Assembly (NCBI GenBank): GCA_030645235.1
Contig: JAUSMV010000030.1
Coordinates: forward strand, 372,001-436,000
Reading direction: 5' to 3'
Source of the DNA: Parvibaculum sp.
GTDB lineage: Bacteria > Pseudomonadota > Alphaproteobacteria > Parvibaculales > Parvibaculaceae
DNA length: 64,000 bases
Shown here: positions 1 through 64,000 of the stretch, piece after piece
Layout of the letters: every line of letters begins with the position of its first letter
How positions within the stretch are numbered: position 1 is the first letter of the stretch
Program-made: the position numbers and the translations under genes
Notes under the pieces: generated by a model
Database searches by the model: none
What the model saw: the letters and a program-made list of their open reading frames with translations, nothing else
Told to the model about the DNA's origin: nothing

Positions 1-223
1 AACCCACACACCACCCATAGTCAGATCACCCTGCCCCGCCCCCAATATTGCGGGCAGTTTAGGCGGTTCGTGAACGAATGACAAAGCCCTCCGTTTTTTA
101 GGGTCAACAGGTTCTTAAACAAATTTTGGCATAAGGAGATGTTGGGCATGTCCCGACTCCGCCTCGTCATGGGACAAAGCGGAAGGGCGGACCCCAGGCT
201 TCCAGAAGCGAAGCAGGATAGAT
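1..223. other. 5' intergenic region upstream of the methyltransferase
   Basis: No convincing gene lies here. A textbook Shine-Dalgarno AAGGAG at 133-138 precedes an ATG at 148 that opens a 54-codon frame (148-312) running out of frame into the methyltransferase gene. The methyltransferase itself has AGGA at about 213-216 before its ATG at 224. The rest shows no hairpin with a U-tract and no RNA gene. Confidence 0.5.
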
Positions 224-1528
224 ATGAGCGAAGGCGCGACCATAAACCTTGCGACAGTAGGCACCGCAGAACTCGAAGCGATGTCAACGCAGGTCTTTGC
301 TTCGTGCCTTGACGGGATGTCCGGCGAAGCTATCGCGCGCTTCAAGCGCCTGCGCAAATTGTCAGCGGCCCATCGCTCGGCGCTGCAAAAATATCTTGAT
401 GAGCATCCCGAAAAAATGCCCGGCGGCGAAGCGGCGGCTCCGGCGCCGAAAGCGGCCAAGGACAAGAAAGCTGCAAAGCCTGCGGCCAAAGCGGCCAAAG
501 GCAGCAAAGCAGCACCTGCGGCGGCGAAACCGGCAAAGCCCAGCGGCCCCTCGCCGCTTGACGGGATCACGAAACAAATGCGGGCCTGGTGGGTCGGTGT
601 GGCTGTCAAAGATCTCGAAGCTTACGACAAGGCAAAAGCCAAAGCCGCGAGTGCCAATGCGACAACCGACAAGGCCATCGAGGCGAAAAGCACGGGCAAG
701 CCGGTTGAGACCGTTCCCGAAAAAGAAATGCTGCCGACGCTGAACCGCGCGGAACTTCTCCAGATGATCTGGGGCGACGGGTTTGCACTGCCGGGCGGTA
801 AAGATTTTACAGCGAAGCTGATGACCGGCGTTGAACTCCCGAAGGGCGCGCCGCTACTCGATATCTCGGCCGGTCTCGGCGGCGGCACGAGCGCCATTGC
901 CACACAACTCAACGTTGTTGTCGAAGGCTATGAGACAGACCCGGATCTGGCCGAAGCCGGACAGAGCTGGACGACCGCCAAGGGCGTGCCGACCCATGCC
1001 TCAGTGATCTGCGCGGATCCTACGGTTCAGACGTTCACAGAGAAAACCTATAGCGCGATTTTTGCGCGCGAGACGCTCTTTACCATGCCGGATCGCAAGA
1101 AGCTGCTGGCCAATATTGTGCCTGCGCTGAAGCCGCTCGGCACGATTGTGCTCACCGATTTCATGCTGACCGACCGCAAATCCGGCATACCGGAAATAAA
1201 GGCCTGGCGCGACGCCGAGCCTGTGCGTCCCATGCCTTATACGGTTGACGAATATTCCGAGCTTCTGGACCAGAACAAGTTTTCGGTGCGGGCCTGCGAC
1301 GATTTGAGCACTGAATATATCGCCTTTATCCAAAGTGGCTGGAAAAGGCTGCATGCATACCTTCAAACCGCCAAATTTTCGCCCGAAACAGCAACTATGT
1401 TGATGAATGAAGGCAATGTCTGGTTGGCACGATGCAAGGCGCTGGAAAGCGGCCAGCTTCGGTTAATCAGCATAAAGGGTGCATTGCGCCCCGTGCGTTC
1501 AATGTCGGATGCGATGTCAACCCAGTGA
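224..1528 (+). CDS. SAM-dependent methyltransferase-like protein with Ala/Lys-rich linker
   Basis: A 434-residue protein with three parts. Residues 1-65 are helical and charged. Residues 70-108 form a low-complexity Ala/Lys/Pro segment. From about 165 there is a class I methyltransferase fold. The glycine motif I (LLDISAGLGGGTS, about 209-221) is followed by an acidic residue ending the next strand (GYETD), as expected for SAM binding. A later LTDFMLTD segment fits the motif III strand, but the substrate cannot be told. The start is set by AGGA seven bases before ATG 224. The C-terminal 60 residues (after about 375) are helical and outside the core fold. The linker resembles flexible lysine-rich tails that bind nucleic acid or acidic surfaces, which is inference. 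It stands alone on this strand. Confidence 0.75.
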   Translation: MSEGATINLATVGTAELEAMSTQVFASCLDGMSGEAIARFKRLRKLSAAHRSALQKYLDEHPEKMPGGEAAAPAPKAAKDKKAAKPAAKAAKGSKAAPAAAKPAKPSGPSPLDGITKQMRAWWVGVAVKDLEAYDKAKAKAASANATTDKAIEAKSTGKPVETVPEKEMLPTLNRAELLQMIWGDGFALPGGKDFTAKLMTGVELPKGAPLLDISAGLGGGTSAIATQLNVVVEGYETDPDLAEAGQSWTTAKGVPTHASVICADPTVQTFTEKTYSAIFARETLFTMPDRKKLLANIVPALKPLGTIVLTDFMLTDRKSGIPEIKAWRDAEPVRPMPYTVDEYSELLDQNKFSVRACDDLSTEYIAFIQSGWKRLHAYLQTAKFSPETATMLMNEGNVWLARCKALESGQLRLISIKGALRPVRSMSDAMSTQ

Positions 1529-1629
1529 TCCGGGTCGTAAACCGGACGTCTATAGACGAAAGAGACTCTATTCAGCGACCCGCGATTCAGATAGTACCTC
1601 CCCCGAGTGATGTGATCAGGACCGAGACC

Positions 1630-1803
1630 ATGAGCAACCAACCACAACAAGCGACACCGGCAGAGCCCCAATCGAGCCAACGCCGCATCGAACCGATTTT
1701 CGATGCGTCAGGCACGCTGCGCCATGTTTCAGGCGCACCGGGCAGCACCAGCGAGCCGACAAGCCGCAACAGCGACCGTCAGACGGGCTTTCAGCCGCGT
1801 TGA
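1630..1803 (+). CDS. Small hypothetical protein (57 aa)
   Basis: I do not recognise this frame. It would encode 57 residues rich in Gln, Ser, Pro and Arg (begins MSNQPQQATP, ends GFQPR), with no membrane segment and no cysteine, so it looks disordered. A longer version in the same frame reaches back to 1432 but overlaps the methyltransferase gene, so the ATG at 1630 is preferred. GGACCGAGACC upstream gives only a weak ribosome site. It converges on pssA, which ends at 1824. It could be a real small protein of this lineage or a chance frame. Confidence 0.35.
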   Translation: MSNQPQQATPAEPQSSQRRIEPIFDASGTLRHVSGAPGSTSEPTSRNSDRQTGFQPR

Positions 1804-1823
1804 TTTGATAAGCAGAGCCTGGA

Positions 1824-2669
1824 TCAGTCGATCGGAAGATTGTTGCTGACAGGTTCGACCACGGTTGCGGAGCGCAACATGTGATGGCGATGGCGCATGA
1901 TGCTGACCGGCAGGACAGCGAGATAGGCCAGCGCAATGGCGGTGAAGGCGTACCACGGATAGTTGAGTACCACCGCTGCAACAAACCCCACAAAGACCAA
2001 AATCGGCAGGACCATATCGCGCTCAATGCGCAGGCCCATGCGCTTGCCTGAGAAGGTCGGCACGCGGCTGACCATCAGGAACGCGACCGCAAAGCAATGG
2101 ATCGCGACGATGAGCGGCAGCGCCTTCAAAAATGACAGGCCGATGAAATCGAGATAGAGCGGCAGCATCACAATGAGCGCTCCGGCAGGCGCGGGCACGC
2201 CGGTAAAATAATTGGCCGACCATGCAGGCTTGTCAGGATCTTCGAGCGCGACGTTGAAGCGCGCGAGGCGGAGAGCGCAGCACACTGCATAACCCAGAAC
2301 AGCGATCCAGCCGATGCCGCCGATGGCGCTCAGGGTCCAGAGATAGAGCACGATGACGGGGGCGACGCCGAAATTCACAAAGTCGGTAAGGCTGTCGAGC
2401 TCGGCACCGAACTTTGATGTGCCTTTGAGAAAGCGGGCGACACGACCGTCAAGCGCGTCGAACACCGATGCGATGATGATGGCCGTGACGGCGGCTTCAA
2501 AGCGGCCTTCCAGCGCAAAGCGAATGGCCGTGAGGCCTGCGCAAAGTGCCAGCACGGTGAGCGCATTGGGGATCACGGTGCGGATGGGCATAGTGCCGAA
2601 GGCGCGCGAGCGGCGATTGGAGAAGGGCTTGTCGCCGTCTTGTCCGAAAGGAGGGAGTGATTTCGCCAT
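1824..2669 (-). CDS. pssA: CDP-diacylglycerol--serine O-phosphatidyltransferase
   Basis: Transfers a phosphatidyl group from CDP-diacylglycerol to L-serine, giving phosphatidylserine in the inner membrane. The CDP-alcohol phosphatidyltransferase signature D-x2-D-G-x2-A-R-x8-9-G-x3-D-x3-D is complete at about residues 71-96, including the catalytic last Asp. Several hydrophobic membrane segments follow, and the 281-residue length suits the short integral-membrane PssA type. A strong AAGGAG eight bases upstream fixes the ATG at 2669. It lies 56 bp downstream of psd on the same strand, so the two steps to phosphatidylethanolamine are probably co-transcribed, perhaps with the ABC exporter gene further upstream. 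Confidence 0.95.
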   Translation of the reverse strand: MAKSLPPFGQDGDKPFSNRRSRAFGTMPIRTVIPNALTVLALCAGLTAIRFALEGRFEAAVTAIIIASVFDALDGRVARFLKGTSKFGAELDSLTDFVNFGVAPVIVLYLWTLSAIGGIGWIAVLGYAVCCALRLARFNVALEDPDKPAWSANYFTGVPAPAGALIVMLPLYLDFIGLSFLKALPLIVAIHCFAVAFLMVSRVPTFSGKRMGLRIERDMVLPILVFVGFVAAVVLNYPWYAFTAIALAYLAVLPVSIMRHRHHMLRSATVVEPVSNNLPID

Positions 2670-2725
2670 AGCTGATCTCCTTCTTGCTCACTTGGGCTCG
2701 CGCTTTACTTACTTTGGCGCTTCAC

Positions 2726-3406
2726 TCAGATGTGGTGGGGCGCGTCGAGCAATTCATCGGCAAGCACTGTCTCACCGGCAATGGCCGTCTGGCCGAGCGC
2801 CACAAGCGGCACCGCACCTTCGGGCAGATAGACATCGAGGCGGCTGCCGAAGCGGATGAGGCCGTAGCGTTGACCGGCTTTCAATTCGTCACCCTCTTTA
2901 ACATCGCAAACGATGCGGCGGGCAACGAGGCCTGCGATCTGGACGACCACCACCTCGGACCCGTCGGCACGCTCGATGACCATGGAATTGCGCTCATTGT
3001 CGTCGGACGCTTTGTCGAGGCTGGCATTCAGAAACTGGCCCGGACGATAGGCGATGCGTTTGACGCGACCGGCAACGGGGGCGCGGTTCACGTGACAGTT
3101 GAAGACATTCATGAAAATGGTGACGCGGGTGCGGCGCATGTCGCCAAGACCGAGTTCCGGCGGGGGCGACGCCTCAGTGATGAGGTTCACAACGCCGTCA
3201 GCCGGGCTGATGATGAGCTTGTCGCGCTGGGGTGTGGCGCGATCAGGATCGCGGAAGAAATAGAGGCACCAGAGCGTGAGGATGACACCGATCCAACCCA
3301 GCGGCTGCCAGATCAGAAAGAGGACAAATGTGACGGCGGCAAAGATAATGGCGAAGCGGTGGCCCTCACGATGGATGGGCACGAGGATCGAGGTCAGGCT
3401 GTCCAT
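2726..3406 (-). CDS. psd: Phosphatidylserine decarboxylase proenzyme
   Basis: Decarboxylates phosphatidylserine to phosphatidylethanolamine. At 226 residues it is the short (PSD-A type) proenzyme. Two N-terminal hydrophobic segments (about 19-50) precede the FRDP motif and the catalytic region. The self-cleavage site that creates the pyruvoyl group is the Gly-Ser pair in LIRFGSRLD (about 187-188), close to the C-terminus as this family requires. The HVNRAP motif near 105-110 is typical of the family. The gene sits between the ABC exporter gene (57 bp upstream) and pssA (56 bp downstream), all on the minus strand, which suggests one transcript. Confidence 0.95.
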
Positions 3407-3463
3407 AAGTCCGGCTTCCGGTGATTTGTTATCGTTAGGGTCAGTCTAGACCTTTCGGTCCCG

Positions 3464-5359
3464 TCATGCATCCTCGGCGAGGGCCGAAGCTGCACTTTGT
3501 GTGCTCTTAAGGATTTCGAGGGCAGCGTCGGCCTCGCGCTGGCGGCTCCACATGGCGGCATATTTGCCCCCCTGTGCCAGCAGATCGTCGTGGCGGCCGC
3601 GCTCGGCGATGCGTCCATGATCGAGCACGATGATTTCGTCGGCATCGACCACGGTGGACAGACGATGCGCGATAATGAGCGTGGTGCGATTTTCGGAGAT
3701 GCGTTTCAGCTCCGCCTGGATTTCTTTTTCGGTATGGGTATCAAGCGCCGACGTCGCCTCGTCGAGAATGAGGATCGCCGGATTTTTTAAGATCGTGCGG
3801 GCGATGGCGACGCGCTGCTTCTCGCCGCCGGAAAGTTTCAACCCGCGTTCGCCGACAGCACTTTCATAACCGTTGGGAAGCCGCGCAATGAAACTGGCGA
3901 TCTGGGCCTGCGCGGCGGCGCTTTCGACTTCGGCGTCCGTCGCCTCGGGGCGGCCATAACGGATATTATAGCGGATGGTGTCATTGAACAGCACAGTGTC
4001 CTGCGGAACCATACCGACCGTTGCGCGGAGCGACTTTTGCGTCACGTCGCGGATGTCCTGACCGTCAATCAACACGCGGCCACCCGCGATGTCATAGAAG
4101 CGGAAGAGGATGCGCGAGATGGTGGATTTGCCTGCACCGGAAGGACCGACAATGGCCAGCGTCTTGCCAGCGGGGATGCGGAAGGACACATCGTTCAGGA
4201 TGTTGCGTTCTTTGTCGTAATGGAACGAGACATTCTCAAAGATGATCTCGCCGCCATGCGGATTGAGCGTGACGGCGTTGGGCGCATCCTGCACTTCGGA
4301 GGGAATGTGCAGCAGATCGAACATGGTTTCCATGTCGATCAAGGCCTGGCGGATTTCACGATAGACTGTGCCCAGCATGTTGAGCGGGACTGAAATCTGC
4401 GTGAAGTAAATGTTGATCATGGCAAAGTCACCGACCGACATGCGGCCCGCCACAACGTCAAAGGCGGACATGACCATCAGCGAAATCAAGCCGAGGGTCA
4501 GGATGGTATTTTGTCCGCCATTGAGCGTCGAAAGCGACGTCATGGTTTTGATCGCCGCTCTTTCATAGCGACGCATGGACGCGTCAAAGCGGGTTGCCTC
4601 AAACTCTTCGTTGCCGAAATATTTGACCGTCTCGAAATTCAGAAGACTGTCGATGGCTTTGCTGTTCGCTTCGGTATCGAGCGCATTCATCTGACGGTGG
4701 AAACGTGTACGCCATTCGGTGACCCCAAAGGTGAATACCATGTAGATGACGATGGTGACAGCGAGCACGGCGGCATAGCGCAGATCAAAATAGAGCGCGA
4801 AAATGCCGACGACGAAGGCAAGCTCGATGATCGTCGGAATGATGTTGAAAATCGAGAAGCGCAGCAGAAGATCAATCGCCTTGGTGCCGCGCTCGATGAC
4901 GCGGCTCAAGCCACCCGTGCGACGCTCCAGATGAAAGCGCAGCGACAGCGCATGGAGATGGCGGAAGGTTTCGAGCGCCAGCATGCGCACGGCATTCTGA
5001 CCCACCGGCGCAAAGACACCGTCGCGTATCTGATTGAGCCCGACCATAAGGATGCGAGCGAGGCCGTAAGCGAGAATGGCAAAGAGCGGCACGGCGACGG
5101 CGAGATGCGTCGGCGACACGGTGAGGCCGTTGATCGCGTCACGGTAGTAGAAGGGCGCATAGACGGTGATGAGCTTGGCCGCGACGAGGACCACGAGCGA
5201 AATCACCACACGGGCGCGCAGGTCCAAACGACCCACCGGCCAGAGATAAGGCGCAAGCGAGCGCAGCGTATCGAGACGCTTATGCTCCGCAGGCACTGCT
5301 CCCCCCGTCACCGGATGGGCGCCGCTCTCTGTGCCCCTGCCTGATTTCATTCCGCGCAT
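3464..5359 (-). CDS. ABC exporter, Atm1/HMT1-type half-transporter
   Basis: A 631-residue fused half-transporter. A six-helix membrane domain (about 45-345) precedes one nucleotide-binding domain. The ATPase domain shows Walker A GPSGAGKST (about 404), signature LSGGEKQR (about 509) and Walker B ILILDEATSALD just after it. Sequence style and length match the Atm1/ABCB7 family, which works as a homodimer and exports glutathione-linked sulfur species or metal-glutathione conjugates. The exact substrate cannot be read from the sequence. The start at 5359 is preferred, and a second in-frame ATG lies nine bases downstream. A hairpin at 5390-5422 separates it from the upstream LysM gene, so it probably heads a unit with psd and pssA. 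Confidence 0.88.
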   Translation of the reverse strand: MRGMKSGRGTESGAHPVTGGAVPAEHKRLDTLRSLAPYLWPVGRLDLRARVVISLVVLVAAKLITVYAPFYYRDAINGLTVSPTHLAVAVPLFAILAYGLARILMVGLNQIRDGVFAPVGQNAVRMLALETFRHLHALSLRFHLERRTGGLSRVIERGTKAIDLLLRFSIFNIIPTIIELAFVVGIFALYFDLRYAAVLAVTIVIYMVFTFGVTEWRTRFHRQMNALDTEANSKAIDSLLNFETVKYFGNEEFEATRFDASMRRYERAAIKTMTSLSTLNGGQNTILTLGLISLMVMSAFDVVAGRMSVGDFAMINIYFTQISVPLNMLGTVYREIRQALIDMETMFDLLHIPSEVQDAPNAVTLNPHGGEIIFENVSFHYDKERNILNDVSFRIPAGKTLAIVGPSGAGKSTISRILFRFYDIAGGRVLIDGQDIRDVTQKSLRATVGMVPQDTVLFNDTIRYNIRYGRPEATDAEVESAAAQAQIASFIARLPNGYESAVGERGLKLSGGEKQRVAIARTILKNPAILILDEATSALDTHTEKEIQAELKRISENRTTLIIAHRLSTVVDADEIIVLDHGRIAERGRHDDLLAQGGKYAAMWSRQREADAALEILKSTQSAASALAEDA

Positions 5360-5389
5360 CGTCCGAGCCTAAGCCATTCTCATGTGAAA

Positions 5390-5422
5390 CACCCCGCCAA
5401 AGCGATCTGCCTTGGCGGGGTG
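5390..5422 (-). terminator. Hairpin terminator after the LysM gene
   Basis: CACCCCGCCAA (5390-5400) and TTGGCGGGGTG (5412-5422) form an 11-bp perfect stem with an 11-nt loop. Read on the minus strand it follows the LysM gene stop by about 55 bases and is followed by a short TTT run. It lies just before the ABC exporter start codon, so it could also act as attenuation for that gene. Confidence 0.7.
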
Positions 5423-5476
5423 CCTCTTACATAAGCCTTCCGGATATTGACGCAAGTGCGTCAGATGGCTCCGGCC

Positions 5477-6439
5477 TTATTTCTGCGGGGTCTCAAATAC
5501 CTGTCCGGGATAAATGAGGTCCGGATCGCGGATTTGGTCCTTATTGGCTTCGTAAATGACCGTGTAGCTGAAGCCGGAGCCGTAGAGCTGGCGGGCGATG
5601 CCCCAGAGGTTGTTGCCGGGCTGGATCACAACCTGACCTTTTTTGAGGGCCGAAATGACGGCTCCCGGTTCGCCGCGCTCGAAGGGCAGTTCGATACGGG
5701 CGACGACTTTGCCAGCCTCATCCAGCTGATCGATTCGCATTGTGTATTGACCCGGTGCGATGGCGACTGTCGGGCGGAGTTCCCATTTGCCTGCATCGTT
5801 GGTCGTCGTGTCGCCGACCGCATTGCCGCCGACATAGACGCGGACACGGGCACCCGCATCAGACTTGCCTGCGATGATGAGATTGCCATTTTCGTCATAG
5901 TCCACGGATTCAAGAACAAGATTGCCCGCGTCAGCCGGTACGCCCGGACCTTGCAATACGCGGCTCGCCTTGCCTGCCTCGGACAGCACCACCAGCGCGG
6001 GCTTATCGCCCTGCGACGGTACAGAGACCGCGACCGATTGCGTGGACAGTTTCACCGAGCCGTCGGGGTTCGTGGCGCGTAGCGTGATCTGGTATTCGCC
6101 GGGTGCCAGCGGCTTATCAAGCACAGCCACCCATTCACCGTTGGCGTCGGCATTGGCGATGCTCACCACGTCGCCATTGGCCAGCACTTCAACCTTGGCA
6201 TCAGGCAGGGCGCGCCCCGCCGCCATGGTGGAGCCGTCACGCTCGACACGCACGATGTCGAAGGTGGGAATGGATTTGTCTTCGACAATGGTCTCTGCAC
6301 CCGGCACGGTCTGTTCGACGGCGGGCGGGGGTGTCGGTTCCGGCGCGGCCTGGCGGAACAAGAGGAACCAGGCTCCGATCAGGAGCGCCAGCACGGCGAC
6401 GGCCACACCCGCAATAATTCCAATCCCGTTATTTCTCAT
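5477..6439 (-). CDS. LysM-domain envelope protein with single N-terminal membrane anchor
   Basis: A 320-residue protein. One hydrophobic segment near the N-terminus (about 6-28) is followed by a Pro/Glu-rich stretch (31-45) and two beta-rich repeats with alternating Gly/Asp/Asn (about 60-130 and 150-240), which look like Ig-like or carboxypeptidase-regulatory modules. A C-terminal LysM domain of about 48 residues (GNNLWGIARQLYG, then IYPGQVFETP) ends the protein. LysM binds peptidoglycan, so the protein likely bridges the inner membrane and the cell wall. No catalytic residues are seen. It is probably a single-gene unit ending at the hairpin at 5390-5422. Assignment is firm for the architecture and open for the role. 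Confidence 0.85.
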   Translation of the reverse strand: MRNNGIGIIAGVAVAVLALLIGAWFLLFRQAAPEPTPPPAVEQTVPGAETIVEDKSIPTFDIVRVERDGSTMAAGRALPDAKVEVLANGDVVSIANADANGEWVAVLDKPLAPGEYQITLRATNPDGSVKLSTQSVAVSVPSQGDKPALVVLSEAGKASRVLQGPGVPADAGNLVLESVDYDENGNLIIAGKSDAGARVRVYVGGNAVGDTTTNDAGKWELRPTVAIAPGQYTMRIDQLDEAGKVVARIELPFERGEPGAVISALKKGQVVIQPGNNLWGIARQLYGSGFSYTVIYEANKDQIRDPDLIYPGQVFETPQK

Positions 6440-6605
6440 TACCCGACCTCATTACACAGTAAGACGTGCCAAGCCGGAACATCCGGCGGACAAGCGGTTC
6501 AATTATCCACTATCCTGCAATTACGGCACCATAATGAAATTCCAGATTCGGCGCTCCATTTGGTGAAATTATGTCTTTAGAAACGGCCCGAAACCGGACT
6601 TTTCC

Positions 6606-7154
6606 ATGAAACCTGCGAATGTTTGCGTCTATTGTGGCTCCAGCGACGGGGCCGATCCCACCACTCTGGAAGCGGCCACGCGCTTTGGTACCCTCCTTGC
6701 GGAGGCAGGCGTCGGCCTTGTCTATGGCGGGGCGAGCATCGGTGTTATGGGCGCGGTGGCGCGCGCCGTGATGGCAGGCGGCGGGACGGTGACGGGGGTG
6801 ATCCCCGAATTTCTGTCTAAAGCTGAAGTGAAGATGACGGGCCTCAGCGAGATGATCGTCACCCAATCGATGCATGAGCGGAAGCACATCATGTTTGAAC
6901 GGTCTGACGCTTTCGTGGCACTGCCCGGCGGCATAGGCACGCTGGAAGAGTTGATCGAAATGATGACATGGGCGCAGTTGGGGCGGCACAATCATCCGAT
7001 CATCATTGCCAATCTCAACGGCTTCTGGGATCCGCTGGTTGAATTGCTCGATCATATGATTAAAGCGAAATTCATGGCGTCGAGCATCCGCCGCTTTTAT
7101 GGCGTGGTTGACAAAGTCGAGGATATTCTGCCGCGCATTGAGGCAGCGCTATGA
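6606..7154 (+). CDS. LOG-family nucleotide 5'-monophosphate phosphoribohydrolase
   Basis: A 182-residue member of the LOG family (once annotated as lysine decarboxylase). It carries the hallmark PGGIGTLEE (about 106-114) and, earlier, the VYGGASIGVMG nucleotide-binding loop. Family members cleave the N-glycosidic bond of nucleotide monophosphates and can release cytokinin-type bases; bacterial housekeeping roles are nucleotide salvage. The Arg in RKHIMFERSDAFVAL before the motif matches the family. Its stop codon overlaps the start of the next gene (ATGA at 7151-7154), so translation of the fucosyltransferase gene is likely coupled to it. Confidence 0.9.
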   Translation: MKPANVCVYCGSSDGADPTTLEAATRFGTLLAEAGVGLVYGGASIGVMGAVARAVMAGGGTVTGVIPEFLSKAEVKMTGLSEMIVTQSMHERKHIMFERSDAFVALPGGIGTLEELIEMMTWAQLGRHNHPIIIANLNGFWDPLVELLDHMIKAKFMASSIRRFYGVVDKVEDILPRIEAAL

Positions 7155-8020
7155 GCGCGTATCGCACAGTTTATTTCACGGGCGACGGACGGCTCGGCAA
7201 TCAGCTTTTTCAGGCGGCGTTTCTCGACGGGTTCACAGAAGCGGGCGACAAGATTTACACGACGGGCATGGAGGAAATGCTCGAAGGGTTTGACTGGACG
7301 CGACCTGTTGTTGTGAACCGCAGAGACTCGCGCGCACATCAAAGCGCGAAACGCTGGATCAGGCGGTTGGGGCGGCTCGCGACGAAGCTCAGGCTTATTG
7401 ATGGTGTGAGCCAGCCGCGACAGATGTTTACGGTGGGGCGCGAAAGATATAAGGCGCATGGTGGCAGCGTTGAGCGCACGCGCGGGCTTCTGAGCTCGGT
7501 CCTTTATGTGGACAAGGGCTATTATCAGGATGCAGAACTGGCGAATACAGCGTCGTTCAAGTTGAAAGATGTGCATTGCCATGCGGCGCGGGATTTTCTG
7601 AGCACGTTGCCTGCGGGACCAAAAGCCTTTGTGCATGTGCGACGCGGTGACTATGCCAAATGGACGATCTTCGGACGCTCGCCGCTTTTGTCGCTCGATT
7701 ACTTCAAGCGCGGGATGGAGGCGATCCGCGCGCACGCGCCGGACGTCCAATTCATTTTAATCAGCGATGATGTGAACACCGTCGCACCGACGCTTGAGGG
7801 TGTCCGTGTTTTTCGTGGTGCGAATGTGTATGAAGATTTCGGTATGATGACACTGTGCGACGGCGGCGTTATTTCTAATTCCACTTTGTCATGGTGGGGT
7901 GGATTTTTCTGCCGCCGTGCGCTGCCTGTGATTTCGCCCAAGGGATTTCTCGCCCACGGGTTGGGCATTGAATATCCTGTTGGCATCACAGCAAAATGGA
8001 TGACAGTGATTGAAGCCTAA
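7151..8020 (+). CDS. Alpha-1,2-fucosyltransferase-like glycosyltransferase (GT11)
   Basis: A 289-residue protein with the GT11 landmarks. The N-terminal GDGRLGNQLFQAAF motif binds the donor. HVRRGDY (about 160-166) is the signature shared by alpha-1,2 and alpha-1,6 fucosyltransferases. The C-terminal SNSTLSWWGGFF (about 240-251) is characteristic of the family. It would transfer fucose (or a related 6-deoxyhexose) from the GDP-sugar to a cell-surface glycan in the cytoplasm. No GDP-fucose synthesis or other glycan genes are nearby, so the acceptor is unknown. It overlaps the LOG gene by four bases and its stop overlaps the convergent RarD gene stop by four bases. Confidence 0.85.
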   Translation: MSAYRTVYFTGDGRLGNQLFQAAFLDGFTEAGDKIYTTGMEEMLEGFDWTRPVVVNRRDSRAHQSAKRWIRRLGRLATKLRLIDGVSQPRQMFTVGRERYKAHGGSVERTRGLLSSVLYVDKGYYQDAELANTASFKLKDVHCHAARDFLSTLPAGPKAFVHVRRGDYAKWTIFGRSPLLSLDYFKRGMEAIRAHAPDVQFILISDDVNTVAPTLEGVRVFRGANVYEDFGMMTLCDGGVISNSTLSWWGGFFCRRALPVISPKGFLAHGLGIEYPVGITAKWMTVIEA

Positions 8021-8949
8021 GCCGCTGCCACACGGCGCTCTCGCCACCATGTATCAAGCGTGAAGATAGCAAGGCCCGTCCAGATGAGCGCGAAGGTGAT
8101 CATCTGACCGTGACCCAGCGGCTCGCCGTAAACCCAGACAGCAATCGAGAATGACGTGGTGGGTACGAGATATTGGAGAAGCCCCAATGTCGTCATGCGG
8201 ATGCGCTGCGCGCCATAGGTAAAGAGAAACAGTGGCAGCGTCGTCATGGGACCGGTGAGCACGAGCAATATGCCAGTGAGCGGCGTTGACGGCACGATGC
8301 TCGCGCCTGTGCCAGCAATCCATGCAAGGTAAGCAAGACCAAAGGGCGTGATGAACAGCATCTCGATAAAGAGACCGTCGAGCGCGTCAATCTTGATAGT
8401 CTTTTTCAGATAGCCGTAGCCTGCGAAGCTCACCGCCAGAAACAACGAAATCCACGGCACGAAGCCGAGCGCCACGGTGAAATAGAGTACGCCCAATGCA
8501 GCGAGCACGATGGCAGCGCCTTGCGCACGCGACAGACGCTCGCCGAGGACGACGACACCGATGAGGACACTCATCAGCGGATTGATGAAATAGCCAAGGC
8601 TTGTTTCAAGAATGCGGCCGGAATTGACCGCCCAGATAAAGACGAGCCAGTTGCTGCCAATGATAGTGGCCGTGATGAAGAAGAGGCCCATTGTACGGGG
8701 CTCTCGCAGCACGGCCATGAGCTGCGCTTTGCGGTCGAAGGCGATGACGAGACCGACAAGGAGGAGCAGACTCCATGCGGCGCGGTGGGCAAGAATTTCA
8801 AAGGCGGGAACCGCCGCGAGCTGGCGGTAATACATCACCGACAGACCCCAGATGAGATAGCCGCTGCCTGCGGCTATGCTACCGAGCATGGCTTGTCTGC
8901 GGAATTCTGTTTCGGTGGGCGACGGGACGGATGGGGAAGGTTCAGACAT
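8017..8949 (-). CDS. rarD: RarD-type EamA/DMT permease
   Basis: A 310-residue integral membrane protein with about ten hydrophobic segments arranged as two EamA halves. The opening after a short polar tail (GSGYLIWGLSVMYYRQL) is typical of the RarD subfamily of drug/metabolite transporters. The transported compound is not known for most members; the Escherichia coli name comes from chloramphenicol sensitivity in overexpression work. The start MSEPSPSVPS at 8949 gives a 20-residue polar tail before the first helix. It converges on the fucosyltransferase gene with a 4-bp stop overlap and has no obvious functional partner here. Confidence 0.88.
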   Translation of the reverse strand: MSEPSPSVPSPTETEFRRQAMLGSIAAGSGYLIWGLSVMYYRQLAAVPAFEILAHRAAWSLLLLVGLVIAFDRKAQLMAVLREPRTMGLFFITATIIGSNWLVFIWAVNSGRILETSLGYFINPLMSVLIGVVVLGERLSRAQGAAIVLAALGVLYFTVALGFVPWISLFLAVSFAGYGYLKKTIKIDALDGLFIEMLFITPFGLAYLAWIAGTGASIVPSTPLTGILLVLTGPMTTLPLFLFTYGAQRIRMTTLGLLQYLVPTTSFSIAVWVYGEPLGHGQMITFALIWTGLAIFTLDTWWRERRVAAA

Positions 8950-9030
8950 CGGAAAGCGCTTTCAATCGTCGGGTCCCCGTGTGTGCTCCGGAAAGCGGAG
9001 CGTCACACGAGGATCGGCGCTCTGCTTAGA

Positions 9031-10665
9031 TTAGAACTTGGTAGCCCGTTTGCGTGCCGGAGCACCGTCGCGAAGAAGTTTGTAGGTGATGCTGTCCACG
9101 AGCGCCTGGAACGATGCGTCCACGATGTTTTCAGACACGCCGACGGTGAACCATCGGTTGCCTTTGGCATCGCGGCTTTCGATCATCACGCGGGTGACGG
9201 CTTCGGTGCCCGACGTGAGGATACGCACTTTGTAATCCACGAGTGTCAGGTCGCTGATATAGGGCGAGTATTTGCCGAGGTCTTTGCGCAAAGCCTGATC
9301 AAGTGCATTAACGGGGCCGTTGCCCTCGCCCACCGAGATCAGCACTTCGCCATCAGCATTCACTTTGACGGTGGCTTCGGAGACCGTGACCATGTCGCCC
9401 ACCGCGTTGTAGCGGCGCTCGACGAGAACGCGGAAGCTCTCGACGGTGAAAAATTCAGGCACCTGCCCCAGGAGGCGACGCGCGAGAAGCTCGAATGATG
9501 CGCCTGCGCCGTCATAGGAATAGCCGAGAAATTCGCGGTCTTTGACTTCATCGAGAAGACGCTGAACGCGCGTGTCTTTCGGATCAATGTTGATCCCGGC
9601 TTCTTCGAGCTTGATCAGGATGTTGGACCGGCCAGCCTGTTCAGACACGGCAATCTTGCGCGCGTTGCCGACAGATTCAGGCGCCACATGTTCGTAGGTT
9701 GTTGGGTCTTTCAGGATTGCCGACACATGGATGCCGGCTTTCGAGAAGAAAGCGTTTTCGCCGACATAGGGGGCGTAACGATCAGGTGCCCGGTTGAGCA
9801 ATTCATCCAGCGTCCGCGACACATGGGTGAGCCTTCTCAGCTGTGTCAGCGATACGCCGATTTCAAAATGATCGGCAAATTCGGGCTTCAACAGAAATGT
9901 CGGGATGAGGGAGGACAGATTGGCATTGCCACAACGCTCGCCGAGACCATTGAGTGTGCCCTGCACCTGACGCACACCGGCACGGACGGCGGCCAATGTA
10001 TTGGCGACCGCATTCTCCGTGTCGTTATGCGTGTGGATGCCGAGCTTGTCGCCGACGATGCCGGACGCGATGACTTCGCCGACGATGCGTGTGACGTCAT
10101 GGGGCAAGGTGCCGCCATTGGTGTCGCAGAGCACGGCCCAACGCGCACCGGCATCAAGCGCTGTGCGGACGCAGGAAAGCGCGTAAGCCGGATTGGCTTT
10201 GTAACCGTCGAAGAAATGTTCGCAATCGATCATCGGTTCGCGACCGCGTGCGGCGATGGCCTTGACGCTGTCCTCGATCGATTCAAGATTCTCTTCATTC
10301 GTGATGCCGAGCGCGACGCGGACATGGAAGTCCCATGATTTCGCAACGAGGCAGACGGCGTCTGTGTCGGCATCAAGGATTTGTGCCAGACCCGGATCAT
10401 TCGACGCGCTGCGCCCTGCCCGCTTGGTCATGCCGAAGGCGGTGAACTTCGCGTGTTTCAGCGACGGACGATCTGCAAAAAAAGATGTGTCGGTCTGGTT
10501 CGCGCCCGGATAGCCGCCTTCGATGTAATCAAGGCCAAGCTCGTCCAAGAGGCCTGTAATGAGCCGCTTGTCTTCCACCGAAAAATCGACGCCCTGCGTC
10601 TGCGCCCCGTCGCGCAACGTGGTGTCGAAAAGATAGAGGCGGGCTTTTTTATCGGACGTGCTCAT
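9031..10665 (-). CDS. cimA: Citramalate synthase (LeuA/CimA family)
   Basis: Condenses pyruvate and acetyl-CoA to (R)-citramalate, feeding 2-oxobutyrate and isoleucine synthesis. The 544-residue product has the HMGL-like TIM barrel with DTTLRDGAQTQG near its start and the metal-site pattern GIHTHNDTENA. A C-terminal LeuA allosteric dimer domain (about 400-520) carries the feedback site. The VDFSVEDK segment and length fit the citramalate synthase subgroup rather than isopropylmalate synthase. An upstream in-frame start at 10704 exists, but AAGAG before the ATG at 10665 and the position of the conserved core favour the shorter form. No other branched-chain gene is adjacent. Confidence 0.88.
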   Translation of the reverse strand: MSTSDKKARLYLFDTTLRDGAQTQGVDFSVEDKRLITGLLDELGLDYIEGGYPGANQTDTSFFADRPSLKHAKFTAFGMTKRAGRSASNDPGLAQILDADTDAVCLVAKSWDFHVRVALGITNEENLESIEDSVKAIAARGREPMIDCEHFFDGYKANPAYALSCVRTALDAGARWAVLCDTNGGTLPHDVTRIVGEVIASGIVGDKLGIHTHNDTENAVANTLAAVRAGVRQVQGTLNGLGERCGNANLSSLIPTFLLKPEFADHFEIGVSLTQLRRLTHVSRTLDELLNRAPDRYAPYVGENAFFSKAGIHVSAILKDPTTYEHVAPESVGNARKIAVSEQAGRSNILIKLEEAGINIDPKDTRVQRLLDEVKDREFLGYSYDGAGASFELLARRLLGQVPEFFTVESFRVLVERRYNAVGDMVTVSEATVKVNADGEVLISVGEGNGPVNALDQALRKDLGKYSPYISDLTLVDYKVRILTSGTEAVTRVMIESRDAKGNRWFTVGVSENIVDASFQALVDSITYKLLRDGAPARKRATKF

Positions 10666-10882
10666 GATCTTGCTCTTGGTTTCCAAAGTCGCGCGGAGGC
10701 TCATTGCCGCGACCGGTCCCGTTTTCTCACATGATATTTAAGGCGAGCTTTTACGGCGGCGGCAGACAGAAGTCAGCCGGTAATAATGACGGTCCAGATG
10801 ATGGCTCGGCGTTTAAGCGCCATGATATATGCCAGTCAATGTTGTGGCGTCGTGCCGTTAAAATCGCGAAAGTCCTGTTAAA

Positions 10883-12241
10883 TCAGTGACTTGCGCCGGA
10901 AAGACGGGCCAAAGCCCGCTCTCTTCCGATGAGAGGTAACAGGTTTTTCAGCTCCGGTCCATGCTCATGCGCGGTCAGTGCGAGGCGGAGCGGCATGAAA
11001 AGCGCCTTGCCCTTGGCCCCCGTCTTCTCTTTGACAGCGTCCGTCCAGAGCTTCCATGTGTCGCCCGTCCATGGTTCGGACGGCAAAACGGAAGCCGCGG
11101 CAGCGGCAAAAGCAGCATCTTCAATGACGGGGGAGACCGGTCCTTCAACCACCGAGGCCCAGAGCTTCACATCGGCAAAGCGCGCGAGATTGGGGCGGAC
11201 GGTTTCCCAGAAGCTCTCTCCAAGATCACATCCGGCAACGGCAAGACGCGGCTGCGCGTCGGCATAAGGCAGCATGTGGAGAAATGCCGCGTTCATTTTG
11301 TCGAGATCGGCAGGATCGAAGCGAATGTCGGCACGGCCCAGATGCGCGATGTCAAAACCGGCGGCGATTTCATCAAGCGTGAGTTTGGCTTCCACGACAT
11401 CAGATGTGCCGAGACGGGCCAGCAATCCGTTGATCGCCATAGGCTCAAGGCCTTCAGCGCGCATGGCCTGAAGAGAGAAATCAGCGTCGAGGCGCTTGGA
11501 CAGCGGGCGGCCATCGACACTCAGCAGCAGCGAATAATGCGCATAGGTGGGCGGCGTGGCCCCAAGCGCACGCGTGATCTGGACCTGCACGCCGGTATTG
11601 GTCACATGGTCGGCGCCGCGAATGACATGGCTGATGGCAAAGTCGATATCGTCCACGACGCTTGGCAGCGTGTAGAGGAAGCGGCCATCTTCGCGGATCA
11701 GGACAGGATCAGACAGCGAGGCAGGGTCGATGCGCGTGTGACCGTGGATCAGATCGTCGAAGGTTGTTTCTTCGTCGGCCAGTTTAAACCGCCAATGGGG
11801 TTTACGGCCTTCGGCTTCAAAGGCTTTCACCTCGTCGGCGGTGAGATCAAGCGCGGCGCGGTCATAGACCGGCGGCTTCTTCATCGCGAGCTGGCGCTTG
11901 CGCTTGCGGTCAAGTTCGCCTGCGGTTTCGTAGCACGCGTAAAGTCGGCCAGCAGCTTTGAGCTTCGTGGCGGCCGCTTCATAGTCGGCGATACGGTCGG
12001 ACTGGCGCGCAAAAATATCATGCGTGAGGCCGAGCCATGCGAGATCCGTTTCGATGCCCTGCGCGTAAGCTTCGGTTGAGCGTTCATTATCCGTGTCGTC
12101 AAGGCGCAGCATGAATTTTCCGCCGGCCTTTTTGGCAAAGAGGTAATTGAACAGCGCAGCGCGCACATTGCCGACGTGGAGATTGCCGGTGGGGCTGGGC
12201 GCGAAGCGGACGATGACGCTGCTTGGGACAGGACTGGTCAT
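10883..12241 (-). CDS. gltX: Glutamyl-tRNA synthetase
   Basis: Charges tRNA-Glu (and in many alphaproteobacteria one paralog charges tRNA-Gln for later amidation). The 452-residue protein has the class I motifs. The HIGH box is HVGN (22-25) after RFAPSPTGN, and the KMSKS counterpart is PLSKR (about 246-250). The length includes the C-terminal anticodon-binding domain, so it is a full synthetase, not the short tRNA-Asp modifying YadB form. Many relatives carry two gltX copies; which paralog this is cannot be told from this window. It lies between nadE (14 bp upstream) and cimA (217 bp downstream) on the minus strand. Confidence 0.93.
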
Positions 12242-12255
12242 TTTACAAAATCATT

Positions 12256-13917
12256 TCAATCCGCATCGCGGAAACCGTTGGTGATCGGATAGCGGCGGTC
12301 GCGGCCGAAATTGCGGGCCGAGATTTTGACGCCCGGCGCGGCCTGACGGCGTTTATATTCGGAAATATAGAGCAGATGCTCGATGCGTTTCACGATGGCG
12401 CGGTCAAACCCCAGCGCCACGATATCGCGGATCGACATTTCCTTTTCGACGAGACCTTCGAGGATCGCGTCGAGCATTTCATAAGGCGGCAGCGAATCTT
12501 CGTCCTTCTGATCGGGGCGCAATTCAGCAGAGGGCGGCCGCGTGATGATCCGTTCGGGGATCACAACGCCTGTGGCCCCGAGGCAGCTTGCGGGCTTGTT
12601 TGCATTGCGCCAACGCGACAGCGCGAAGACCTGCATTTTGTAAATGTCTTTGATGGGGTTGAAGCCACCGTTCATGTCGCCGTAAAGCGTGGCGTAGCCC
12701 GCCGACACTTCGGACTTGTTGCCTGTCGTCAGCACCAGCGCGCCAAACTTGTTGGACACGGCCATAAGGATGACGCCGCGTGTGCGAGACTGGAGGTTTT
12801 CTTCCGTCGTGCCGGTCTGCGTGCCTGCAAACATCGGCTCAAGCGCCGATGTAAAACCCGCAACGGGATTTTCGATCGGTACAACGTCGTAGCGCACGCC
12901 GATGGCTTTGGCACATTCCTGCGCGTCCGCGATGCTGATGTCGGATGTGTAGCGATAGGGCAGCATGATGCAATGGACTTTGTCGGGTCCGAGTGCGTCG
13001 GCTGCAATGGCGGCCACCAAAGCGCTGTCGATGCCGCCGGAGAGGCCGAGGACCACGCCGGGAAAACGGTTTTTATTCACGTAGTCGCGCAAGCCCTGCA
13101 CGAGGGCGAGATAGACAGACTCCAAACCTTCTTCGACGAGAGCTTTTTCGCCTGCCTCGCAGACCCAGCCTTTGTCAGTGCGCGACCAATTGGTGATGGT
13201 CACTTTCTCAACCCATGCGGGCATCTGCACGGCGAGTGAATAATCGGCATTGATGACGAAAGATGCGCCGTCGAAGACGAGTTCGTCCTGTCCGCCGATC
13301 TGGTTCACATAGGCCAGTGGCAAGCCGCTCTCGCGCACACGGGCGACAACGAGCTGGGCGCGGGCATCGAACTTGTCGGCGTCATAAGGCGAGCCGTTGG
13401 GCACGAGCAAAATCTCGGCACCGGTTTCCTCGAGACATTCGACAACATCGGTGAGCCAGATGTCCTCGCAGATCGGCACGCCGACGCGGACGCCGCGAAT
13501 GTTGAGCGGTCCCGGCGGATTGCCCGGCTGGAAGACGCGCGGCTCATCGAAGACGCCGTAATTGGGCAGATGGACTTTGAACGTGTGGCCTTTGATCTCG
13601 CCCTTGTCGAGATAAAGGACGGCGTTCATCAGCTTGCCTTCATGCATCCACGGCGCACCAATCAGAATGCCCGGTCCGCCATCTGCCGTGTCGCGCGCAA
13701 GACTTGCCACGGCTTCGGCGGCGGCGCGCTGGAAGGCCGGTTTCAGCACCAGATCTTCCGGCGGATAGCCCGCCAGAAACAGCTCGCTGAAAACCACGAG
13801 GTCAGCACCGGACATGGCCGCTTCGCGGCGGGCGGCGACGGCTTTTTTGAGATTGCCCGCAATGTCACCCACGGTGGGGTTCAGCTGGGCGAGCGCGATG
13901 CAAAGTTTGTCGGTCAT
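12256..13917 (-). CDS. nadE: Glutamine-dependent NAD+ synthase
   Basis: Amidates nicotinate adenine dinucleotide to NAD+ using ATP and glutamine. The N-terminal nitrilase-fold glutaminase has its triad residues visible: Glu45 in FSELFLAGYPPED, Lys114 in HTFKVHLPN and Cys150 in PICEDIW. The C-terminal synthetase domain has the PP-loop LGLSGGIDSALVAA at about residue 295. The total of 553 residues fits the two-domain enzyme. A start 30 bases upstream is possible, but AAGG just before the ATG at 13917 and conservation of MTDKLCIALAQLNP favour the shorter form. gltX follows after 14 bp, so co-transcription is likely. Confidence 0.94.
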   Translation of the reverse strand: MTDKLCIALAQLNPTVGDIAGNLKKAVAARREAAMSGADLVVFSELFLAGYPPEDLVLKPAFQRAAAEAVASLARDTADGGPGILIGAPWMHEGKLMNAVLYLDKGEIKGHTFKVHLPNYGVFDEPRVFQPGNPPGPLNIRGVRVGVPICEDIWLTDVVECLEETGAEILLVPNGSPYDADKFDARAQLVVARVRESGLPLAYVNQIGGQDELVFDGASFVINADYSLAVQMPAWVEKVTITNWSRTDKGWVCEAGEKALVEEGLESVYLALVQGLRDYVNKNRFPGVVLGLSGGIDSALVAAIAADALGPDKVHCIMLPYRYTSDISIADAQECAKAIGVRYDVVPIENPVAGFTSALEPMFAGTQTGTTEENLQSRTRGVILMAVSNKFGALVLTTGNKSEVSAGYATLYGDMNGGFNPIKDIYKMQVFALSRWRNANKPASCLGATGVVIPERIITRPPSAELRPDQKDEDSLPPYEMLDAILEGLVEKEMSIRDIVALGFDRAIVKRIEHLLYISEYKRRQAAPGVKISARNFGRDRRYPITNGFRDAD

Positions 13918-14100
13918 CTGGCCTTGAACATGGGAGTTACCTCTCACGGTTTCTAGCCTTTGGCGGGGTTTCTAACAATAGGGAGCCGGAGGTTGCACTG
14001 GTCATTAAGCGGGAGGTCGCGCCGCTCCGGCAAAATGGCTAAGGTCATGGCCAAACCGGGGCCCGCAGGGGTATCAAGGACAAAATCAGCGGAGGACAAG

Positions 14101-15105
14101 ATGGGCAAAGGCACGAACCGGCAAATTCTTTTGGTGGAGACACCTTCGGGCAAGCTCGCGCCCAATCATTTTTCACTTAATGAGGGGCAAATCCCCTCCC
14201 CCAAAGACGGCGAAGTGTTGCTCAAAGTGAAGCTCGTTTCGCTCGACGCGGCCAACCGCGCCTGGATGCAGGGCGCGACATACCGCTCGGCGGTCGAAGC
14301 CGGAACGGTGATGGCGGGCGGCGCGATTGCCGAAGTGGTCGAAAGCAAAGCAGCGGATCTCAAGGCAGGCGACATTGTGTTTGGTGATACGGGCTGGCAG
14401 GAATTTGCCGCCCTGCCCGCCAAGTCCGTGCAAAAGATGGAACGCATGGAACCGCTGAGCCATCTTCTCAGTGTCTATGGTATTGCCGGTCTCACCGCTT
14501 ATCACGGGCTGCTCGATGTGGGTAAACCCAAGGCGGGCGACACGGTGGTCGTCTCGGCCGCTGCCGGATCGGTCGGCACCATTGTCGGGCAGATTGCGAA
14601 GCTCAAAGGCTGCACTGTGATCGGCATTGCGGGCGGTGACGACAAGTGCGCCATGCTGAAAAACGATCTCGGCTTTGATCATGCCATCAATTACAAAAAA
14701 GAACATGTGGGCAAGGCGCTGCGCGCAGCGGCCCCCAAGGGCATTGACGTTTATTTCGACAATGTGGGCGGCGACATTCTCGAGGCCGTTTTGTTCGGCA
14801 TGAACAATAAGGGCCGCATCGCCTGTTGCGGCGCTGTTTCGCAATATGACGGCGCGGCCCCCGCGCATGGCCCGCGCGGCATTCCCGGTCTCATCGTTGT
14901 GAAGCGTCTCACGATGCAGGGTTTCATCGTCACCGACTTCCTCGACAAGCAGGCCGAGGCGCTCGCCGATCTGCAATCATGGGTGAAGTCCGGCAAGATC
15001 AAAGTGATCGAGGATGTTCTGACCGGCATTGAAAGCCTGCCAAACGCCCTCATCGGGTTGCTGGCAGGCGAGAATATCGGCAAGCGGATGGTATCGCTCG
15101 GCTGA
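14101..15105 (+). CDS. NADP-dependent zinc-free MDR oxidoreductase (copy 1)
   Basis: A 334-residue medium-chain dehydrogenase/reductase of the leukotriene B4 dehydrogenase/curcumin reductase type, which reduces conjugated C=C bonds of enones with NADPH. Cofactor loop AAAGSVGTIVGQIAKLKGC lies at about 157-175. The IDVYFDNVGG segment is a family mark, and no structural or catalytic zinc cysteine cluster is present. GGAG before the ATG at 14101 decides the start; a long in-frame extension to 13960 lacks family similarity. Two paralogs follow at 19923 and 21048, with an efflux operon between, which hints at a detoxification region. A hairpin at 15131-15156 probably ends its transcript. Confidence 0.87.
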   Translation: MGKGTNRQILLVETPSGKLAPNHFSLNEGQIPSPKDGEVLLKVKLVSLDAANRAWMQGATYRSAVEAGTVMAGGAIAEVVESKAADLKAGDIVFGDTGWQEFAALPAKSVQKMERMEPLSHLLSVYGIAGLTAYHGLLDVGKPKAGDTVVVSAAAGSVGTIVGQIAKLKGCTVIGIAGGDDKCAMLKNDLGFDHAINYKKEHVGKALRAAAPKGIDVYFDNVGGDILEAVLFGMNNKGRIACCGAVSQYDGAAPAHGPRGIPGLIVVKRLTMQGFIVTDFLDKQAEALADLQSWVKSGKIKVIEDVLTGIESLPNALIGLLAGENIGKRMVSLG

Positions 15106-15130
15106 GGCACCGACATTGCGGCGATATTGG

Positions 15131-15156
15131 GGCGGCTGGAGGAAACTTCAGCCGCC
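15131..15156 (+). terminator. Rho-independent terminator after MDR copy 1
   Basis: GGCGGCTG (15131-15138) pairs with CAGCCGCC (15149-15156), with extra AG/CT pairing inside a GAAA-type loop. TTATTGTT follows on the plus strand. It lies 26 bp after the oxidoreductase stop and 87 bp before macA. Confidence 0.65.
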
Positions 15157-15242
15157 TTATTGTTGGCGTCTGCGCGACGGACATTCATGCGCCACTCGTT
15201 TGAGAATATGAGACCCAACCTGTTCCGGCGAAAGACGACACG

Positions 15243-16472
15243 ATGAACCAGATGTCACCCATCAGAAAATTCGGGGCTGCGATCCCCGCGCAGATGCGCG
15301 ACCTATCGCCCCGTCTGAAGTGGTCCGTCGTCGGCGGCGTCGCGGCCTTAGTCCTTCTCGCCGGGTCCTATTTCATTTTTTTTGGCGGCGACAGTGCGAC
15401 AACCTATCGCACGGCCACTGTCACGCAAGGCTCTATCGAACAGGCCGTGACGGCGCTCGGTGCTTTGCAGCCGAAAGACTATGTTGATGTCGGCGCGCAG
15501 GTGTCGGGCACATTAGAAAAAGTGCATGTCAATATCGGTGATCTGGTGACCAAGGGGCAGTTGCTCGCTGAAGTCGATCCGACCTTGTATGAAGCGACTG
15601 TGGCGTCTGACAAAGCGCAGTTGAAAGACCTTGAAGCGCAGATCAAAGGCCAGCAGGCGCAGCTTGCTCTTGCTGTCTTGCAGAACAAGCGCAATCAGGG
15701 CTTGTTGAAAATCGACGCTGTGAGCAAAGACGTGGCCGAGACAAGCGCCGCGCAGGTGCAGCTTTATACAGCCAATCTTGAAGCCTCGCGCGCGCAGGTT
15801 GAACAGGCGCAATCGACGCTGGAAGGCGACGAGGCAAATTTGAGCTACACGAAAATCTATGCGCCGATGGCCGGCACCGTGACATCACAGACGACGCTGC
15901 AGGGCCAGACGCTGAACAACAAGCAATCTGCTCCCACGATCCTGCAGATTGCCGATCTCACCGTGATGACGGTGAAGGCACAGGTCGCGGAAGCGGATGT
16001 GAGCAAACTCAAACCCGGCATGCCGGTTTATTTCACGACGCTTGGCATGTCGGATCGCAAATGGCACTCAACCGTGCGCCAGATCCTGCCGACACCGGAA
16101 ACAATCAACGACGTCATTCTCTACAATGCGCTGATTGACATTGAAAACCCCGATCAGGCGCTGATGACCAGCATGACGGCACAAGTTTTCTTTGTGCTCG
16201 GTGAAGCGAAAGACGCGATCACTGTTCCGGTCGCAGCGCTGAAGCCGTCAACGTCCGGCGAAGAGGGTGCCTATCGCGTGCTTGTGATGGCCAATGGCCG
16301 GCCAAAAATGACCGAGATCACCGTCGGATTGCAAAATCGCATTTCAGCGCAGGTGCTGTCTGGTCTCAAAGTCGGTGATGTGGTTGTCACCGGCACACAG
16401 AGCGCGACCAGCACCACGCAACGCAGCAGCAATAGCAGCAGGATCGGCAGCAGCGGGGGCCCGCCATTATGA
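15243..16472 (+). CDS. macA: MacA-like periplasmic adaptor (membrane fusion protein)
   Basis: The 409-residue adaptor of a tripartite efflux pump. One N-terminal membrane anchor (about 28-48) is followed by the HlyD/RND-adaptor modules: a lipoyl/biotinyl half near 75-100, an alpha-helical hairpin (about 105-200, rich in Ala, Gln, Leu) and the second lipoyl half with YTKIYAPMAGTV (about 204). Beta-barrel and membrane-proximal domains come next. A Ser/Thr/Arg-rich tail ends the protein. Its last codon overlaps the macB start (ATGA at 16469), so the two are translationally coupled and then followed by an outer membrane factor gene, which gives the complete pump in one operon. Confidence 0.93.
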   Translation: MNQMSPIRKFGAAIPAQMRDLSPRLKWSVVGGVAALVLLAGSYFIFFGGDSATTYRTATVTQGSIEQAVTALGALQPKDYVDVGAQVSGTLEKVHVNIGDLVTKGQLLAEVDPTLYEATVASDKAQLKDLEAQIKGQQAQLALAVLQNKRNQGLLKIDAVSKDVAETSAAQVQLYTANLEASRAQVEQAQSTLEGDEANLSYTKIYAPMAGTVTSQTTLQGQTLNNKQSAPTILQIADLTVMTVKAQVAEADVSKLKPGMPVYFTTLGMSDRKWHSTVRQILPTPETINDVILYNALIDIENPDQALMTSMTAQVFFVLGEAKDAITVPVAALKPSTSGEEGAYRVLVMANGRPKMTEITVGLQNRISAQVLSGLKVGDVVVTGTQSATSTTQRSSNSSRIGSSGGPPL

Positions 16473-18445
16473 ACACACCTCTGATTGAAACCCGACCCCA
16501 TAGCGAAATCCGTCCCCTTATCGAAATCCGCAACGTCACTAAATCCTACGTCACAGGCGAGAGTGAAGTACGTGCGCTTGATGATGTGTCGCTGACGATT
16601 GAAGCAGGTGAATTCGTTGCCATCATGGGGCAGTCGGGTTCGGGCAAATCAACGCTAATGAATATTATCGGCTGCCTCGACCGGCCAAGCGCGGGCCACT
16701 ATCTCGTGCAGGGGATCGACGTTGCTGATCTGAGCAGCGACGAGCTTGCGGGCCTGCGTCGCGATACATTCGGCTTCGTCTTTCAGCGTTACAATCTTCT
16801 TGCGACCATGACCGCGACGGAGAATGTCGAACTGCCTGCGGTCTATGCGGGCAAACCGCATGAAGAACGCCTGACACGGGCTCGGATGCTGATTGCGCGG
16901 CTGGGACTGGAGACACGCGGCGACCATAAGCCGACGCAGCTTTCAGGCGGGCAGCAGCAGCGCGTGTCGATTGCGCGCGCACTGATGAACGATGCCGCTG
17001 TTATTCTGGCCGACGAACCCACGGGCGCACTCGACAGTCAGAGCGGCACGGAAGTTTTGGCGCTGCTTGCCGAACTCAACAGGGAAGGCCGCACTATTAT
17101 CCTCATCACGCATGATGCGGAAGTCGCGGCCCATGCGAATCGTTTGATCCGGCTTATCGACGGTAAAGTGCTGGATGACGTGCGCAAGACAATGGCGACG
17201 CCTTCGCTGGTTGTGCAGACTACGCCGGTGGTCGCCGCGAAGAAGAAGCTCTTTGGCAGCGAGTTTGGTGAAGCGGTCAAAATGGCATTTCGCTCGCTGC
17301 GTATGAATATTTTTCGCACGGCACTGACGCTGCTCGGCGTTGTTATCGGTGTGGGTGCTGTCGTCGCTATGCTTGCCATCGGCAATGGCAGCAAAGCGAA
17401 TGTGCTGGAACGCATCTCGGCCATGGGCACGAACCTGCTGATGATCCGCCCCGGCGCACCGGGCATACGCTCCAGCGGCGACAACGCCTCGTTGAAACCT
17501 GGCGATGCGAGTGCCGTGGCTGATCTCGCCAATGTGGAAGCCGCTGTGCCGGAGCGCTCAACCAGCGTCACCGTGCGCTATGGCAACATTGATTATCGCA
17601 CACAGGTGACGGGCACATGGGCAGCCTATCCGCAGGTGCGCGACTGGACACCCGCTGAAGGTGCGTTTTTCAGCAAGGCCGATATTGACGGCTATGCGCC
17701 GGTGATCGTCATCGGACAAACGATCAAAAACAATTTGTTTCCGGACGGCGACAGCCCGATCGGCAAATATATTCTCGTGCAGAACGTGCCGTTTGAAGTT
17801 ATCGGCGTCATGGAAGGCAAGGGCTCGTCAAGCTTTGGCGGCGATCAGGACGATGTCGGCTTCGTGCCGCTCTCGACGGGCTATATGCGTCTCTTCGGCA
17901 AACAATTTGTCAGCACGATTTCAATTAAGGTCACGGATGCGGGCCAGATCGACGCGACGCAGGAAAAAATCACCAGCCTCATCACCACACGACACGGGAC
18001 GCAGGATTTTCAGGTGCGCAACACCGCCTCGATCCTTGAGACGGCCACCGAGACGCAAAACACGCTGACGATCCTGCTCGGCTCAGTAGCCGCCATATCG
18101 CTCATTGTCGGCGGCATCGGTGTGATGAACATTATGCTCGTCAGCGTCACGGAGCGCACGCGTGAGATCGGCATACGCATGGCAACCGGCGCACGGCAAA
18201 CGGACATCATGTTGCAGTTTAATACCGAAGCACTGGTCGTTTGCGGTGTCGGCGGGGTGATCGGTGTGCTGGGCGGCTTGCTGACAGCAGCGATTTGCGG
18301 CTTGTTCGGCCTGCCCATTGCTTATTCGCTGACACCGCCGCTCTTTGCTTTTACTTGCGCCTTCGCAACCGGCCTGTTGTTCGGCTATCTTCCTGCCCGC
18401 AAGGCGGCGGGACTTGACCCTGTTGTTGCCCTTGCCTCGGAATAG
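16469..18445 (+). CDS. macB: MacB-like ABC transporter, ATPase-permease fusion
   Basis: A 658-residue MacB-type mechanotransmission ABC protein. The N-terminal ATPase shows Walker [10 protein letters not shown] (about 53), signature LSGGQQQR (about 157) and Walker [14 protein letters not shown]. The first transmembrane helix at about 280-305 is followed by a large periplasmic domain (about 305-525) and three C-terminal helices. [20 protein letters not shown] is the classic FtsX/MacB signature near helix 2. It drives export of compounds such as macrolides, lipopeptides or lipoproteins through the MacA adaptor and outer membrane channel; the substrate here is unknown. It is nine bases upstream of the outer membrane factor gene. 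Confidence 0.95.
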
Positions 18446-18454
18446 GACTTTGAG

Positions 18455-19831
18455 ATGACGACCTCCCGCTTTCTCCGCTCATCTGTCAGTATGTTGGCTC
18501 TCGCGTCGATGCTGAGTGCCTGCACGATGATCCCCGACTATGAGCGCCCCGCGATGGAAATTCCGGCGGGCTATAGCGGCGCGCCGGGTAACGCAACGGA
18601 TGCCACCGTGTCGGCAGAATGGTGGACCGAGTTCAACGATCCGACTTTGCAAGCGCTGATGACGCAAGCGCTTGCCAATAACCTCGACATCGCCGCAGCA
18701 CTTGCCCGCATCGATCAGGCGCAGGGCTCGTTGCGCGCGACGAACTCATCGCTCCTGCCGCAAGTGGATGCGAGCGGCAGCACATCGCGCAGCGAAAGCA
18801 GCAACTCGACCAGCGGCACAACAAAGTCCGGCGGCGGCGATATTTCGATCAGCTATGCGCTTGACCTCTGGGGCGAGTATCGCTCGCAGAGCGAGGCATC
18901 GGAGCAGACCTATCGCGCCACGCAGTTTGACCATGATGCGACTGTGCTTCTCATTCAGTCGTCGGTGGCCAGCACCTATTTCAACGTGCTGAGCTTCCGC
19001 GAGCGTCTTGCGATTTCGCAAGAGTCACTCGCCGCCGCACAAGAGACGCTGAAGCTCGTGCAATCGCGTTTCGACTATGGCGCGATTTCGGCACTCGATC
19101 TTGTACAGCAAAAGGCCAACGTCGCTTCGATTGAGGCGGGCATCCCTTCGCTTGAGGATCAACTGAAAGCCAATCTCAATGCTCTGGCGATCCTGCTTGG
19201 CCGCGCACCGGAGGGCTTTGCCGTTGATCGCCCTGATGCCACCGCCCCCACCCTCCCCGTTATCGCGGCGGGTCAGCCGTCGAGCCTGCTTGAGCGTCGC
19301 CCGGACATTCAACGCGCCGAAGCGCAGCTTCTTGCGGCCAATGCCGACATCGGCGCGGCGCGCGCGGCTTTCTTCCCCAGCATCAATCTTTCGGCCTCGC
19401 AGTCGGTCGATTGGATCGCGGGCCTCGGCACAAGCAATGCGACGTCGATTGCAGCCTCGCTGCTCGCCCCTATTTTCTCAGGCGGCTCGCTTGAAGGCGG
19501 TTTGCAGTCGGCCAATGCACGCAAGGTAGAGCTCGCGGCCAATTATAAAAAGGCCGTGCTGACCTCCTTTGCCGAAGTCGAGAATGCCATGTCGAGTGCG
19601 GACGCCAATGCGCGGCGCGAGGCGGCGCTGGCGGTCGCAGCCGCAGAATCACGCAAGGCCTATGACCTGTCACAGGCGAGCTACAAGGCGGGCGCCATCG
19701 ACTTTACTTCGGTGCTGGAAGCCCAGCGAACATGGTTGTCAGCACGGGACAGTCAGGCTCAGGCGCGGCTCGCTGAATATACGGCGGCGGTGAACCTCTT
19801 TATTGCACTGGGCGGCGGCTGGAAGTCCTGA
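18455..19831 (+). CDS. Outer membrane efflux lipoprotein (NodT/TolC family)
   Basis: A 458-residue outer membrane factor that supplies the exit duct for the MacAB pair. The signal peptide ends at a lipobox (SMLSAC), so Cys23 is predicted to be lipidated, as in NodT/OprM-type channels. Two OEP repeats (about 60-240 and 265-450) each contain the long coiled helices and short beta-strand regions of the TolC trimer. The LLERRPDIQRAEAQLLAANADIG stretch opening the second repeat is a family signature. The gene starts nine bases after macB stops. The next oxidoreductase gene begins about 90 bp later. Confidence 0.93.
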   Translation: MTTSRFLRSSVSMLALASMLSACTMIPDYERPAMEIPAGYSGAPGNATDATVSAEWWTEFNDPTLQALMTQALANNLDIAAALARIDQAQGSLRATNSSLLPQVDASGSTSRSESSNSTSGTTKSGGGDISISYALDLWGEYRSQSEASEQTYRATQFDHDATVLLIQSSVASTYFNVLSFRERLAISQESLAAAQETLKLVQSRFDYGAISALDLVQQKANVASIEAGIPSLEDQLKANLNALAILLGRAPEGFAVDRPDATAPTLPVIAAGQPSSLLERRPDIQRAEAQLLAANADIGAARAAFFPSINLSASQSVDWIAGLGTSNATSIAASLLAPIFSGGSLEGGLQSANARKVELAANYKKAVLTSFAEVENAMSSADANARREAALAVAAAESRKAYDLSQASYKAGAIDFTSVLEAQRTWLSARDSQAQARLAEYTAAVNLFIALGGGWKS

Positions 19832-19922
19832 ACAGGGCCTGTTCACAGCTAAACCTTTCGGCACGGACAAAATCCGTGTTTACTCTCTCCCAACAAAACT
19901 ACAAACATTAAGGGAGAGAACC

Positions 19923-20945
19923 ATGTCGAACCTCGTATCGAAAGAAATCCGGCTGAAGGCACGTCCTGTGGGCATGCCGAAAGCATCAGATTTTGAACTC
20001 GCCAGCAAGCCCGTCGTCCAGCCCGGTGCGGGCGACGTGCTCGTGCGTAACATCTGGATGTCGGTTGACCCCTATATGCGCGGCCGCATGATGGACCGCG
20101 AAAGCTACGTGCCGCCGTTCCAGATCGGCGAAGCGCTGCAAGGCGGCGCGCTCGGTCAGGTCGTCGAGAGCAAATCAGACAAATTGAAGGTCGGTGATTT
20201 CGTGCAGTCCATGTGGGGCTGGCGCGAATATGAAACCAACAAGGCCGAGACCTTCCAGAAGATCGACCCCTCGCTCGGACCTTTGCAGGCCTATCTCGGC
20301 GCGCTCGGCATGCCCGGCATGACGGCCTATGCGGGCCTCATCAAAGTCGGCGAGTTGAAAGACGGCAACACGGTGTTTGTGTCGGCGGCGTCCGGCGCGG
20401 TCGGTCAGATCGTCTGCCAGCTCGCCAAGGCACATGGCTGCTATGTCGTGGGCTCTGCCGGTTCGGATGACAAATGCGCATGGCTTCTCAAGCAGGGCGT
20501 TGACAAGGTCATCAATTACAAGACCTGCGGCGATCTCAATGCCGCTGTCGGCGCGGCTTTCCCGAAAGGCATTGACGTTTATTTCGACAATGTCGGCGGC
20601 TCGCATCTTGAAGCGGCGATCAATCACATGAAGCCGTTTGGTCGTCTCGCCCTTTGCGGCATGATCGAACAGTACAATGACACAGCGCCCCGCCCCGGCC
20701 CGTCAAACCTCATCATGGCCGTTGGCAAAAGCCTGAAGCTGCAAGGCTTCATCGTCTCAAACCATCTCGACATTCTGCCCGCCTTCTATCAGGAAATGGG
20801 CGCGCTCATCAAAGCGGGCAAAATGAAATGGCAGGAAACGATTGAAGACGGCATTGAGAATGCGCCCAAGGCATTCCTCAATCTCTTCACAGGCGGCAAT
20901 ACCGGCAAGATGCTGGTGAAGATCGGTCCTGATAAGGCGGTTTAA
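19923..20945 (+). CDS. NADP-dependent zinc-free MDR oxidoreductase (copy 2)
   Basis: A 340-residue paralog of the gene at 14101, again of the leukotriene B4 12-hydroxydehydrogenase/NADPH:enone reductase group. The dinucleotide loop SAASGAVGQIVCQLAKAHGC sits at about 150-169, followed by IDVYFDNVGG. The MSVDPYMRGRM motif near the N-terminus is typical. AAGGGAGAG seven bases before ATG 19923 decides the start; the in-frame extension to 19803 overlaps the efflux gene. It is followed, after a palindromic repeat (20950-21030), by a third paralog. Substrates are not predictable beyond alpha,beta-unsaturated carbonyls. Confidence 0.88.
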   Translation: MSNLVSKEIRLKARPVGMPKASDFELASKPVVQPGAGDVLVRNIWMSVDPYMRGRMMDRESYVPPFQIGEALQGGALGQVVESKSDKLKVGDFVQSMWGWREYETNKAETFQKIDPSLGPLQAYLGALGMPGMTAYAGLIKVGELKDGNTVFVSAASGAVGQIVCQLAKAHGCYVVGSAGSDDKCAWLLKQGVDKVINYKTCGDLNAAVGAAFPKGIDVYFDNVGGSHLEAAINHMKPFGRLALCGMIEQYNDTAPRPGPSNLIMAVGKSLKLQGFIVSNHLDILPAFYQEMGALIKAGKMKWQETIEDGIENAPKAFLNLFTGGNTGKMLVKIGPDKAV

Positions 20946-20949
20946 TACT

Positions 20950-21030
20950 CGTCATTGCGAGCGTAGCGAAGCAACCCAGAGCCGCAAAGGAAGACTGGGT
21001 TGCTTCGTCGCTTAGCTCCTCGCAATGACG
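20950..21030. repeat. Dispersed nested palindrome, full-length copy
   Basis: Outer arms CGTCATTGCGAG (20950-20961) and CTCGCAATGACG (21019-21030) enclose inner arms CGAAGCAACCCAG (20967-20979) and CTGGGTTGCTTCG (20995-21007). RNA from either strand would fold into a long two-part hairpin. Half copies occur at 28509-28551 and 63595-63628. Such palindromes with a CGTCATTGCGAG end are known as dispersed intergenic repeats in many bacterial genomes. This copy sits between two paralogous oxidoreductase genes. Confidence 0.85.
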
Positions 21031-21047
21031 AAGAGGGAGAGAGAACC

Positions 21048-22064
21048 ATGCCGACAAAAGCAAAAAGATGGGTGCTGGCGTCACGCCCCGATGGCAAGCC
21101 GAAGCTCGAAAATTTCCGGCTCGAAGATGTGACGCTGCCGGATATTGGTGAGCATGACATTCTGATCCGCACAGAATTTCACTCCGTTGATCCCGGCATG
21201 CGCGGGCGCCTGTCGGGTGACAGCTACACGGCGGCGCTGCCGCTCGGCGAGACAGTGGACAGCGCCATGGTCGGCATTGTCGAAGCGTCGAACAATGAGA
21301 AATTCAAAGTGGGTGACCGCGTCACCGGCGGCTTCGGCTGGGTGAGCCATGCGGTCTCGAACGGGCGCGGCGTGCAGGTGCTCGACCCCGCCATCTATCA
21401 CGGCAAGCTCCGCCCCACCGCCGCCATCGGCGTGCTCGGCATTCCGGGGCTCACGTCCTATTTCGGTCTGCTCGATCTCGGCCAACCCAAAGACGGCGAC
21501 ACGGTTCTGATTTCGTCTGCCGCAGGCCCCGTCGGCGCGACCGCGGGCCAGATCGCGAAAATGAAAGGCTGCCGCGTTGTCGGCATCGCAGGTTCGAAAG
21601 AGAAATGCGATTACGTGAAGTCACTCGGCTTTGACGCGACGATCAATTACCGCGAGACGAAAGATATGGTCACAGCGATCAAAGCCGCCTGCCCTGATGG
21701 TGTTGATATTTATTTCGACAATGTCGGCGGCACAATGCTCGATGCCGCGATCCTCAACATGAAAGACCATGGTCGCATCGTCGTCTCCGGCCAGGTCAGC
21801 GAGTATAATCGCGGGCCGGATGAACTCGTCGGCATCCGCAATGTGACACGCTTCATCACGCATAAGCTCCGCATGGAAGGGCTTGTTGTGTTTGACTATT
21901 TCAAAAGCTTCCGCACCGCACAGGCGGAAATGGCTGCATGGATTCATGCGGGCAAGCTCATCTACACCGAAGATATTTCGGACGGGATTGAAGGATCCGC
22001 GAAAGCCTTTGTCGGCTTGTTTGACGGTGAGAACCACGGGCGCAGGCTGATTAAAGTGAGCTAA
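21048..22064 (+). CDS. NADP-dependent zinc-free MDR oxidoreductase (copy 3)
   Basis: A 338-residue third paralog of this family in the region. The cofactor loop SSAAGPVGATAGQIAKMKGC lies at about 155-174, followed by VDIYFDNVGG, and FHSVDPGMRGRL near the N-terminus. It is expected to reduce activated C=C bonds with NADPH. GAGGGAGAG before the ATG at 21048 gives a clear start; an upstream start at 21000 would lie in the palindromic repeat. It differs from copy 2 throughout, so the duplication is not recent. A strong bidirectional terminator follows at 22068-22095. Confidence 0.88.
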   Translation: MPTKAKRWVLASRPDGKPKLENFRLEDVTLPDIGEHDILIRTEFHSVDPGMRGRLSGDSYTAALPLGETVDSAMVGIVEASNNEKFKVGDRVTGGFGWVSHAVSNGRGVQVLDPAIYHGKLRPTAAIGVLGIPGLTSYFGLLDLGQPKDGDTVLISSAAGPVGATAGQIAKMKGCRVVGIAGSKEKCDYVKSLGFDATINYRETKDMVTAIKAACPDGVDIYFDNVGGTMLDAAILNMKDHGRIVVSGQVSEYNRGPDELVGIRNVTRFITHKLRMEGLVVFDYFKSFRTAQAEMAAWIHAGKLIYTEDISDGIEGSAKAFVGLFDGENHGRRLIKVS

Positions 22065-22067
22065 GAA

Positions 22068-22095
22068 AAAAGGCCCGGATCGCTCCGGGCCTTTT
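22068..22095. terminator. Bidirectional hairpin terminator
   Basis: AAAAGGCCCGGA (22068-22079), loop TCGC, TCCGGGCCTTTT (22084-22095) is a 12-bp perfect stem with a U-run on both strands. It lies between the convergent MDR oxidoreductase (copy 3) and DAHP synthase genes. Confidence 0.9.
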
Positions 22096-22114
22096 CATTT
22101 CAATCTTCAATCAC

Positions 22115-23512
22115 TCAGCGGAACCCGACACCCGCCGCCGCAAGTTCTTTCTTGCGCACTTCCATCCGTTCGGCCTTGAGGCCTTCGGCGAGGAGGAACG
22201 CAAGCTCCAGCGCCTGACTGGCGTTGAGGCGCGGGTCGCAATGGGTGTGGTAGCGGTCGCCCAATTCGGTTTCCGAAATCGCCTGCGCGCCGCCGATACA
22301 TTCGGTGACGTTCTGGCCGGTCATTTCAAAATGGACGCCGCCCGCATGTGTGCCTTCGGCGCGATGCACCGCCATGAAGCTCTGCACCTCTTTCAACACG
22401 CGGTCCACCGGACGCGTCTTGTAGCCGCTTGAGGCTTTGATCGTGTTGCCATGCATCGGGTCGGACGACCACACAACCTTTTTGCCTTCACGCTTGATGG
22501 CGCGGATAAGCTGCGGCAGGTGGTCTTCCACTTTGTCATAGCCGAAGCGGCAGATCAGCGTGAGACGGCCGGGCTCGTTTGCCGGATTGAGAATATCCGT
22601 GAGGCGGATGAGCTCTTCGGGATCAAGCGACGGGCCGCATTTCAGACCAATCGGGTTTTTCACGCCGCGCAAAAATTCGACATGCGCATGATCGGGCTGA
22701 CGCGTGCGGTCGCCGATCCAGAGCATATGGGCGGACGTGTCATACCAGTCGCCGGTCGTGCTATCGATGCGCGTCATCGACTGCTCAAAGCCGAGCAGCA
22801 GCGCTTCGTGGCTCGTGTAAAATTCCGTGGTGCGGAGCTGCGGCTGCGTTTCGCTGTCAATGCCGCAAGCGCGCATGAAGTCGAGCGCTTCGGTGATGCG
22901 GTTGGCAAGCTCTTCATAGCGTTCGCCCTCAGGGCTGTTCGCCACAAAACCCAAATTCCAGCGATGCACGAAATCAAGGTCAGCATAGCCGCCCGTTGCA
23001 AAAGCGCGGATGAGATTGAGCGTCGAGGCTGATTGCGAATAGGCGCGCAGCAGCCGTTCGGGATCGGGCACGCGCTGCACAGCGTCGAACTCGATGCCGT
23101 TGATATTGTCGCCGAGATAGGACGGCAGCGTTACGCCGTCGATGGTCTCGACGGGTGAGGAACGGGGCTTGGCAAACTGACCGGCAATGCGGCCGACTTT
23201 GACCACGGGCGTGGCCGAGGCAAAGGTCAGCGCGACGGCCATCTGCAGCAGCACGCGGAACGTGTCACGGATATTGTCGGCAGAAAATTCGGCAAAGCTT
23301 TCGGCGCAATCGCCACCCTGAAGGAGAAACGCGCGGCCTTCGCAAACTTCGGCAAGATCGCTCTTCAGCTTCCTCGCCTCACCTGCAAAAACGAGCGGCG
23401 GATAAGAGCGCAAGCGGCTCTCGACGGACGCCAGCGCGGCCGCATCAGGATAGTCGGGCAGATGCTTTGCGGGTTTTGCCCGCCAGCTATCCGGTGTCCA
23501 GCTCTCTGCCAT
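22115..23512 (-). CDS. 3-deoxy-7-phosphoheptulonate synthase, class II
   Basis: Condenses phosphoenolpyruvate with erythrose 4-phosphate, the first step of the shikimate pathway. The 465-residue length and opening [19 protein letters not shown] are those of the plant-like class II (AroAII) enzymes, not the short AroG/F/H type. QGGDCAESF supplies the metal-binding Cys; [11 protein letters not shown] and [15 protein letters not shown] supply the later metal and phosphate residues. An ATG at 23512 behind TTGGAG is chosen over a longer frame reaching 23608. It ends at the bidirectional terminator and has no other aromatic-pathway gene beside it. Confidence 0.95.
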
Positions 23513-23711
23513 GGTCTCAACTCCAAGAAACGCAAACAAGCACGGTCCGAAACATGCGTCCGGAACCCGTCGCTCCTTCCAATATGGAGCGGGGTTTATA
23601 ATCCACAAAGGGGCAACTTGGGAAGCATAAGCCCTTGAAAGGGTTCATAAACGGCCAAAAACACAAGGTTTTTGCCGCATTTACCTTGTTCGGGCCGCTT
23701 TAAGCGGTGCG

Positions 23712-25073
23712 CTACTTCCACTTTTCCTTGAGTGTCACGAGTTCTTCCGCCGCTGTCGGATGGACCGCCACCGTCTGATCGAACTGCTTTTTCGTGGCAC
23801 CCATCGTCACCGCAATGCCGATGGCCTGAATGATCTCGCCCGACGCATGACCCATCAGATGCACGCCGAGCACGCGCTGCGACGCTGTATCAACGACGAG
23901 TTTCATAAAGGTTTTTTCCGTCCGTCCCGTCATCGTGTGCTTCATGGGACGGAAGGATGTTTTGTAAATATCAACTTCGCCAAACTGCTTGCGCGCTTCT
24001 TCTTCCGTGAGACCCACAATGCCAAGCTCCGGTTGCGAGAACACAGCGGTCGGGATCACGGAATGATCCACTGCAATCGGATTATTGTTGAACACGGTTT
24101 CGGCAAAGGCTTGGCCCTCACGGATCGCGATGGGCGTCAGCGCCGCGCGGTCTGTGACGTCACCGACCGCATAGATATTGGGCACAGCGGTCTGCGAATA
24201 GGGATCGACTTCAACCGCGCCGTTTTTCTTCAGCTTCACGCCAATCGCTTCAAGGCCAAGGCCGTGAGAATTGGGCACGCGCCCTGTCGCATACATGATG
24301 AAACCAGCATCGAGCTTGCTGCCATCCTTCAATGTCGCGACAAGGTTCTCGCCTTTGCGCTCAATCGACGTGATGTCGTTTTCAGTGACAAGGCGCACGC
24401 CCTTTTTGGGCATTTCTTCCATCAAGCCGTCGCGCAGGTCTTCGTCAAAGCCGCGCAGGATTTTCTGGCCGCGATAAAGCAGTGTCGTCTCGACGCCGAG
24501 GCCATTGAAGATGCCTGCAAATTCAACAGCAATATAGCCGCCACCGACAACGATGCCCGCCTTGGGCAGCCTGTCGAGATGGAAGGCTTCGTTCGATGTG
24601 ATCGCATGTTCGATGCCCGGAATGTGGGGCTTGAAAGGCGTGGCGCCCGTCGCGATCAGAATTTTATCCGCCGTCACGTCGCGGCCTTCGGAGACGAGAT
24701 GAACCGTGTGCGCATCTTTAAGGAAAGCACGGGTCTGAAAAATCTCAACGCCGGAATTTTTCATGTTGCGAATATAGATGCCGTTGAGCCGGTCAATTTC
24801 GCGGTCTTTGTTTTCGATGAGCCTCTCCCACGAGAAACTCGTCTCCCCCACCGTCCAGCCAAAGCCCTCGGCGTCTTCAAACTCTTCAGAAAACTGGCTC
24901 GCATAAACGAACAATTTTTTCGGCACACAGCCGCGAATAACGCAGGTGCCGCCGACGCGGTATTCCTCGGCGACGGCCACTTTCGCGCCGTGACCGGCGG
25001 CGATGCGGCTGGCGCGGACGCCGCCGGAACCGGCACCGATGACAAAGAGGTCGTAGTCAAATTTATGCGTCAT
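23712..25073 (-). CDS. gor: Glutathione-disulfide reductase
   Basis: Reduces GSSG to GSH with NADPH and FAD. The 453-residue protein has the FAD-binding GAGSGGVRASR near its N-terminus, the redox-active pair Cys44 and Cys49 in GGTCVIRGCVPKK, and the NAD(P) loop VVGGGYIAVEFAGIFNGLG. YATGRVPNS and the C-terminal dimer domain with HPTAAEE (catalytic His-Glu) complete it. ATG 25073 is preferred; a TTG at 25094 in frame overlaps the rpiA stop. It is the last gene of a gabD-rpiA-gor run on the minus strand with almost no spacing, so co-transcription is likely. Confidence 0.95.
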   Translation of the reverse strand: MTHKFDYDLFVIGAGSGGVRASRIAAGHGAKVAVAEEYRVGGTCVIRGCVPKKLFVYASQFSEEFEDAEGFGWTVGETSFSWERLIENKDREIDRLNGIYIRNMKNSGVEIFQTRAFLKDAHTVHLVSEGRDVTADKILIATGATPFKPHIPGIEHAITSNEAFHLDRLPKAGIVVGGGYIAVEFAGIFNGLGVETTLLYRGQKILRGFDEDLRDGLMEEMPKKGVRLVTENDITSIERKGENLVATLKDGSKLDAGFIMYATGRVPNSHGLGLEAIGVKLKKNGAVEVDPYSQTAVPNIYAVGDVTDRAALTPIAIREGQAFAETVFNNNPIAVDHSVIPTAVFSQPELGIVGLTEEEARKQFGEVDIYKTSFRPMKHTMTGRTEKTFMKLVVDTASQRVLGVHLMGHASGEIIQAIGIAVTMGATKKQFDQTVAVHPTAAEELVTLKEKWK

Positions 25074-25090
25074 GTTATTTCTGAATTTTC

Positions 25091-25789
25091 TCAAACTGGC
25101 TTGATGATATCGACACCCGACGCCGTTCCGACAAGGGCGAAAGTGGCGATGTTGATGAATAATCCGGTTTCGACAACACCGGCGATGAGGTTCAGCTCAC
25201 GCGCAAGGCTCACCGGATCAGGGATTTTGCCGAAAGCACAATCAAAAATGTAATTTCCAGAGTCCGTGAAAAACGGTTCGCCATAGCTGTCACCGCGCCG
25301 TTTGATCTCGCCGGTGCAGCCACAGGCTTTGGCAACGTCAACCGCCCGGCGGATGGTCGAGACCGCGCCGAAGGGAATGACTTCGATGGGCAGGGCGAAA
25401 GCGCCGAGTGTCGTCACGACTTTGGACGCATCAGCAATCACGATCATGCGATCCGAGGCCGTCGCCACGATCTTTTCGCGCAGCAGCGCACCGCCGCCGC
25501 CTTTGATCAGACAGAGCTTGGCGTCCAGCTCATCCGCACCGTCAATTGTGAGATCAAGATGGGGTGTCTCATCGAGGGTTGAAAGCGGCACGTTGAGTTT
25601 GGTGGCAAGCACAGCCGTGCGTTCCGATGTCGGCACACCGACAATTTTGAGGCCTCCCGCCACGCGTTCGGCGAGCAGCTTCACAAATTCTTCCGCCGTC
25701 GAGCCCGTGCCGATACCGAGCTTCATGCCGTCTTCGACATAGTCGAGAGCACGACGCGCGGCCGCCTGTTTTTGATTATCGCCAGCCAT
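25091..25789 (-). CDS. rpiA: Ribose-5-phosphate isomerase A
   Basis: Interconverts ribose 5-phosphate and ribulose 5-phosphate in the non-oxidative pentose phosphate pathway. The 232-residue protein carries [12 protein letters not shown] at about 25-36 (phosphate-binding loop), the DGADELD motif with its active-site Asp residues, and [11 protein letters not shown] with the catalytic Glu. All these define RpiA and not RpiB. It begins three bases after gabD stops, and gor begins about 17 bp after its stop. Confidence 0.96.
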
Positions 25790-25792
25790 CGC

Positions 25793-27253
25793 TCAGAGCC
25801 CCGCCATCGCTACATATTTCACTTCGAGAAAATCCTCGATGCCCCAGGGACCGCCTTCGCGACCGATACCAGATTCTTTGACGCCGCCAAAGGGAGCCAC
25901 TTCTGTCGAGATGAGACCGGCATTGACACCGACAAGTCCGGTTTCAAGCGCCGCCGCCACCCGCCAGACGCGGCCAATGTCGCGTGCATAGAAATAGGAT
26001 GCAAGGCCGAATGGTGTGTCATTGGCAAGCTGAATGGCCTCGGCCTCGGTTTTGAATTTGAAGACCGGCGCGACGGGACCGAATGTTTCTTCACGCGCGA
26101 CAAGCATGTCAGATGTGGCATCCGCAATGATCGTCGGCTCATAAAACGAATGGCCAAGAGCGCTGCGTTTGCCGCCGATGACAACGCGGCCACCTTTGGC
26201 GACCGCATCCGCCACATGCTCCTCGGCTTTTTCAACCGCCGCCATGTCGATCAGCGGGCCCTGCACGACACCGTCTTCAAAGCCGCCACCCTGCTTCATC
26301 GCTTTCACTTTAGCGGTGAGCTTTTCAACAAATGCATCGTAAACACTCTCCTGCACAAGGAAGCGGTTGGTGCAGATGCAGGTCTGGCCGGTATTGCGGT
26401 ACTTGGACGCCACCGCGCCTTCGACGGCGGCGTCAATGTCAGCATCATCAAACACAATGAAGGGCGCATTGCCGCCGAGTTCGAGGCCGACCTTTTTCAC
26501 GGTCGATGCGGCCTGCTCCATCAGCTTCTTGCCGATTTCGGTGGAGCCGGTGAAGGTCACTTTGCGCACGATGGGGCTTGATGTCATTTCGCCGCCGATC
26601 TCGCCCGCCTTGCCTGTGATGACACTCAGCACGCCTTTCGGGATGCCTGCGCGTTCAGCAAGCACCGCAAGCGCCAGTGCCGAGAGCGGCGTTTGCGAGG
26701 CGGGCTTCACGACCATGGTGCAACCGGCCGCGAGCGCAGGTCCGGCCTTGCGCGTGATCATCGCGGCAGGGAAGTTCCATGGCGTGATCGCGGCGCAGAC
26801 ACCGATCGGCTGTTTCAGCACAATGATCTGACGGTCAGCCGAAGGCGACGGCACGATGGAGCCATAAACGCGTTTTGCTTCTTCGGCATAATATTCAATG
26901 AAGGCGGCGGCATAGGCGATTTCGCCTTTGCCTTCGGCCAGCGGCTTGCCCTGCTCCGCCGTCAGGATCGCACCAAGATCATCCTGGTTCGCCATGATGA
27001 GATCGAACCAGCGGCGCATCAGCGCGGAGCGTTCCTTGGCCGGACGCGCGGCCCATGCCTTACCGGCGCGGTCTGCGGCTTCCAGCGCGCGGCGTGTTTC
27101 GGCGGCACCCAGCGAGGGCACAATGGCAATCAGCTCATCCGTCGCGGGGTCCGTGACCCTGATGCCGGTCTTGTTGTCGCCGACCCATTCGCCATCAATA
27201 TAGCATTGGGTCTTGAGGAGGCTCTGGTCCTTCAGGCGTTCTGCGAGTTTCAT
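25793..27253 (-). CDS. gabD: NAD(P)-dependent succinate-semialdehyde dehydrogenase
   Basis: Oxidises succinate semialdehyde to succinate, linking GABA breakdown to the TCA cycle. The 486-residue aldehyde dehydrogenase has catalytic Glu258 in LELGGNAPF and Cys292 in GQTCICTNRF, the pattern of the GabD group. The two-Cys TCIC motif, the length and the ending of the ORF match GabD, though other semialdehyde substrates cannot be excluded. No GABA transaminase is in the window. The start region is flanked by a perfect 20-bp palindrome (27284-27303) that is a likely operator. rpiA follows after three bases. Confidence 0.9.
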   Translation of the reverse strand: MKLAERLKDQSLLKTQCYIDGEWVGDNKTGIRVTDPATDELIAIVPSLGAAETRRALEAADRAGKAWAARPAKERSALMRRWFDLIMANQDDLGAILTAEQGKPLAEGKGEIAYAAAFIEYYAEEAKRVYGSIVPSPSADRQIIVLKQPIGVCAAITPWNFPAAMITRKAGPALAAGCTMVVKPASQTPLSALALAVLAERAGIPKGVLSVITGKAGEIGGEMTSSPIVRKVTFTGSTEIGKKLMEQAASTVKKVGLELGGNAPFIVFDDADIDAAVEGAVASKYRNTGQTCICTNRFLVQESVYDAFVEKLTAKVKAMKQGGGFEDGVVQGPLIDMAAVEKAEEHVADAVAKGGRVVIGGKRSALGHSFYEPTIIADATSDMLVAREETFGPVAPVFKFKTEAEAIQLANDTPFGLASYFYARDIGRVWRVAAALETGLVGVNAGLISTEVAPFGGVKESGIGREGGPWGIEDFLEVKYVAMAGL

Positions 27254-27283
27254 GCTAATATCCTTTGGGAGGCGCGCATTTCT

Positions 27284-27303
27284 CTTAGAATTGCTATTCT
27301 AAG
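27284..27303. promoter_or_regulatory. Perfect palindrome, candidate operator between gabD and the DUF2817 gene
   Basis: CTTAGAAT (27284-27291) and ATTCTAAG (27296-27303) form perfect 8-bp arms around TGCT. The site lies 31 bp upstream of the gabD start and 28 bp upstream of the divergent DUF2817 gene. The regulator is not identified. TTAGAA/TTCTAA half-sites recall Irr-type iron boxes, but the spacing is six instead of three. Confidence 0.55.
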
Positions 27304-27330
27304 GGGAGCCTCTAAGTAGCACTCGCAGCG

Positions 27331-28500
27331 ATGATAAAAAAGGCCGACGCAGAGCATATGGACGCAGAAAAGTTCTTCTCTGAGACCTATGACGAAGCCC
27401 GCTCCCGTTTTTTGGAAGCGGCAAGGCTCGCTGGCGCGCGGATCAACCATTATGACAACCCCGTTGCGCGTGGTCCGGGCGGCCTTCCGCTCAGTCTCGA
27501 CACGGCGTGGTTCGGGCCTGCCGATGCCACAACTGTTTTGCTGAATACATGCGGCACACATGGCGCAGAGGGCTATGCGGGATCAGCCGCGCAGCTTGCA
27601 TGGATGACCACATGCGGACCGCAGGACCTGCCGCGCGATACGGCGGCGCTTCTCGTTCACGCGGTCAATCCCTTCGGCTTTGCATGGGGCTTGCGCGCGA
27701 CAGAAAACAACGTCGATATCAACCGCAACTTCTTGGATCACGCAGCACCCCATCCTGAGAACGAACTCTATGAGGAGCTTCACAGTTTCCTCTGCCCGAA
27801 ATCATTGGATGAAGCCTCGATGCACAAGATGCTCGCCGCCGGTGCGCACTTTGTTGAGCGCCACGGGCAATGGGCGCTCGAAGACGCGATGAGCCGCGGG
27901 CAATATACGCATCCCGACGGTTATCACTTCGGCGGACACGCGCCTGAATGGTCCAACACCACGATCCGCGACATTGTGAAGAGCGAACTCGCACAGGCTT
28001 TGCGCGTCGGTTTCATCGACTGGCATTCCGGTCCGGCGGGTGACGGCGAATTGATCCATCTTTGTTTTTCAAAACCCGACAGCGCCGAGTTCGCGCGCGC
28101 CGCCCATTGGTGGGGCCGCGATGCACTGGACCCCAAAACGATCAACGCCATGTGGGGCTCCAGGCGCCCGTCGCGTCGCGGTATCATGTTTTGGGGTTTG
28201 GAAGAACAGCTTGCGCCGCATGCGCAATTTGCAGGCGCGGTCATCGAGTTTCGCTCCGCGCAACAAAAGGTCAATCCGGCCAAAGCCATTCGCGCCTCAG
28301 TGCTTGAACGCTGGCTGCGTTTTGAGAGCGGTCTGGATGCTCCGGAGGCGGAGCAATATTTCGCCGAGATCCGCGAGGACTACGCGCCCCATCGCAAATC
28401 GTGGCACGTCAACGTGATCCGCAATGCGCTGGAATGCTATCGTACGACACTCATCGGCATGAGCGAATGGAACCGCGAAAGTCTACGCGCGGCGGATTGA
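27331..28500 (+). CDS. DUF2817 / M14-like zinc carboxypeptidase family protein
   Basis: A 389-residue protein that looks like the DUF2817 branch of the M14 metallopeptidase fold. Zinc ligands fit THGAEG (His77, Glu80) and a later His in DWHSGPAGDGELIHL. ENNVDINRNF supplies the substrate-binding Asn-Arg pair typical of M14. No signal peptide is visible, so it probably acts in the cytoplasm on a peptide or amide. A second in-frame ATG lies nine codons in (27358). It diverges from gabD with a shared palindrome between. The exact substrate is unknown. Confidence 0.8.
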   Translation: MIKKADAEHMDAEKFFSETYDEARSRFLEAARLAGARINHYDNPVARGPGGLPLSLDTAWFGPADATTVLLNTCGTHGAEGYAGSAAQLAWMTTCGPQDLPRDTAALLVHAVNPFGFAWGLRATENNVDINRNFLDHAAPHPENELYEELHSFLCPKSLDEASMHKMLAAGAHFVERHGQWALEDAMSRGQYTHPDGYHFGGHAPEWSNTTIRDIVKSELAQALRVGFIDWHSGPAGDGELIHLCFSKPDSAEFARAAHWWGRDALDPKTINAMWGSRRPSRRGIMFWGLEEQLAPHAQFAGAVIEFRSAQQKVNPAKAIRASVLERWLRFESGLDAPEAEQYFAEIREDYAPHRKSWHVNVIRNALECYRTTLIGMSEWNRESLRAAD

Positions 28501-28508
28501 TCGTCATC

Positions 28509-28551
28509 CGTCATTGCGAGGAGGCCGCTTAGCCGACGCGGCAATCCAGCC
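28509..28551. repeat. Half copy of the CGTCATTGCGAG palindrome
   Basis: Starts with CGTCATTGCGAG (28509-28520), then GGCAATCCAG about 28540-28549. It matches one arm of the full copy at 20950-21030, but the second arm is missing. It lies nine bases after the DUF2817 gene stop. Confidence 0.65.
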
Positions 28552-28646
28552 TGTCTCAGAAAACCGGGGATAGATTTATTTTTGGCCTATCCCCGCCTGA
28601 GGATTATTTTCTTATGGGTAAAGTTGGATACTCATCGAACGGACTA

Positions 28647-28687
28647 ACGATCTCTGCATGGAAACACTCGATCTCTTGCAAGAAATG
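28647..28687 (+). repeat. 41-bp dispersed repeat, copy 1
   Basis: Identical over 41 bases to the reverse complement of 45311-45351, and differing at one base from 37430-37469. It contains CGATCTCT twice (28649-28656 and 28670-28677) exactly 21 bp apart. Weaker similarity to the 45.3-kb copy continues upstream through CTCA-CGAAC and a CTATCCCC motif. Confidence 0.85.
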
Positions 28688-28701
28688 TCGAGTGTTTCGA
28701 G

Positions 28702-29208
28702 CTACTTTTCGAGCCAATCGGCAATGTCAAAGTCGTAACGCACTTCCATAATGTCGGGCCATTTCCTGAATCCGACCGCGCGCCGCGCCGTGCCGTGACC
28801 GCCCTGACGCTGATAAAAACGCCGCGCGGCATAGTTGTTTTCAAGCACCCACAGATGCGCCTGATCATTGCCGAGGCAGGCGATTTCATCAAAACAATGG
28901 CCGAGCAAGGCCTTGCCGACGCCGTGGCGATGATCGGCTTTGCGCAAATAAAGTGTGGTGACTTCCGCGCCGCGCGTGTGACCAAAGCCGACAGGTTCGC
29001 CGTTGTGTTCGGCAATCCATGCGACGCCCGCGCGCAGACTATCGGTCCAACTGCGTGTGGCGCGATCAACGTTCAGATCGTCAAGAAGTTCTTGTGGCAG
29101 TAAGCCTGTATAGCTTTCACGCCAACAGACAACCTTCAGATGAGCGATCACTCGCGCATCCTGCTCAGGGTTAGCCATACGCATCTGGTATCGCGTGAGC
29201 ACGGTCAT
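28702..29208 (-). CDS. GNAT family N-acetyltransferase
   Basis: A 168-residue acetyltransferase of the GCN5 fold. The acetyl-CoA loop is R-x2-G-x-G-K-A in DHRHGVGKALL (middle of the protein), followed by the WVLENNYAARRFYQRQG strand-helix that ends motif B. The substrate cannot be inferred. ATG at 29208 is preferred; an upstream frame to 29310 overlaps the divergent neighbour. Its 3' end abuts the 41-bp dispersed repeat. It shares a divergent promoter region with a second, unrelated GNAT gene. Confidence 0.85.
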   Translation of the reverse strand: MTVLTRYQMRMANPEQDARVIAHLKVVCWRESYTGLLPQELLDDLNVDRATRSWTDSLRAGVAWIAEHNGEPVGFGHTRGAEVTTLYLRKADHRHGVGKALLGHCFDEIACLGNDQAHLWVLENNYAARRFYQRQGGHGTARRAVGFRKWPDIMEVRYDFDIADWLEK

Positions 29209-29329
29209 ACTCAAACTATGACGGAAAATTTGTGCCTTGTCTTGCCTGTTACACAAATCAAAATTGGCTCTGTGCGTTTTTCGTTCAGACACGATAAAAC
29301 GCGGGCTCACCTTTCAGGAGTTGAACACC

Positions 29330-29917
29330 TTGTCCGGAATTGTTGCAGTGCCCCTAAACGCTTTCGGCGTTGCTTTGGAACCGCTCACCGAAGCTCATCG
29401 TGCCGGCATGGCCGAGGCGGGCCGCGACCCCGCCATCTGGCGCTTCCTGCCCTATGATGTATCGGGTGGAAAATTCGATCTTTGGTTTGATGCAACTCTC
29501 GCACTCGCACAGTCACACAAAGAAGCCATTTGGGCAGTCTGTCGTTCGGATGACGGCGCGGTTGTCGGCACCACGCGCTATCTCAACATTGCCGCGCATG
29601 ACAAGCGCGTTGAGATCGGCGGCACATGGTATGCGCGCGATGTCTGGGCAGGCGTCGTCAACCCCGCCTGCAAATTCATGCTACTGGCATATGGCTTTGA
29701 GACACTGGGGCTCAATCGCATCGAGCTTAAAACCGACGCGCGCAATGAACGTTCGCAAAGCGCCATCGCACGGCTAGGCGCTGTGCGCGAGGGCACGTTC
29801 CGTCGTCATATGGTCTTGCCGGACGGTCATGTCCGTGACACGGTTTACTTCTCGATCATCCGCGAAGAATGGCCCGCCGTGCGCGACGGGCTGGTCGCGC
29901 GGCTCGCCAAACTATGA
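29330..29917 (+). CDS. GNAT family N-acetyltransferase, RimJ/RimL-like
   Basis: A 195-residue acetyltransferase of the RimL/SpeG-like group that often modifies protein N-termini or small amines. LGLNRIELKTDARNERSQSA followed by RLGAVREGTFRRH is the characteristic C-terminal half. The start is uncertain: no ATG fits. AGGAG at 29316-29320 points to TTG 29330, which gives LSGIVAVPLNAFGVALEPL as the opening. An ATG at 29237 in the same frame is possible but would overlap the divergent GNAT promoter region. The target is unknown. Confidence 0.82.
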   Translation: MSGIVAVPLNAFGVALEPLTEAHRAGMAEAGRDPAIWRFLPYDVSGGKFDLWFDATLALAQSHKEAIWAVCRSDDGAVVGTTRYLNIAAHDKRVEIGGTWYARDVWAGVVNPACKFMLLAYGFETLGLNRIELKTDARNERSQSAIARLGAVREGTFRRHMVLPDGHVRDTVYFSIIREEWPAVRDGLVARLAKL

Positions 29918-29983
29918 AGCCTTGCCAGTCCTGAAAGGTCATGCGAGACATCATGGCAGCGAAACTTCATTGATGTTGATGAC

Positions 29984-30673
29984 ATGACCCCTGCCACGCT
30001 TCTGTTTGACCTTGACGGAACCCTTGCCGACACGGCGGGCGATCTCTGCGAAACCATGAATGTCATCCTTACGCGCCACGGACGCGATCGCGTGCCGGAA
30101 GCGCGCGTGCGCCATCTGGTCGGCGGCGGCGCAAGATTGCTGATGGAACGCGGGTTTGCGGAGACGGGCGCGCCCGCGAGCGAAGCGCAGCTTGAACAAA
30201 CCTTTCAGGAATTCATTGCCTATTACAGCGATCACATTGCCGACCACACAGTTTTGTGGCCGGGCATGGAGCCGCTGCTGGCGCGGCTCGACGATGCCGG
30301 TGTGAAGATGGCGGTCTGCACCAACAAGGTCGAACATCTGGCGCGACAGCTTTTGCGCGCGCTCAGTATCGATCAGTATTTTCCGGTGGTGATCGGCGGC
30401 GATACATTGCCGGTGAAAAAGCCGGACCCTGAACATTTATTTGCGGCGGTGCGCCTGCTTGGCGGCGACAATGCCTCAACCATCATGGTGGGTGACAGCG
30501 AGGCCGACATTGATGCCGCAATCAACGCAGCGATGCCGTCGATTTGTGTCAGCTTTGGCTATTCGCGCCTGCCTGTGCCGGAGCTTGGGGCAACTGTCAT
30601 CATTGATCATTTCGATGAGTTTCCCACCGCGCTTACCAAAATCCTGCCCGATCATTTCCGTGACTGGACTTAA
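29984..30673 (+). CDS. gph: Phosphoglycolate phosphatase-like HAD hydrolase
   Basis: A 229-residue haloacid dehalogenase phosphatase. Motif I is DLDGTLADT (nucleophile Asp10), motif III is KKPDPEH and motif IV is MVGDSEADIDAA with the metal-binding Asp residues. The cap position and length suit phosphoglycolate phosphatase, which removes 2-phosphoglycolate formed during DNA repair or by Rubisco. Related pyrophosphatases or sugar phosphatases cannot be excluded by motif alone. Its stop codon overlaps the convergent DUF3047 gene by four bases. Confidence 0.85.
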   Translation: MTPATLLFDLDGTLADTAGDLCETMNVILTRHGRDRVPEARVRHLVGGGARLLMERGFAETGAPASEAQLEQTFQEFIAYYSDHIADHTVLWPGMEPLLARLDDAGVKMAVCTNKVEHLARQLLRALSIDQYFPVVIGGDTLPVKKPDPEHLFAAVRLLGGDNASTIMVGDSEADIDAAINAAMPSICVSFGYSRLPVPELGATVIIDHFDEFPTALTKILPDHFRDWT

Positions 30674-31887
30674 GTGATTTTGAGACGCCGTTCACCATCG
30701 ACAAGTTCAATATCGGCATAATCGCATATGCCTTCGCCGCGTTGAAAAACACTGACGGCGATGAGCCAGACGCGGACGATGCGCGCCGGCGGCTCACCTA
30801 TGGCGCGGGCATAGTCGGCGCGCACAGGTCTCTCCTCGCTCAACCACTTGCCCAACTCCTTGGGGTTTGAGCGCAGCACCCAATGGGTTTCCACCTTGTC
30901 CCAAAAGGGCAAGGGACATTGAAAAATCGTGCCTTCGGCCAGCGTGCTCGACCACATATAGGTGAGGTCGAGACCATTATCGAACTCAACGGCGATCGAG
31001 AGATAATCATGTGTCGGCATGATATTTTCAGCCATGTCGCAGGGCAGTTTATCGGCCTTCCAGCGCCATGTAAGGCGCGTGTTTTCTGTGAGCGCGAAGT
31101 CGGCAGGGAACTGGAGGATGCCGACATCCTGATGCGTGTGGCAATGAATGTGGCGGCTGTCATTTGTTTTGACGTCGCGGTAAATCGCCCCCTGCCCCAG
31201 ACGCCAGAGATAGGTCCAGCCACGCGGCGTGCTGACGGGTACAATCGCTTCTTCCAGTGCACTCGCGATAATCTGGTCGCAAGCCGGATCAGCTTTCAGC
31301 ATAGCCCGCAAACCGGCGACAGGATCGCTCTTCCAGACAATGACGCAAACACGGATCTCGCCCGATATGTCCTGACGCGGATAGGCGGGATCAAAACGGC
31401 CCTGAGCATCAGCCCATTCACCCGGCGGTTTGGCGACCATGTGGAGCGGGCCACCGGACGCCATTGTCAGCGTCGAGGCTTCGCTCGGCGTTTTGAAAAT
31501 CGCGCCCGCCTCGCCGATGCGCAGCCACAGACCGATGCGCGGTCCAAAGCGCAGATTGAAGAGCTTTGAAGCCCAGAGCGAACCGGTACCGAGTACCGTG
31601 ACCTTGTCACCCGCATTGACGTTGATGCCCGCCGCCTGCCAACCGGAGGCATCGCCGGTCAGCGTCAGAACGCGAAGCTGGGCGATATGCGTAGCGACAT
31701 CCGGATTGCCCGTGAGGCGCTTCATGCTCGCTTCAAAATCCGGTTCCTGTTGGGTGATGTCTTCGCCCGCTGTCCGCAGCCGGCTGAGAAATGCGCGCAG
31801 CGCGAGCCGCAACAAGGTGGGAAAAATTGCCAGACCCGGCTCTTTGCGCGCGCCGGATATGGGTCTCTTGTCCGAAACATCCGCCAT
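30670..31887 (-). CDS. DUF3047 domain-containing protein
   Basis: A 405-residue protein whose C-terminal 215 residues match the DUF3047 pattern: a CHTHQDVG run, a WRWKADKLPC segment, then CPLPFWDKVETHWVLRSN and VRVWLIAVSVFQ near the end. The N-terminal 180 residues resemble a sugar-binding or PA-IL-like beta domain (INVNAGDKVTVLGTGSLWAS). Nothing catalytic is known for this family. GGGGAAGC before the ATG at 31887 selects this start over one at 31917. It converges on gph with overlapping stops. The function stays open. Confidence 0.72.
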   Translation of the reverse strand: MADVSDKRPISGARKEPGLAIFPTLLRLALRAFLSRLRTAGEDITQQEPDFEASMKRLTGNPDVATHIAQLRVLTLTGDASGWQAAGINVNAGDKVTVLGTGSLWASKLFNLRFGPRIGLWLRIGEAGAIFKTPSEASTLTMASGGPLHMVAKPPGEWADAQGRFDPAYPRQDISGEIRVCVIVWKSDPVAGLRAMLKADPACDQIIASALEEAIVPVSTPRGWTYLWRLGQGAIYRDVKTNDSRHIHCHTHQDVGILQFPADFALTENTRLTWRWKADKLPCDMAENIMPTHDYLSIAVEFDNGLDLTYMWSSTLAEGTIFQCPLPFWDKVETHWVLRSNPKELGKWLSEERPVRADYARAIGEPPARIVRVWLIAVSVFQRGEGICDYADIELVDGERRLKIT

Positions 31888-32029
31888 GCTTCCCCACCCC
31901 GTTTGTTCCGCCTTCAATCCGACCGATTCAGTTCAGTTTAATCTCCCTTACCGCGACAGAAAACCCCGCCTGAAAATTGACCCGCCCGCTTGACTGAAGG
32001 GTTGCCCAAGGCCTATTAACTGGCCCAAC

Positions 32030-32105
32030 GGATGATTAGCTCAGTTGGTAGAGCACTGTGTTCACATCGCAGGGGTCGTTGGTTCGAGTCCAACATCGTC
32101 CACCA
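32030..32105 (+). tRNA. tRNA-Val (anticodon CAC)
   Basis: A 76-base cloverleaf. The acceptor stem GGATGAT pairs with ATCGTCC, allowing a T-G pair. The D arm is GCTC/GAGC. The anticodon stem CTGTG/CGCAG holds the loop TTCACAT with anticodon CAC (GTG codons). The T arm is GTTGG TTCGAGT CCAAC, and CCA is encoded (ACCA at the end). No integrase or truncated tRNA copy is seen nearby. Confidence 0.95.
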
Positions 32106-32275
32106 TCTGTTTTCACTGCAAGATCAATAGCTTGGCACATGCGCGTGGCCATACAGATTAGCTGTGCTGTTGCGGTGAACAAAGCGCTTGAAGATCGAAC
32201 AGGATCAGTCGCGCTCGTTGACAATGCCGTTGCGCTCAGTCCCGGACCTCCGAGATCGCAAGGCTCCCGAATCTC
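32106..32275. other. Intergenic region downstream of tRNA-Val
   Basis: About 170 bases between tRNA-Val and the convergent kinase gene. I see no gene, no direct repeat of the tRNA 3' end and no clear U-tract hairpin. Confidence 0.4.
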
Positions 32276-33724
32276 TTAAGCGCTTTGATGCAGCGGCGTG
32301 ACGGCATAATCCAGCGGCACTTCAAACCAGAAGGTCGCTCCTTCGCCAAGTTTGCCATTGGCCCCGATATCGCCGCCCATCAGCGTCACGAGGCGCGAGC
32401 AGATGGCAAGGCCAAGGCCCGTGCCGCCATAGGTCTTTGAAATTTCGCCATTGGCCTGCACAAACGGCGCAAAGAGCTTGTCGGCGACACCTTCGGCAAA
32501 ACCGATGCCTGTATCGCTGACTTCAAAGCGCAGACGCAGGGTGCTGTACTGACGCGACACGGTACGGGCGCGCACCACAATGCGCCCGCCTTCCGGTGTG
32601 AATTTGAGTGCGTTGGAAATGAGGTTCGACAGGATCTGACGCAGACGCCCCTCATCGGCCAGCATTTCTTCCTGTGGCAGATCATCGAGCAGCATTTTGA
32701 GATCGACATTCTTGTCACGCGCTTTGGCCGACCAGAAGAGCAGCGATTCAAACAGACCCGAAAACTCAAGCGGCGCTATGTCGAGCTCCACCTTTTGCGC
32801 TTCCATTTTCGAAAATGTCAGCACGTCATTGAGCACGGTCAGCAGGCCGATCGACGCTTCCTGAATATAGCCGCCATATTCGCGCGTCTTCGGCTCTTTG
32901 CTGATGCGGGTGATGAGATCGGAGAACCCCATAATGGCATTCATAGGTGTTCGAATTTCGTGGCTCATCGTGGCCATGAAATCGGACTTCACGCGATTGG
33001 CCTCTTCGGCCCGCGCGCGCTCCTGAACCGCAATATTAACCGCCTCGTCGGCCTTGGCGGCAAGGTCTTGCTCGGCCTGCAACTGTGAGAAGGTCTCAAA
33101 ATATTTCTGGCGGTTGAAATGCATGATGACAGCCGCAGTACCGAGCAGCATCAGACACAACATGCCGGATGTGGGATTGAGCAGACCGGCCTGATTGGCC
33201 GCGAAAATGATGAGCGAGAACGGCAGCAAAAGCGCCACAGTGTTTGACCAGACGCGCATGGTCGGCACCCATGAGCAATGGGTCATCAGGCTCGCGCCGA
33301 AGACAATGGCGGTCACAACATAATTGGTGGGCGCTCCGAGCACCCAGTTATAACCGGCAATCGTATAGGTCGCGACGGCAGCCACATGAAACAGTCCGGC
33401 GTCTTGCCAACACCGCTCTGTGTCGATCATCATAATGTGTTTTTTGACATTGCGCCGCCAGATCAGCGTGCCCGTGTCGAGCGCGATGGCGGAAAAGAAC
33501 CACCCAAGCGCACTGCTGACGCCATTGGCATGCAAAGTCGTCAGCGCCAGAGCCAACGGAAAGGAGCACCTGAAGAGGTAAAGCCGATCCTCCATGGAAA
33601 TCCAATAGAGAAGGACTTTACGGCGGATATGCTCTTGAGAATTCGTGATGGAATCCATAGCGGCCAACCTTTTACTCATACATAGGTCCGCCGGAAGCCA
33701 CCCCCCTCGCGTCCCTGCGTTCAT
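32276..33724 (-). CDS. Membrane-bound sensor histidine kinase
   Basis: A 482-residue kinase. Six or so hydrophobic segments fill about residues 50-205 with no recognisable periplasmic sensor, then a coiled coil (about 210-245) leads to the HisKA domain. The phosphoacceptor is His255 in ATMSHEIRTPMNA. The ATPase domain shows the N box RQILSNLISNALKF, the G1 box DTGIGF and the G2 box GGTGLGLAI. No receiver domain is fused, and no response regulator gene lies beside it. ATG 33724 is taken; ATGs at 33679 and 33658 also fit. The signal is unknown. Confidence 0.85.
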   Translation of the reverse strand: MNAGTRGGWLPADLCMSKRLAAMDSITNSQEHIRRKVLLYWISMEDRLYLFRCSFPLALALTTLHANGVSSALGWFFSAIALDTGTLIWRRNVKKHIMMIDTERCWQDAGLFHVAAVATYTIAGYNWVLGAPTNYVVTAIVFGASLMTHCSWVPTMRVWSNTVALLLPFSLIIFAANQAGLLNPTSGMLCLMLLGTAAVIMHFNRQKYFETFSQLQAEQDLAAKADEAVNIAVQERARAEEANRVKSDFMATMSHEIRTPMNAIMGFSDLITRISKEPKTREYGGYIQEASIGLLTVLNDVLTFSKMEAQKVELDIAPLEFSGLFESLLFWSAKARDKNVDLKMLLDDLPQEEMLADEGRLRQILSNLISNALKFTPEGGRIVVRARTVSRQYSTLRLRFEVSDTGIGFAEGVADKLFAPFVQANGEISKTYGGTGLGLAICSRLVTLMGGDIGANGKLGEGATFWFEVPLDYAVTPLHQSA

Positions 33725-33759
33725 CTTTTCACCAGTCCCTTTAAGAGGGGCTTGCAATA

Positions 33760-33773
33760 AAAGTTAAAACTTT
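33760..33773. promoter_or_regulatory. AT-rich palindrome before the histidine kinase gene
   Basis: AAAGTT (33760-33765) and AACTTT (33768-33773) are perfect 6-bp arms around AA, 35 bp upstream of the kinase start in the gap shared with the divergent patatin gene. It may be part of an operator. AT-rich palindromes of this size also arise by chance. Confidence 0.3.
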
Positions 33774-33927
33774 AGGGAACTGGGTCATTATTTTTCGTCG
33801 AACTATTCAATGTTTCTGCAAATGAAACACAAACATCGTTAATGCCCGTATAGGCTTTGATAGGTATTGTTACGGAACAAGGTTTAATGACGCCGCGATT
33901 CTGGCCGAAACGGGATAAACGCGACCC

Positions 33928-36390
33928 ATGAAGGAAAAGGAACTTCGGCTGGCTCTGGTGTGCTACGGCGGCGTCTCGCTTGCCGTGTACATGCATGGCG
34001 TGACGAAGGAAATTCTGAAACTGGTGCGTGCCTCGCGGATTTATCACGGCGAGAGCTCCTATGCGCGGCGTCAAACGGCAAGCTTTGCCGAATTGGAAAA
34101 AAATCCGTCCGGCGAACGCGACACCGAGAGCATCTATTTCGACCTTCTGCAAATCATCGGCGAGACATCAGAACTGCGTGTGCTCGTGGACACAATCGCC
34201 GGGGCATCTGCCGGTGGTATCAACGGCGTGTTGCTTGCCCGCGCCATTGCGCATGACCTCTCGCTCGACAGCCATCGCAAGATGTGGCTTGAAGAGGCCG
34301 ACATTCTCGCACTGATGGACGATGAGCATCTGGCCGGCAAATGGAGCAAGCTCTTCATGAAGCCGATCTTCTGGGTGCTCAATAACCGGTTGCTGACCCG
34401 CTTTGCGCCCGACGCCGAAATGCGCCAGAAGCTTTTGCTGTTCACCCGTTCGCGTTGGTTCAAGCCGCCCTTTTCAGGCCGCATCATGTCGAACCTCTTG
34501 CTCAACGCCTTTCGGGCCATGAATTCAGATGATGCACCCACCAACGGCAAAAACAAATCTTTGCTGCCCATCGGACACAAGCTCGAACTCATCGTGTCGG
34601 TCACGGATTTTTACGGCTACACACAAGACATCCCCCTGCACGATCCGGTTTCGATCCGCGAGCGTGAGCATCGCCATGTTTTGAAATTCAGATATGTGCA
34701 GCACACGGGCGGACGGGCGATAAGCGATTTTGACGATGCACATATTCCCGGCCTCGCCTTTGCGGCCCGCGCGACATCGTCGTTCCCCGGTGCATTCCCG
34801 CCCACACAAATCGGTGAGATCGACCAATGCCTCGTGGCACGACGCGAAAGCTGGCCGACGCGGGCGGAATTTATCGCCTCTAATTTCAAGCCTCTGCTGG
34901 CTGCAGGATCAGATCCCGCCAAAGCGTCCTTCATTGACGGCAGCGTTCTCAACAACAAGCCGTTCGGTGAAGCCATTGCCTCACTGCGCGGACGTCCCGC
35001 TTACCGCGAAGTTGACCGGCGCATCGTCTATATCGATCCCGACCCCGAAGGCGGTCATCTTGAAGCAGGCGGTGCCGCGCCGGGCTTCTTTCACACTATT
35101 CGCGGTGCGCTGTCGGACATTCCGCGCAATCAGCCCGTGCGCGACGAATTGGAATCGATCCACAAGTTTTCAGAACGCGTGCGTCAGTATCAGCAGATCG
35201 TCAGCGCCACACGACCGCATGTCGCAACCCGTGTGCGCGAGATTTTAGGTCTCGATCCGGACTCCGTCCCGACAAAAGAAACCTTGTCCGCGTGGCGCAA
35301 CCGCGCCAACACGCAGGCCGCCGTTGAAGCAGGCTATGCATATGATGGTTACATCCAGCTCAAAGTGAGTTCGGTGCTTGACCGGCTCACGCAATTCATC
35401 GCAGAGACCAGCGGCGTCGTTCACAATCCGGCAAAACTCCTCAGCCTGTCACGCGCGGTTGAAGCCTGGGCCAAGTGTCAGGATATTTTTCCCGTGCATT
35501 GGACACAGGTGGATGGTGTTTCAGGTGCGCCGACGGCGCAAACATCATGGGTGAAGTTTCTGCGTGACTTCGACCTGAACTTTCGCATCCGGCGCATGCG
35601 CTTTGTCGTGCGGCGCCTCAATGAGCTTTATGACGACAAAGTGGGTGCGGAGAACACAAACGCTCTCGATGAATTTAAGGCAAGTGCCTATGAGAGCCTT
35701 GAGCTTCTGACTGCTCGCGCGACCAACCGCCTTGAGACACATGACATCAAAAAAATGTGTGTGCGCATTTTTGATGATGGCATAGCCGAGCCGCAAGAGA
35801 TCGAAGAACTCGTGCAGATGATGGGACCGGCGCTTGATCTTATCGGGGCTGACCGCATTGTGGACGAGAGTTTTGCCATCATGGCGCAAACCTATTTGCC
35901 GCCCGATGCGAGAGCCCATTTGTTGCAGGCTTATGTCGGCTTTCCGTTTTTTGACGTGCTGACTTTACCGCTCAACAAATGGGACGATCTCGACGACGTT
36001 GATACGATGCGGGTTGACCGCATCAGCCCTGAAGATGCCAAGGCCATTCGGCAAGGCGGTGCGCTCGCAACTCTGATGGGGCGCAACCTCGGACATTTCG
36101 CGGCCTTCTTCAGTCGGCGGGCACGCGAGAACGATTATCTCTGGGGACGCCTTCATGCCGCAGACCGGTTGGTCGATATTGTCGCCAGTGCAGGACTGAG
36201 CGGCCATGCCGCTGAACAATTGAAATTCGATGAGATCAAAGGACGATTGTTCCGCGCGGTCATCGAAGCTGAAAAGCCGTTCCTCACAAGCGTTCCCGAT
36301 CTCATCAAAGACCTTGAGCACGAGATCAGCAAAAAATTCGGAAACGTCAGCGACGAAGAACAGCTGACCGAGGCGGCCGCCGCTGACTAG
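33928..36390 (+). CDS. Large patatin-like phospholipase (DUF3376-type)
   Basis: An 820-residue protein. The N-terminal half is a patatin lipase domain: oxyanion-type CYGGVSLAVYMHG (12-24), the nucleophile elbow GASAGG with Ser94, and the catalytic Asp (about 336) in FIDGSVLNNKPFGEA. The C-terminal 400 residues form the helical region seen in TIGR03607-like patatins and carry no enzyme motif I can name. Patatins hydrolyse acyl chains from lipids. There is no signal peptide, so action on inner-leaflet lipids is plausible. It stands alone on the strand and its stop overlaps the convergent hydrolase gene. Confidence 0.88.
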   Translation: MKEKELRLALVCYGGVSLAVYMHGVTKEILKLVRASRIYHGESSYARRQTASFAELEKNPSGERDTESIYFDLLQIIGETSELRVLVDTIAGASAGGINGVLLARAIAHDLSLDSHRKMWLEEADILALMDDEHLAGKWSKLFMKPIFWVLNNRLLTRFAPDAEMRQKLLLFTRSRWFKPPFSGRIMSNLLLNAFRAMNSDDAPTNGKNKSLLPIGHKLELIVSVTDFYGYTQDIPLHDPVSIREREHRHVLKFRYVQHTGGRAISDFDDAHIPGLAFAARATSSFPGAFPPTQIGEIDQCLVARRESWPTRAEFIASNFKPLLAAGSDPAKASFIDGSVLNNKPFGEAIASLRGRPAYREVDRRIVYIDPDPEGGHLEAGGAAPGFFHTIRGALSDIPRNQPVRDELESIHKFSERVRQYQQIVSATRPHVATRVREILGLDPDSVPTKETLSAWRNRANTQAAVEAGYAYDGYIQLKVSSVLDRLTQFIAETSGVVHNPAKLLSLSRAVEAWAKCQDIFPVHWTQVDGVSGAPTAQTSWVKFLRDFDLNFRIRRMRFVVRRLNELYDDKVGAENTNALDEFKASAYESLELLTARATNRLETHDIKKMCVRIFDDGIAEPQEIEELVQMMGPALDLIGADRIVDESFAIMAQTYLPPDARAHLLQAYVGFPFFDVLTLPLNKWDDLDDVDTMRVDRISPEDAKAIRQGGALATLMGRNLGHFAAFFSRRARENDYLWGRLHAADRLVDIVASAGLSGHAAEQLKFDEIKGRLFRAVIEAEKPFLTSVPDLIKDLEHEISKKFGNVSDEEQLTEAAAAD

Positions 36391-37409
36391 TTCATCGGGT
36401 TCCGGGTGAGCGCCGGGCAGGGCTCAAGATTTTGTGCGCCCGACGGCAATGGCATTTCGGACGCGAGCATCCAGCTCTCCACATCCTTCCACACCGTCTC
36501 ACGCTCCAGATCACGCAAGAGGATGTGATAGCCGTTTTTGTAGCAAGCGGACGTCACGTTGACATTGCTGTGTTGCATATCGCGCAACGTGTCACCGACC
36601 GGAACGGGCGGGACGACCTGATCATGGGCGCCATACATCAACAAAACCGGCACCGTGATGCGCGGTGCGGCGATGGCCGCTTCGTCCATCAGCTCCACGA
36701 GACCATAAATCGTGCCGATCTCCGTTGCCTTGATGACCAACGGATCGCGGCCCAATGCTTTCAGCATTTCGATATTGTCGGACGCCTGAATTTTCAAGCC
36801 GCCGCCCGTCATCGTCATGGATGGCATAAGATGGGCACTCATCCAGAGCACGGTTTCGTAAAACGCATTCATCGCGCGCCAACCCCAGACTGCGGGTGCG
36901 GCCAGAATGATCCCGTCAACATCCGGCGGGTTGGCCGTCGTGAAAGCACGCATCGCGACCGCGCCGCCCATGCTCTCGCCCATGATGTAAACTGGCAGAC
37001 CCGGATATTGTTTGTGCACGAGAGCAATGACCGTGTTGAGATCATCCGCCATACGCGCCGGTCCCGCCCAAAGCCCGCGCCCCGGCGCTTGCCCGAAGCC
37101 GCGCTGGTCATAAGCGAAAGTCGTGACGCCGCGTGTCGCAAACCACTTGCCCGGCATGTCGAAGGCATTGGAATAATCGTTCATGCCATGCAGGCCGATG
37201 ATGATGGCGTGCGGATTTTCTGCCGACCAGACGCGCATGGGCAAACGCGCGCCGTCCGACATCGCGGCGTTCATCATTTGCGCTGTTGATGACGGTTCCA
37301 TTTTCGGGGGATAAAGCGGATCGCCGGTTGCCATGAGACGCGGCGCACAACCAATGATAAGTCCTGCCACCACGGAAGAGCCGAGGATAAGTCTGAAAAG
37401 ACGCGTCAT
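36387..37409 (-). CDS. Alpha/beta hydrolase lipoprotein, lysophospholipase/monoglyceride lipase-like
   Basis: A 340-residue serine hydrolase. The signal sequence ends at a lipobox (GLIIGC), so lipidation of that Cys and anchoring in the envelope are predicted. IGLHGMNDYS is the oxyanion strand. The nucleophile elbow is GESMGG. MYGAHDQVVPP carries the catalytic Asp, and the His follows in NGYHILLRD. The layout matches the Hydrolase_4 family. ATG 37409 is selected because an in-frame stretch upstream (to 37562) merely translates a dispersed repeat. It converges on the patatin gene, making a pair of lipid hydrolases end-to-end. Confidence 0.88.
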   Translation of the reverse strand: MTRLFRLILGSSVVAGLIIGCAPRLMATGDPLYPPKMEPSSTAQMMNAAMSDGARLPMRVWSAENPHAIIIGLHGMNDYSNAFDMPGKWFATRGVTTFAYDQRGFGQAPGRGLWAGPARMADDLNTVIALVHKQYPGLPVYIMGESMGGAVAMRAFTTANPPDVDGIILAAPAVWGWRAMNAFYETVLWMSAHLMPSMTMTGGGLKIQASDNIEMLKALGRDPLVIKATEIGTIYGLVELMDEAAIAAPRITVPVLLMYGAHDQVVPPVPVGDTLRDMQHSNVNVTSACYKNGYHILLRDLERETVWKDVESWMLASEMPLPSGAQNLEPCPALTRNPMN

Positions 37410-37429
37410 GTATGCACCAACTTGCGAGC

Positions 37430-37469
37430 AACGATCTCTGCATGGAAACGCTCGATCTCTTGCAAGAAA
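37430..37469 (+). repeat. 41-bp dispersed repeat, copy 2
   Basis: Matches copy 1 (28647-28686) at 39 of 40 bases; the difference is G for A in the first spacer. Both CGATCTCT units (37432-37439 and 37453-37460) and the 21-bp spacing are kept. It lies 21 bp upstream of the hydrolase start codon and in reverse direction to that gene. Confidence 0.85.
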
Positions 37470-37576
37470 CCAACACTGTCGCGTTGCTTCCACTTGCTTC
37501 AATTCGGCAGGAAGGATGTGGCAGGGATAAGGCAGAGCGGCTTTGTCACCGCCCTGATCCATGATGGTAAACTGGC

Positions 37577-38731
37577 CTATTGGCTCACTTCCTTCAGCAT
37601 ATTGCGGGCAATGATGACCTGCTGCACCTGGCTCGTTCCCTCATAAAGACGGAAAATGCGCACGTCGCGGTAGAAACGTTCGATACCATAGTCAGCGACA
37701 TAGCCGGCGCCACCATGGATCTGCACGGCGCGATCGGCGATGCGGCCCACAGCTTCGGAGCAAAAGAGTTTGCAGCACGAGCTTTCGGTCGCGACGTCTT
37801 CGCCCGCATCGCGGCGTTTGGCAGCGTCGATCACCATGCAGCGACCGGCATAGAGTTCCATGCGGCTGTCTGCGAGCATGGCTTGTACGAGTTGCAGATT
37901 GCCGATGGGCGCGCCGAATTGTTTGCGCTCCGCCGCATATTTGGTTGAGTCCGCGACGAGACGATCCGCAACGCCCATGCACACGGCGGAGATGTGCAGA
38001 CGCCCGCGTTCGAGCACCTGCATTGCCGTGACGAAGCCTTTGCCTTCGGTGTCGCCGAGCAGGCATGAGGCGTGAATGCGGGCATTGTCGAAGATCACGT
38101 CGCAAATATGGGCGCCCTGCTGGCCCATTTTCTTTTCGTTTTTACCAAGCGTCAGGCCCGGCGTGTCGCGCGGCACGATGAAGGCGGAGACACCTTTGGC
38201 CCCGGGCGTATTGGGGTCAGTACGCGCAAGCAGCGTGAAGGCATTGGCCTTATGCGCATTGGTAATGTAACGCTTTGTGCCGTTGACGATGTAGTGGTCG
38301 CCGTCACGGATCGCTGTTGTGCGGAGCGATGCTGCGTCTGATCCGGCTTCGGGTTCAGTGAGTGCGAAACTGATAATGACTTCACCGCTTGCGATTTTTG
38401 GCAGCCATTCTTCCTTCTGATCCTGACGGCCATGCATGACAATGCCCTGACTGCCGATGCCGACATTGGTGCCGAAGACCGAACGGAATGCGGGCGAGGT
38501 GCGGCCCATCTCAAACATCAGGAGGCATTCTTCCTCCATGGTGAGGCCAAGTCCGCCATATTCCACAGGCACCGACAGGCCAAAGAGCCCGAGTTCCTTC
38601 ATCTCATTGACGATCGAATCGGGTACCGCGTCTTCTTCAGACACTTTGTCTTCAATAGGCCGCAAGCGTTCGTTCACAAAACGGCGAATGGTGGCAATGA
38701 GTTGGTCACGTGTTTCGACGTCGAGGGCCAT
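37577..38731 (-). CDS. Acyl-CoA dehydrogenase
   Basis: A 384-residue flavoprotein that oxidises acyl-CoA to enoyl-CoA, passing electrons to ETF. It shows FALTEPEAGSDAAS and the later IHGGAGYVADYGIERFYRD near the C-terminus. At the usual SCAD base position (Glu) the residue is Asp. A Glu in VLERGRLHIS aligns better with the isovaleryl-CoA/long-chain type base, so substrate class cannot be fixed. ATG 38731 is used because upstream residues do not belong to the family. A thioesterase and an LLM oxidoreductase lie divergently next to it. Confidence 0.9.
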   Translation of the reverse strand: MALDVETRDQLIATIRRFVNERLRPIEDKVSEEDAVPDSIVNEMKELGLFGLSVPVEYGGLGLTMEEECLLMFEMGRTSPAFRSVFGTNVGIGSQGIVMHGRQDQKEEWLPKIASGEVIISFALTEPEAGSDAASLRTTAIRDGDHYIVNGTKRYITNAHKANAFTLLARTDPNTPGAKGVSAFIVPRDTPGLTLGKNEKKMGQQGAHICDVIFDNARIHASCLLGDTEGKGFVTAMQVLERGRLHISAVCMGVADRLVADSTKYAAERKQFGAPIGNLQLVQAMLADSRMELYAGRCMVIDAAKRRDAGEDVATESSCCKLFCSEAVGRIADRAVQIHGGAGYVADYGIERFYRDVRIFRLYEGTSQVQQVIIARNMLKEVSQ

Positions 38732-38959
38732 AGTCGCTCCGGCATGGATATTGAGAAAAATCGTGGGCAGGGCGGAATTTAGGCCATGCGGCGCGGGAGG
38801 GCAAAGCCTGAAAAGCAACATTTGGCCGCATCGACCACTTGAATGCGGCGAATTCATCGTCAAATCGTTAGCAACAGTCTGTTTCGGTTCCGGCCAAGTT
38901 CCTGATATGAAGCTGGCAATTCAAAATCATCAATTGTCTACTCCACAGGTTCCTCCCCG

Positions 38960-39403
38960 ATGTCGAAAACACCAAGCGCGCGTCTCGCCTCAACCGGCTT
39001 TAAAGGCTGGGACGGCACGGACCCTTTTGAAGATTACGCCGGCCCCTATTTCTACCGCAAAGACGACGCAGGTCATGTCATCTGCGCCTTTGAAGCGGAG
39101 CCTCATCATTGCAATGGCGGTGGCTTTTTGCATGGCGGCGCGTTGATGACCTTTGCCGACTATTCGCTCTTTTGCTTTGCCACCGATGTGCTCAACGGTC
39201 CCGCTGTCACTGTGTCATTCAGTTCTGAGTTCACGGCAGCATCCGCCGGTGAGGGCATTGTCTATTCGCGCGGCGAGATCGTGCAGAACACCGGCAGCAT
39301 GGTTTTTCTGCGCGGACAGGTTTTCACAAGCAATGAAGGCCAGGACCGTATTCTCCTTAATTTCAGCGGCATCGTGAAACGCGTGAAGCGCAGGCCGATC
39401 TAG
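38960..39403 (+). CDS. PaaI-type hotdog thioesterase
   Basis: A 147-residue single hotdog-fold protein that hydrolyses acyl- or aryl-CoA thioesters. The segment GGGFLHGGALMTFADY contains the HGG loop that binds the thioester and the Asp of the catalytic region. It starts close after an ACAD promoter region and 13 bp before the LLM oxidoreductase gene, so these two are probably one transcript. The length fits the 4HBT/PaaI group and the CoA substrate is unknown. Confidence 0.88.
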   Translation: MSKTPSARLASTGFKGWDGTDPFEDYAGPYFYRKDDAGHVICAFEAEPHHCNGGGFLHGGALMTFADYSLFCFATDVLNGPAVTVSFSSEFTAASAGEGIVYSRGEIVQNTGSMVFLRGQVFTSNEGQDRILLNFSGIVKRVKRRPI

Positions 39404-39415
39404 AAAGAAAATCCG

Positions 39416-40450
39416 ATGGTCACTCTCAGCGTTCTCGATCAATCACCGATCAGCAAAGGCAGCAGCGCCGCAGATGCGTTGCGCAATACGATTGATCTCG
39501 CCAAACATGCTGAACGTCTCGGTTACAAACGCTACTGGCTCGCTGAACACCACAACACCAGTTCATTTGCGGGCTCCGCGCCGGAAGTGATGATCGCAGC
39601 GGTTGCCGCCGCCACCGAAAAAATCAACGTGGGATCGGCAGGTATCATGCTGCCGCATTATAGCCCGCTCAAAGTCGCCGAAGTTTTCCGATTGCTTGAA
39701 ACGCTTTATCCCGGCCGCATCGATCTCGGCCTTGGCCGCGCGCCCGGATCAGACCAGCGCACGGCGCGCGCACTTCAACCCGGACCGCAGGCTTATCCGA
39801 TTGACGTCTTTCCGCAGCAGGTGGAACTGCTCATTCAGTTTCTCGAAGACTCAACCGGTCTCGGCGGCGAAGCGGGCGGCTTTCCCATCGGGCATCCTTA
39901 CACCGGCATCCATGCGACGCCGCGCGGCCCCGGCATGCCGACCATGTGGATGCTCGGCTCCGGCGGCGACGGCGCGATCCATGCGGCGCAGCAAGGCATG
40001 GCCTATTGCTTTGCGCATTTCATCAATCAGGATGCGGGCGTTGAACCGCTGGCGCTTTATCGCCGCAATTTCAAACCATCGCGTCAGCTTTCATCACCCT
40101 ATGGCTCTATCGGCGTGTCGGTGACAGTCGGTGCCACCGAAGAAGATGCCAAGCGCCTCGCTGCGCCGCGCAATCTCTGGGTGCTGCATCTGCTGCAAAA
40201 CCGCGCGGGGGCATTTCCGAGCTTGGACGAAGCGCTGGCTTACAATTATTCCGATGAAGAAAAAGTCATGCTCCGCGCCATTGAAAAACGCGGCATTGTC
40301 GGCACGCCCGAGCAGGTGCGCGGAAAACTCCTCGCGCTTGGTCAGGAATACGGCGTCGATGATTTCGTGATCCTTACGATCACACATGACCATGCCGACC
40401 GCGTGCGATCCTACGAACTTCTCGCCGACGTGTTCGGCCTTACTGCCTGA
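39416..40450 (+). CDS. LLM class flavin-dependent oxidoreductase
   Basis: A 344-residue bacterial-luciferase-like TIM-barrel flavoprotein. The opening LSVLDQSP, the RYWLAEHHN strand and GSAGIMLPHYSPLKVAEVF are characteristic of the group often annotated as luciferase-like monooxygenase group 1 (MsnO8-like). It would use reduced FMN and oxygen to oxidise a small organic substrate. Its start is 13 bp after the thioesterase stop. No flavin reductase gene lies nearby. Confidence 0.9.
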   Translation: MVTLSVLDQSPISKGSSAADALRNTIDLAKHAERLGYKRYWLAEHHNTSSFAGSAPEVMIAAVAAATEKINVGSAGIMLPHYSPLKVAEVFRLLETLYPGRIDLGLGRAPGSDQRTARALQPGPQAYPIDVFPQQVELLIQFLEDSTGLGGEAGGFPIGHPYTGIHATPRGPGMPTMWMLGSGGDGAIHAAQQGMAYCFAHFINQDAGVEPLALYRRNFKPSRQLSSPYGSIGVSVTVGATEEDAKRLAAPRNLWVLHLLQNRAGAFPSLDEALAYNYSDEEKVMLRAIEKRGIVGTPEQVRGKLLALGQEYGVDDFVILTITHDHADRVRSYELLADVFGLTA

Positions 40451-40462
40451 CCGCACCTTAAC

Positions 40463-41857
40463 TTAGTCACGTGCGCGCCTTATAATCCGCTTTTCAAGGG
40501 CAATTCGTAGTCGCACCTGACGATCCCTGGTGATCGGATATTGCCAGATGACGGCAACCGAAATGATCCAGAGCACCAGCGGCACAAGACAATACATCGC
40601 GGTCAGAGTGAACAGCGCCGTCGGAGAATTTATCTCTGTCGCCGGATTGAATCCAACCCAAGCCAGCACAGGCAAGGCGATACCGACACCAATGGCTTCA
40701 AAGGCCTTCCGCACCATCGCGAGAAAAGCAAAAATGAATGCCGTGCGTTGTTCACCGCTTTTGAGCGTGTCGAGATCGACCACATCGGCGAGAATGGACT
40801 GACCAAGAATGGGAGCCGCCCCGATAGTAAGGCCTTGAATCAGCGTGATGGCAAACATCGCGGGCATGACCATGTCGGGAAAGTGAGGCTTTACCCAATA
40901 GATGACGACGGGCACCAGAGAGAAGACAAAGAGACTGATGATGCCCGCATAGGCAATGCCAAGATGCTTGCCAATGCGGCTGCCGATGGTCACCCAAAAA
41001 GGCGAACCTATCACTCCGGCGGCGAACAAAACGAATATGAGAATTACACTCGCTTTGCCGAGTTCTGCCACGTGTTCGAAGAACATCACTGCAACACCTG
41101 CATTGATCGAGCCCGCCAGCGCACCAAGAATTGAGGTGTAGAGAATCAAACGCAGAGGGCCATTACGCATGACAACGCGCATACCCTGCACGAAAGAAAT
41201 TTGCCGCACTTCTTCGATAGGCGGCTCAGGAACAGAGATAAACATTATGATGGCGCAAACCGGCATAAGTCCGACCGTGAGCCAGCCAAGCGCGGCCATA
41301 GCGCCGCGGCTCGCTGAATTTTCACCCTGATCCAGCGCATAAGCGGCGATGATGGGTGCAGTGATTGCCACCAACAACCCGATCAGCGTGAAAATTTCGC
41401 GGCTACCGGTGATGCGATTGCGCTCGGCATAGTCGCCGGAAATTTCGGCACCCCATGCGCCGTAAGGAATGGTGATGAGCGTAAAACCGAAGTAAATAGA
41501 GGCGATCCAAATCAGCAGATACAGGTTCGACACAGTGCCTTGCGGCACAAAGAGCATGTAGGCTGAGATCATCATGATGGGAACGCCAAGCGCCACCCAA
41601 GGGCGACGGCGGCCCCAGCGTGTGCGGGTGCGGTCACTCCACCGGCCGATGAGCGGGTCTGTCACAACATCTGACAGTCGCGCCAACATCAGGATGAAAC
41701 CGACTGCCGCGAGATCAAGACCAAGCGTGCCGGAATAGAAGGGCGGAATGTAAATCGCAACCGGAAGACCGATCACTGCAAGCGGTACGACAAGCTGTCC
41801 GTAAGAAAAAAGCTGCCAACCGCTTAGTTTTTTGGTCCCGATCGGTCCCGCATCCAT
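40463..41857 (-). CDS. GPH-family sugar:cation symporter (MFS)
   Basis: A 464-residue protein with about twelve hydrophobic segments. The motif D-P-L-I-G-R-W-S-D-R-T after the second helix, followed by RTRWGRRRPW, is the hallmark of the glycoside-pentoside-hexuronide symporters (MelB/XylP group). The substrate is not predictable, and no glycosidase is adjacent. GGGGAGG eight bases before ATG 41857 sets the start; a TTG at 41884 is in frame but lacks a better site. It converges on the LLM gene with a 12-bp gap. Confidence 0.87.
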   Translation of the reverse strand: MDAGPIGTKKLSGWQLFSYGQLVVPLAVIGLPVAIYIPPFYSGTLGLDLAAVGFILMLARLSDVVTDPLIGRWSDRTRTRWGRRRPWVALGVPIMMISAYMLFVPQGTVSNLYLLIWIASIYFGFTLITIPYGAWGAEISGDYAERNRITGSREIFTLIGLLVAITAPIIAAYALDQGENSASRGAMAALGWLTVGLMPVCAIIMFISVPEPPIEEVRQISFVQGMRVVMRNGPLRLILYTSILGALAGSINAGVAVMFFEHVAELGKASVILIFVLFAAGVIGSPFWVTIGSRIGKHLGIAYAGIISLFVFSLVPVVIYWVKPHFPDMVMPAMFAITLIQGLTIGAAPILGQSILADVVDLDTLKSGEQRTAFIFAFLAMVRKAFEAIGVGIALPVLAWVGFNPATEINSPTALFTLTAMYCLVPLVLWIISVAVIWQYPITRDRQVRLRIALEKRIIRRARD

Positions 41858-41925
41858 CCTCACGCCCTCCCCGACGCTACTCAATTTAGTAAAGAGACTA
41901 TACTAGTTGCCCCGGCGGAAAAGCA

Positions 41926-42135
41926 ATGAAGAAGCAACGGCTTGCACGCATTAGAAATCGCAAATGCCCCGACGTCACCTCACCAATTACGAAATTAGTT
42001 TGCTATCGCGAAAGTGAATTGAGCCTTCAGGCACCGTTCATGTGCGGGCCAGTAGTTTCATACATGTCGATGGCTGATGAGGCTCTCGACACTGTTCCGC
42101 CAAACCGTATTCGGGTGCTTAAAGGCGGAACGTGA
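41926..42135 (+). CDS. Small hypothetical protein (69 aa), doubtful
   Basis: I do not recognise this frame. It opens MKKQRLARIRNRKC (basic), has two Cys residues and a polar C-terminal third ending RIRVLKGGT. TATACT at about 41900 could be a -10 element, and GGCGGAAAAG precedes the start. The following hairpin at the stop codon suits the end of a small transcript. The composition differs from the neighbours. It might be a real lineage-specific small gene, a remnant, or chance. Confidence 0.3.
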   Translation: MKKQRLARIRNRKCPDVTSPITKLVCYRESELSLQAPFMCGPVVSYMSMADEALDTVPPNRIRVLKGGT

Positions 42136-42172
42136 TGGCGGCGCTCAGACCGTACCCCATGAGCGCCGCCAT
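42135..42172. terminator. Strong hairpin, possible terminator for GST and/or the small ORF
   Basis: ATGGCGGCGCTCA (42135-42147) pairs perfectly with TGAGCGCCGCCAT (42160-42172), 13 bp, 12-nt loop. No clear U-run follows on either strand, so it may act as an RNA stabiliser more than as a classic terminator. On the minus strand it starts 14 bp after the GST stop. Confidence 0.5.
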
Positions 42173-42185
42173 TCATCTCTTCACA

Positions 42186-42797
42186 TTATGCTTTGGAGCT
42201 TGGCCGCGCGGAGACGCGCTCGTGCCAGGCTTTGACGTTGCCGCAATCGTCGGGAATGTTGAGGCCTGTATAGATGCCGAAATCGATTGAGCAGAGCATC
42301 ATAATATCGGCGACGCTGAAATCATTGCCGACCACATAGTCATGGCCTTCCAATTCGCGGTCGAGCCATTGCAGCGAGCGCGATGCGGCCTCGACATTCG
42401 ACTCACCAAAGTCTTTGAACTGCGTCAGCAATTTCGATGTGTAGGGATGGGCGTGACGCCAGTAATTGCCGATGGGCGTCATGATCACGAACTCAATACG
42501 GCGCAGCCACATGTCAATCTGTGCGATCTCCAATGGTGTGCGGCCAAAGAGCGGCTTTTCGGGATGGAGCGCTTCAAGATAGCGGCAGATGGATACGCTT
42601 TCGGAAATCACCGTGCCGTCATCAAGCTCCAATGAAGGCACCTGACCCAATGAATTTTTGGCGCGAAACTCCGGTGACTTGTGCTCACGCTTCATCATGG
42701 CGATATGCACGAGCGGTACGTCGATGCCTTTTTCGGCGAGATACATGCGGACACGGCGCGGATTGGGTGCGGGCATGTTTTCGTTATAGAGCTTCAA
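42186..42797 (-). CDS. Glutathione S-transferase
   Basis: A 203-residue GST. The thioredoxin-like N-terminal half has MKLYNENMPAPNPRRVRMYL and the ESVSICRYLE motif, where the Glu-Ser pair binds the gamma-glutamyl group. The helical C-terminal half holds NDFSVADIMMLC (N-capping box). The first strand lacks an obvious catalytic Cys; the Asn/Ser-containing loop after strand 1 would stabilise GSH. The class is not assigned. It is upstream of a terminator-like hairpin and next to the nucleoside transporter gene (30 bp). Glutathione itself is recycled by gor at 23.7 kb. Confidence 0.88.
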   Translation of the reverse strand: MKLYNENMPAPNPRRVRMYLAEKGIDVPLVHIAMMKREHKSPEFRAKNSLGQVPSLELDDGTVISESVSICRYLEALHPEKPLFGRTPLEIAQIDMWLRRIEFVIMTPIGNYWRHAHPYTSKLLTQFKDFGESNVEAASRSLQWLDRELEGHDYVVGNDFSVADIMMLCSIDFGIYTGLNIPDDCGNVKAWHERVSARPSSKA

Positions 42798-42827
42798 TTG
42801 TATTCTCCCCGTTTGGTTTTTTTGTTT

Positions 42828-44087
42828 TTAAGTCATAAGGCCAATGACAGCGCCGGTCATCATGGTTGCAAGTGTGCCGGATACGATGGCGCGCGTGCCG
42901 AGTGTTACGATGTCGGAACGGCGCGACGGGGCAAGCGCGGTGAGCCCACCGATCAGAATGCCGACGCTGCCGAGATTGGCAAAGCCGCACATGGCATAGA
43001 CCATGATGAGCGCGGAGCGCGGCGACAACGCGCCTTCAGGCAGTTGGCTCAAGTTTATATAAGCGATGAACTCATTGAGGATCGTTTTCGTGCCCATGAG
43101 TTGGCCCGCCGTTTCAGCTTCACTCAAAGGAATACCCATGAGCCAGACGAAGGGCGCAAAGGCCCAGCCGAAGAAACGCTGAAGCGTCATCGGTGCGCCC
43201 CAGAGATCGGGAAACGCGCCAAGCATGATGTTGACGAGTGCGACAAGCGCCACCATGACGATGAGCATGGCAAGAATGTTGAGCAGGAGATGCAAGCCGT
43301 CCACTGTGCCGCGCGTGATCGCGTCCATGCTGCTTTCATAATGGATCAGCGGCTCGTCATGCGCGACTTTCGTGCCTTTGAAGTCGGCATCTTCCGGCAC
43401 CATCAGACGCGCGACCGTAATGCCTGCGGGCAATGAGATGAGTGAGGCGACGAGGATTTGTCCCAATGCACCATGCACGACGGGTTCGAGCACGCTGGCG
43501 TAAAGCACGAGCACTGTGCCCGACACTGACGCGAGACCCACCGTCATCATGATGAAGAGTTCGGATCGCGTCATGCGTTCGAGATAGGGGCGGATGAGCA
43601 GCGGCGCTTCGACCATGCCGACAAACATGGTGGAGGCAGACGCAAGACCGACAGCGCCGCCAAGGCCCATGCTCTTTTGCAACAAGAAAGCAAAGCCGCG
43701 CGTGACGCGGGGCAGGATGCCCCAATGCCAGAGAAGCGCCGACAAAGCCGACATGACGAGGACGAGCGGCAGCGCCTGAAAGCCCAGTACGAAACTGTTT
43801 TGCGGATGGGTCACGTCATAGGGCGCGGCGCCGCCGCCAAGATAACCGAAAACGAATCCTGTGCCTGCGAGCGTCGCCTGCGTCAATGCGTCAACGGCGG
43901 CATTAAGCGCCAGCAGGGCTTCGCGGGCGGGCGGCAGCTTCAGCATGACGAGCGCCACGGCGATCTGGATGGCCACGCCACCTGCGACCTGACGCATGGA
44001 AAAAGCGCCACGGCGCTCGCTTAAAGCCCATGAAATGCACACGATGACAGCGAGCCCGAAGGCACTTTGGATAGAAAGCCAAGGCAT
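42828..44087 (-). CDS. Concentrative nucleoside transporter (NupC/CNT family)
   Basis: A 419-residue inner-membrane Na+ or H+ coupled nucleoside symporter. The family motifs are present: G-M-V-E-A-P-L-L-I-R-P-Y in the middle, TKTILNEFIAY (substrate and cation site) and the C-terminal GFANLGSVGILIGGL. About ten hydrophobic segments are seen. ATG 44087 is chosen because the in-frame extension to 44378 lacks family sequence. It diverges from the SDR gene by 206 bp and is followed by the GST gene after 30 bp. Which nucleosides it takes up is not predictable. Confidence 0.92.
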   Translation of the reverse strand: MPWLSIQSAFGLAVIVCISWALSERRGAFSMRQVAGGVAIQIAVALVMLKLPPAREALLALNAAVDALTQATLAGTGFVFGYLGGGAAPYDVTHPQNSFVLGFQALPLVLVMSALSALLWHWGILPRVTRGFAFLLQKSMGLGGAVGLASASTMFVGMVEAPLLIRPYLERMTRSELFIMMTVGLASVSGTVLVLYASVLEPVVHGALGQILVASLISLPAGITVARLMVPEDADFKGTKVAHDEPLIHYESSMDAITRGTVDGLHLLLNILAMLIVMVALVALVNIMLGAFPDLWGAPMTLQRFFGWAFAPFVWLMGIPLSEAETAGQLMGTKTILNEFIAYINLSQLPEGALSPRSALIMVYAMCGFANLGSVGILIGGLTALAPSRRSDIVTLGTRAIVSGTLATMMTGAVIGLMT

Positions 44088-44293
44088 GAAGGGGCTCCGG
44101 TGGCGAGGCAAGGGCACGCAAATATGGCACATATCATAGGGGTGGGGAGAAGTCGCGCAACGCGGGTTCGGCGCGTGCCTGCCCTCCCTTGACCGGGGCG
44201 CGCGTTTTGGGCACAAACTCTCCCGAAACATGCCTTCAGCCGGTCGGCGAAACCGCCACGGCACAATCTGGAACACATAACGGGAGATACCCC

Positions 44294-45199
44294 ATGAGCA
44301 TTCGTTTTGACGGCAAGGTTGCCATTGTGACCGGTGCAGGCGGTGGCCTTGGCCGCAGCCATGCGCTTGAACTCGCACGTCGCGGCGCCAAGGTTGTCGT
44401 CAATGATCTCGGTGGTTCGCGCGACGGCTCAGGCGGCTCGTCTGACGCGGCCAACAAGGTCGTCGAAGAAATCAAAGCGCTGGGCGGACAGGCCATCGCC
44501 AATGGCGCGAGCGTCACTGACGATGCGGGCGTTGCCCATCTCGTTCAGCAGACGATGGACGCATACGGTCGCGTTGACATCCTGATCAACAATGCGGGCA
44601 TCCTGCGCGACAAGTCATTTTCAAAAATGACGATGGAAGATTTCCAGCTCGTCGTTGACGTGCATCTCATGGGCACCGTGAAGCCGACCAAAGCCGTCTG
44701 GGAAATCATGAAGGCCCAGAACTACGGTCGCATCGTTGTGACAGCGTCATCCACGGGCCTTTACGGCAATTTCGGCCAGACCAATTACGGCGCAGCGAAG
44801 CTCGCTGTTGTCGGCTTCATCAACACGCTGAAGCTTGAAGGCCAGAAGAACAATATCCGTTGCAACGCGCTCGCGCCTGTTGCTTACACGCGCATGACAT
44901 CGGACCTGATGCCGCCGGAAACAGAACAGATGCTGACACCGGAAAGCGTTTCGCCGGGCGTGATGTATCTCGTGTCGGAAGACGCACCGACAGGCGTCAT
45001 CCTCTGCGCCGGTGCCGGTGTATTCGCTGCCACGCGCATGGAAGAAGCCGAAGGCATCTACCTTGGTCGCGAAGGTCTCACGGCTGAAAAAGTTGCCGAG
45101 AACTGGGCCAAAATTTCCGACTTCTCGAACGCCTCGCCCTATTTCATGGGTGGCGAACAGACCGGCAAATTCTTCAAACTCATCGCCGGCGACAAGTAA
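44294..45199 (+). CDS. SDR dehydrogenase, MFE-2/17beta-HSD4-like
   Basis: A 301-residue short-chain dehydrogenase. It shows the cofactor loop GAGGGLGRSHALELA and the acidic VVVNDLGGSRDGSG that selects NAD+. Catalytic Ser (TASSTGLYG), Tyr and Lys (NYGAAK) are all present. The first 100 residues closely resemble the dehydrogenase domain of peroxisomal multifunctional enzyme 2, here without hydratase or sterol-carrier domains. It would oxidise (R)-3-hydroxyacyl-CoA in beta-oxidation. GGGAG before ATG 44294 fixes the start. Terminator GGGGAG/CTCCCC follows. It sits with other acyl-CoA genes. Confidence 0.87.
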   Translation: MSIRFDGKVAIVTGAGGGLGRSHALELARRGAKVVVNDLGGSRDGSGGSSDAANKVVEEIKALGGQAIANGASVTDDAGVAHLVQQTMDAYGRVDILINNAGILRDKSFSKMTMEDFQLVVDVHLMGTVKPTKAVWEIMKAQNYGRIVVTASSTGLYGNFGQTNYGAAKLAVVGFINTLKLEGQKNNIRCNALAPVAYTRMTSDLMPPETEQMLTPESVSPGVMYLVSEDAPTGVILCAGAGVFAATRMEEAEGIYLGREGLTAEKVAENWAKISDFSNASPYFMGGEQTGKFFKLIAGDK

Positions 45200-45225
45200 G
45201 ATTTTTGCTGATTTCGACATGAATT

Positions 45226-45250
45226 GGGGAGTCTCTTGGCTCCCCTTTTT
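45226..45250 (+). terminator. Rho-independent terminator after the SDR gene
   Basis: GGGGAG (45226-45231), eight-base loop, CTCCCC (45240-45245), then TTTTT. It lies 27 bases after the SDR stop codon. Confidence 0.75.
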
Positions 45251-45310
45251 CGTGCCTGAAAAGCGGGGATAGACATTTTATCCATCAACTTTGAGACACG
45301 GATTTCGAGT

Positions 45311-45351
45311 ATTTCTTGCAAGAGATCGAGTGTTTCCATGCAGAGATCGTT
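45311..45351 (-). repeat. 41-bp dispersed repeat, copy 3 (inverted)
   Basis: The reverse complement is identical to 28647-28687 over all 41 bases. Similarity to copy 1 extends past the 41 bases on one side through CTCA-CGAAC-GA and CTATCCCC-CCTGA. It lies between the SDR and DUF559 loci. Confidence 0.85.
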
Positions 45352-45468
45352 GTTCAGTTCGTTGAGTGTCGAGCGGGTGCCGGGTTGAGAGAAATAATCA
45401 GGTGGGGATAGAGGTTATTTTTCCAGTTTATGTTTTGCTCTCCCGCATCTTTCCTTCTCGCAACGGGA

Positions 45469-45570
45469 GGGGAACGCGGGTCAATTCAAATTCCGTGGAT
45501 GACGTGAGCGCGGTGCCCCCGCCCCGAACGCCCTTCGGTCGTTCGACCCTCCCTCGAGGGGAGGGTTAAG
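45469..45570 (+). repeat. DUF559-associated repeat module, copy A
   Basis: Starts GGGGAACG and runs through TCAATTCAAATTCCGTGG, GCGCGGTGCCCCCGCCCC, a hairpin CGAACG...CGTTCG with an inner TTCG (45525-45545), then the near-palindrome ACCCTCCCTCGAGGGGAGGGT (45546-45566, two halves). It lies 78 bp upstream of the DUF559 gene. Copy B at 46042-46146 matches closely except in the hairpin. Confidence 0.9.
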
Positions 45571-45648
45571 GAAGAATGCCAGATCATCTGCGATTTACGG
45601 CCTCCCCTTTTTTTCGATGTTCCTCCAATATGCATTCGGAGGCGGAGG

Positions 45649-46008
45649 ATGACCGATTCACGATTGCGACACATGCGACGGAATATGACGGAGGCGGAGT
45701 TTCGTCTCTGGCTGCATTTGCGCAATGGGGCACTCGGCTTTCATTTCCGACGGCAACATCCGCTCGGCCCTTACATTACCGACTTTGCGTGTTTGGAACG
45801 TCGCCTCATTGTGGAAGTCGATGGCGGTCAACACAGTCTGCCGACCGAACTCGCGCATGATGCAAAACGCACACAATGGCTCAATGAAGCAGGTTTTCGC
45901 GTCATTCGCTTTTGGAACAATGATGTCGTGAACAATATTGAAGGCGTTGTCGAACTGATCGTTGAAGAATTGAAACGACCGCGCACTGACCTTGAACCCT
46001 CCCCTTGA
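45649..46008 (+). CDS. DUF559 small endonuclease-like protein
   Basis: A 119-residue protein of the DUF559 family, distantly related to Vsr and other PD-(D/E)xK nucleases. The likely metal-binding residues are Asp45 in YITDFACLE, Glu56 and Asp58 in IVEVDGGQH, and Gln61. The N-terminal LRRNMTEAEFRLW segment is typical. GGAGGCGGAGGATG gives a strong ribosome site. No DNA methyltransferase gene is adjacent, so this is not a restriction pair. The gene is bracketed by three copies of a palindromic module (45469-45570, 45994-46046 inverted, 46042-46146), hinting that protein and repeats belong together. What it cuts is unknown. Confidence 0.85.
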   Translation: MTDSRLRHMRRNMTEAEFRLWLHLRNGALGFHFRRQHPLGPYITDFACLERRLIVEVDGGQHSLPTELAHDAKRTQWLNEAGFRVIRFWNNDVVNNIEGVVELIVEELKRPRTDLEPSP

Positions 46009-46046
46009 GGGAGGGTCAAACGGCGTCTTCGCCGTTTGGGGCGGGG
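45994..46046 (-). repeat. DUF559-associated repeat module, inverted partial copy
   Basis: AACCCTCCCCTTGAGGGAGGGT (begins 45995) is the reverse of the palindrome in copies A and B. Next comes a perfect 9-bp hairpin CAAACGGCG-TCTT-CGCCGTTTG (46017-46038), then GGGGCGGGG, which joins copy B at 46042. The palindrome itself follows the DUF559 stop codon so closely that it partly overlaps the coding end. Confidence 0.85.
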
Positions 46047-46146
46047 AACGGTGGTCAATTCAAATTCCGTGGTCGACGTGAGCGCGGTGCCCCCGCCCCA
46101 AAAAATCAAAGTGATTTTTTGACCCTCCCTCGAGGGGAGGGTTCAA
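46042..46146 (+). repeat. DUF559-associated repeat module, copy B
   Basis: Same order as copy A: GGGGAACG, TCAATTCAAATTCCGTGG, GCGCGGTGCCCCCGCCCC, then a 9-bp hairpin AAAAAATCA-AAG-TGATTTTTT (46100-46120), then ACCCTCCCTCGAGGGGAGGGT. The hairpin sequence differs from copy A and from the inverted copy, but the symmetry is kept. Confidence 0.9.
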
Positions 46147-46152
46147 GATAAG

Positions 46153-46641
46153 TCAATCGAGCACTTTTTCCATGCGCCAGACGAGTTGCGGTTTGCGGCC
46201 GTCCATTGTGCCGATGGTGACGTCCACTTCGCGGGCGACGTGCCAGCCGTGTTTTTCGTAGAAGGTTCGTGCACGGATGTTTCCGACCTGACACTGGAGC
46301 CAGATGCGGGTATGGCCCTGCTCTTTGAGTTTTGCTTCGGCGGCGGCCAGCACCAGAGGCGCGACGCCGCGGCCGTGGTATTCGGGCAGCACGAAGACCT
46401 GACCGATGCCGTCGCCGTCCCAACCGGCGAAGCCGACAATCACGCCGTTGACGGTGGCGACGACGCAATCGGGCAATGCTGTCTCTATGCGCGGCAGGAA
46501 AAATTCAAACGGGCGGCCCGCAGCGACATCCGGCGAGAGATGGGCGTGGCCCTGATGCCAGCCGTCATGCCAAACGCGAGCGAGCGCCGGAATATCTCCG
46601 GCGCCCGCAAGTCGTATCTCTATATCTGACGTATCACTCAA
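46153..46641 (-). CDS. GNAT family N-acetyltransferase
   Basis: A 162-residue acetyltransferase. Acetyl-CoA binding is by VLPEYHGRGVAPLVLAAAE (motif A: R/Q-x2-G-x-G/A with a Val-Ala substitution), and GNIRARTFYEKHGW is the motif B helix. The substrate is unknown. It ends just past the DUF559 repeat locus and its start ATG at 46641 overlaps the ACAD stop at 46638 by four bases, so it is likely the second gene of an ACAD-GNAT transcript on the minus strand. Confidence 0.87.
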   Translation of the reverse strand: MSDTSDIEIRLAGAGDIPALARVWHDGWHQGHAHLSPDVAAGRPFEFFLPRIETALPDCVVATVNGVIVGFAGWDGDGIGQVFVLPEYHGRGVAPLVLAAAEAKLKEQGHTRIWLQCQVGNIRARTFYEKHGWHVAREVDVTIGTMDGRKPQLVWRMEKVLD

Positions 46642-47846
46642 AGGCCGAGCACAGCCTTGGCCATGATGTTGCGCTGAACTTCGTTCGAGCCCGCATAGAT
46701 CGAGGCTTTGCGGAGCGAGAAGTAGTAAGGCGCAACGGTCATTGCGTAGGCGGGGCCAACCGAAGGTTCGTTGGTTTCGACCATGCCGTCCTCAACGAAG
46801 GGCGTGATGTAGGAACCAACCGCTTCAACGGCGAGCTGCGAGAGCGCCTGCTGGATTTCCGTGCCACGGCATTTCAGCAATGAGCTTTCAGGACCGACAT
46901 TGCCGCCGGTTGAGAGCGCTGCGAAAATGCGAAGCTCGGTGAATTCCATCGCCACGATCTGGGCTTCAAGATCAGCGGCAGCGGCCTGAAACTCCGGCTG
47001 CTGCGCCAATGTGCTGTCACCGACTTTGGTGTCGGCGGCGATCTGGCGGACTTTCTTCAGTGAGCGATAAAGGCCCGCCGAATAAGGATTGCCGCGTTCA
47101 AACTCAAGCAGGTACTTGGCGTAGGTCCAGCCTTTGTTTTCTTCGCCGATACGGTTTTCCATCGGCACCTTCACGTCGGTGAAGAAGACCTGATTGACTT
47201 CCTGATGCGGCGCGGGCGTGCCATCGAGAAGAACGAGCGGCTCAACTTTGACGCCCGGTGTCTTCATGTCGATGAGCAAGAATGAAATACCTTCCTGCGG
47301 CTTGCCTTCTTTGGAGGTGCGCACGAGGCAGAAAATCCAATCGGCCCACTGAGCAACAGACGTCCAGATTTTGGAACCGTTGACGAGATAGTGGTCGCCC
47401 TTGTTCTCGGCCTTTGTTTGCAGCGAGGCGAGATCGGAACCGGCTCCCGGCTCCGAATAGCCCTGACACCACAAAACATTGGTTTCAAGAATATCAGGCA
47501 GGAAACGCTTTTTCTGTTCGGGCGTGCCGAATTTCATGATGACGGGTGCCACCATGGTCGGGCCGAAAGGGACCGTGTGGGGGACGCCCGCACGGCCCAT
47601 TTCGACGTCGAAAATGTATTTCTGCGACCGTGAGAAACCCGGACCGCCGTATTCCGTCGGCCAGTTCGGTGCGAGCCAGCCTTTTTTGGCCAGTGACTTC
47701 TGCCACTGAACATGGCTCGCCTTGTCGATATAGCCATGCTTGGAGCGGGCGTGTTTGGCACGCATCGCGGGCGTATAGGCTTCTTCGATGAAGGTGCGAA
47801 CTTCCTTGCGGAAGGTTTCGTCCTCGGTGCTGAAATTCAGATCCAT
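46638..47846 (-). CDS. Acyl-CoA dehydrogenase (PimC/FadE-type large form)
   Basis: A 402-residue acyl-CoA dehydrogenase. QGYSEPGAGSDLASLQT and GSKIWTSVAQWADWIFC in the middle, and GSNEVQRNIMAKAVLGL at the C-terminus, place it with the PimC-like large-subunit group. It resembles the gene at 55748 and would oxidise a branched, dicarboxylic or sterol-type acyl-CoA, to be confirmed. A GNAT gene follows with a 4-bp overlap, and the ABM gene lies nine bases upstream on the same strand. Confidence 0.92.
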   Translation of the reverse strand: MDLNFSTEDETFRKEVRTFIEEAYTPAMRAKHARSKHGYIDKASHVQWQKSLAKKGWLAPNWPTEYGGPGFSRSQKYIFDVEMGRAGVPHTVPFGPTMVAPVIMKFGTPEQKKRFLPDILETNVLWCQGYSEPGAGSDLASLQTKAENKGDHYLVNGSKIWTSVAQWADWIFCLVRTSKEGKPQEGISFLLIDMKTPGVKVEPLVLLDGTPAPHQEVNQVFFTDVKVPMENRIGEENKGWTYAKYLLEFERGNPYSAGLYRSLKKVRQIAADTKVGDSTLAQQPEFQAAAADLEAQIVAMEFTELRIFAALSTGGNVGPESSLLKCRGTEIQQALSQLAVEAVGSYITPFVEDGMVETNEPSVGPAYAMTVAPYYFSLRKASIYAGSNEVQRNIMAKAVLGL

Positions 47847-47855
47847 GGTGTTCCC

Positions 47856-48149
47856 TTATTCAACCTTGTCGGCAAACACGAGACCGGGCGCGCCGGCGAG
47901 CATGCCACCGAACTTCGCGCCAGCGGCTTTGAAGTAATCGGTCTTGCCGTGGGCGTCGAGGTCGGCCTGTGTCGCATATTGTTCCATGACGATGAACGTG
48001 CCGTCATTGGCTTTGGATTTGAAGAAATCGTACTGCAGGCAGCCTTTTTCATTCGCCTTCACCTGATTGCGCAGTTCGGCGAAGATTTTGGCAAATTCGT
48101 CGGCTTTTTCGGGCTGGACTTTTAATGTGGCAACGAGACCGATGGTCAT
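47856..48149 (-). CDS. Antibiotic biosynthesis monooxygenase (ABM) family protein
   Basis: A 97-residue ferredoxin-like fold of the ABM/quinol monooxygenase group. The openings LVATLKVQPEKADEF and CLQYDFFKSKA are the strand-helix pair, with FIVMEQYATQADLDAH as the second half. Members act as cofactor-free oxygenases or bind hydroxylated aromatic compounds; many are simply of unknown function. It lies nine bases upstream of an acyl-CoA dehydrogenase gene and probably shares its transcript. Confidence 0.85.
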   Translation of the reverse strand: MTIGLVATLKVQPEKADEFAKIFAELRNQVKANEKGCLQYDFFKSKANDGTFIVMEQYATQADLDAHGKTDYFKAAGAKFGGMLAGAPGLVFADKVE

Positions 48150-48266
48150 TAGATTTCTCCCTGAATTTTATCTGCTTTTATAGCTTGGATGGCGGGACTT
48201 TAGGGGCATTGGGGCCATGGATCAACGCCGATCCCACCCCTACACCATCCGAAAATGAACAGTGGC

Positions 48267-49067
48267 CTATTCGCCCTTGTAAACGCCGGGGCGCTTTTCG
48301 AAGAAGGCGTCCAATGCTTCCTGATGGTCTGCCGTGTGATGCGCCAAAGCCTGCATGGAGGCTGAGAGTTCCATGATGTTGTCGAAGGACTGCATCATGC
48401 CCTGACGGAGCAATTGTTTCGTCATGCGCAGCACGTCGGGGGCCTGACCGCAGATTTTAGCGGCGACGCCACGGGCGCGGTCCATGAGTTCGGCGGCAGG
48501 CACAACCTCGGAGACCAGACCCCAGCTTTTGGCGGTCGCGGCGTCAATTGTGTCGCCGGTATAGAGAAGCTCGCTCGCCCGCGCCATGCCGATGATGCGC
48601 GGCAGGAGCCATGCACCACCGTCGCCGGGGATGAGGCCGATCTTGAGGAAGGTCGCGCCGAAGATCGCGGTGTCCGCCGCAATGCGCGTGTCGCACAAGC
48701 AAGCGACGTCATTGCCGAGACCGATGGCCGGACCGTTGACCGCCGCGATGACCGGCACTTCGATGCCCCAAACAGCGCGGACGATGCGGTGGATGCCGGT
48801 GCGGTAGTGTTCGCGGATATGGACGCCTGCACCGCCGAAGCCGTCGGTGCCCTCTTTCATCGCCTTGACGTTGCCGCCGGCTGAGAAGGCTTTGCCCGCG
48901 CCGGTCAGGATGACGCAACGGACATCACGATCTGCGTTGATCTTCGCTGCTGCCTTGCTGAAATTTTCCGGATCGTCTGCCGCGCCCAACGGATTGCGGA
49001 TTTCGGGGCGGTTGATCGTCAAGGTTACGACGGGGCCGTTTTTTTCAAACAACAAGGCATCGGACAT
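48267..49067 (-). CDS. Crotonase-family enoyl-CoA hydratase/isomerase
   Basis: A 266-residue crotonase. The oxyanion loops are AFSAGGNVKAMKEG and GPAIGLGNDVACLCD. The segment after the second loop reads FGATFLKIGLIPGDGG where classical hydratase 1 has a Glu at the fifth position (here Phe). The second Glu of the hydratase pair is kept in GMARASELLYTG. Loss of the first Glu and the PGDGG Asp suggest an isomerase or a hydrolase-like activity. ATG 49067 is the family start. It stands next to other acyl-CoA genes but on its own transcript. Confidence 0.87.
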   Translation of the reverse strand: MSDALLFEKNGPVVTLTINRPEIRNPLGAADDPENFSKAAAKINADRDVRCVILTGAGKAFSAGGNVKAMKEGTDGFGGAGVHIREHYRTGIHRIVRAVWGIEVPVIAAVNGPAIGLGNDVACLCDTRIAADTAIFGATFLKIGLIPGDGGAWLLPRIIGMARASELLYTGDTIDAATAKSWGLVSEVVPAAELMDRARGVAAKICGQAPDVLRMTKQLLRQGMMQSFDNIMELSASMQALAHHTADHQEALDAFFEKRPGVYKGE

Positions 49068-49289
49068 GGCAGAGAGTTTCCTTCCTGGGAAGCGTTGGGC
49101 CTTTGGCGGGCCCGCTCTACATGGAGCGCGCCTCATAATTGTGAGGTTACGACGAAATTTGGATTTAATTAACCAAGTGTCTGAAACCGACGTTAACAAT
49201 TTTAGACGACCTTGATGCAAGACGGAATGATGGAATCAGCGTGGCGCTGGGTGCGCGCTGACATTTTTTCGGGAATCGGGTAGCGGGTA

Positions 49290-50813
49290 ATGAGTTGGGC
49301 TGATGTGTCGCGCATGACGGACAGGTTCCGGTTTCGCGGCTTTACCATCTCCAAATGGCGTGGCGTGAAACCGCTTGTTTCACTGCACAGAAACTTGCGC
49401 GCCGGACTCAGACACAACCGCCAGGCATCGTCCGACATCTCGCGCCTTGCGCAGATGCGCGTTCTGGCCGAATCGCAAAACGCCGTGCCGTTCGTCCTGC
49501 CCATTCTCATTGTGGCTTATTGCAGTAGCCTGTTGCCCGTCATTGAATGGCCGCGTCTGGTTGCCTGGGGCACGTTGATGATCGGCCTGCATCTTTACTC
49601 AGGCTATAATGCCCGCAAATTCCTGCAACAGACCGGCGAGAATATTGACGTCAATTTCTGGGCACAGCGCTTTGAAGGCGTGTCGCTCGCCTTTTCGCTG
49701 ACGCTTTCGTCCGTCCTGTTTCTGTTCTGGCTGCCCGACAGCATCCTTTATCAAAACTATATTATCTCAACGATCGCGATCTCACTCGCGCCCATGACGC
49801 TGGTGACGATCTGCTATGTGCCGGTGCTTTACCGCACGCTTCTGCCCCTGATCGGCGGACTTGCGCTGCGTTTCCTTACGTCGGGAGACCCCGGACATAT
49901 TGTCGTGGCTCTTGTTCTCGTCGTCTTTGGTTTCATGCTGCGAAGTCTGGCTCTGTCGGTCCACGGCACGATGGCGCGGTCGATCAATCTGCAATCCGAC
50001 AAGAACGCTCTGATCGAACAACTCTTCCGTGCCAAACGCGAGAGCGACGCCGCGCGGGCGCGTGCCGAAGAGGCCAACCGCGCCAAGTCGCATTTCCTTG
50101 CCAATATGAGCCATGAGCTGCGCACACCGCTCAATGCGATCATCGGTTTTTCGGAAGTCATGGCGACGGAAATTTTCGGCGGCCATGCCAAGCCCGTCTA
50201 TAAAGAATATTCCAACGACATCAACCGCTCCGGCCAGCATCTGCTTGGTCTTATCAATGACATTCTCGATCTGTCACGCATCGAAGCCGGTCGCTTTGAC
50301 ATTGTGGAAGAGGAAGTCGAGATCACGGCGCTTGCTGAAGAAGCCCGCCATTTGCTCAATATCCGCGCCGAGGCGCAAGGCGTTGAGGTCGTCACAGATT
50401 TCGCACCTGACCTACCGTTGCTCTATGCCGACGCGCGCGCCATGCGCCAGATCTGGATCAACCTGCTGACCAACGCGATCAAATTCTCACCGCGCGGCAC
50501 AACTGTGACGCTGCTGGCAAAGCTTGACAGCAATGGCGACCTGCGCTTTGGCGTCCATGATCAGGGCACCGGCATTTCGGAAAGTGAAATCGGACGCGTG
50601 ACAGAAGCCTTCACGCAGGGTGCTGCCGGTATTGCGCAACCCGGCAAGGGCTCCGGCCTTGGCCTGTCGATTGTCAAAGGCCTGTTGCAGCTTCATTGCG
50701 GCAGTTTTGAAATCCACAGCCAGCTTGGCAAGGGCACACAGGCCGAAGCCGTGTTCCCCGAACAGCGTTTGCTGCCTGCGCATCCCGAGCCTGCCCTCGC
50801 GCTCAACCTCTGA
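49290..50813 (+). CDS. Sensor histidine kinase with membrane N-terminus
   Basis: A 507-residue kinase. Five or six hydrophobic segments (about 60-235) without an obvious periplasmic loop are followed by a coiled coil (245-265) and HisKA: FLANMSHELRTPLNAIIG with phosphoacceptor His275. The ATPase part shows the N box MRQIWINLLTNAIKFSP, the G1 box DQGTGI and the G2 box GSGLGLSIV. The helical linker style is that of PleC/DivJ-like alphaproteobacterial kinases (PdhS group), an inference only. No cognate regulator gene lies beside it. It may sense the membrane state. Confidence 0.88.
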   Translation: MSWADVSRMTDRFRFRGFTISKWRGVKPLVSLHRNLRAGLRHNRQASSDISRLAQMRVLAESQNAVPFVLPILIVAYCSSLLPVIEWPRLVAWGTLMIGLHLYSGYNARKFLQQTGENIDVNFWAQRFEGVSLAFSLTLSSVLFLFWLPDSILYQNYIISTIAISLAPMTLVTICYVPVLYRTLLPLIGGLALRFLTSGDPGHIVVALVLVVFGFMLRSLALSVHGTMARSINLQSDKNALIEQLFRAKRESDAARARAEEANRAKSHFLANMSHELRTPLNAIIGFSEVMATEIFGGHAKPVYKEYSNDINRSGQHLLGLINDILDLSRIEAGRFDIVEEEVEITALAEEARHLLNIRAEAQGVEVVTDFAPDLPLLYADARAMRQIWINLLTNAIKFSPRGTTVTLLAKLDSNGDLRFGVHDQGTGISESEIGRVTEAFTQGAAGIAQPGKGSGLGLSIVKGLLQLHCGSFEIHSQLGKGTQAEAVFPEQRLLPAHPEPALALNL

Positions 50814-50975
50814 ACGACAGCGCCGCCACACAAGCGAACCGGAAGCGCGCGTCCTGCGGGCTCCCCCCTGTCGCCTCGACGCCACGTCCCTCTATTTTTC
50901 TTTCACGCCTGCGGCAGATCGTACCGTTTTGCCAATTACAGGGTGCAGATTCGGCATAAAGCCGACACAATCGGG

Positions 50976-51004
50976 TTGTACCCCTGCCTGCTTGTACCCC
51001 TGCC
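50976..51004. repeat. Short 16-bp tandem repeat
   Basis: TTGTACCCCTGCC occurs at 50976-50988 and 50992-51004 with a 16-bp period, 34 bp before the lipoprotein start. It could be an operator pair or a slip-generated duplication. Confidence 0.4.
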
Positions 51005-51037
51005 CTTCCTTTGAGTTCTGGCCAATCGAGTTCTGGA

Positions 51038-52294
51038 ATGTCCGAAACCAAGCTGCGCTCCAAAAATACCGGCACCTGCCTCCTCATCCTGTTGCCGCTT
51101 GCCCTTCTGCTGGCCGCCTGCGGTAAAAACTATTCACCTGATACCTATGCAAGCTCCGCCGTGCAGCAGGCCAGCAAGGTCGAGTCCGGCGTGGTGGTTG
51201 GGGTCCGCAAGGTCATCATCAGCGCCGATCCGACGATTGCCTCGGCAACAGGCGCGGCAGCGGGCGGCATTGCCGGTAGCCAAGTGGCCGAAGGGGCCTA
51301 TAGCGCATTGGGTGCCCTTGGCGGCGCGGTGGTGGGCGGTATCGCGGGCAGCGAAGCGGGCCACAAGATGCAGGACACTTACGGCTACGAATATATTGTG
51401 CGCAACGCCAAGGGCGATCTGTTGTCGGTGACGCAGAAGGACGCGACGCCGCTGAAAGTCGGGCAGCGCGTGCTGCTCATTCAGGGCTCTCAGGCGCGGA
51501 TCGTTGACGACTATACCGAACATGTCGATACGGACATGGCCGCGTCGCATGACAAGCCGAAATCGCCGAACGAACAAAAGCCTGATGTGTCGAAGGCGGC
51601 GGATTCCGCGCCGCTGTCGGCCCCAGCGCCGACGCCCCAAAGCACGACGGAACAATTGGCAGGGGCTGCGGCGGCTGCCGCTGTGACGGCGGTCACGGCT
51701 GAAGGCATGAAAGACAAGGACAAGGACGCGGCACCGGCAGCAGCGCCTGCGTCCGGGGCGGCGACGCCGACACCGGCTCCGGCGGGCACGACAATTGTGC
51801 CGGAGCCTGAGGCGGCTGCGGCCACACCGGCAAGCGATGCTCCGGCTGAGACGGCGAACGAACCGGCTAAGGCGGCTCCAGCTGCAACGACAGCCGCGCC
51901 GGCGAGCACGGCACCTGCCGCATCGTCGCCAAAACCGACCGCCCAGCCCAAGCGCGCTCCGGCCAAGACGATCATTGTCCCCGCTCCGGTCCAGACCAAG
52001 GCCGGAACGGCGACGACGTCACCCGGCACGGCTCCGGCCACGGGACCGGGCGCACCGGCACCGACTGTGACGCCCGCAAAGGCCTCTGCGACGAAGGTGA
52101 CCGAGCCTGAGGCGACGGAGAAAACGTCAGAGCCTGAGGCAAAGCCGGAGGACGCAGAAGAGACAGAAGAGTCTGCACCGGCGGAGGCATCTGAGGCTGC
52201 ACCGACAGAAAAGCCGTCAGAGCCGTCCGCTGACACGAAGGCTTCGGCGCCTGCGACGGAGAAGGCTGCGACCACACCCGCGCCGAAGCCCTGA
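51038..52294 (+). CDS. Glycine-zipper lipoprotein with long Ala/Pro/Thr/Glu tail
   Basis: A 418-residue lipoprotein. The signal sequence ends at LLAAC (Cys28), predicted to be lipidated. Residues 55-120 form a SlyB-like glycine-zipper: ATGAAAGGIAGSQVAEG and VVGGIAGSEAGHKM. A beta region (120-165) closes the conserved part. Residues 170-418 are low complexity, rich in Ala, Pro, Thr, Glu and Lys, and would be flexible. SlyB-type proteins sit in the outer membrane and help envelope integrity. The tail may reach through the periplasm. ATG 51038 is preferred over a TTG at 51011. Confidence 0.8.
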   Translation: MSETKLRSKNTGTCLLILLPLALLLAACGKNYSPDTYASSAVQQASKVESGVVVGVRKVIISADPTIASATGAAAGGIAGSQVAEGAYSALGALGGAVVGGIAGSEAGHKMQDTYGYEYIVRNAKGDLLSVTQKDATPLKVGQRVLLIQGSQARIVDDYTEHVDTDMAASHDKPKSPNEQKPDVSKAADSAPLSAPAPTPQSTTEQLAGAAAAAAVTAVTAEGMKDKDKDAAPAAAPASGAATPTPAPAGTTIVPEPEAAAATPASDAPAETANEPAKAAPAATTAAPASTAPAASSPKPTAQPKRAPAKTIIVPAPVQTKAGTATTSPGTAPATGPGAPAPTVTPAKASATKVTEPEATEKTSEPEAKPEDAEETEESAPAEASEAAPTEKPSEPSADTKASAPATEKAATTPAPKP

Positions 52295-52295
52295 C

Positions 52296-52850
52296 CTAGT
52301 CAGCGGCGATGGCGGCGCCGGCGCGGATGTTTTTCACAACCGTCATACGCATTGACAGATATTGCACGGCAAAGAGCGCGAGCTTTGCGCCCGTGGCACC
52401 GAAGGCGATGAAGTAGCCCCAGATTTGCGGGCTCATTGTCATGGCGATGTAGATATTGGCGATGCCGAGGCCGAACATCACGACGACCCAGATATAGCCC
52501 CAGACATCGATCATGCGTTGCGTCAGGTTTTCCTTCGCAACCGGCGGCAGGTAGCGGCCGATCCAGCCGCGACGCAGCATCACGAAGCCGATGGCAAAAT
52601 GAATGATGCTGGGTTTCACCATGACGAAGCGCGGATCGTGGAGATAGAGTGTTGCGCCGCCAAAGACGATGACAAGAAAGAGGCTCATCCACTGCATCAG
52701 GTCGATCTTGCGGGCGCGCGCTTTCTGATAACCGATCTGGCCGACGCCGACGGCGATGGCCGCGCCTGTCGCGATATAAATATCGCCGATGATCAGGTAG
52801 AGAACGACGAAGAAGATCGTCGATAGCATGTCGTTCAAAAACTCTTTCAT
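52296..52850 (-). CDS. yciB: Intracellular septation protein A (YciB/IspZ)
   Basis: A 184-residue inner-membrane protein with five predicted helices. The VVLYLIIGDIYIATGAAI start and the FGGATLYLHDPRFVMVKPSIIH motif (about 65-85) are the YciB signature. The family takes part in envelope maintenance and division; its biochemistry is not settled. It converges on the lipoprotein gene, with one base between the stops. The winged-helix regulator gene lies 12 bp upstream on the same strand. Confidence 0.93.
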   Translation of the reverse strand: MKEFLNDMLSTIFFVVLYLIIGDIYIATGAAIAVGVGQIGYQKARARKIDLMQWMSLFLVIVFGGATLYLHDPRFVMVKPSIIHFAIGFVMLRRGWIGRYLPPVAKENLTQRMIDVWGYIWVVVMFGLGIANIYIAMTMSPQIWGYFIAFGATGAKLALFAVQYLSMRMTVVKNIRAGAAIAAD

Positions 52851-52862
52851 CGTCTTCTCCCG

Positions 52863-53171
52863 TTATCCGGCTTTGCCGCGTGGCAGCAATGTCTCAAGGT
52901 GATTGACGTAACTGAGTAGCGCCTGCCGCCCTTTTTTCGTCAGTGTGTAGGTCGTTTGCGGTTTGCGTCCGACGAATTTCTTTTCCATCGTGACGTAGCC
53001 CGCCTCTTCCAGTTTTCTCAAATGCACGCTTGCATTGCCGTCGGTCGTTTTCGTCGCGTCGCGGATCGTCGTGAAGTCAACGCAGCCCGCGCCTGCGAGA
53101 AAGGCGACGATGGCGAGACGCACGCGCCCCTGCAGCACGTCGTCTATGGCTGTGTGGTCGAAGTCAGCCAT
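52863..53171 (-). CDS. Winged-helix transcriptional regulator
   Basis: A 102-residue DNA-binding protein of the PF13601-like (HTH_34) group. Helix-turn-helix residues lie in DFTTIRDATKTTDGNASVHLR, followed by the wing GYVTMEKKFVGRKPQTTYTLT and a C-terminal dimer helix. ATG 53171 is preferred over a start at 53213. It overlaps the upstream membrane protein gene at its start. Such small regulators are typically co-expressed with the adjacent membrane protein and control their own operon. The palindrome at 53784-53810 is the likely binding site. Confidence 0.87.
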   Translation of the reverse strand: MADFDHTAIDDVLQGRVRLAIVAFLAGAGCVDFTTIRDATKTTDGNASVHLRKLEEAGYVTMEKKFVGRKPQTTYTLTKKGRQALLSYVNHLETLLPRGKAG

Positions 53172-53766
53172 GCGCGGTCGGACGCCGCAGCCAGAGCACG
53201 AGGCCCGGCACAAACAGAAGTGCGAGCATGAAGAAGCCGCCTGCGAGGAGTTGTTCGGGCTTGTCGCGGATCAGAAAGAGCAGGATCGCCGCGCCCCACC
53301 AGCCGACAGCGAGGATGCGCAGCCAGCGGATGTCACTCACCGCCGCGCTGATGAAAAAACACAGGCCAAGCATGCCCGCCGTCACCGTATCGAACCAATC
53401 GGGATGGGGCGTGCCGGTGAAAGCGACGATGGCGATCATCGTCGTGGTGATGCCGTAGCCGAGCCAGACGGACCTCAGTGTACGGATCATTGGTGAAGAT
53501 ACCGGCTCCCGCCGCTGGCCGGACAGGAGACCCCAAATCCACCCTTTCAGAGAGAAGCCCCAGGCAAGCGCAACCGGCACAACCCAGATCAGCCCCTGAT
53601 CGACCGACCAGAGATGCGTGACATGGGCATAGGTTCCGAAATAGCCAAGCGCTATCGCGAGGCCCCATACGGTGAAATCGGGACTGCGGAGGCGGGCGTA
53701 ATCCCGCCCGTCCTCAAGCGCGTTTTTGATGAAGGCGATCTCTTCGCGGAGCTTGTCTTCGCCCAT
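53164..53766 (-). CDS. Integral membrane protein paired with the regulator
   Basis: A 200-residue protein with a polar N-terminal 25 residues and about five or six hydrophobic helices. I recognise no domain with a known function. Its stop overlaps the regulator gene start, so the pair is translated together. The start at 53766 has GGGAG six bases upstream; the ATG six bases further out has too short a spacing. The 27-bp palindrome just upstream is in the promoter position. A sensory or stress role of the pair is a guess. Confidence 0.75.
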   Translation of the reverse strand: MGEDKLREEIAFIKNALEDGRDYARLRSPDFTVWGLAIALGYFGTYAHVTHLWSVDQGLIWVVPVALAWGFSLKGWIWGLLSGQRREPVSSPMIRTLRSVWLGYGITTTMIAIVAFTGTPHPDWFDTVTAGMLGLCFFISAAVSDIRWLRILAVGWWGAAILLFLIRDKPEQLLAGGFFMLALLFVPGLVLWLRRPTAHG

Positions 53767-53783
53767 TACCATCTCCCGTCTGC

Positions 53784-53810
53784 AATGTACTTTGTTTTTT
53801 AAAGTACATT
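53784..53810. promoter_or_regulatory. 27-bp palindrome, candidate operator of the membrane protein/regulator pair
   Basis: AATGTACTTT (53784-53793), spacer GTTTTTT, AAAGTACATT (53801-53810) are perfect 10-bp arms. The site ends 18 bases upstream of the membrane-protein ATG at 53766. Its size suits a winged-helix dimer. The regulator next door is the natural candidate to bind it. Confidence 0.65.
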
Positions 53811-53983
53811 GCCGTGCGGGTCAAGGGGTGACCCACCCCTGACAAAAGAGCGGCCGTCCAAGGTCGCTATCGCGGCATTCGAAAAATGCCGTAATTCCGG
53901 CATAGCTCCGCCACAGATATCGGGAACATTGAAAGAGTTGCTGAGCAGGAGGCTCCGTAGCCGGATCAACTCTGGGATTGTCG

Positions 53984-54481
53984 ATGTTCATTGCTCACCT
54001 GCCCGCCGGATATCTCCTCACCTCAACGATCCAGACCCGCTCGCGGAACCAGTCGCTTTCCCTGCTTGCGACCGGGCTCGCGGCGAGCGTGTTGCCAGAT
54101 GCAGATCTCCTTTGGTTCTACCTCGTCGATAACCGACAGCATGTCCATCACGCCTATGTCACTCACATGCCTGCTTTCTGGATCGGGCTTGCGGGTGTTG
54201 CATGGCTTATAGCCAAGGCAGCACGGATCACATCGGCACCGCTCTATATAGGCGTGGCGCTCGCAAACCTGATGCTGCACATGGTCCTCGACTCCATCGC
54301 AGCTGAGATCAAATGGCTATGGCCGCTGTCGAATGCCGAGTTTGGCCTGTTCCACATTCCGGCCGTCCATGGATGGTGGGTATGGAATTTCGTGCTTCAC
54401 TGGACATTCCTGCTCGAAGTCGCGCTCTGCACGGCCGCCTTACTGCTCCTCGCCAGACATATCCGCCCGGCACCCGAATGA
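53984..54481 (+). CDS. YdjM-like membrane metal-dependent hydrolase
   Basis: A 165-residue integral membrane protein of the YdjM/LexA-regulated hydrolase-like family (PF04307). Conserved polar residues are in AHLPAGYL at the start, PDADLLWF, HHAYVTHMP and LMLHMVLDS, where the His and Asp residues would bind metal. About four hydrophobic segments are present. ATG 53984 with GGGA upstream is preferred over the TTG six bases earlier. No LexA box was identified by eye. A bidirectional terminator follows 14 bp after its stop. Confidence 0.83.
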   Translation: MFIAHLPAGYLLTSTIQTRSRNQSLSLLATGLAASVLPDADLLWFYLVDNRQHVHHAYVTHMPAFWIGLAGVAWLIAKAARITSAPLYIGVALANLMLHMVLDSIAAEIKWLWPLSNAEFGLFHIPAVHGWWVWNFVLHWTFLLEVALCTAALLLLARHIRPAPE

Positions 54482-54494
54482 AGAAAAGAAAAGA

Positions 54495-54524
54495 AAAAGG
54501 CCGCAACACAAGTTGCGGCCTTTT
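54495..54524. terminator. Bidirectional hairpin terminator
   Basis: AAAAGGCCGCAAC (54495-54507), loop ACAA, GTTGCGGCCTTTT (54512-54524): a 13-bp stem with U-runs on both sides. It separates the convergent YdjM-like and PimD-like genes. Confidence 0.92.
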
Positions 54525-54545
54525 CGTATTCGGAGATGACAGCGA

Positions 54546-55676
54546 TCAGGCAGCTGTCGAGTAGCGCTTCAGCTGGTGGTCGACATTGCCGAACTGGGTG
54601 TCGATCATGGTCAGGCGTTTGAAGTAGTGGCCGACATTGAGTTCGTCGGTCATGCCCATGCCGCCGTGAAGCTGCACGGCCTGCTGGCCGACATAGCGAC
54701 CGGCTTTGCCGATCTGCACTTTGGCACCGGCTGCGGCTTTGATGCGCTCGGCTTCGTTTTCTTCGAGTTTCAGATTGACCATGTAGGTCATCGAAACGGA
54801 CTGCTCATAGGCCATGAACATATCGACCATGCGGTGCTGGAGCACCTGGAACTTGCCGATCGGCACGCCGAACTGCTTGCGCGTCTTGCAATATTCGACG
54901 GTGGCTTTGTTGAGCTCGCCCATGCAGCCGACAGCTTCGGCAGACAGAGCGGCAATCGCCTGGTCTGTGATTTTTTCGACGAGGGGAAGACCCTTGCCTT
55001 CGGTGCCGATCAGCGCGTCGGCGCCGAGCTTCACATTCTCGAAAGTGATTTCCGACGCGCGGCGACCGTCCACTGTCGGGTAGTCGCGTGTCGAAACACC
55101 GGCGGCGGATTTGTCCACGATGAAGACCGAGATGCCGTCACGGTCACGCTGGCCGCCTGACGTGCGGGCTGTGACGATGAGCTTTTGGGCCCAGGGCGCG
55201 CCGAGCACGACGGCCTTGTAGCCGTTGAGCGTGTAACCGGCGCCGTCTTTTTTGGCAGTGGTGACGAGGTCAGCAAGGTTGTAGCGGCCCTGCGGTTCGG
55301 CATAGGCGAAGGCCCAAATGGCGGAGCCATCAACGATGCCCGGAATGTGGGCGGCCTGCTGTTCCTTCGATGCGCCTTCGCGGAGGAAGCCACCGGCGAG
55401 TACAACGGTTTCGACATAGGGCTCGACGACGAGATTGCGGCCCATTTCTTCCATGACGATCATGGTTTCGATGGCACCACCACCGAAGCCACCCTGCTCT
55501 TCGCTGAAGGGCGCTGCGAGCAGCCCCATCTCGGCGAACTGCGCCCAGACGGCTTTGCTCATGCCGTCGGCCGACTTCACGATCTTGCGACGTGTGTCGA
55601 AGTCATATTTGGCAGCAAGCAAGCCCTGCACTGAGTTGCGCAACAGCGTCTGTTCCTCGGTGAACGAAAAATCCAT
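54546..55676 (-). CDS. Acyl-CoA dehydrogenase, PimD-like small subunit
   Basis: A 376-residue acyl-CoA dehydrogenase with the opening MDFSFTEEQTLLRNSVQG and IETMIVMEEMGRNLVVEPY. It lacks part of the typical Glu-base region seen in canonical enzymes, as expected for the partner chain of a two-subunit enzyme. It lies 71 bp downstream of the PimC-like gene on the same strand. In Rhodopseudomonas the PimC-PimD pair oxidises pimeloyl-CoA and other dicarboxyl-CoAs; here the substrate is not shown, and sterol-side-chain or terpenoid acyl-CoA is equally possible. Confidence 0.88.
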   Translation of the reverse strand: MDFSFTEEQTLLRNSVQGLLAAKYDFDTRRKIVKSADGMSKAVWAQFAEMGLLAAPFSEEQGGFGGGAIETMIVMEEMGRNLVVEPYVETVVLAGGFLREGASKEQQAAHIPGIVDGSAIWAFAYAEPQGRYNLADLVTTAKKDGAGYTLNGYKAVVLGAPWAQKLIVTARTSGGQRDRDGISVFIVDKSAAGVSTRDYPTVDGRRASEITFENVKLGADALIGTEGKGLPLVEKITDQAIAALSAEAVGCMGELNKATVEYCKTRKQFGVPIGKFQVLQHRMVDMFMAYEQSVSMTYMVNLKLEENEAERIKAAAGAKVQIGKAGRYVGQQAVQLHGGMGMTDELNVGHYFKRLTMIDTQFGNVDHQLKRYSTAA

Positions 55677-55747
55677 GTCCTACCCTTCCCGTTTTTGTTG
55701 GCTGCGTGTTGCAACCGTTTAGCTGGTTTCTGTGAGATGCTTCAGCC

Positions 55748-56938
55748 TCAGAGGCCGAGCACCATTTTTGCGATGATGTTGTGCTGGATCTCGTTCGAGC
55801 CGCCATAGATCGAGGTCTTGCGCATGTTGAAATAGTTTTGTGCCGCGCCGTTTGAGTAAGCGGGACCGGCGATGAAGTCGTTGCCGGCCATTTCGCCTGT
55901 CGGCACTTCAACGGAGCCGTAATTGCCGACAGCTTCCACGGCGAGTTCCGTGATGCGCTGCTGAATTTCGGTGCCTTTGATCTTGAGGATCGACGCTTCC
56001 GGTCCCGGACCCTTGCCTTTGCTTTCGGCGGCAAGTGTGCGCAGTTCGGTGACTTCGAGCGCGGAGAGATCGATTTCGAGTTCGGCGACCTTGCGCGCAA
56101 ACTCGTCGGTCTTGATGAGCGGCTGGCCGTCCATCAGTTCGGCGGTTGCGATGCTCTTGAGGCGTTCGATCGCCTTCTTCGAACGCGCCACACCGGCGAT
56201 GCCCGAGCGCTCGTTGCCGAGCAGGAACTTTGCGTAGGTCCAGCCCTTGTTTTCTTCGCCGATGCGATTGGCAACCGGCACACGCACGTCTTCGAGGAAG
56301 ACTTCGTTCACTTCATGCGCGCCGTCCATCGTGATGATGGGACGCACGGTGATGCCCGGTGTCTTCATGTCGATGAGGAGGAACGAAATGCCTTCCTGCG
56401 CTTTGACATTGTTGTCGGTGCGCACAAGGCAGAACATCCAGTCCGCGTATTGGGCGAGCGTCGTCCAGATTTTGTGACCGTTGACGACATAGTGATCGCC
56501 ATCCAGCACGGCGCGCGTCTTGAGCGAGGCCAAGTCAGAACCGGCACCCGGCTCGGAATAACCCTGACACCACCAATCGTCGGCGGACAGGATGCCCGGC
56601 AGGAAACGCTTTTTCTGTTCTTCGTTGCCGTAGTTGAAAATCACAGGCCCGACCATCGACAGACCGAAGGGCAGCAGCGCCTGTGTTTCGGCGCGCGCAT
56701 TCTCTTCGTTCCAGATGAAGCGTTGCGTGATTGTCCAGCCCGTGCCGCCGTATTCCACCGGCCAATGCGGGACGACCCAACCTTTTTTGTAAAGGATGCG
56801 GTGCCACGTCAGGATGTCTTCCTTCGACATCTCACCGCGTGTGCGGCGATTGGCGAGATCCTTGGGGTAGTTGTCGGCGATGAAAGCGCGGACTTCTTCG
56901 CGAAATGCGAGTTCTTCCGGTGAAAAGCTCATATCCAT
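55748..56938 (-). CDS. Acyl-CoA dehydrogenase, PimC-like large subunit
   Basis: A 396-residue acyl-CoA dehydrogenase. The sequence closely follows PimC-type large subunits in length and motifs: WWCQGYSEPGAGSDLASLKT, GHKIWTTLAQYADWMFCL and a C-terminal GSNEIQHNIIAKMVLGL. It would bind FAD and pass electrons to ETF. Together with the downstream small-subunit gene it is predicted to form an alpha/beta heterodimer. The related large form at 46638 has no such partner. It starts with GGAGGACACC upstream of ATG 56938. Confidence 0.93.
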   Translation of the reverse strand: MDMSFSPEELAFREEVRAFIADNYPKDLANRRTRGEMSKEDILTWHRILYKKGWVVPHWPVEYGGTGWTITQRFIWNEENARAETQALLPFGLSMVGPVIFNYGNEEQKKRFLPGILSADDWWCQGYSEPGAGSDLASLKTRAVLDGDHYVVNGHKIWTTLAQYADWMFCLVRTDNNVKAQEGISFLLIDMKTPGITVRPIITMDGAHEVNEVFLEDVRVPVANRIGEENKGWTYAKFLLGNERSGIAGVARSKKAIERLKSIATAELMDGQPLIKTDEFARKVAELEIDLSALEVTELRTLAAESKGKGPGPEASILKIKGTEIQQRITELAVEAVGNYGSVEVPTGEMAGNDFIAGPAYSNGAAQNYFNMRKTSIYGGSNEIQHNIIAKMVLGL

Positions 56939-57227
56939 GGGGTGTCCTCCTTAGCGGCTGACGACATGTTGGGGAGCACATGAGGCCAACCGGATAGCGT
57001 ATTAAAGCCGCCAATGGTCCGGACTTGTGTACGGTTTGTGGTGGCAAATGGTTCACGGGCAACCTGACGAAGGGACCAGACAAGGCCCGGTTTCGCGTTA
57101 CCCTATTTTGGGCGTGATATTAGCCACGATGCGCCATGTTGCAAGGCCATTGGGCATAGAAGAATGGACACCTCGTTGTGCATTCATGCACGGGTATCGA
57201 TTCAAATACGTTCAGACGCAACGGCGG
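56939..57227. other. Gap between the PimC-like gene and the di-heme oxidoreductase gene
   Basis: Just under 300 bases. It holds the promoter region of the PimC-like gene. A 6-bp dyad GTGCAT-TC-ATGCAC lies at 57178-57191. A 69-codon frame (57027-57236) runs through the gap and into the 3' end of the oxidoreductase gene, with no recognisable protein. I list no gene here. Confidence 0.5.
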
Positions 57228-58661
57228 CTAGAGTGAATTGACGTAAGCCACGAGACTATCGCGCTCTTTGGCGCTCAAAGCCCTGAAACGCTCGCGCGAT
57301 GCCTCGCCCTCGCCGCCATGCCACAGGATCGCCTCGGCAACACCGCGGGCGCGGCCGTCATGCAGCAGACGGTCATGGTCGTTGACGGCGGGGATGAGAC
57401 CGATGCCCCAGAGCGGCGGGGTGCGCCATTCCGAACCCGTCGCCTCATAATCGGGGCGGCCATCGGCAAGGTCCGGCCCCATGTCGTGGAGCAGCATGTC
57501 GGTGAAGGGATGGATCGTCTGGTTTGCCAACCCAATCGGATCGGCGGCATGGCCCGTCACCATGGTCGGTGTGTGGCAGGCCGCACAGCCCGATGAGGCA
57601 AAGAGTTTCCCGCCCGCCATGATATCGGGGTCGGTCGGATTGCGGCGCGCGGGGACGGCGAGCGTGCGGCTATAGAGCACGAGCTTTTCTAAAAACTCAT
57701 CAGAGATTTCCGGCTCGTCACCATCGGGCGCAGCGGCGCATGCGGTTTGCACGGTTTCACAATTCTGGCCGGGGCGCAGCGTGGTCGAGAGACCGATGTC
57801 ACCGCGCGCGGCCCCTGTGTCCTGCGCGACAAGCGAGGCCTGATTGGCTTTCCAGCCGAAACGACCGAGTGCCTTTTTGCCGGTCTCGGGATCCGTGACC
57901 CAGTTGGGGCGACCGGATATGCCGTCACCGTCTTTATCGTCGGGATCGGCGCGGGTCAGAATATCGTCGGCATAGACGACTTCGAGAAGACCGAGCCCAT
58001 AGACCTGATTGGCGACACGCGGCGAGGTCATCAGATCAGCACCGAAGGGACCGAAAGCCGGTTCGGACAGAGTGAAAGCCGGTTTCTGCAATTCATATTT
58101 TGAGCCGTCGGCATAGGTGCCTTCGACGGTCGTCCATGACACGCTCACCTTCGCTTCGGCGGGCACGCCGAGAATGGCCTTGTCATTGATCTGGTCGCCA
58201 TAGGCCGCATGCGGATTGGGTCCGCCATCAGCGGCGACGCCCGGCACAGAGACGCGGATGAGCATCGAGTCAAAATCGGTTTCGCCATTGAGTGGCGGGC
58301 GACCGCGACCGTCGCGTGTGTGGCAACCCGAACAGGAGACACGATTGAAGACCGGACCCAAACCGTCAAAGGATTTGACGGAGCCCGGCGCCGTTGTCCA
58401 ATTGGTGTTGAAGAGACGATTGCCGAAAAAGAAAATGCGGCGCTCGGCATCCGATAGGGGTCCGGGCGCTGCAAACGCATTGCGGTTGCTGAGTTCTGTC
58501 GTATAGGCACCACCCGGCGGCGAGGCGGGAGCGGGCATCTCAACGGCGCTCACATCAGGCAACGGCGATGGTCGCATAAAGACGACAGCACCTCCGACCG
58601 CGATGATGATTGCCGAAGCAATCGCCGCAAGCACCAGCGGCGACGTTACCCTTTTATCCAC
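57228..58661 (-). CDS. Di-heme c-type oxidoreductase (DUF1111, thiol oxidoreductase-like)
   Basis: A 477-residue periplasmic protein. One N-terminal hydrophobic segment (about 10-29) anchors or exports it. Two c-type heme sites are visible: CSGCH (110-114) and CAACH (about 355-359). Length and the domain layout match the di-heme oxidoreductase family (DUF1111) that is often encoded beside imelysin genes. It begins with GTG at 58661 (GGAG upstream), seven bases after the imelysin stop at 58669, so the two are an operon. It likely takes part in ferric iron handling or a related redox step, an inference from gene pairing. Confidence 0.87.
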   Translation of the reverse strand: MDKRVTSPLVLAAIASAIIIAVGGAVVFMRPSPLPDVSAVEMPAPASPPGGAYTTELSNRNAFAAPGPLSDAERRIFFFGNRLFNTNWTTAPGSVKSFDGLGPVFNRVSCSGCHTRDGRGRPPLNGETDFDSMLIRVSVPGVAADGGPNPHAAYGDQINDKAILGVPAEAKVSVSWTTVEGTYADGSKYELQKPAFTLSEPAFGPFGADLMTSPRVANQVYGLGLLEVVYADDILTRADPDDKDGDGISGRPNWVTDPETGKKALGRFGWKANQASLVAQDTGAARGDIGLSTTLRPGQNCETVQTACAAAPDGDEPEISDEFLEKLVLYSRTLAVPARRNPTDPDIMAGGKLFASSGCAACHTPTMVTGHAADPIGLANQTIHPFTDMLLHDMGPDLADGRPDYEATGSEWRTPPLWGIGLIPAVNDHDRLLHDGRARGVAEAILWHGGEGEASRERFRALSAKERDSLVAYVNSL

Positions 58662-58668
58662 TTCACAT

Positions 58669-59898
58669 TTACTCCGTGGGCACAGAAACAACGAGACCCA
58701 ATGCCTTGCCCACTTCGACAAAGGCCTTGCTCTCGGCCATCAGATTTTCGACAGCGGCTTCCAGTTTTTGACGACCGGCGCTGCCTTTTTCACTGGCGAG
58801 AATATTGTCAACGGGGGCGGGAATTTCAGCAATCGCTTTGGTCGTTGCGTTGACCTGTGCGGTCACGCGCTTTTCCAAGGCCGGATCGACACGGGCGACA
58901 AGAGCCTGAAGGCCTGTGCCTTTCCAATCGCCATAGGTTCCGAACCAGACATTGGCAATGCCCTGCTGGTCGGCGCGATAGACGAGATGGGTGTTGTCGC
59001 TGAAGCAGGAGGTTTCGTCTTCCTGATCGCCGGAATCAAGCGCGACGCTCATGCGCTCGGATGACAGTTCAAAGCCGGACAGAGTGGCGATGCCGATGAT
59101 GATGCGTCCAAGCGCGTCGCGCTGATCGAGCGCGGTGAAGCTGTGCACAAACACGGTCGGCAAGCGCGTGTCCCACTGGGCGTTGAGCCAGAGGAGATCA
59201 TCGACGATGCCGTCGGTCACGGTCTTGAGATAGAGACGACGGCGCTCGGTGACGGTGTCGCCTGCTTTATAATCCGATGCGGGACGCGCGCCCGGACCTT
59301 TGAGGCTCAGATCCTGACCCCAGAGCAGGAACTCAACGGCATGAAAGCCTGTTGTCACATCGGACTCGTCGCTCACCTGATCGCGTTCGCGGATGCTCTT
59401 TTCGCTGATCTTGATCGAGGTGTCGTTGATGATGCCGGATTTCGGCTGGTCTTTCACATAGTCGATGAAAGCTTCGTTGAGCGGCCATGCATTGAGACGG
59501 CCTTCGGGGCCTTCTTCGCCTTCGGCATTTTTGGCGTAGTCAATCGGGCCTTCATAAAAACGGAAGGCTTCTGTCTGCGAATAACTGACATGGGCGGCGG
59601 TCCAGGCGGCGCGCGCGGCCTTCAAATTTGCTTCTGTCGGCTTGTCGAGAAAAGTGCCGATGGCCTTCTGCAAGATGATGGCTTTGTTGTAGGCATCATC
59701 GTAAGAGCGATGAGCAAGCTCTGTGTACGACACAATTTCGGCGGCGGCACCATAGGTCGGCGCAGCGCTGCCGGGGATCGCAAAGTTTGTCGGAACGATG
59801 CCCGGCGCCGACGCGAGAGCGGGCAAAGAGGCGGAGGTGAGCGTCGCACCAAGGAAAAGCGCGCCGAGGAAAATCCCAGTTTTCTGCCGTTTTTGCAT
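58669..59898 (-). CDS. Imelysin-family iron-uptake protein
   Basis: A 409-residue protein. A signal peptide (about 1-30, ending ASA) sends it to the periplasm. The imelysin domain contains the GxHxxE motif as GFHAVEF (His about 186, Glu about 189), which is thought to bind metal, and WLNAQWDTRLP nearby. EfeO-like and IrpA proteins of this family support iron acquisition. A Fur-box-like 23-bp site (59925-59947) lies 27 bp upstream of its start, fitting iron control. The di-heme oxidoreductase gene follows after seven bases. Confidence 0.9.
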   Translation of the reverse strand: MQKRQKTGIFLGALFLGATLTSASLPALASAPGIVPTNFAIPGSAAPTYGAAAEIVSYTELAHRSYDDAYNKAIILQKAIGTFLDKPTEANLKAARAAWTAAHVSYSQTEAFRFYEGPIDYAKNAEGEEGPEGRLNAWPLNEAFIDYVKDQPKSGIINDTSIKISEKSIRERDQVSDESDVTTGFHAVEFLLWGQDLSLKGPGARPASDYKAGDTVTERRRLYLKTVTDGIVDDLLWLNAQWDTRLPTVFVHSFTALDQRDALGRIIIGIATLSGFELSSERMSVALDSGDQEDETSCFSDNTHLVYRADQQGIANVWFGTYGDWKGTGLQALVARVDPALEKRVTAQVNATTKAIAEIPAPVDNILASEKGSAGRQKLEAAVENLMAESKAFVEVGKALGLVVSVPTE

Positions 59899-59924
59899 GG
59901 TCCGTCCCTTCGCATCAAAAGTTG

Positions 59925-59947
59925 TTGCGAACGAATTTCATTTTCAA
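59925..59947 (-). promoter_or_regulatory. Fur-box-like near-palindrome upstream of the imelysin gene
   Basis: The 23-bp site reads TTGCGAACGAA-T-TTCATTTTCAA on the plus strand, with 8 of 11 symmetric pairs matched around the central base. The outer TTG/CAA and the GAA/TTC cores agree with alphaproteobacterial Fur sites. It starts 27 bp upstream of the imelysin ATG. Confidence 0.55.
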
Positions 59948-60102
59948 TGGCCCGTGTCAAGTGTTGAGAGTGGTTCCGAGTTGCATTTGGGTGGCCATTT
60001 CGTTGTGGCATGCCGACGCAGCTTTGACGAGAGCCCCGACGGGCGGCTGTTTGCCCCGCTTTTTCAATAGACCGGCACGGCGCACGGAGACAGAATGAAG
60101 AC

Positions 60103-60819
60103 ATGCGGATTTCGAAGCGAAAATTTGCCATTACCGGTGCCGGTCGCGGCTTAGGCGCTGCATTGGCAATCAAGATGGCTGATGCCGGAGCGCAGCTCGT
60201 GTTGCTCGCGCGCGGCCGAGAGGCGCTTCAGGACACCGCGGGCACCATCCTTGGAAGGACTGGCCAACAGGTTGACGTCATCGCGTGTGACCTTGCGAAG
60301 GTTGACAGCGCAGCGGCGGCCGGCAAACAATTGACTGACCAGCATCGCGATCTGGACGGGATCATTCACAATGGCGCGATGTGGCTGCCGGGGTCGATGG
60401 ACAAACTATCGGATATCGACATTCAGGCGTGCATCGCGTCAGCCGCCATCGGGCCGCTGATCCTGACGCGCCATCTTCTGCAAAATCTGAAGGCAAGAGA
60501 GCAAGCGGACATCCTCACCGTGGTCTCAACCAGCGGTTTGCAAAATCGACCACTTGGCGGTGCATCGGTCGCCTTTGCGGCGGCGAAATCGGCGCAGGCG
60601 GGATTTGTTCACGGATTGGCGGATGAACTTGCGGCAACCAACGTCAGAGTGACGGCTGTGTATCCCGGAGACTTCGAAGATGTTTCGCCCAATGATCCGG
60701 CTTGGGACGAGCCGGTGGCTAATGACCAAACTCTGAGCAACCGAGAGGTTGTTGACGCTATATTCTTTATACTGAATCAACCGCCGAAGGTGGCGATCAG
60801 ATCATTGGTTATCCTATAA
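60103..60819 (+). CDS. SDR family protein with altered active site
   Basis: A 238-residue short-chain dehydrogenase/reductase with the cofactor loop TGAGRGLGAALA and a Ser in VVSTSGLQN. The usual catalytic Tyr-x3-Lys is Phe158-Ala-Ala-Ala-Lys162 (VAFAAAKS), so the Tyr is replaced by Phe. The classical hydride-transfer chemistry should be weak or absent. Possible roles are NAD(P)-sensing or a scaffold function, by analogy with other degenerate SDRs. The ribosome site is weak (GAAG before ATG 60103). It lies alone between the imelysin operon and cobT. Confidence 0.8.
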   Translation: MRISKRKFAITGAGRGLGAALAIKMADAGAQLVLLARGREALQDTAGTILGRTGQQVDVIACDLAKVDSAAAAGKQLTDQHRDLDGIIHNGAMWLPGSMDKLSDIDIQACIASAAIGPLILTRHLLQNLKAREQADILTVVSTSGLQNRPLGGASVAFAAAKSAQAGFVHGLADELAATNVRVTAVYPGDFEDVSPNDPAWDEPVANDQTLSNREVVDAIFFILNQPPKVAIRSLVIL

Positions 60820-60856
60820 ACCTGACGTGCAAACCGAGGCCGGATGAGCGGTGAAC

Positions 60857-61858
60857 TCAAACGGACGTACTGCCGCTTGCCCCCAATTGTTCAAGGGTCG
60901 CCATCTCGTTGTGGCAGGCGACGGCACCGCGCAACAAACTGAGGGATAAGGCGGCACCCGTTCCGTCCTCAAGGCTGATGCCAGCCTCAATAAGCGGCAC
61001 TTTGCCGAGCTTTTTCAGAAGTCTGGCATGGGGGGCCGAGCCCGACGCATGGGCGGCAAGGCAATGGTCGAGCGCGGCGGGTTCGGCCCTGTGAAGCACG
61101 GCGGCGGCGGCGCAGGCGACGAAGCCGTCCAGCAGAACCGGGATACGCTGGAAGCGGGCCGCGATGATGGCCCCCGCTATAGCGGCCAGTTCACGCCCGC
61201 CGAGCTGTCGCAGGATTTCGAGCGGGTCCTGCGCGGATGCGTGCGTTTCCAATGCGAGATCGATGGTGTCGATGAGGCTCCCGTCCTCACACCAGTCCGA
61301 TGCCTTGTCCCCGTATAATCTGGCGGCGACGGCGGCGGCGACAATCAGGTTGCCCCCGCCTGCGGCACCGACGCAGAGAAGGTCTGTGCCACCGGCGATT
61401 GATTCCATGCCAAAGGCCATGGTGGCCGCGCAGGCCTGTTCTGACAGAGCATCTTCGACACAGATGTCGGGTGTGGGCAGATCGAGCGCGAGGTCAAACA
61501 CTTTCAGGCCGGCGTTTTGCGCAAGCGCCAGAACATTGACCGCTGCGCCGCCCGATGCAAAAAGCTCCACCGCCGCACGGGTGTCAGACGCCTGCAAGCC
61601 TGTGGGCACACGTTTGGCCACCTCATGCGTTGCGGCGAAGATTGCGATGAGGGGGCGGTCGAGCGTGGGGCGCGCGACAGACTGCCAGCGCGCGAGGTGG
61701 TGGCCCAGTTCCTCCAGACGTCCGAGGCTGCCCGCCGGTTTTGCCAATGAGACATTGCGCGCGCGCCAATCGTCGCCCGCCTGATCATTGGCGGGGGGCA
61801 AAGTGTCGAGCAGGTTGCGGATGTCGTCGAAGGGCATGCCGGTGAGCGAACGGGTCAT
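60857..61858 (-). CDS. cobT: Nicotinate-nucleotide--dimethylbenzimidazole phosphoribosyltransferase
   Basis: Activates the lower ligand of cobalamin by transferring phosphoribose from nicotinate mononucleotide to 5,6-dimethylbenzimidazole. The 333-residue product carries the C-terminal GISLEDGTGAALSLSL motif with the catalytic Glu of the CobT family, and the conserved GGTDLLCVGAAGGGN in the middle. ATG 61858 is taken; a GTG three bases before is in frame. No other cobalamin gene and no cobalamin riboswitch are seen in the roughly 90-bp gap to the divergent DUF1289 gene. Confidence 0.93.
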   Translation of the reverse strand: MTRSLTGMPFDDIRNLLDTLPPANDQAGDDWRARNVSLAKPAGSLGRLEELGHHLARWQSVARPTLDRPLIAIFAATHEVAKRVPTGLQASDTRAAVELFASGGAAVNVLALAQNAGLKVFDLALDLPTPDICVEDALSEQACAATMAFGMESIAGGTDLLCVGAAGGGNLIVAAAVAARLYGDKASDWCEDGSLIDTIDLALETHASAQDPLEILRQLGGRELAAIAGAIIAARFQRIPVLLDGFVACAAAAVLHRAEPAALDHCLAAHASGSAPHARLLKKLGKVPLIEAGISLEDGTGAALSLSLLRGAVACHNEMATLEQLGASGSTSV

Positions 61859-61951
61859 CACTTATATCTCTGCGTTTGAAGTGGTTTCCTATACCCTGCC
61901 CCGTGCCCCAAGAGAAACGGAATTGCCAGTTTGTCCCTTTTTGCCGCGCCC

Positions 61952-62215
61952 ATGCCTTACGCTTCATCCCCTTGTATCGACATTTGCGACCTCGACGCGA
62001 ACGTTAGCCCGAGCGTTGGCGGGGTTTGTCTTGGTTGCGCGCGCACGTCGCGCGAGATTGCCTGCTGGGGTGCATTGAACGAGCAAGACCGGCGCGGGAT
62101 CATGGCGGACCTGCCCGCGCGGATTATCGCACTGGGTGCACGCGCGGCGGCCCCTGAAGAGGCGCTGGCGAAGATTGAAACTGTGTTGAACCGGAAAGAC
62201 GGAGCGGACGCGTGA
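61952..62215 (+). CDS. DUF1289 domain protein
   Basis: An 87-residue protein of the DUF1289 family. The four Cys pattern is clear: SPCIDICDLD, then CLGCARTSREIACWG, followed by DLPARI. The Cys positions suit a zinc or iron-sulfur cluster, but the function is not established. It starts with ATG 61952, although the frame extends to 61931. Its stop overlaps the GTG start of the peptide transporter gene (GTGA at 62212-62215), so the two are coupled. Confidence 0.85.
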   Translation: MPYASSPCIDICDLDANVSPSVGGVCLGCARTSREIACWGALNEQDRRGIMADLPARIIALGARAAAPEEALAKIETVLNRKDGADA

Positions 62216-63591
62216 CGACTTCAGCGACAACGAAGAGCAATGATCTTTTCGGCCATCCGCGCGGATTGAGTTTTCTTTTCGGCACGGAACTCTGGGAGCG
62301 GTTTTCCTATTACGGAATGCGGGCGCTGCTTACGCTCTATCTGGTCAAGCATTTATTGCAACCGGAGACCACGCCCAATGTCATCGGCTATGCGAGTGTC
62401 GCGTCATTCTTCAACTGGTTGTACGGACCGCTCGATATTCAGCCGATGTCGTCGAGTATCTATGCCTGGTATACGGGACTTGTGTATCTCACACCGCTTT
62501 TTGGCGGGCTAATCGCGGACCGCTGGCTCGGTCGGCGGCGCACGATTATTTTCGGCGCGGTGCTGATGGCCATCGGGCATTTTCTGATGGCGTTCGAGCC
62601 GATGTTTTTCATCGCGCTGCTTGTGCTCATTCTCGGCAACGGTGCGTTTAAACCAAATATATCATCCCAAGTCGGCATGCTCTATGCGCCGGATGATGCG
62701 CGACGCGACCGCGCTTACTCCATCTTTTATGTCGGTATCAATCTCGGCGGCTTTTTCGCGCCGCTCGTCTGCGGGACGCTGGGCGAAACACTCGGCTGGC
62801 ATTTCGGCTTTGGTGCGGCGGGCGTCGGCATGATGATCGGCCTTGCGATCTATCTCTGGGGCACAAGGCATCTGCCGGTGGACAATATGCCCGTACGGAA
62901 CGTGGCGCGCGTGCCACGTGAACCGTTGACGCGGGATGACTGGCGCGCGATTTCGTCGCTGCTCATCCTCTGCGTCTTCGTCACGTTCTTTTGGGCGACC
63001 TATGAGCAGCAGGGTCACACGATGGTGATCTGGATCGACACGCAGACGGACCGGCATATCAATCTGCTGTTCTGGGCCGGTGAGATTCCGACATCGCTCT
63101 TCCAGTCGCTCAATCCGTTTATGATTCTCACCTTCACGCCTTTTGTGATTGCCCTGTGGACATGGCAGGCCAAGCGCGGGCGAGAGCCTTCAACAATTGT
63201 GAAAATGGCATTCGGCTGCTTCGGTGTGGCACTCGCAAATATCGTGATGGTGGGAGCCGCTTGGGATGCAGGCGCAGCGGGTACAGCAAGCGCGCTCTGG
63301 CTCATTGCTTATTTCGCCATTATCACGATGGGCGAACTTTATATCTCGCCCATCGGACTGTCACTCGTGTCGAAAATTGCGCCAACGCAATTGCTATCAA
63401 TGCTAATGGGTATCTGGCTCGCCACAAGCTTCACAGGGAGTTTCATTGGGGGTTATCTGGGTATCTTCTGGAGCTCAATGGAGAAAGGCGATTTCTTTAT
63501 GATGATCGCGGGGATCGCGGCGGCGGCGGGTTTCGCGATTTGGGGACTGTCATTTGTGTTGTTGAGGGATGAGACGGCGACAGGAAAGTAA
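62212..63591 (+). CDS. POT/PTR-family proton-coupled oligopeptide transporter
   Basis: A 459-residue inner-membrane protein with about twelve to fourteen helices. The first helix carries ELWERFSYYG (26-35), the family's ExxERFxYYG proton-coupling motif. GNGAFKPNISSQVGMLY (about 143-159) and the later MGELYISPIGLSLVSK are further marks. It takes up di- and tripeptides with protons. It starts with GTG 62212 overlapping the DUF1289 gene stop. A half copy of the CGTCATTGCGAG palindrome follows its stop. Confidence 0.93.
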   Translation: MTTSATTKSNDLFGHPRGLSFLFGTELWERFSYYGMRALLTLYLVKHLLQPETTPNVIGYASVASFFNWLYGPLDIQPMSSSIYAWYTGLVYLTPLFGGLIADRWLGRRRTIIFGAVLMAIGHFLMAFEPMFFIALLVLILGNGAFKPNISSQVGMLYAPDDARRDRAYSIFYVGINLGGFFAPLVCGTLGETLGWHFGFGAAGVGMMIGLAIYLWGTRHLPVDNMPVRNVARVPREPLTRDDWRAISSLLILCVFVTFFWATYEQQGHTMVIWIDTQTDRHINLLFWAGEIPTSLFQSLNPFMILTFTPFVIALWTWQAKRGREPSTIVKMAFGCFGVALANIVMVGAAWDAGAAGTASALWLIAYFAIITMGELYISPIGLSLVSKIAPTQLLSMLMGIWLATSFTGSFIGGYLGIFWSSMEKGDFFMMIAGIAAAAGFAIWGLSFVLLRDETATGK

Positions 63592-63594
63592 GAT

Positions 63595-63628
63595 GGGTTA
63601 CCGCGTCGCTGCGCTCCTCGCAATGACG
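63595..63628. repeat. Half copy of the CGTCATTGCGAG palindrome (inverted)
   Basis: GGGTTACCGCGTCG followed by CTCCTCGCAATGACG matches one arm of the full copy at 20950-21030, with a changed inner segment. It lies three bases after the POT gene stop and 20 bp before the phosphatase start. Confidence 0.65.
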
Positions 63629-63648
63629 GGATTAAAAGGAAAAGAAAA

Positions 63649-64000
63649 TTGCTGATACGGAGACCGTTTTATTTTTTGCGGCATGGCGAGACGGATTGGA
63701 ATCTCAACCGCAAGGCGCAGGGGCAGATTGATATTCCGCTTAACGCGACCGGCATCGCGCAGGCAAAGCGCGCGGCGGAGGTTGTGCGCGGGTTGAGCGT
63801 CAAATCGATTTGCGCCAGTCCGCTGAGCCGTGCGTTTGAAACGGCGCGACATTCGGCGGAGGTCGCGGGCGTTGATATTCATGTGGTTGAGAATTTGCGC
63901 GAATGCGGGCTCGGCGCGGATGAAGGCCGCGACGGGGGTCCGTGGTTTATGGATTGGCGAGCGGGCACCTATACGCCGGAAGGCGCTGAGACCTATGACG
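63649..64000 (+). CDS. Histidine phosphatase family protein (partial, cut by window end)
   Basis: The first 117 residues of a phosphoglycerate-mutase-like histidine phosphatase. It begins with TTG 63649, with AAAGGA eight bases upstream. LRHGETDWN (about 10-18) holds the catalytic RHG with His12. The second Arg is in SPLSRAFETA. The C-terminal His region lies beyond the window, so no substrate can be assigned. A frame-matching continuation past 64000 is expected. Confidence 0.87.
   Translation, partial: MLIRRPFYFLRHGETDWNLNRKAQGQIDIPLNATGIAQAKRAAEVVRGLSVKSICASPLSRAFETARHSAEVAGVDIHVVENLRECGLGADEGRDGGPWFMDWRAGTYTPEGAETYD

Follow-up and report, generated by a model that had tools for sequence, protein, structure and literature searches.

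Short extragenic palindromes of the REP and REPIN kind, often set as inverted pairs, are described as multicopy, as linked to one small dedicated gene for a DNA-cutting enzyme, and as mobile DNA that is thought to be non-autonomous (PMC3116915, PMC8266576, PMC3733652); in its passages on CGTC repeats, a REP survey describes these as having no dedicated transposase (PMC3733652). Caulobacter VsrA carries a DUF559 domain, has a predicted Vsr-like structure and is proposed to act in the repair of deaminated 5-methylcytosine (PMC12907096), in a paper whose main text does not contain the string 'palindrom', and I-Bth0305I is described in the setting of a phage and a group I intron (PMC3943268). The Rfam family whalefall-1 is classed as a noncoding RNA (PMC2864571).

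The window analysed here is a 64,000-nt stretch of Parvibaculum DNA (G000:C58:372001-436000; source genome G000, 3.83 Mb), in which a small DUF559 nuclease gene lies among palindromic repeats. Like those of REPIN-RAYT systems, the repeats are dispersed inverted-pair palindromes, with 63 BLAST matches to element B (defined below) in the source genome, 46 places that hold the strict palindrome ACCCTCCCNNNNNGGGAGGGT against 0 for its reversed control, and 23 two-ended elements that fit one search pattern. They differ from REPIN-RAYT in that the enzyme is a DUF559 nuclease, RAYT being a HUH transposase, and in the make-up of the ends, each of which combines a palindrome (hp1) with a hairpin (hp2) and an arm rich in G. 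A GTAG or CGTC tag beside the palindrome is characteristic of REP; the CGTC repeats described in PMC3733652 carry a different tag from the elements here. A profile search of the source genome for the RAYT gene (Y1_Tnp, PF01797) returns 0 matches, so that a system which appears to work like REPIN-RAYT is not filed there. As with MITEs, terminal ends are common to gene-less and gene-bearing copies (in genome G101, two pairs bear DUF559), and elements are present or absent at matching sites of relatives; as MITEs are generally understood, the difference is that the gene enclosed here is a nuclease of another family. We find it probable that these repeats are selfish mobile elements, a palindromic family with a single gene, for a small DUF559 nuclease of Vsr-like type that aids their spread, resembling REPIN-RAYT with an unrelated enzyme.

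Anatomy of the locus and its nuclease

The features of the locus, in window coordinates and with the basis of each assignment, are as follows.

45465..45566, + strand: element A, left-truncated (sequence and repeats; 82% match to element B)
Parts of element A: G-rich arm 45465-45472, core, arm' 45516-45525, hp2 45525-45545 (CGAACG..CGTTCG), hp1 45546-45566
45649..46008, + strand: DUF559 nuclease ORF, 119 aa (ORF list; PF04480, E 2.3e-38; last codons and TGA in, and just before, element B hp1)
45996-46142: element B, two-ended, 147 bp
45996..46016, + strand: element B left terminal palindrome hp1, ACCCTCCCCTTGAGGGAGGGT (sequence; genome palindrome count)
46017..46038, + strand: element B left hairpin hp2 type A, CAAACGGCG TCTT CGCCGTTTG (sequence, folding, element parsing)
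46038..46046, + strand: element B left G-rich arm, GGGGCGGGG (sequence and repeats)
46047..46090, + strand: element B core, 44 nt (a length found in 20 of the 23 two-ended copies)
46091..46099, + strand: element B right arm, CCCCGCCCC (sequence and repeats)
46099..46121, + strand: element B right hairpin hp2 type B, AAAAAATCA AAG TGATTTTTT (sequence, folding, element parsing)
46122..46142, + strand: element B right terminal palindrome hp1' (sequence; genome palindrome count)

The palindromes and hairpins quoted in the earlier note are all present (CGAACG..CGTTCG, CAAACGGCG..CGCCGTTTG, AAAAAATCA..TGATTTTTT, and the hp1-type GGGAGGG palindromes at 45546-45566, 45996-46016 and 46122-46142), and the small nuclease gene that it placed between repeats is indeed there, as a DUF559 ORF. 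Its parse into three modules has to be replaced: element B has the 'inverted copy' as one end and 'copy B' as the other, and 'copy A' is the right end of a second element, from which the left hairpins are missing and in which the arm, core, second arm, a third hairpin and hp1' are retained. The ORF sits between elements A and B with its stop codon inside the element B repeat, and a gene between two elements, rather than inside one, is also found in Parvibaculum MAG-82 (L050). Folded as DNA, 45985-46152 yields z = -12.45, with 0 of 200 shuffles as good, and the centroid fold of the single DNA strand is a four-way junction: both ends pair into an outer stem, a second stem joins arm to arm, and two hp2 arms complete it. 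A further dispersed repeat lies directly upstream of element A, at 45244-45425, with copies at G000:C58:600783-600965 (88%) and G000:C55:639099-639275 (83%); the copies examined are bounded by CGGGGATAG / CTATCCCC-like ends.

The window protein matches PF04480, which Pfam still labels 'protein of unknown function', at 130.8 bits (curated cut-off 20.6), and its closest named DUF559 relatives, at 58 and 55% identity, are from Parvibaculum. Profile searches relate it to PDB 3hrl (E 3.9e-36), to 3r3p ('Mobile intron protein', E 2.4e-5), which we take to be I-Bth0305I, and to PvuRts1I (E 1e-3), and on these sequence profiles the protein is assigned to the Vsr-like nucleases of PD-(D/E)xK / EDxHD type. 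Residues R10, E17, G30, F33, Q36, D45, F46, E56 and H62 are invariant across 33 aligned sequences (the window protein and 32 of 43 relatives; three with an in-frame stop, L058, L076 and L089, and eight others were omitted), which fits a putative metal-dependent nuclease. What the locus has in common with EDxHD homing endonucleases is a related nuclease borne on a mobile element; it differs from the I-Bth0305I setting in that the elements are many dispersed palindromic copies. An Rfam scan of 44800-46800 at E<=0.1 lists four matches, none of them an intron. A PADLOC defence-system scan returns a weak match alone (13.8 bits), and PHROGs five weak matches, two of which are named endonuclease. The three stop-bearing genes, and a fourth at G101:C5:10621-10935, are still flanked by hairpin repeats; such genes inside surviving repeats are as expected for the decay of a mobile gene.

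DUF559 might instead be a very-short-patch repair nuclease, as proposed for Caulobacter crescentus VsrA, with the surrounding repeats incidental or tolerated. VsrA (CCNA_02930) has the DUF559 domain in common with the window protein and is described as required for the SOS response when the methyltransferase ScmA is absent; its proposed role, in deaminated 5-methylcytosine repair, sets it apart from the system here, and mismatch repair by VsrA is stated there as a prediction (PMC12907096). The window protein has a weak match to the NCBIfam vsr model TIGR00632 (E 7e-4), and we reject its assignment as Vsr by this curated model, since the score of 19.8 bits is far under the cut-off of 97.85. Repair would moreover leave the inverted repeats and the genome-level link unexplained, and we regard it as a quite unlikely explanation; repair and mobility can be compatible if the protein's substrate is DNA that is mispaired or folded into structures.

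Copies, shared ends and empty sites

The search for conserved blocks across the genome that the earlier note had proposed yields the 63 matches given above, and the linkage to DUF559 recurs in relatives. Parsing of two-ended elements was limited to those fitting one pattern; the core measures 44 nt in 20 of these 23, and the hairpins differ between the two ends in every one (0/23 with matching end hairpins, which common descent could explain). The orientation of the core, read by eye in 22 of the 23 as the core of the window copy has diverged, is A-to-B in 10 and B-to-A in 12, which indicates that the core is flipped relative to the end hairpins. The source genome holds 3 DUF559 genes, all 3 bracketed by such repeats; in one of these copies (L047) the gene stands in place of the core, with the arms inside and the hairpins outside, its left hp1 looks degraded, and its inverted-repeat score of 13 is under the value of 18 used below. 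A complete unit runs from hp1 through hp2, which some units lack, and the G-rich arm to DUF559, followed by arm', hp2' and hp1', over ~430-500 bp, and the many-copy modules are gene-less derivatives with a ~44-nt core replacing the gene.

Gene-bearing and gene-less copies can be compared directly in G101, where the 65-nt left end of the DUF559 unit L169 has 44 matches in its own genome and none in G010 or G276. Inverted pairings, 21 in number, take up 41 of the 44 matches: one on C31 encloses a DUF559 gene free of stops (inner distance 377), one on C5 a DUF559 gene interrupted by an in-frame stop (inner distance 376), and of the other 19, 13 enclose 35-48 nt, while the remainder (12 to 591 nt) include partly matched ends. 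Ends common to gene-bearing and gene-less copies make this a repeat family like an insertion sequence and its MITEs.

The earlier note had also held that the hairpin changes sequence and keeps its symmetry. In the source genome this does not carry far, as there are mostly two recurrent hairpin types, one per end, and with different hairpins at the ends of 23/23 two-ended elements the change mostly means that the two ends differ. In G101 the claim stands, with two of five measures not clearly above shuffles. Across 31 of 33 G101 half-elements (29 distinct; two with a longer hp2 were omitted), hp1 is nearly invariant and 5 of 9 hp2 pairs change on both sides. Double-change cells number 37 against 10.1 in shuffles (0/500 as high) and 3, 5, 7, 11, 5 and 0 with slid partners; pairing is kept in 98.1% of cells, with a covariation score of 0.224 vs 0.084. 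Pairs with double changes are modestly above shuffles (5 vs 3.5; 22/500 as high), further pair types are not above them (9 vs 9.4), and a mismatch is present in some hp2 types. The copies of one genome are related, so this pairing evidence is good and not independent. End hairpins match in 0 of 14 G101 pairs, with 1.4 expected (P=0.21).

We compared the window locus with 26 other genomes of the genus and find that, among the matches listed, none from another genome covers the window DUF559 gene. The window site is without the element in G309, G295, G301 and G291, whose flanking genes lie side by side, 89, 80, 62 and 135 bp apart; G308 retains one half-element there. A second element site (C36:43229) is empty in G308, G301, G295, G309 and G299, the five genomes read of six searched, the sixth being G311. 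No target-site duplication is readable at either empty site, identity between genomes in the flanks being only ~68-90%. Around positions 1365-1500 of L210, in G291, a different palindromic pair beginning CGTCACCCCGG... occupies this window site, which other relatives have empty; it may belong to the REPs with a CGTC tag described in PMC3733652.

Enclosure of DUF559 genes by inverted repeats

Enclosure was scored as the inverted similarity between 250-nt flanks, with scores of at least 18 taken as strong. A first sample, from several phyla, comprised 43 DUF559 loci from named genomes and 3 source-genome copies (46 in all, 44 scored, the flanks of L073 and L075 being too short), and 22 of the 44 reach 18, vs 0 of 186 other ORFs of the same loci. 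Strong scores are found in 9 of 13 loci from Bacteroidota, by record title, so enclosure extends beyond Pseudomonadota. A second sample comprised 109 alphaproteobacterial DUF559 loci, hand-picked from profile-search places and leaving out the source-genome three, four with in-frame stops and lower-score matches (some full length); 107 were scored. Here 68 of 107 loci, in 64 genomes, are strongly enclosed, vs 0/115 neighbour ORFs and 0/1227 size-matched placements, with 39/107 having no strong enclosing repeat. DUF559 genes thus adjoin these modules far above expectation when set against other genes, as the earlier note had envisaged. Cross-genome flank pairs score at least 18 in 135 of 1970 cases, because the repeats resemble each other between genomes. 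This pairing of nuclease and repeat in distantly related bacteria suggests a little-noticed kind of mobile DNA.

The fit between gene and repeat is close. In the 68 enclosed loci the repeat ends a median of 17.5 nt ahead of the start codon, the inner span has quartiles of ~355 and ~427 nt, and in 46 the right repeat starts upstream of the stop codon, so that the tail of the protein is written by the repeat (for example PLPQAGEG and PQPLPFREGS). Distances between proteins and between repeat sequences are weakly correlated (Mantel rho 0.14, p=0.039, n=68).

Such hairpins are able to function as RNA, and the repeats might be transcription terminators or structured RNAs among which DUF559 lies by chance. 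In favour of this, Rfam whalefall-1 (RF01762) has full-length matches in the window at 46089-46144 (- strand) and 45994-46048 (+ strand), and the scores there, 31.6 and 23.1 bits, are below the gathering score of 37. Further scores below 37 come from two G101 loci (32.8 and 30.1 bits); outside the window, full-length sub-threshold matches lie at L256:2150-2205 and L240:1503-1558; the 56-nt model matches one element end in two genomes, and 3 of 16 loci in a second scan. Neighbouring genes, however, are not enclosed (0/115, and 0/1227 placements), two elements are missing at matching sites of relatives, and between its hairpins the core is found pointing either way, which together make an RNA role a very improbable account of the repeats. 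The whalefall-1 'RNA' may rather be the end of a DUF559-linked element. The same Rfam scans also return sub-threshold matches to the unrelated hairpin families MIR839, mir-5881 and PhotoRC-I, and we therefore treat the whalefall-1 link as a lead only.

Genome-level co-occurrence and a proposed mechanism

For 289 Alphaproteobacteria we counted CTCCCN{3,9}GGGAG palindromes against a reversed control, taking E<1e-20 as a strong DUF559 match and at least a 2.8-fold excess together with 15 places as palindrome-rich. Genomes with weak DUF559 matches only (25 alphaproteobacterial, 32 other) were omitted from the with/without tests and counted as 'without' in within-family contrasts, through which alone kinship is addressed. 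The median log2 palindrome excess is 0.98 in genomes with a strong match (n=72), 0.0 with a weak one (n=25) and -0.42 with none (n=192; p=2e-18, strong vs none), and the within-family sign is positive in 27 of the 29 families that hold both kinds. Strong DUF559 matches occur in 26 of 30 palindrome-rich Alphaproteobacteria, the other four being G004 and G193 (weak) and G144 and G212 (none), and 22 of the 72 strong-DUF559 genomes show little CTCCC-type excess. The 236 other Pseudomonadota give medians of 1.70 (strong, n=40), -0.11 (weak, n=32) and 0.00 (none, n=164), with p=3e-12 for strong vs none and a positive within-family sign in 8/9 families; the 37 palindrome-rich genomes among them divide into 24 with strong DUF559 matches, 4 with weak and 9 with none.

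Those nine palindrome-rich genomes with no DUF559 match would suit the proposal that another enzyme, of the host or a transposase acting in trans, mobilises the element, with DUF559 as cargo or as a domesticated helper. PD-(D/E)xK proteins such as TnsA, which can help other transposases, provide a precedent. The interquartile inner span given above is, however, about the size of a DUF559 gene and leaves little room for a second one, and Y1_Tnp, the sole transposase class tested, is absent from the source genome and present in only 2 of the 30 palindrome-rich Alphaproteobacteria (base 59/289); on this evidence another mobiliser appears unlikely. The same genomes bear on very-short-patch repair. 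DUF559 and C5-methyltransferase show no co-occurrence across the 289 Alphaproteobacteria (34/72 vs 87/217, p=0.33), and 38 of the 72 strong-DUF559 genomes have no methyltransferase match. C5-methyltransferase does track palindrome-rich genomes as well (21/30, base 121/289), more weakly than DUF559 (odds ratio 3.7 vs 30).

The suggestion of the earlier note that protein and repeats form a selfish unit is well supported by the hp2 pairing kept in G101, by enclosure, by genome co-occurrence and by the two sites empty in relatives. That note had named two observations as telling against it, namely many modules with no link to DUF559 genes and stems that are not conserved as pairs. The first is what we find, most of the 63 matches lying well away from the 3 DUF559 genes, which is the expectation for non-autonomous copies; the second is not, as the stems remain paired.

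We infer that DUF559 drives the movement of the element. The nuclease would recognise the folded end, hp1 by sequence and hp2 by shape, while the element is extruded or single-stranded, and would nick or cut that end; repair or replication of the cut could then yield a moved copy, as is thought for REP elements with RAYT transposases. With a two-hairpin end and a four-way fold, cutting of an extruded or single-stranded form is the most economical guess. Inversion of the core could arise from resolution of a four-way junction in either sense, and the junction fold together with a core in both orientations makes junction cutting a candidate for the chemical step. A broader proposal, which we advance tentatively and with slightly more doubt than belief, is that DUF559 represents a previously unrecognised transposase-like enzyme class, in which one Vsr-fold nuclease reads a folded end of two hairpins and spreads both the element and the derivatives that lack the gene; such a class could stand behind much of the G-rich palindromic repeat content in Pseudomonadota, Bacteroidota and other phyla, and could account for REP-like repeats for which no mobilising enzyme is known.

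The link between DUF559 and repeats offers a directly testable pair of enzyme and substrate, along with a reason for the repeats to exist, and it is a caution for work that treats DUF559 proteins solely as repair enzymes. The hp2 stems, varying among the copies of one genome yet paired, are a naturally occurring record of how the shape of DNA or RNA has been selected. Our search of the open-access literature, a scope that excludes most subscription journals and bioRxiv, found no link between DUF559 and repeats in the titles and opening lines of abstracts listed.

The control palindrome GAGGGN{3,9}CCCTC is present at 538 places in G321, vs 57 for the tested one, possibly as another abundant palindrome family. 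G010, a genome of 3.4 Mb, holds ten DUF559 matches and 459 palindromes (control 11); the six of its DUF559 genes that were compared are 34-60% identical mutually, and their hairpin sequences differ.
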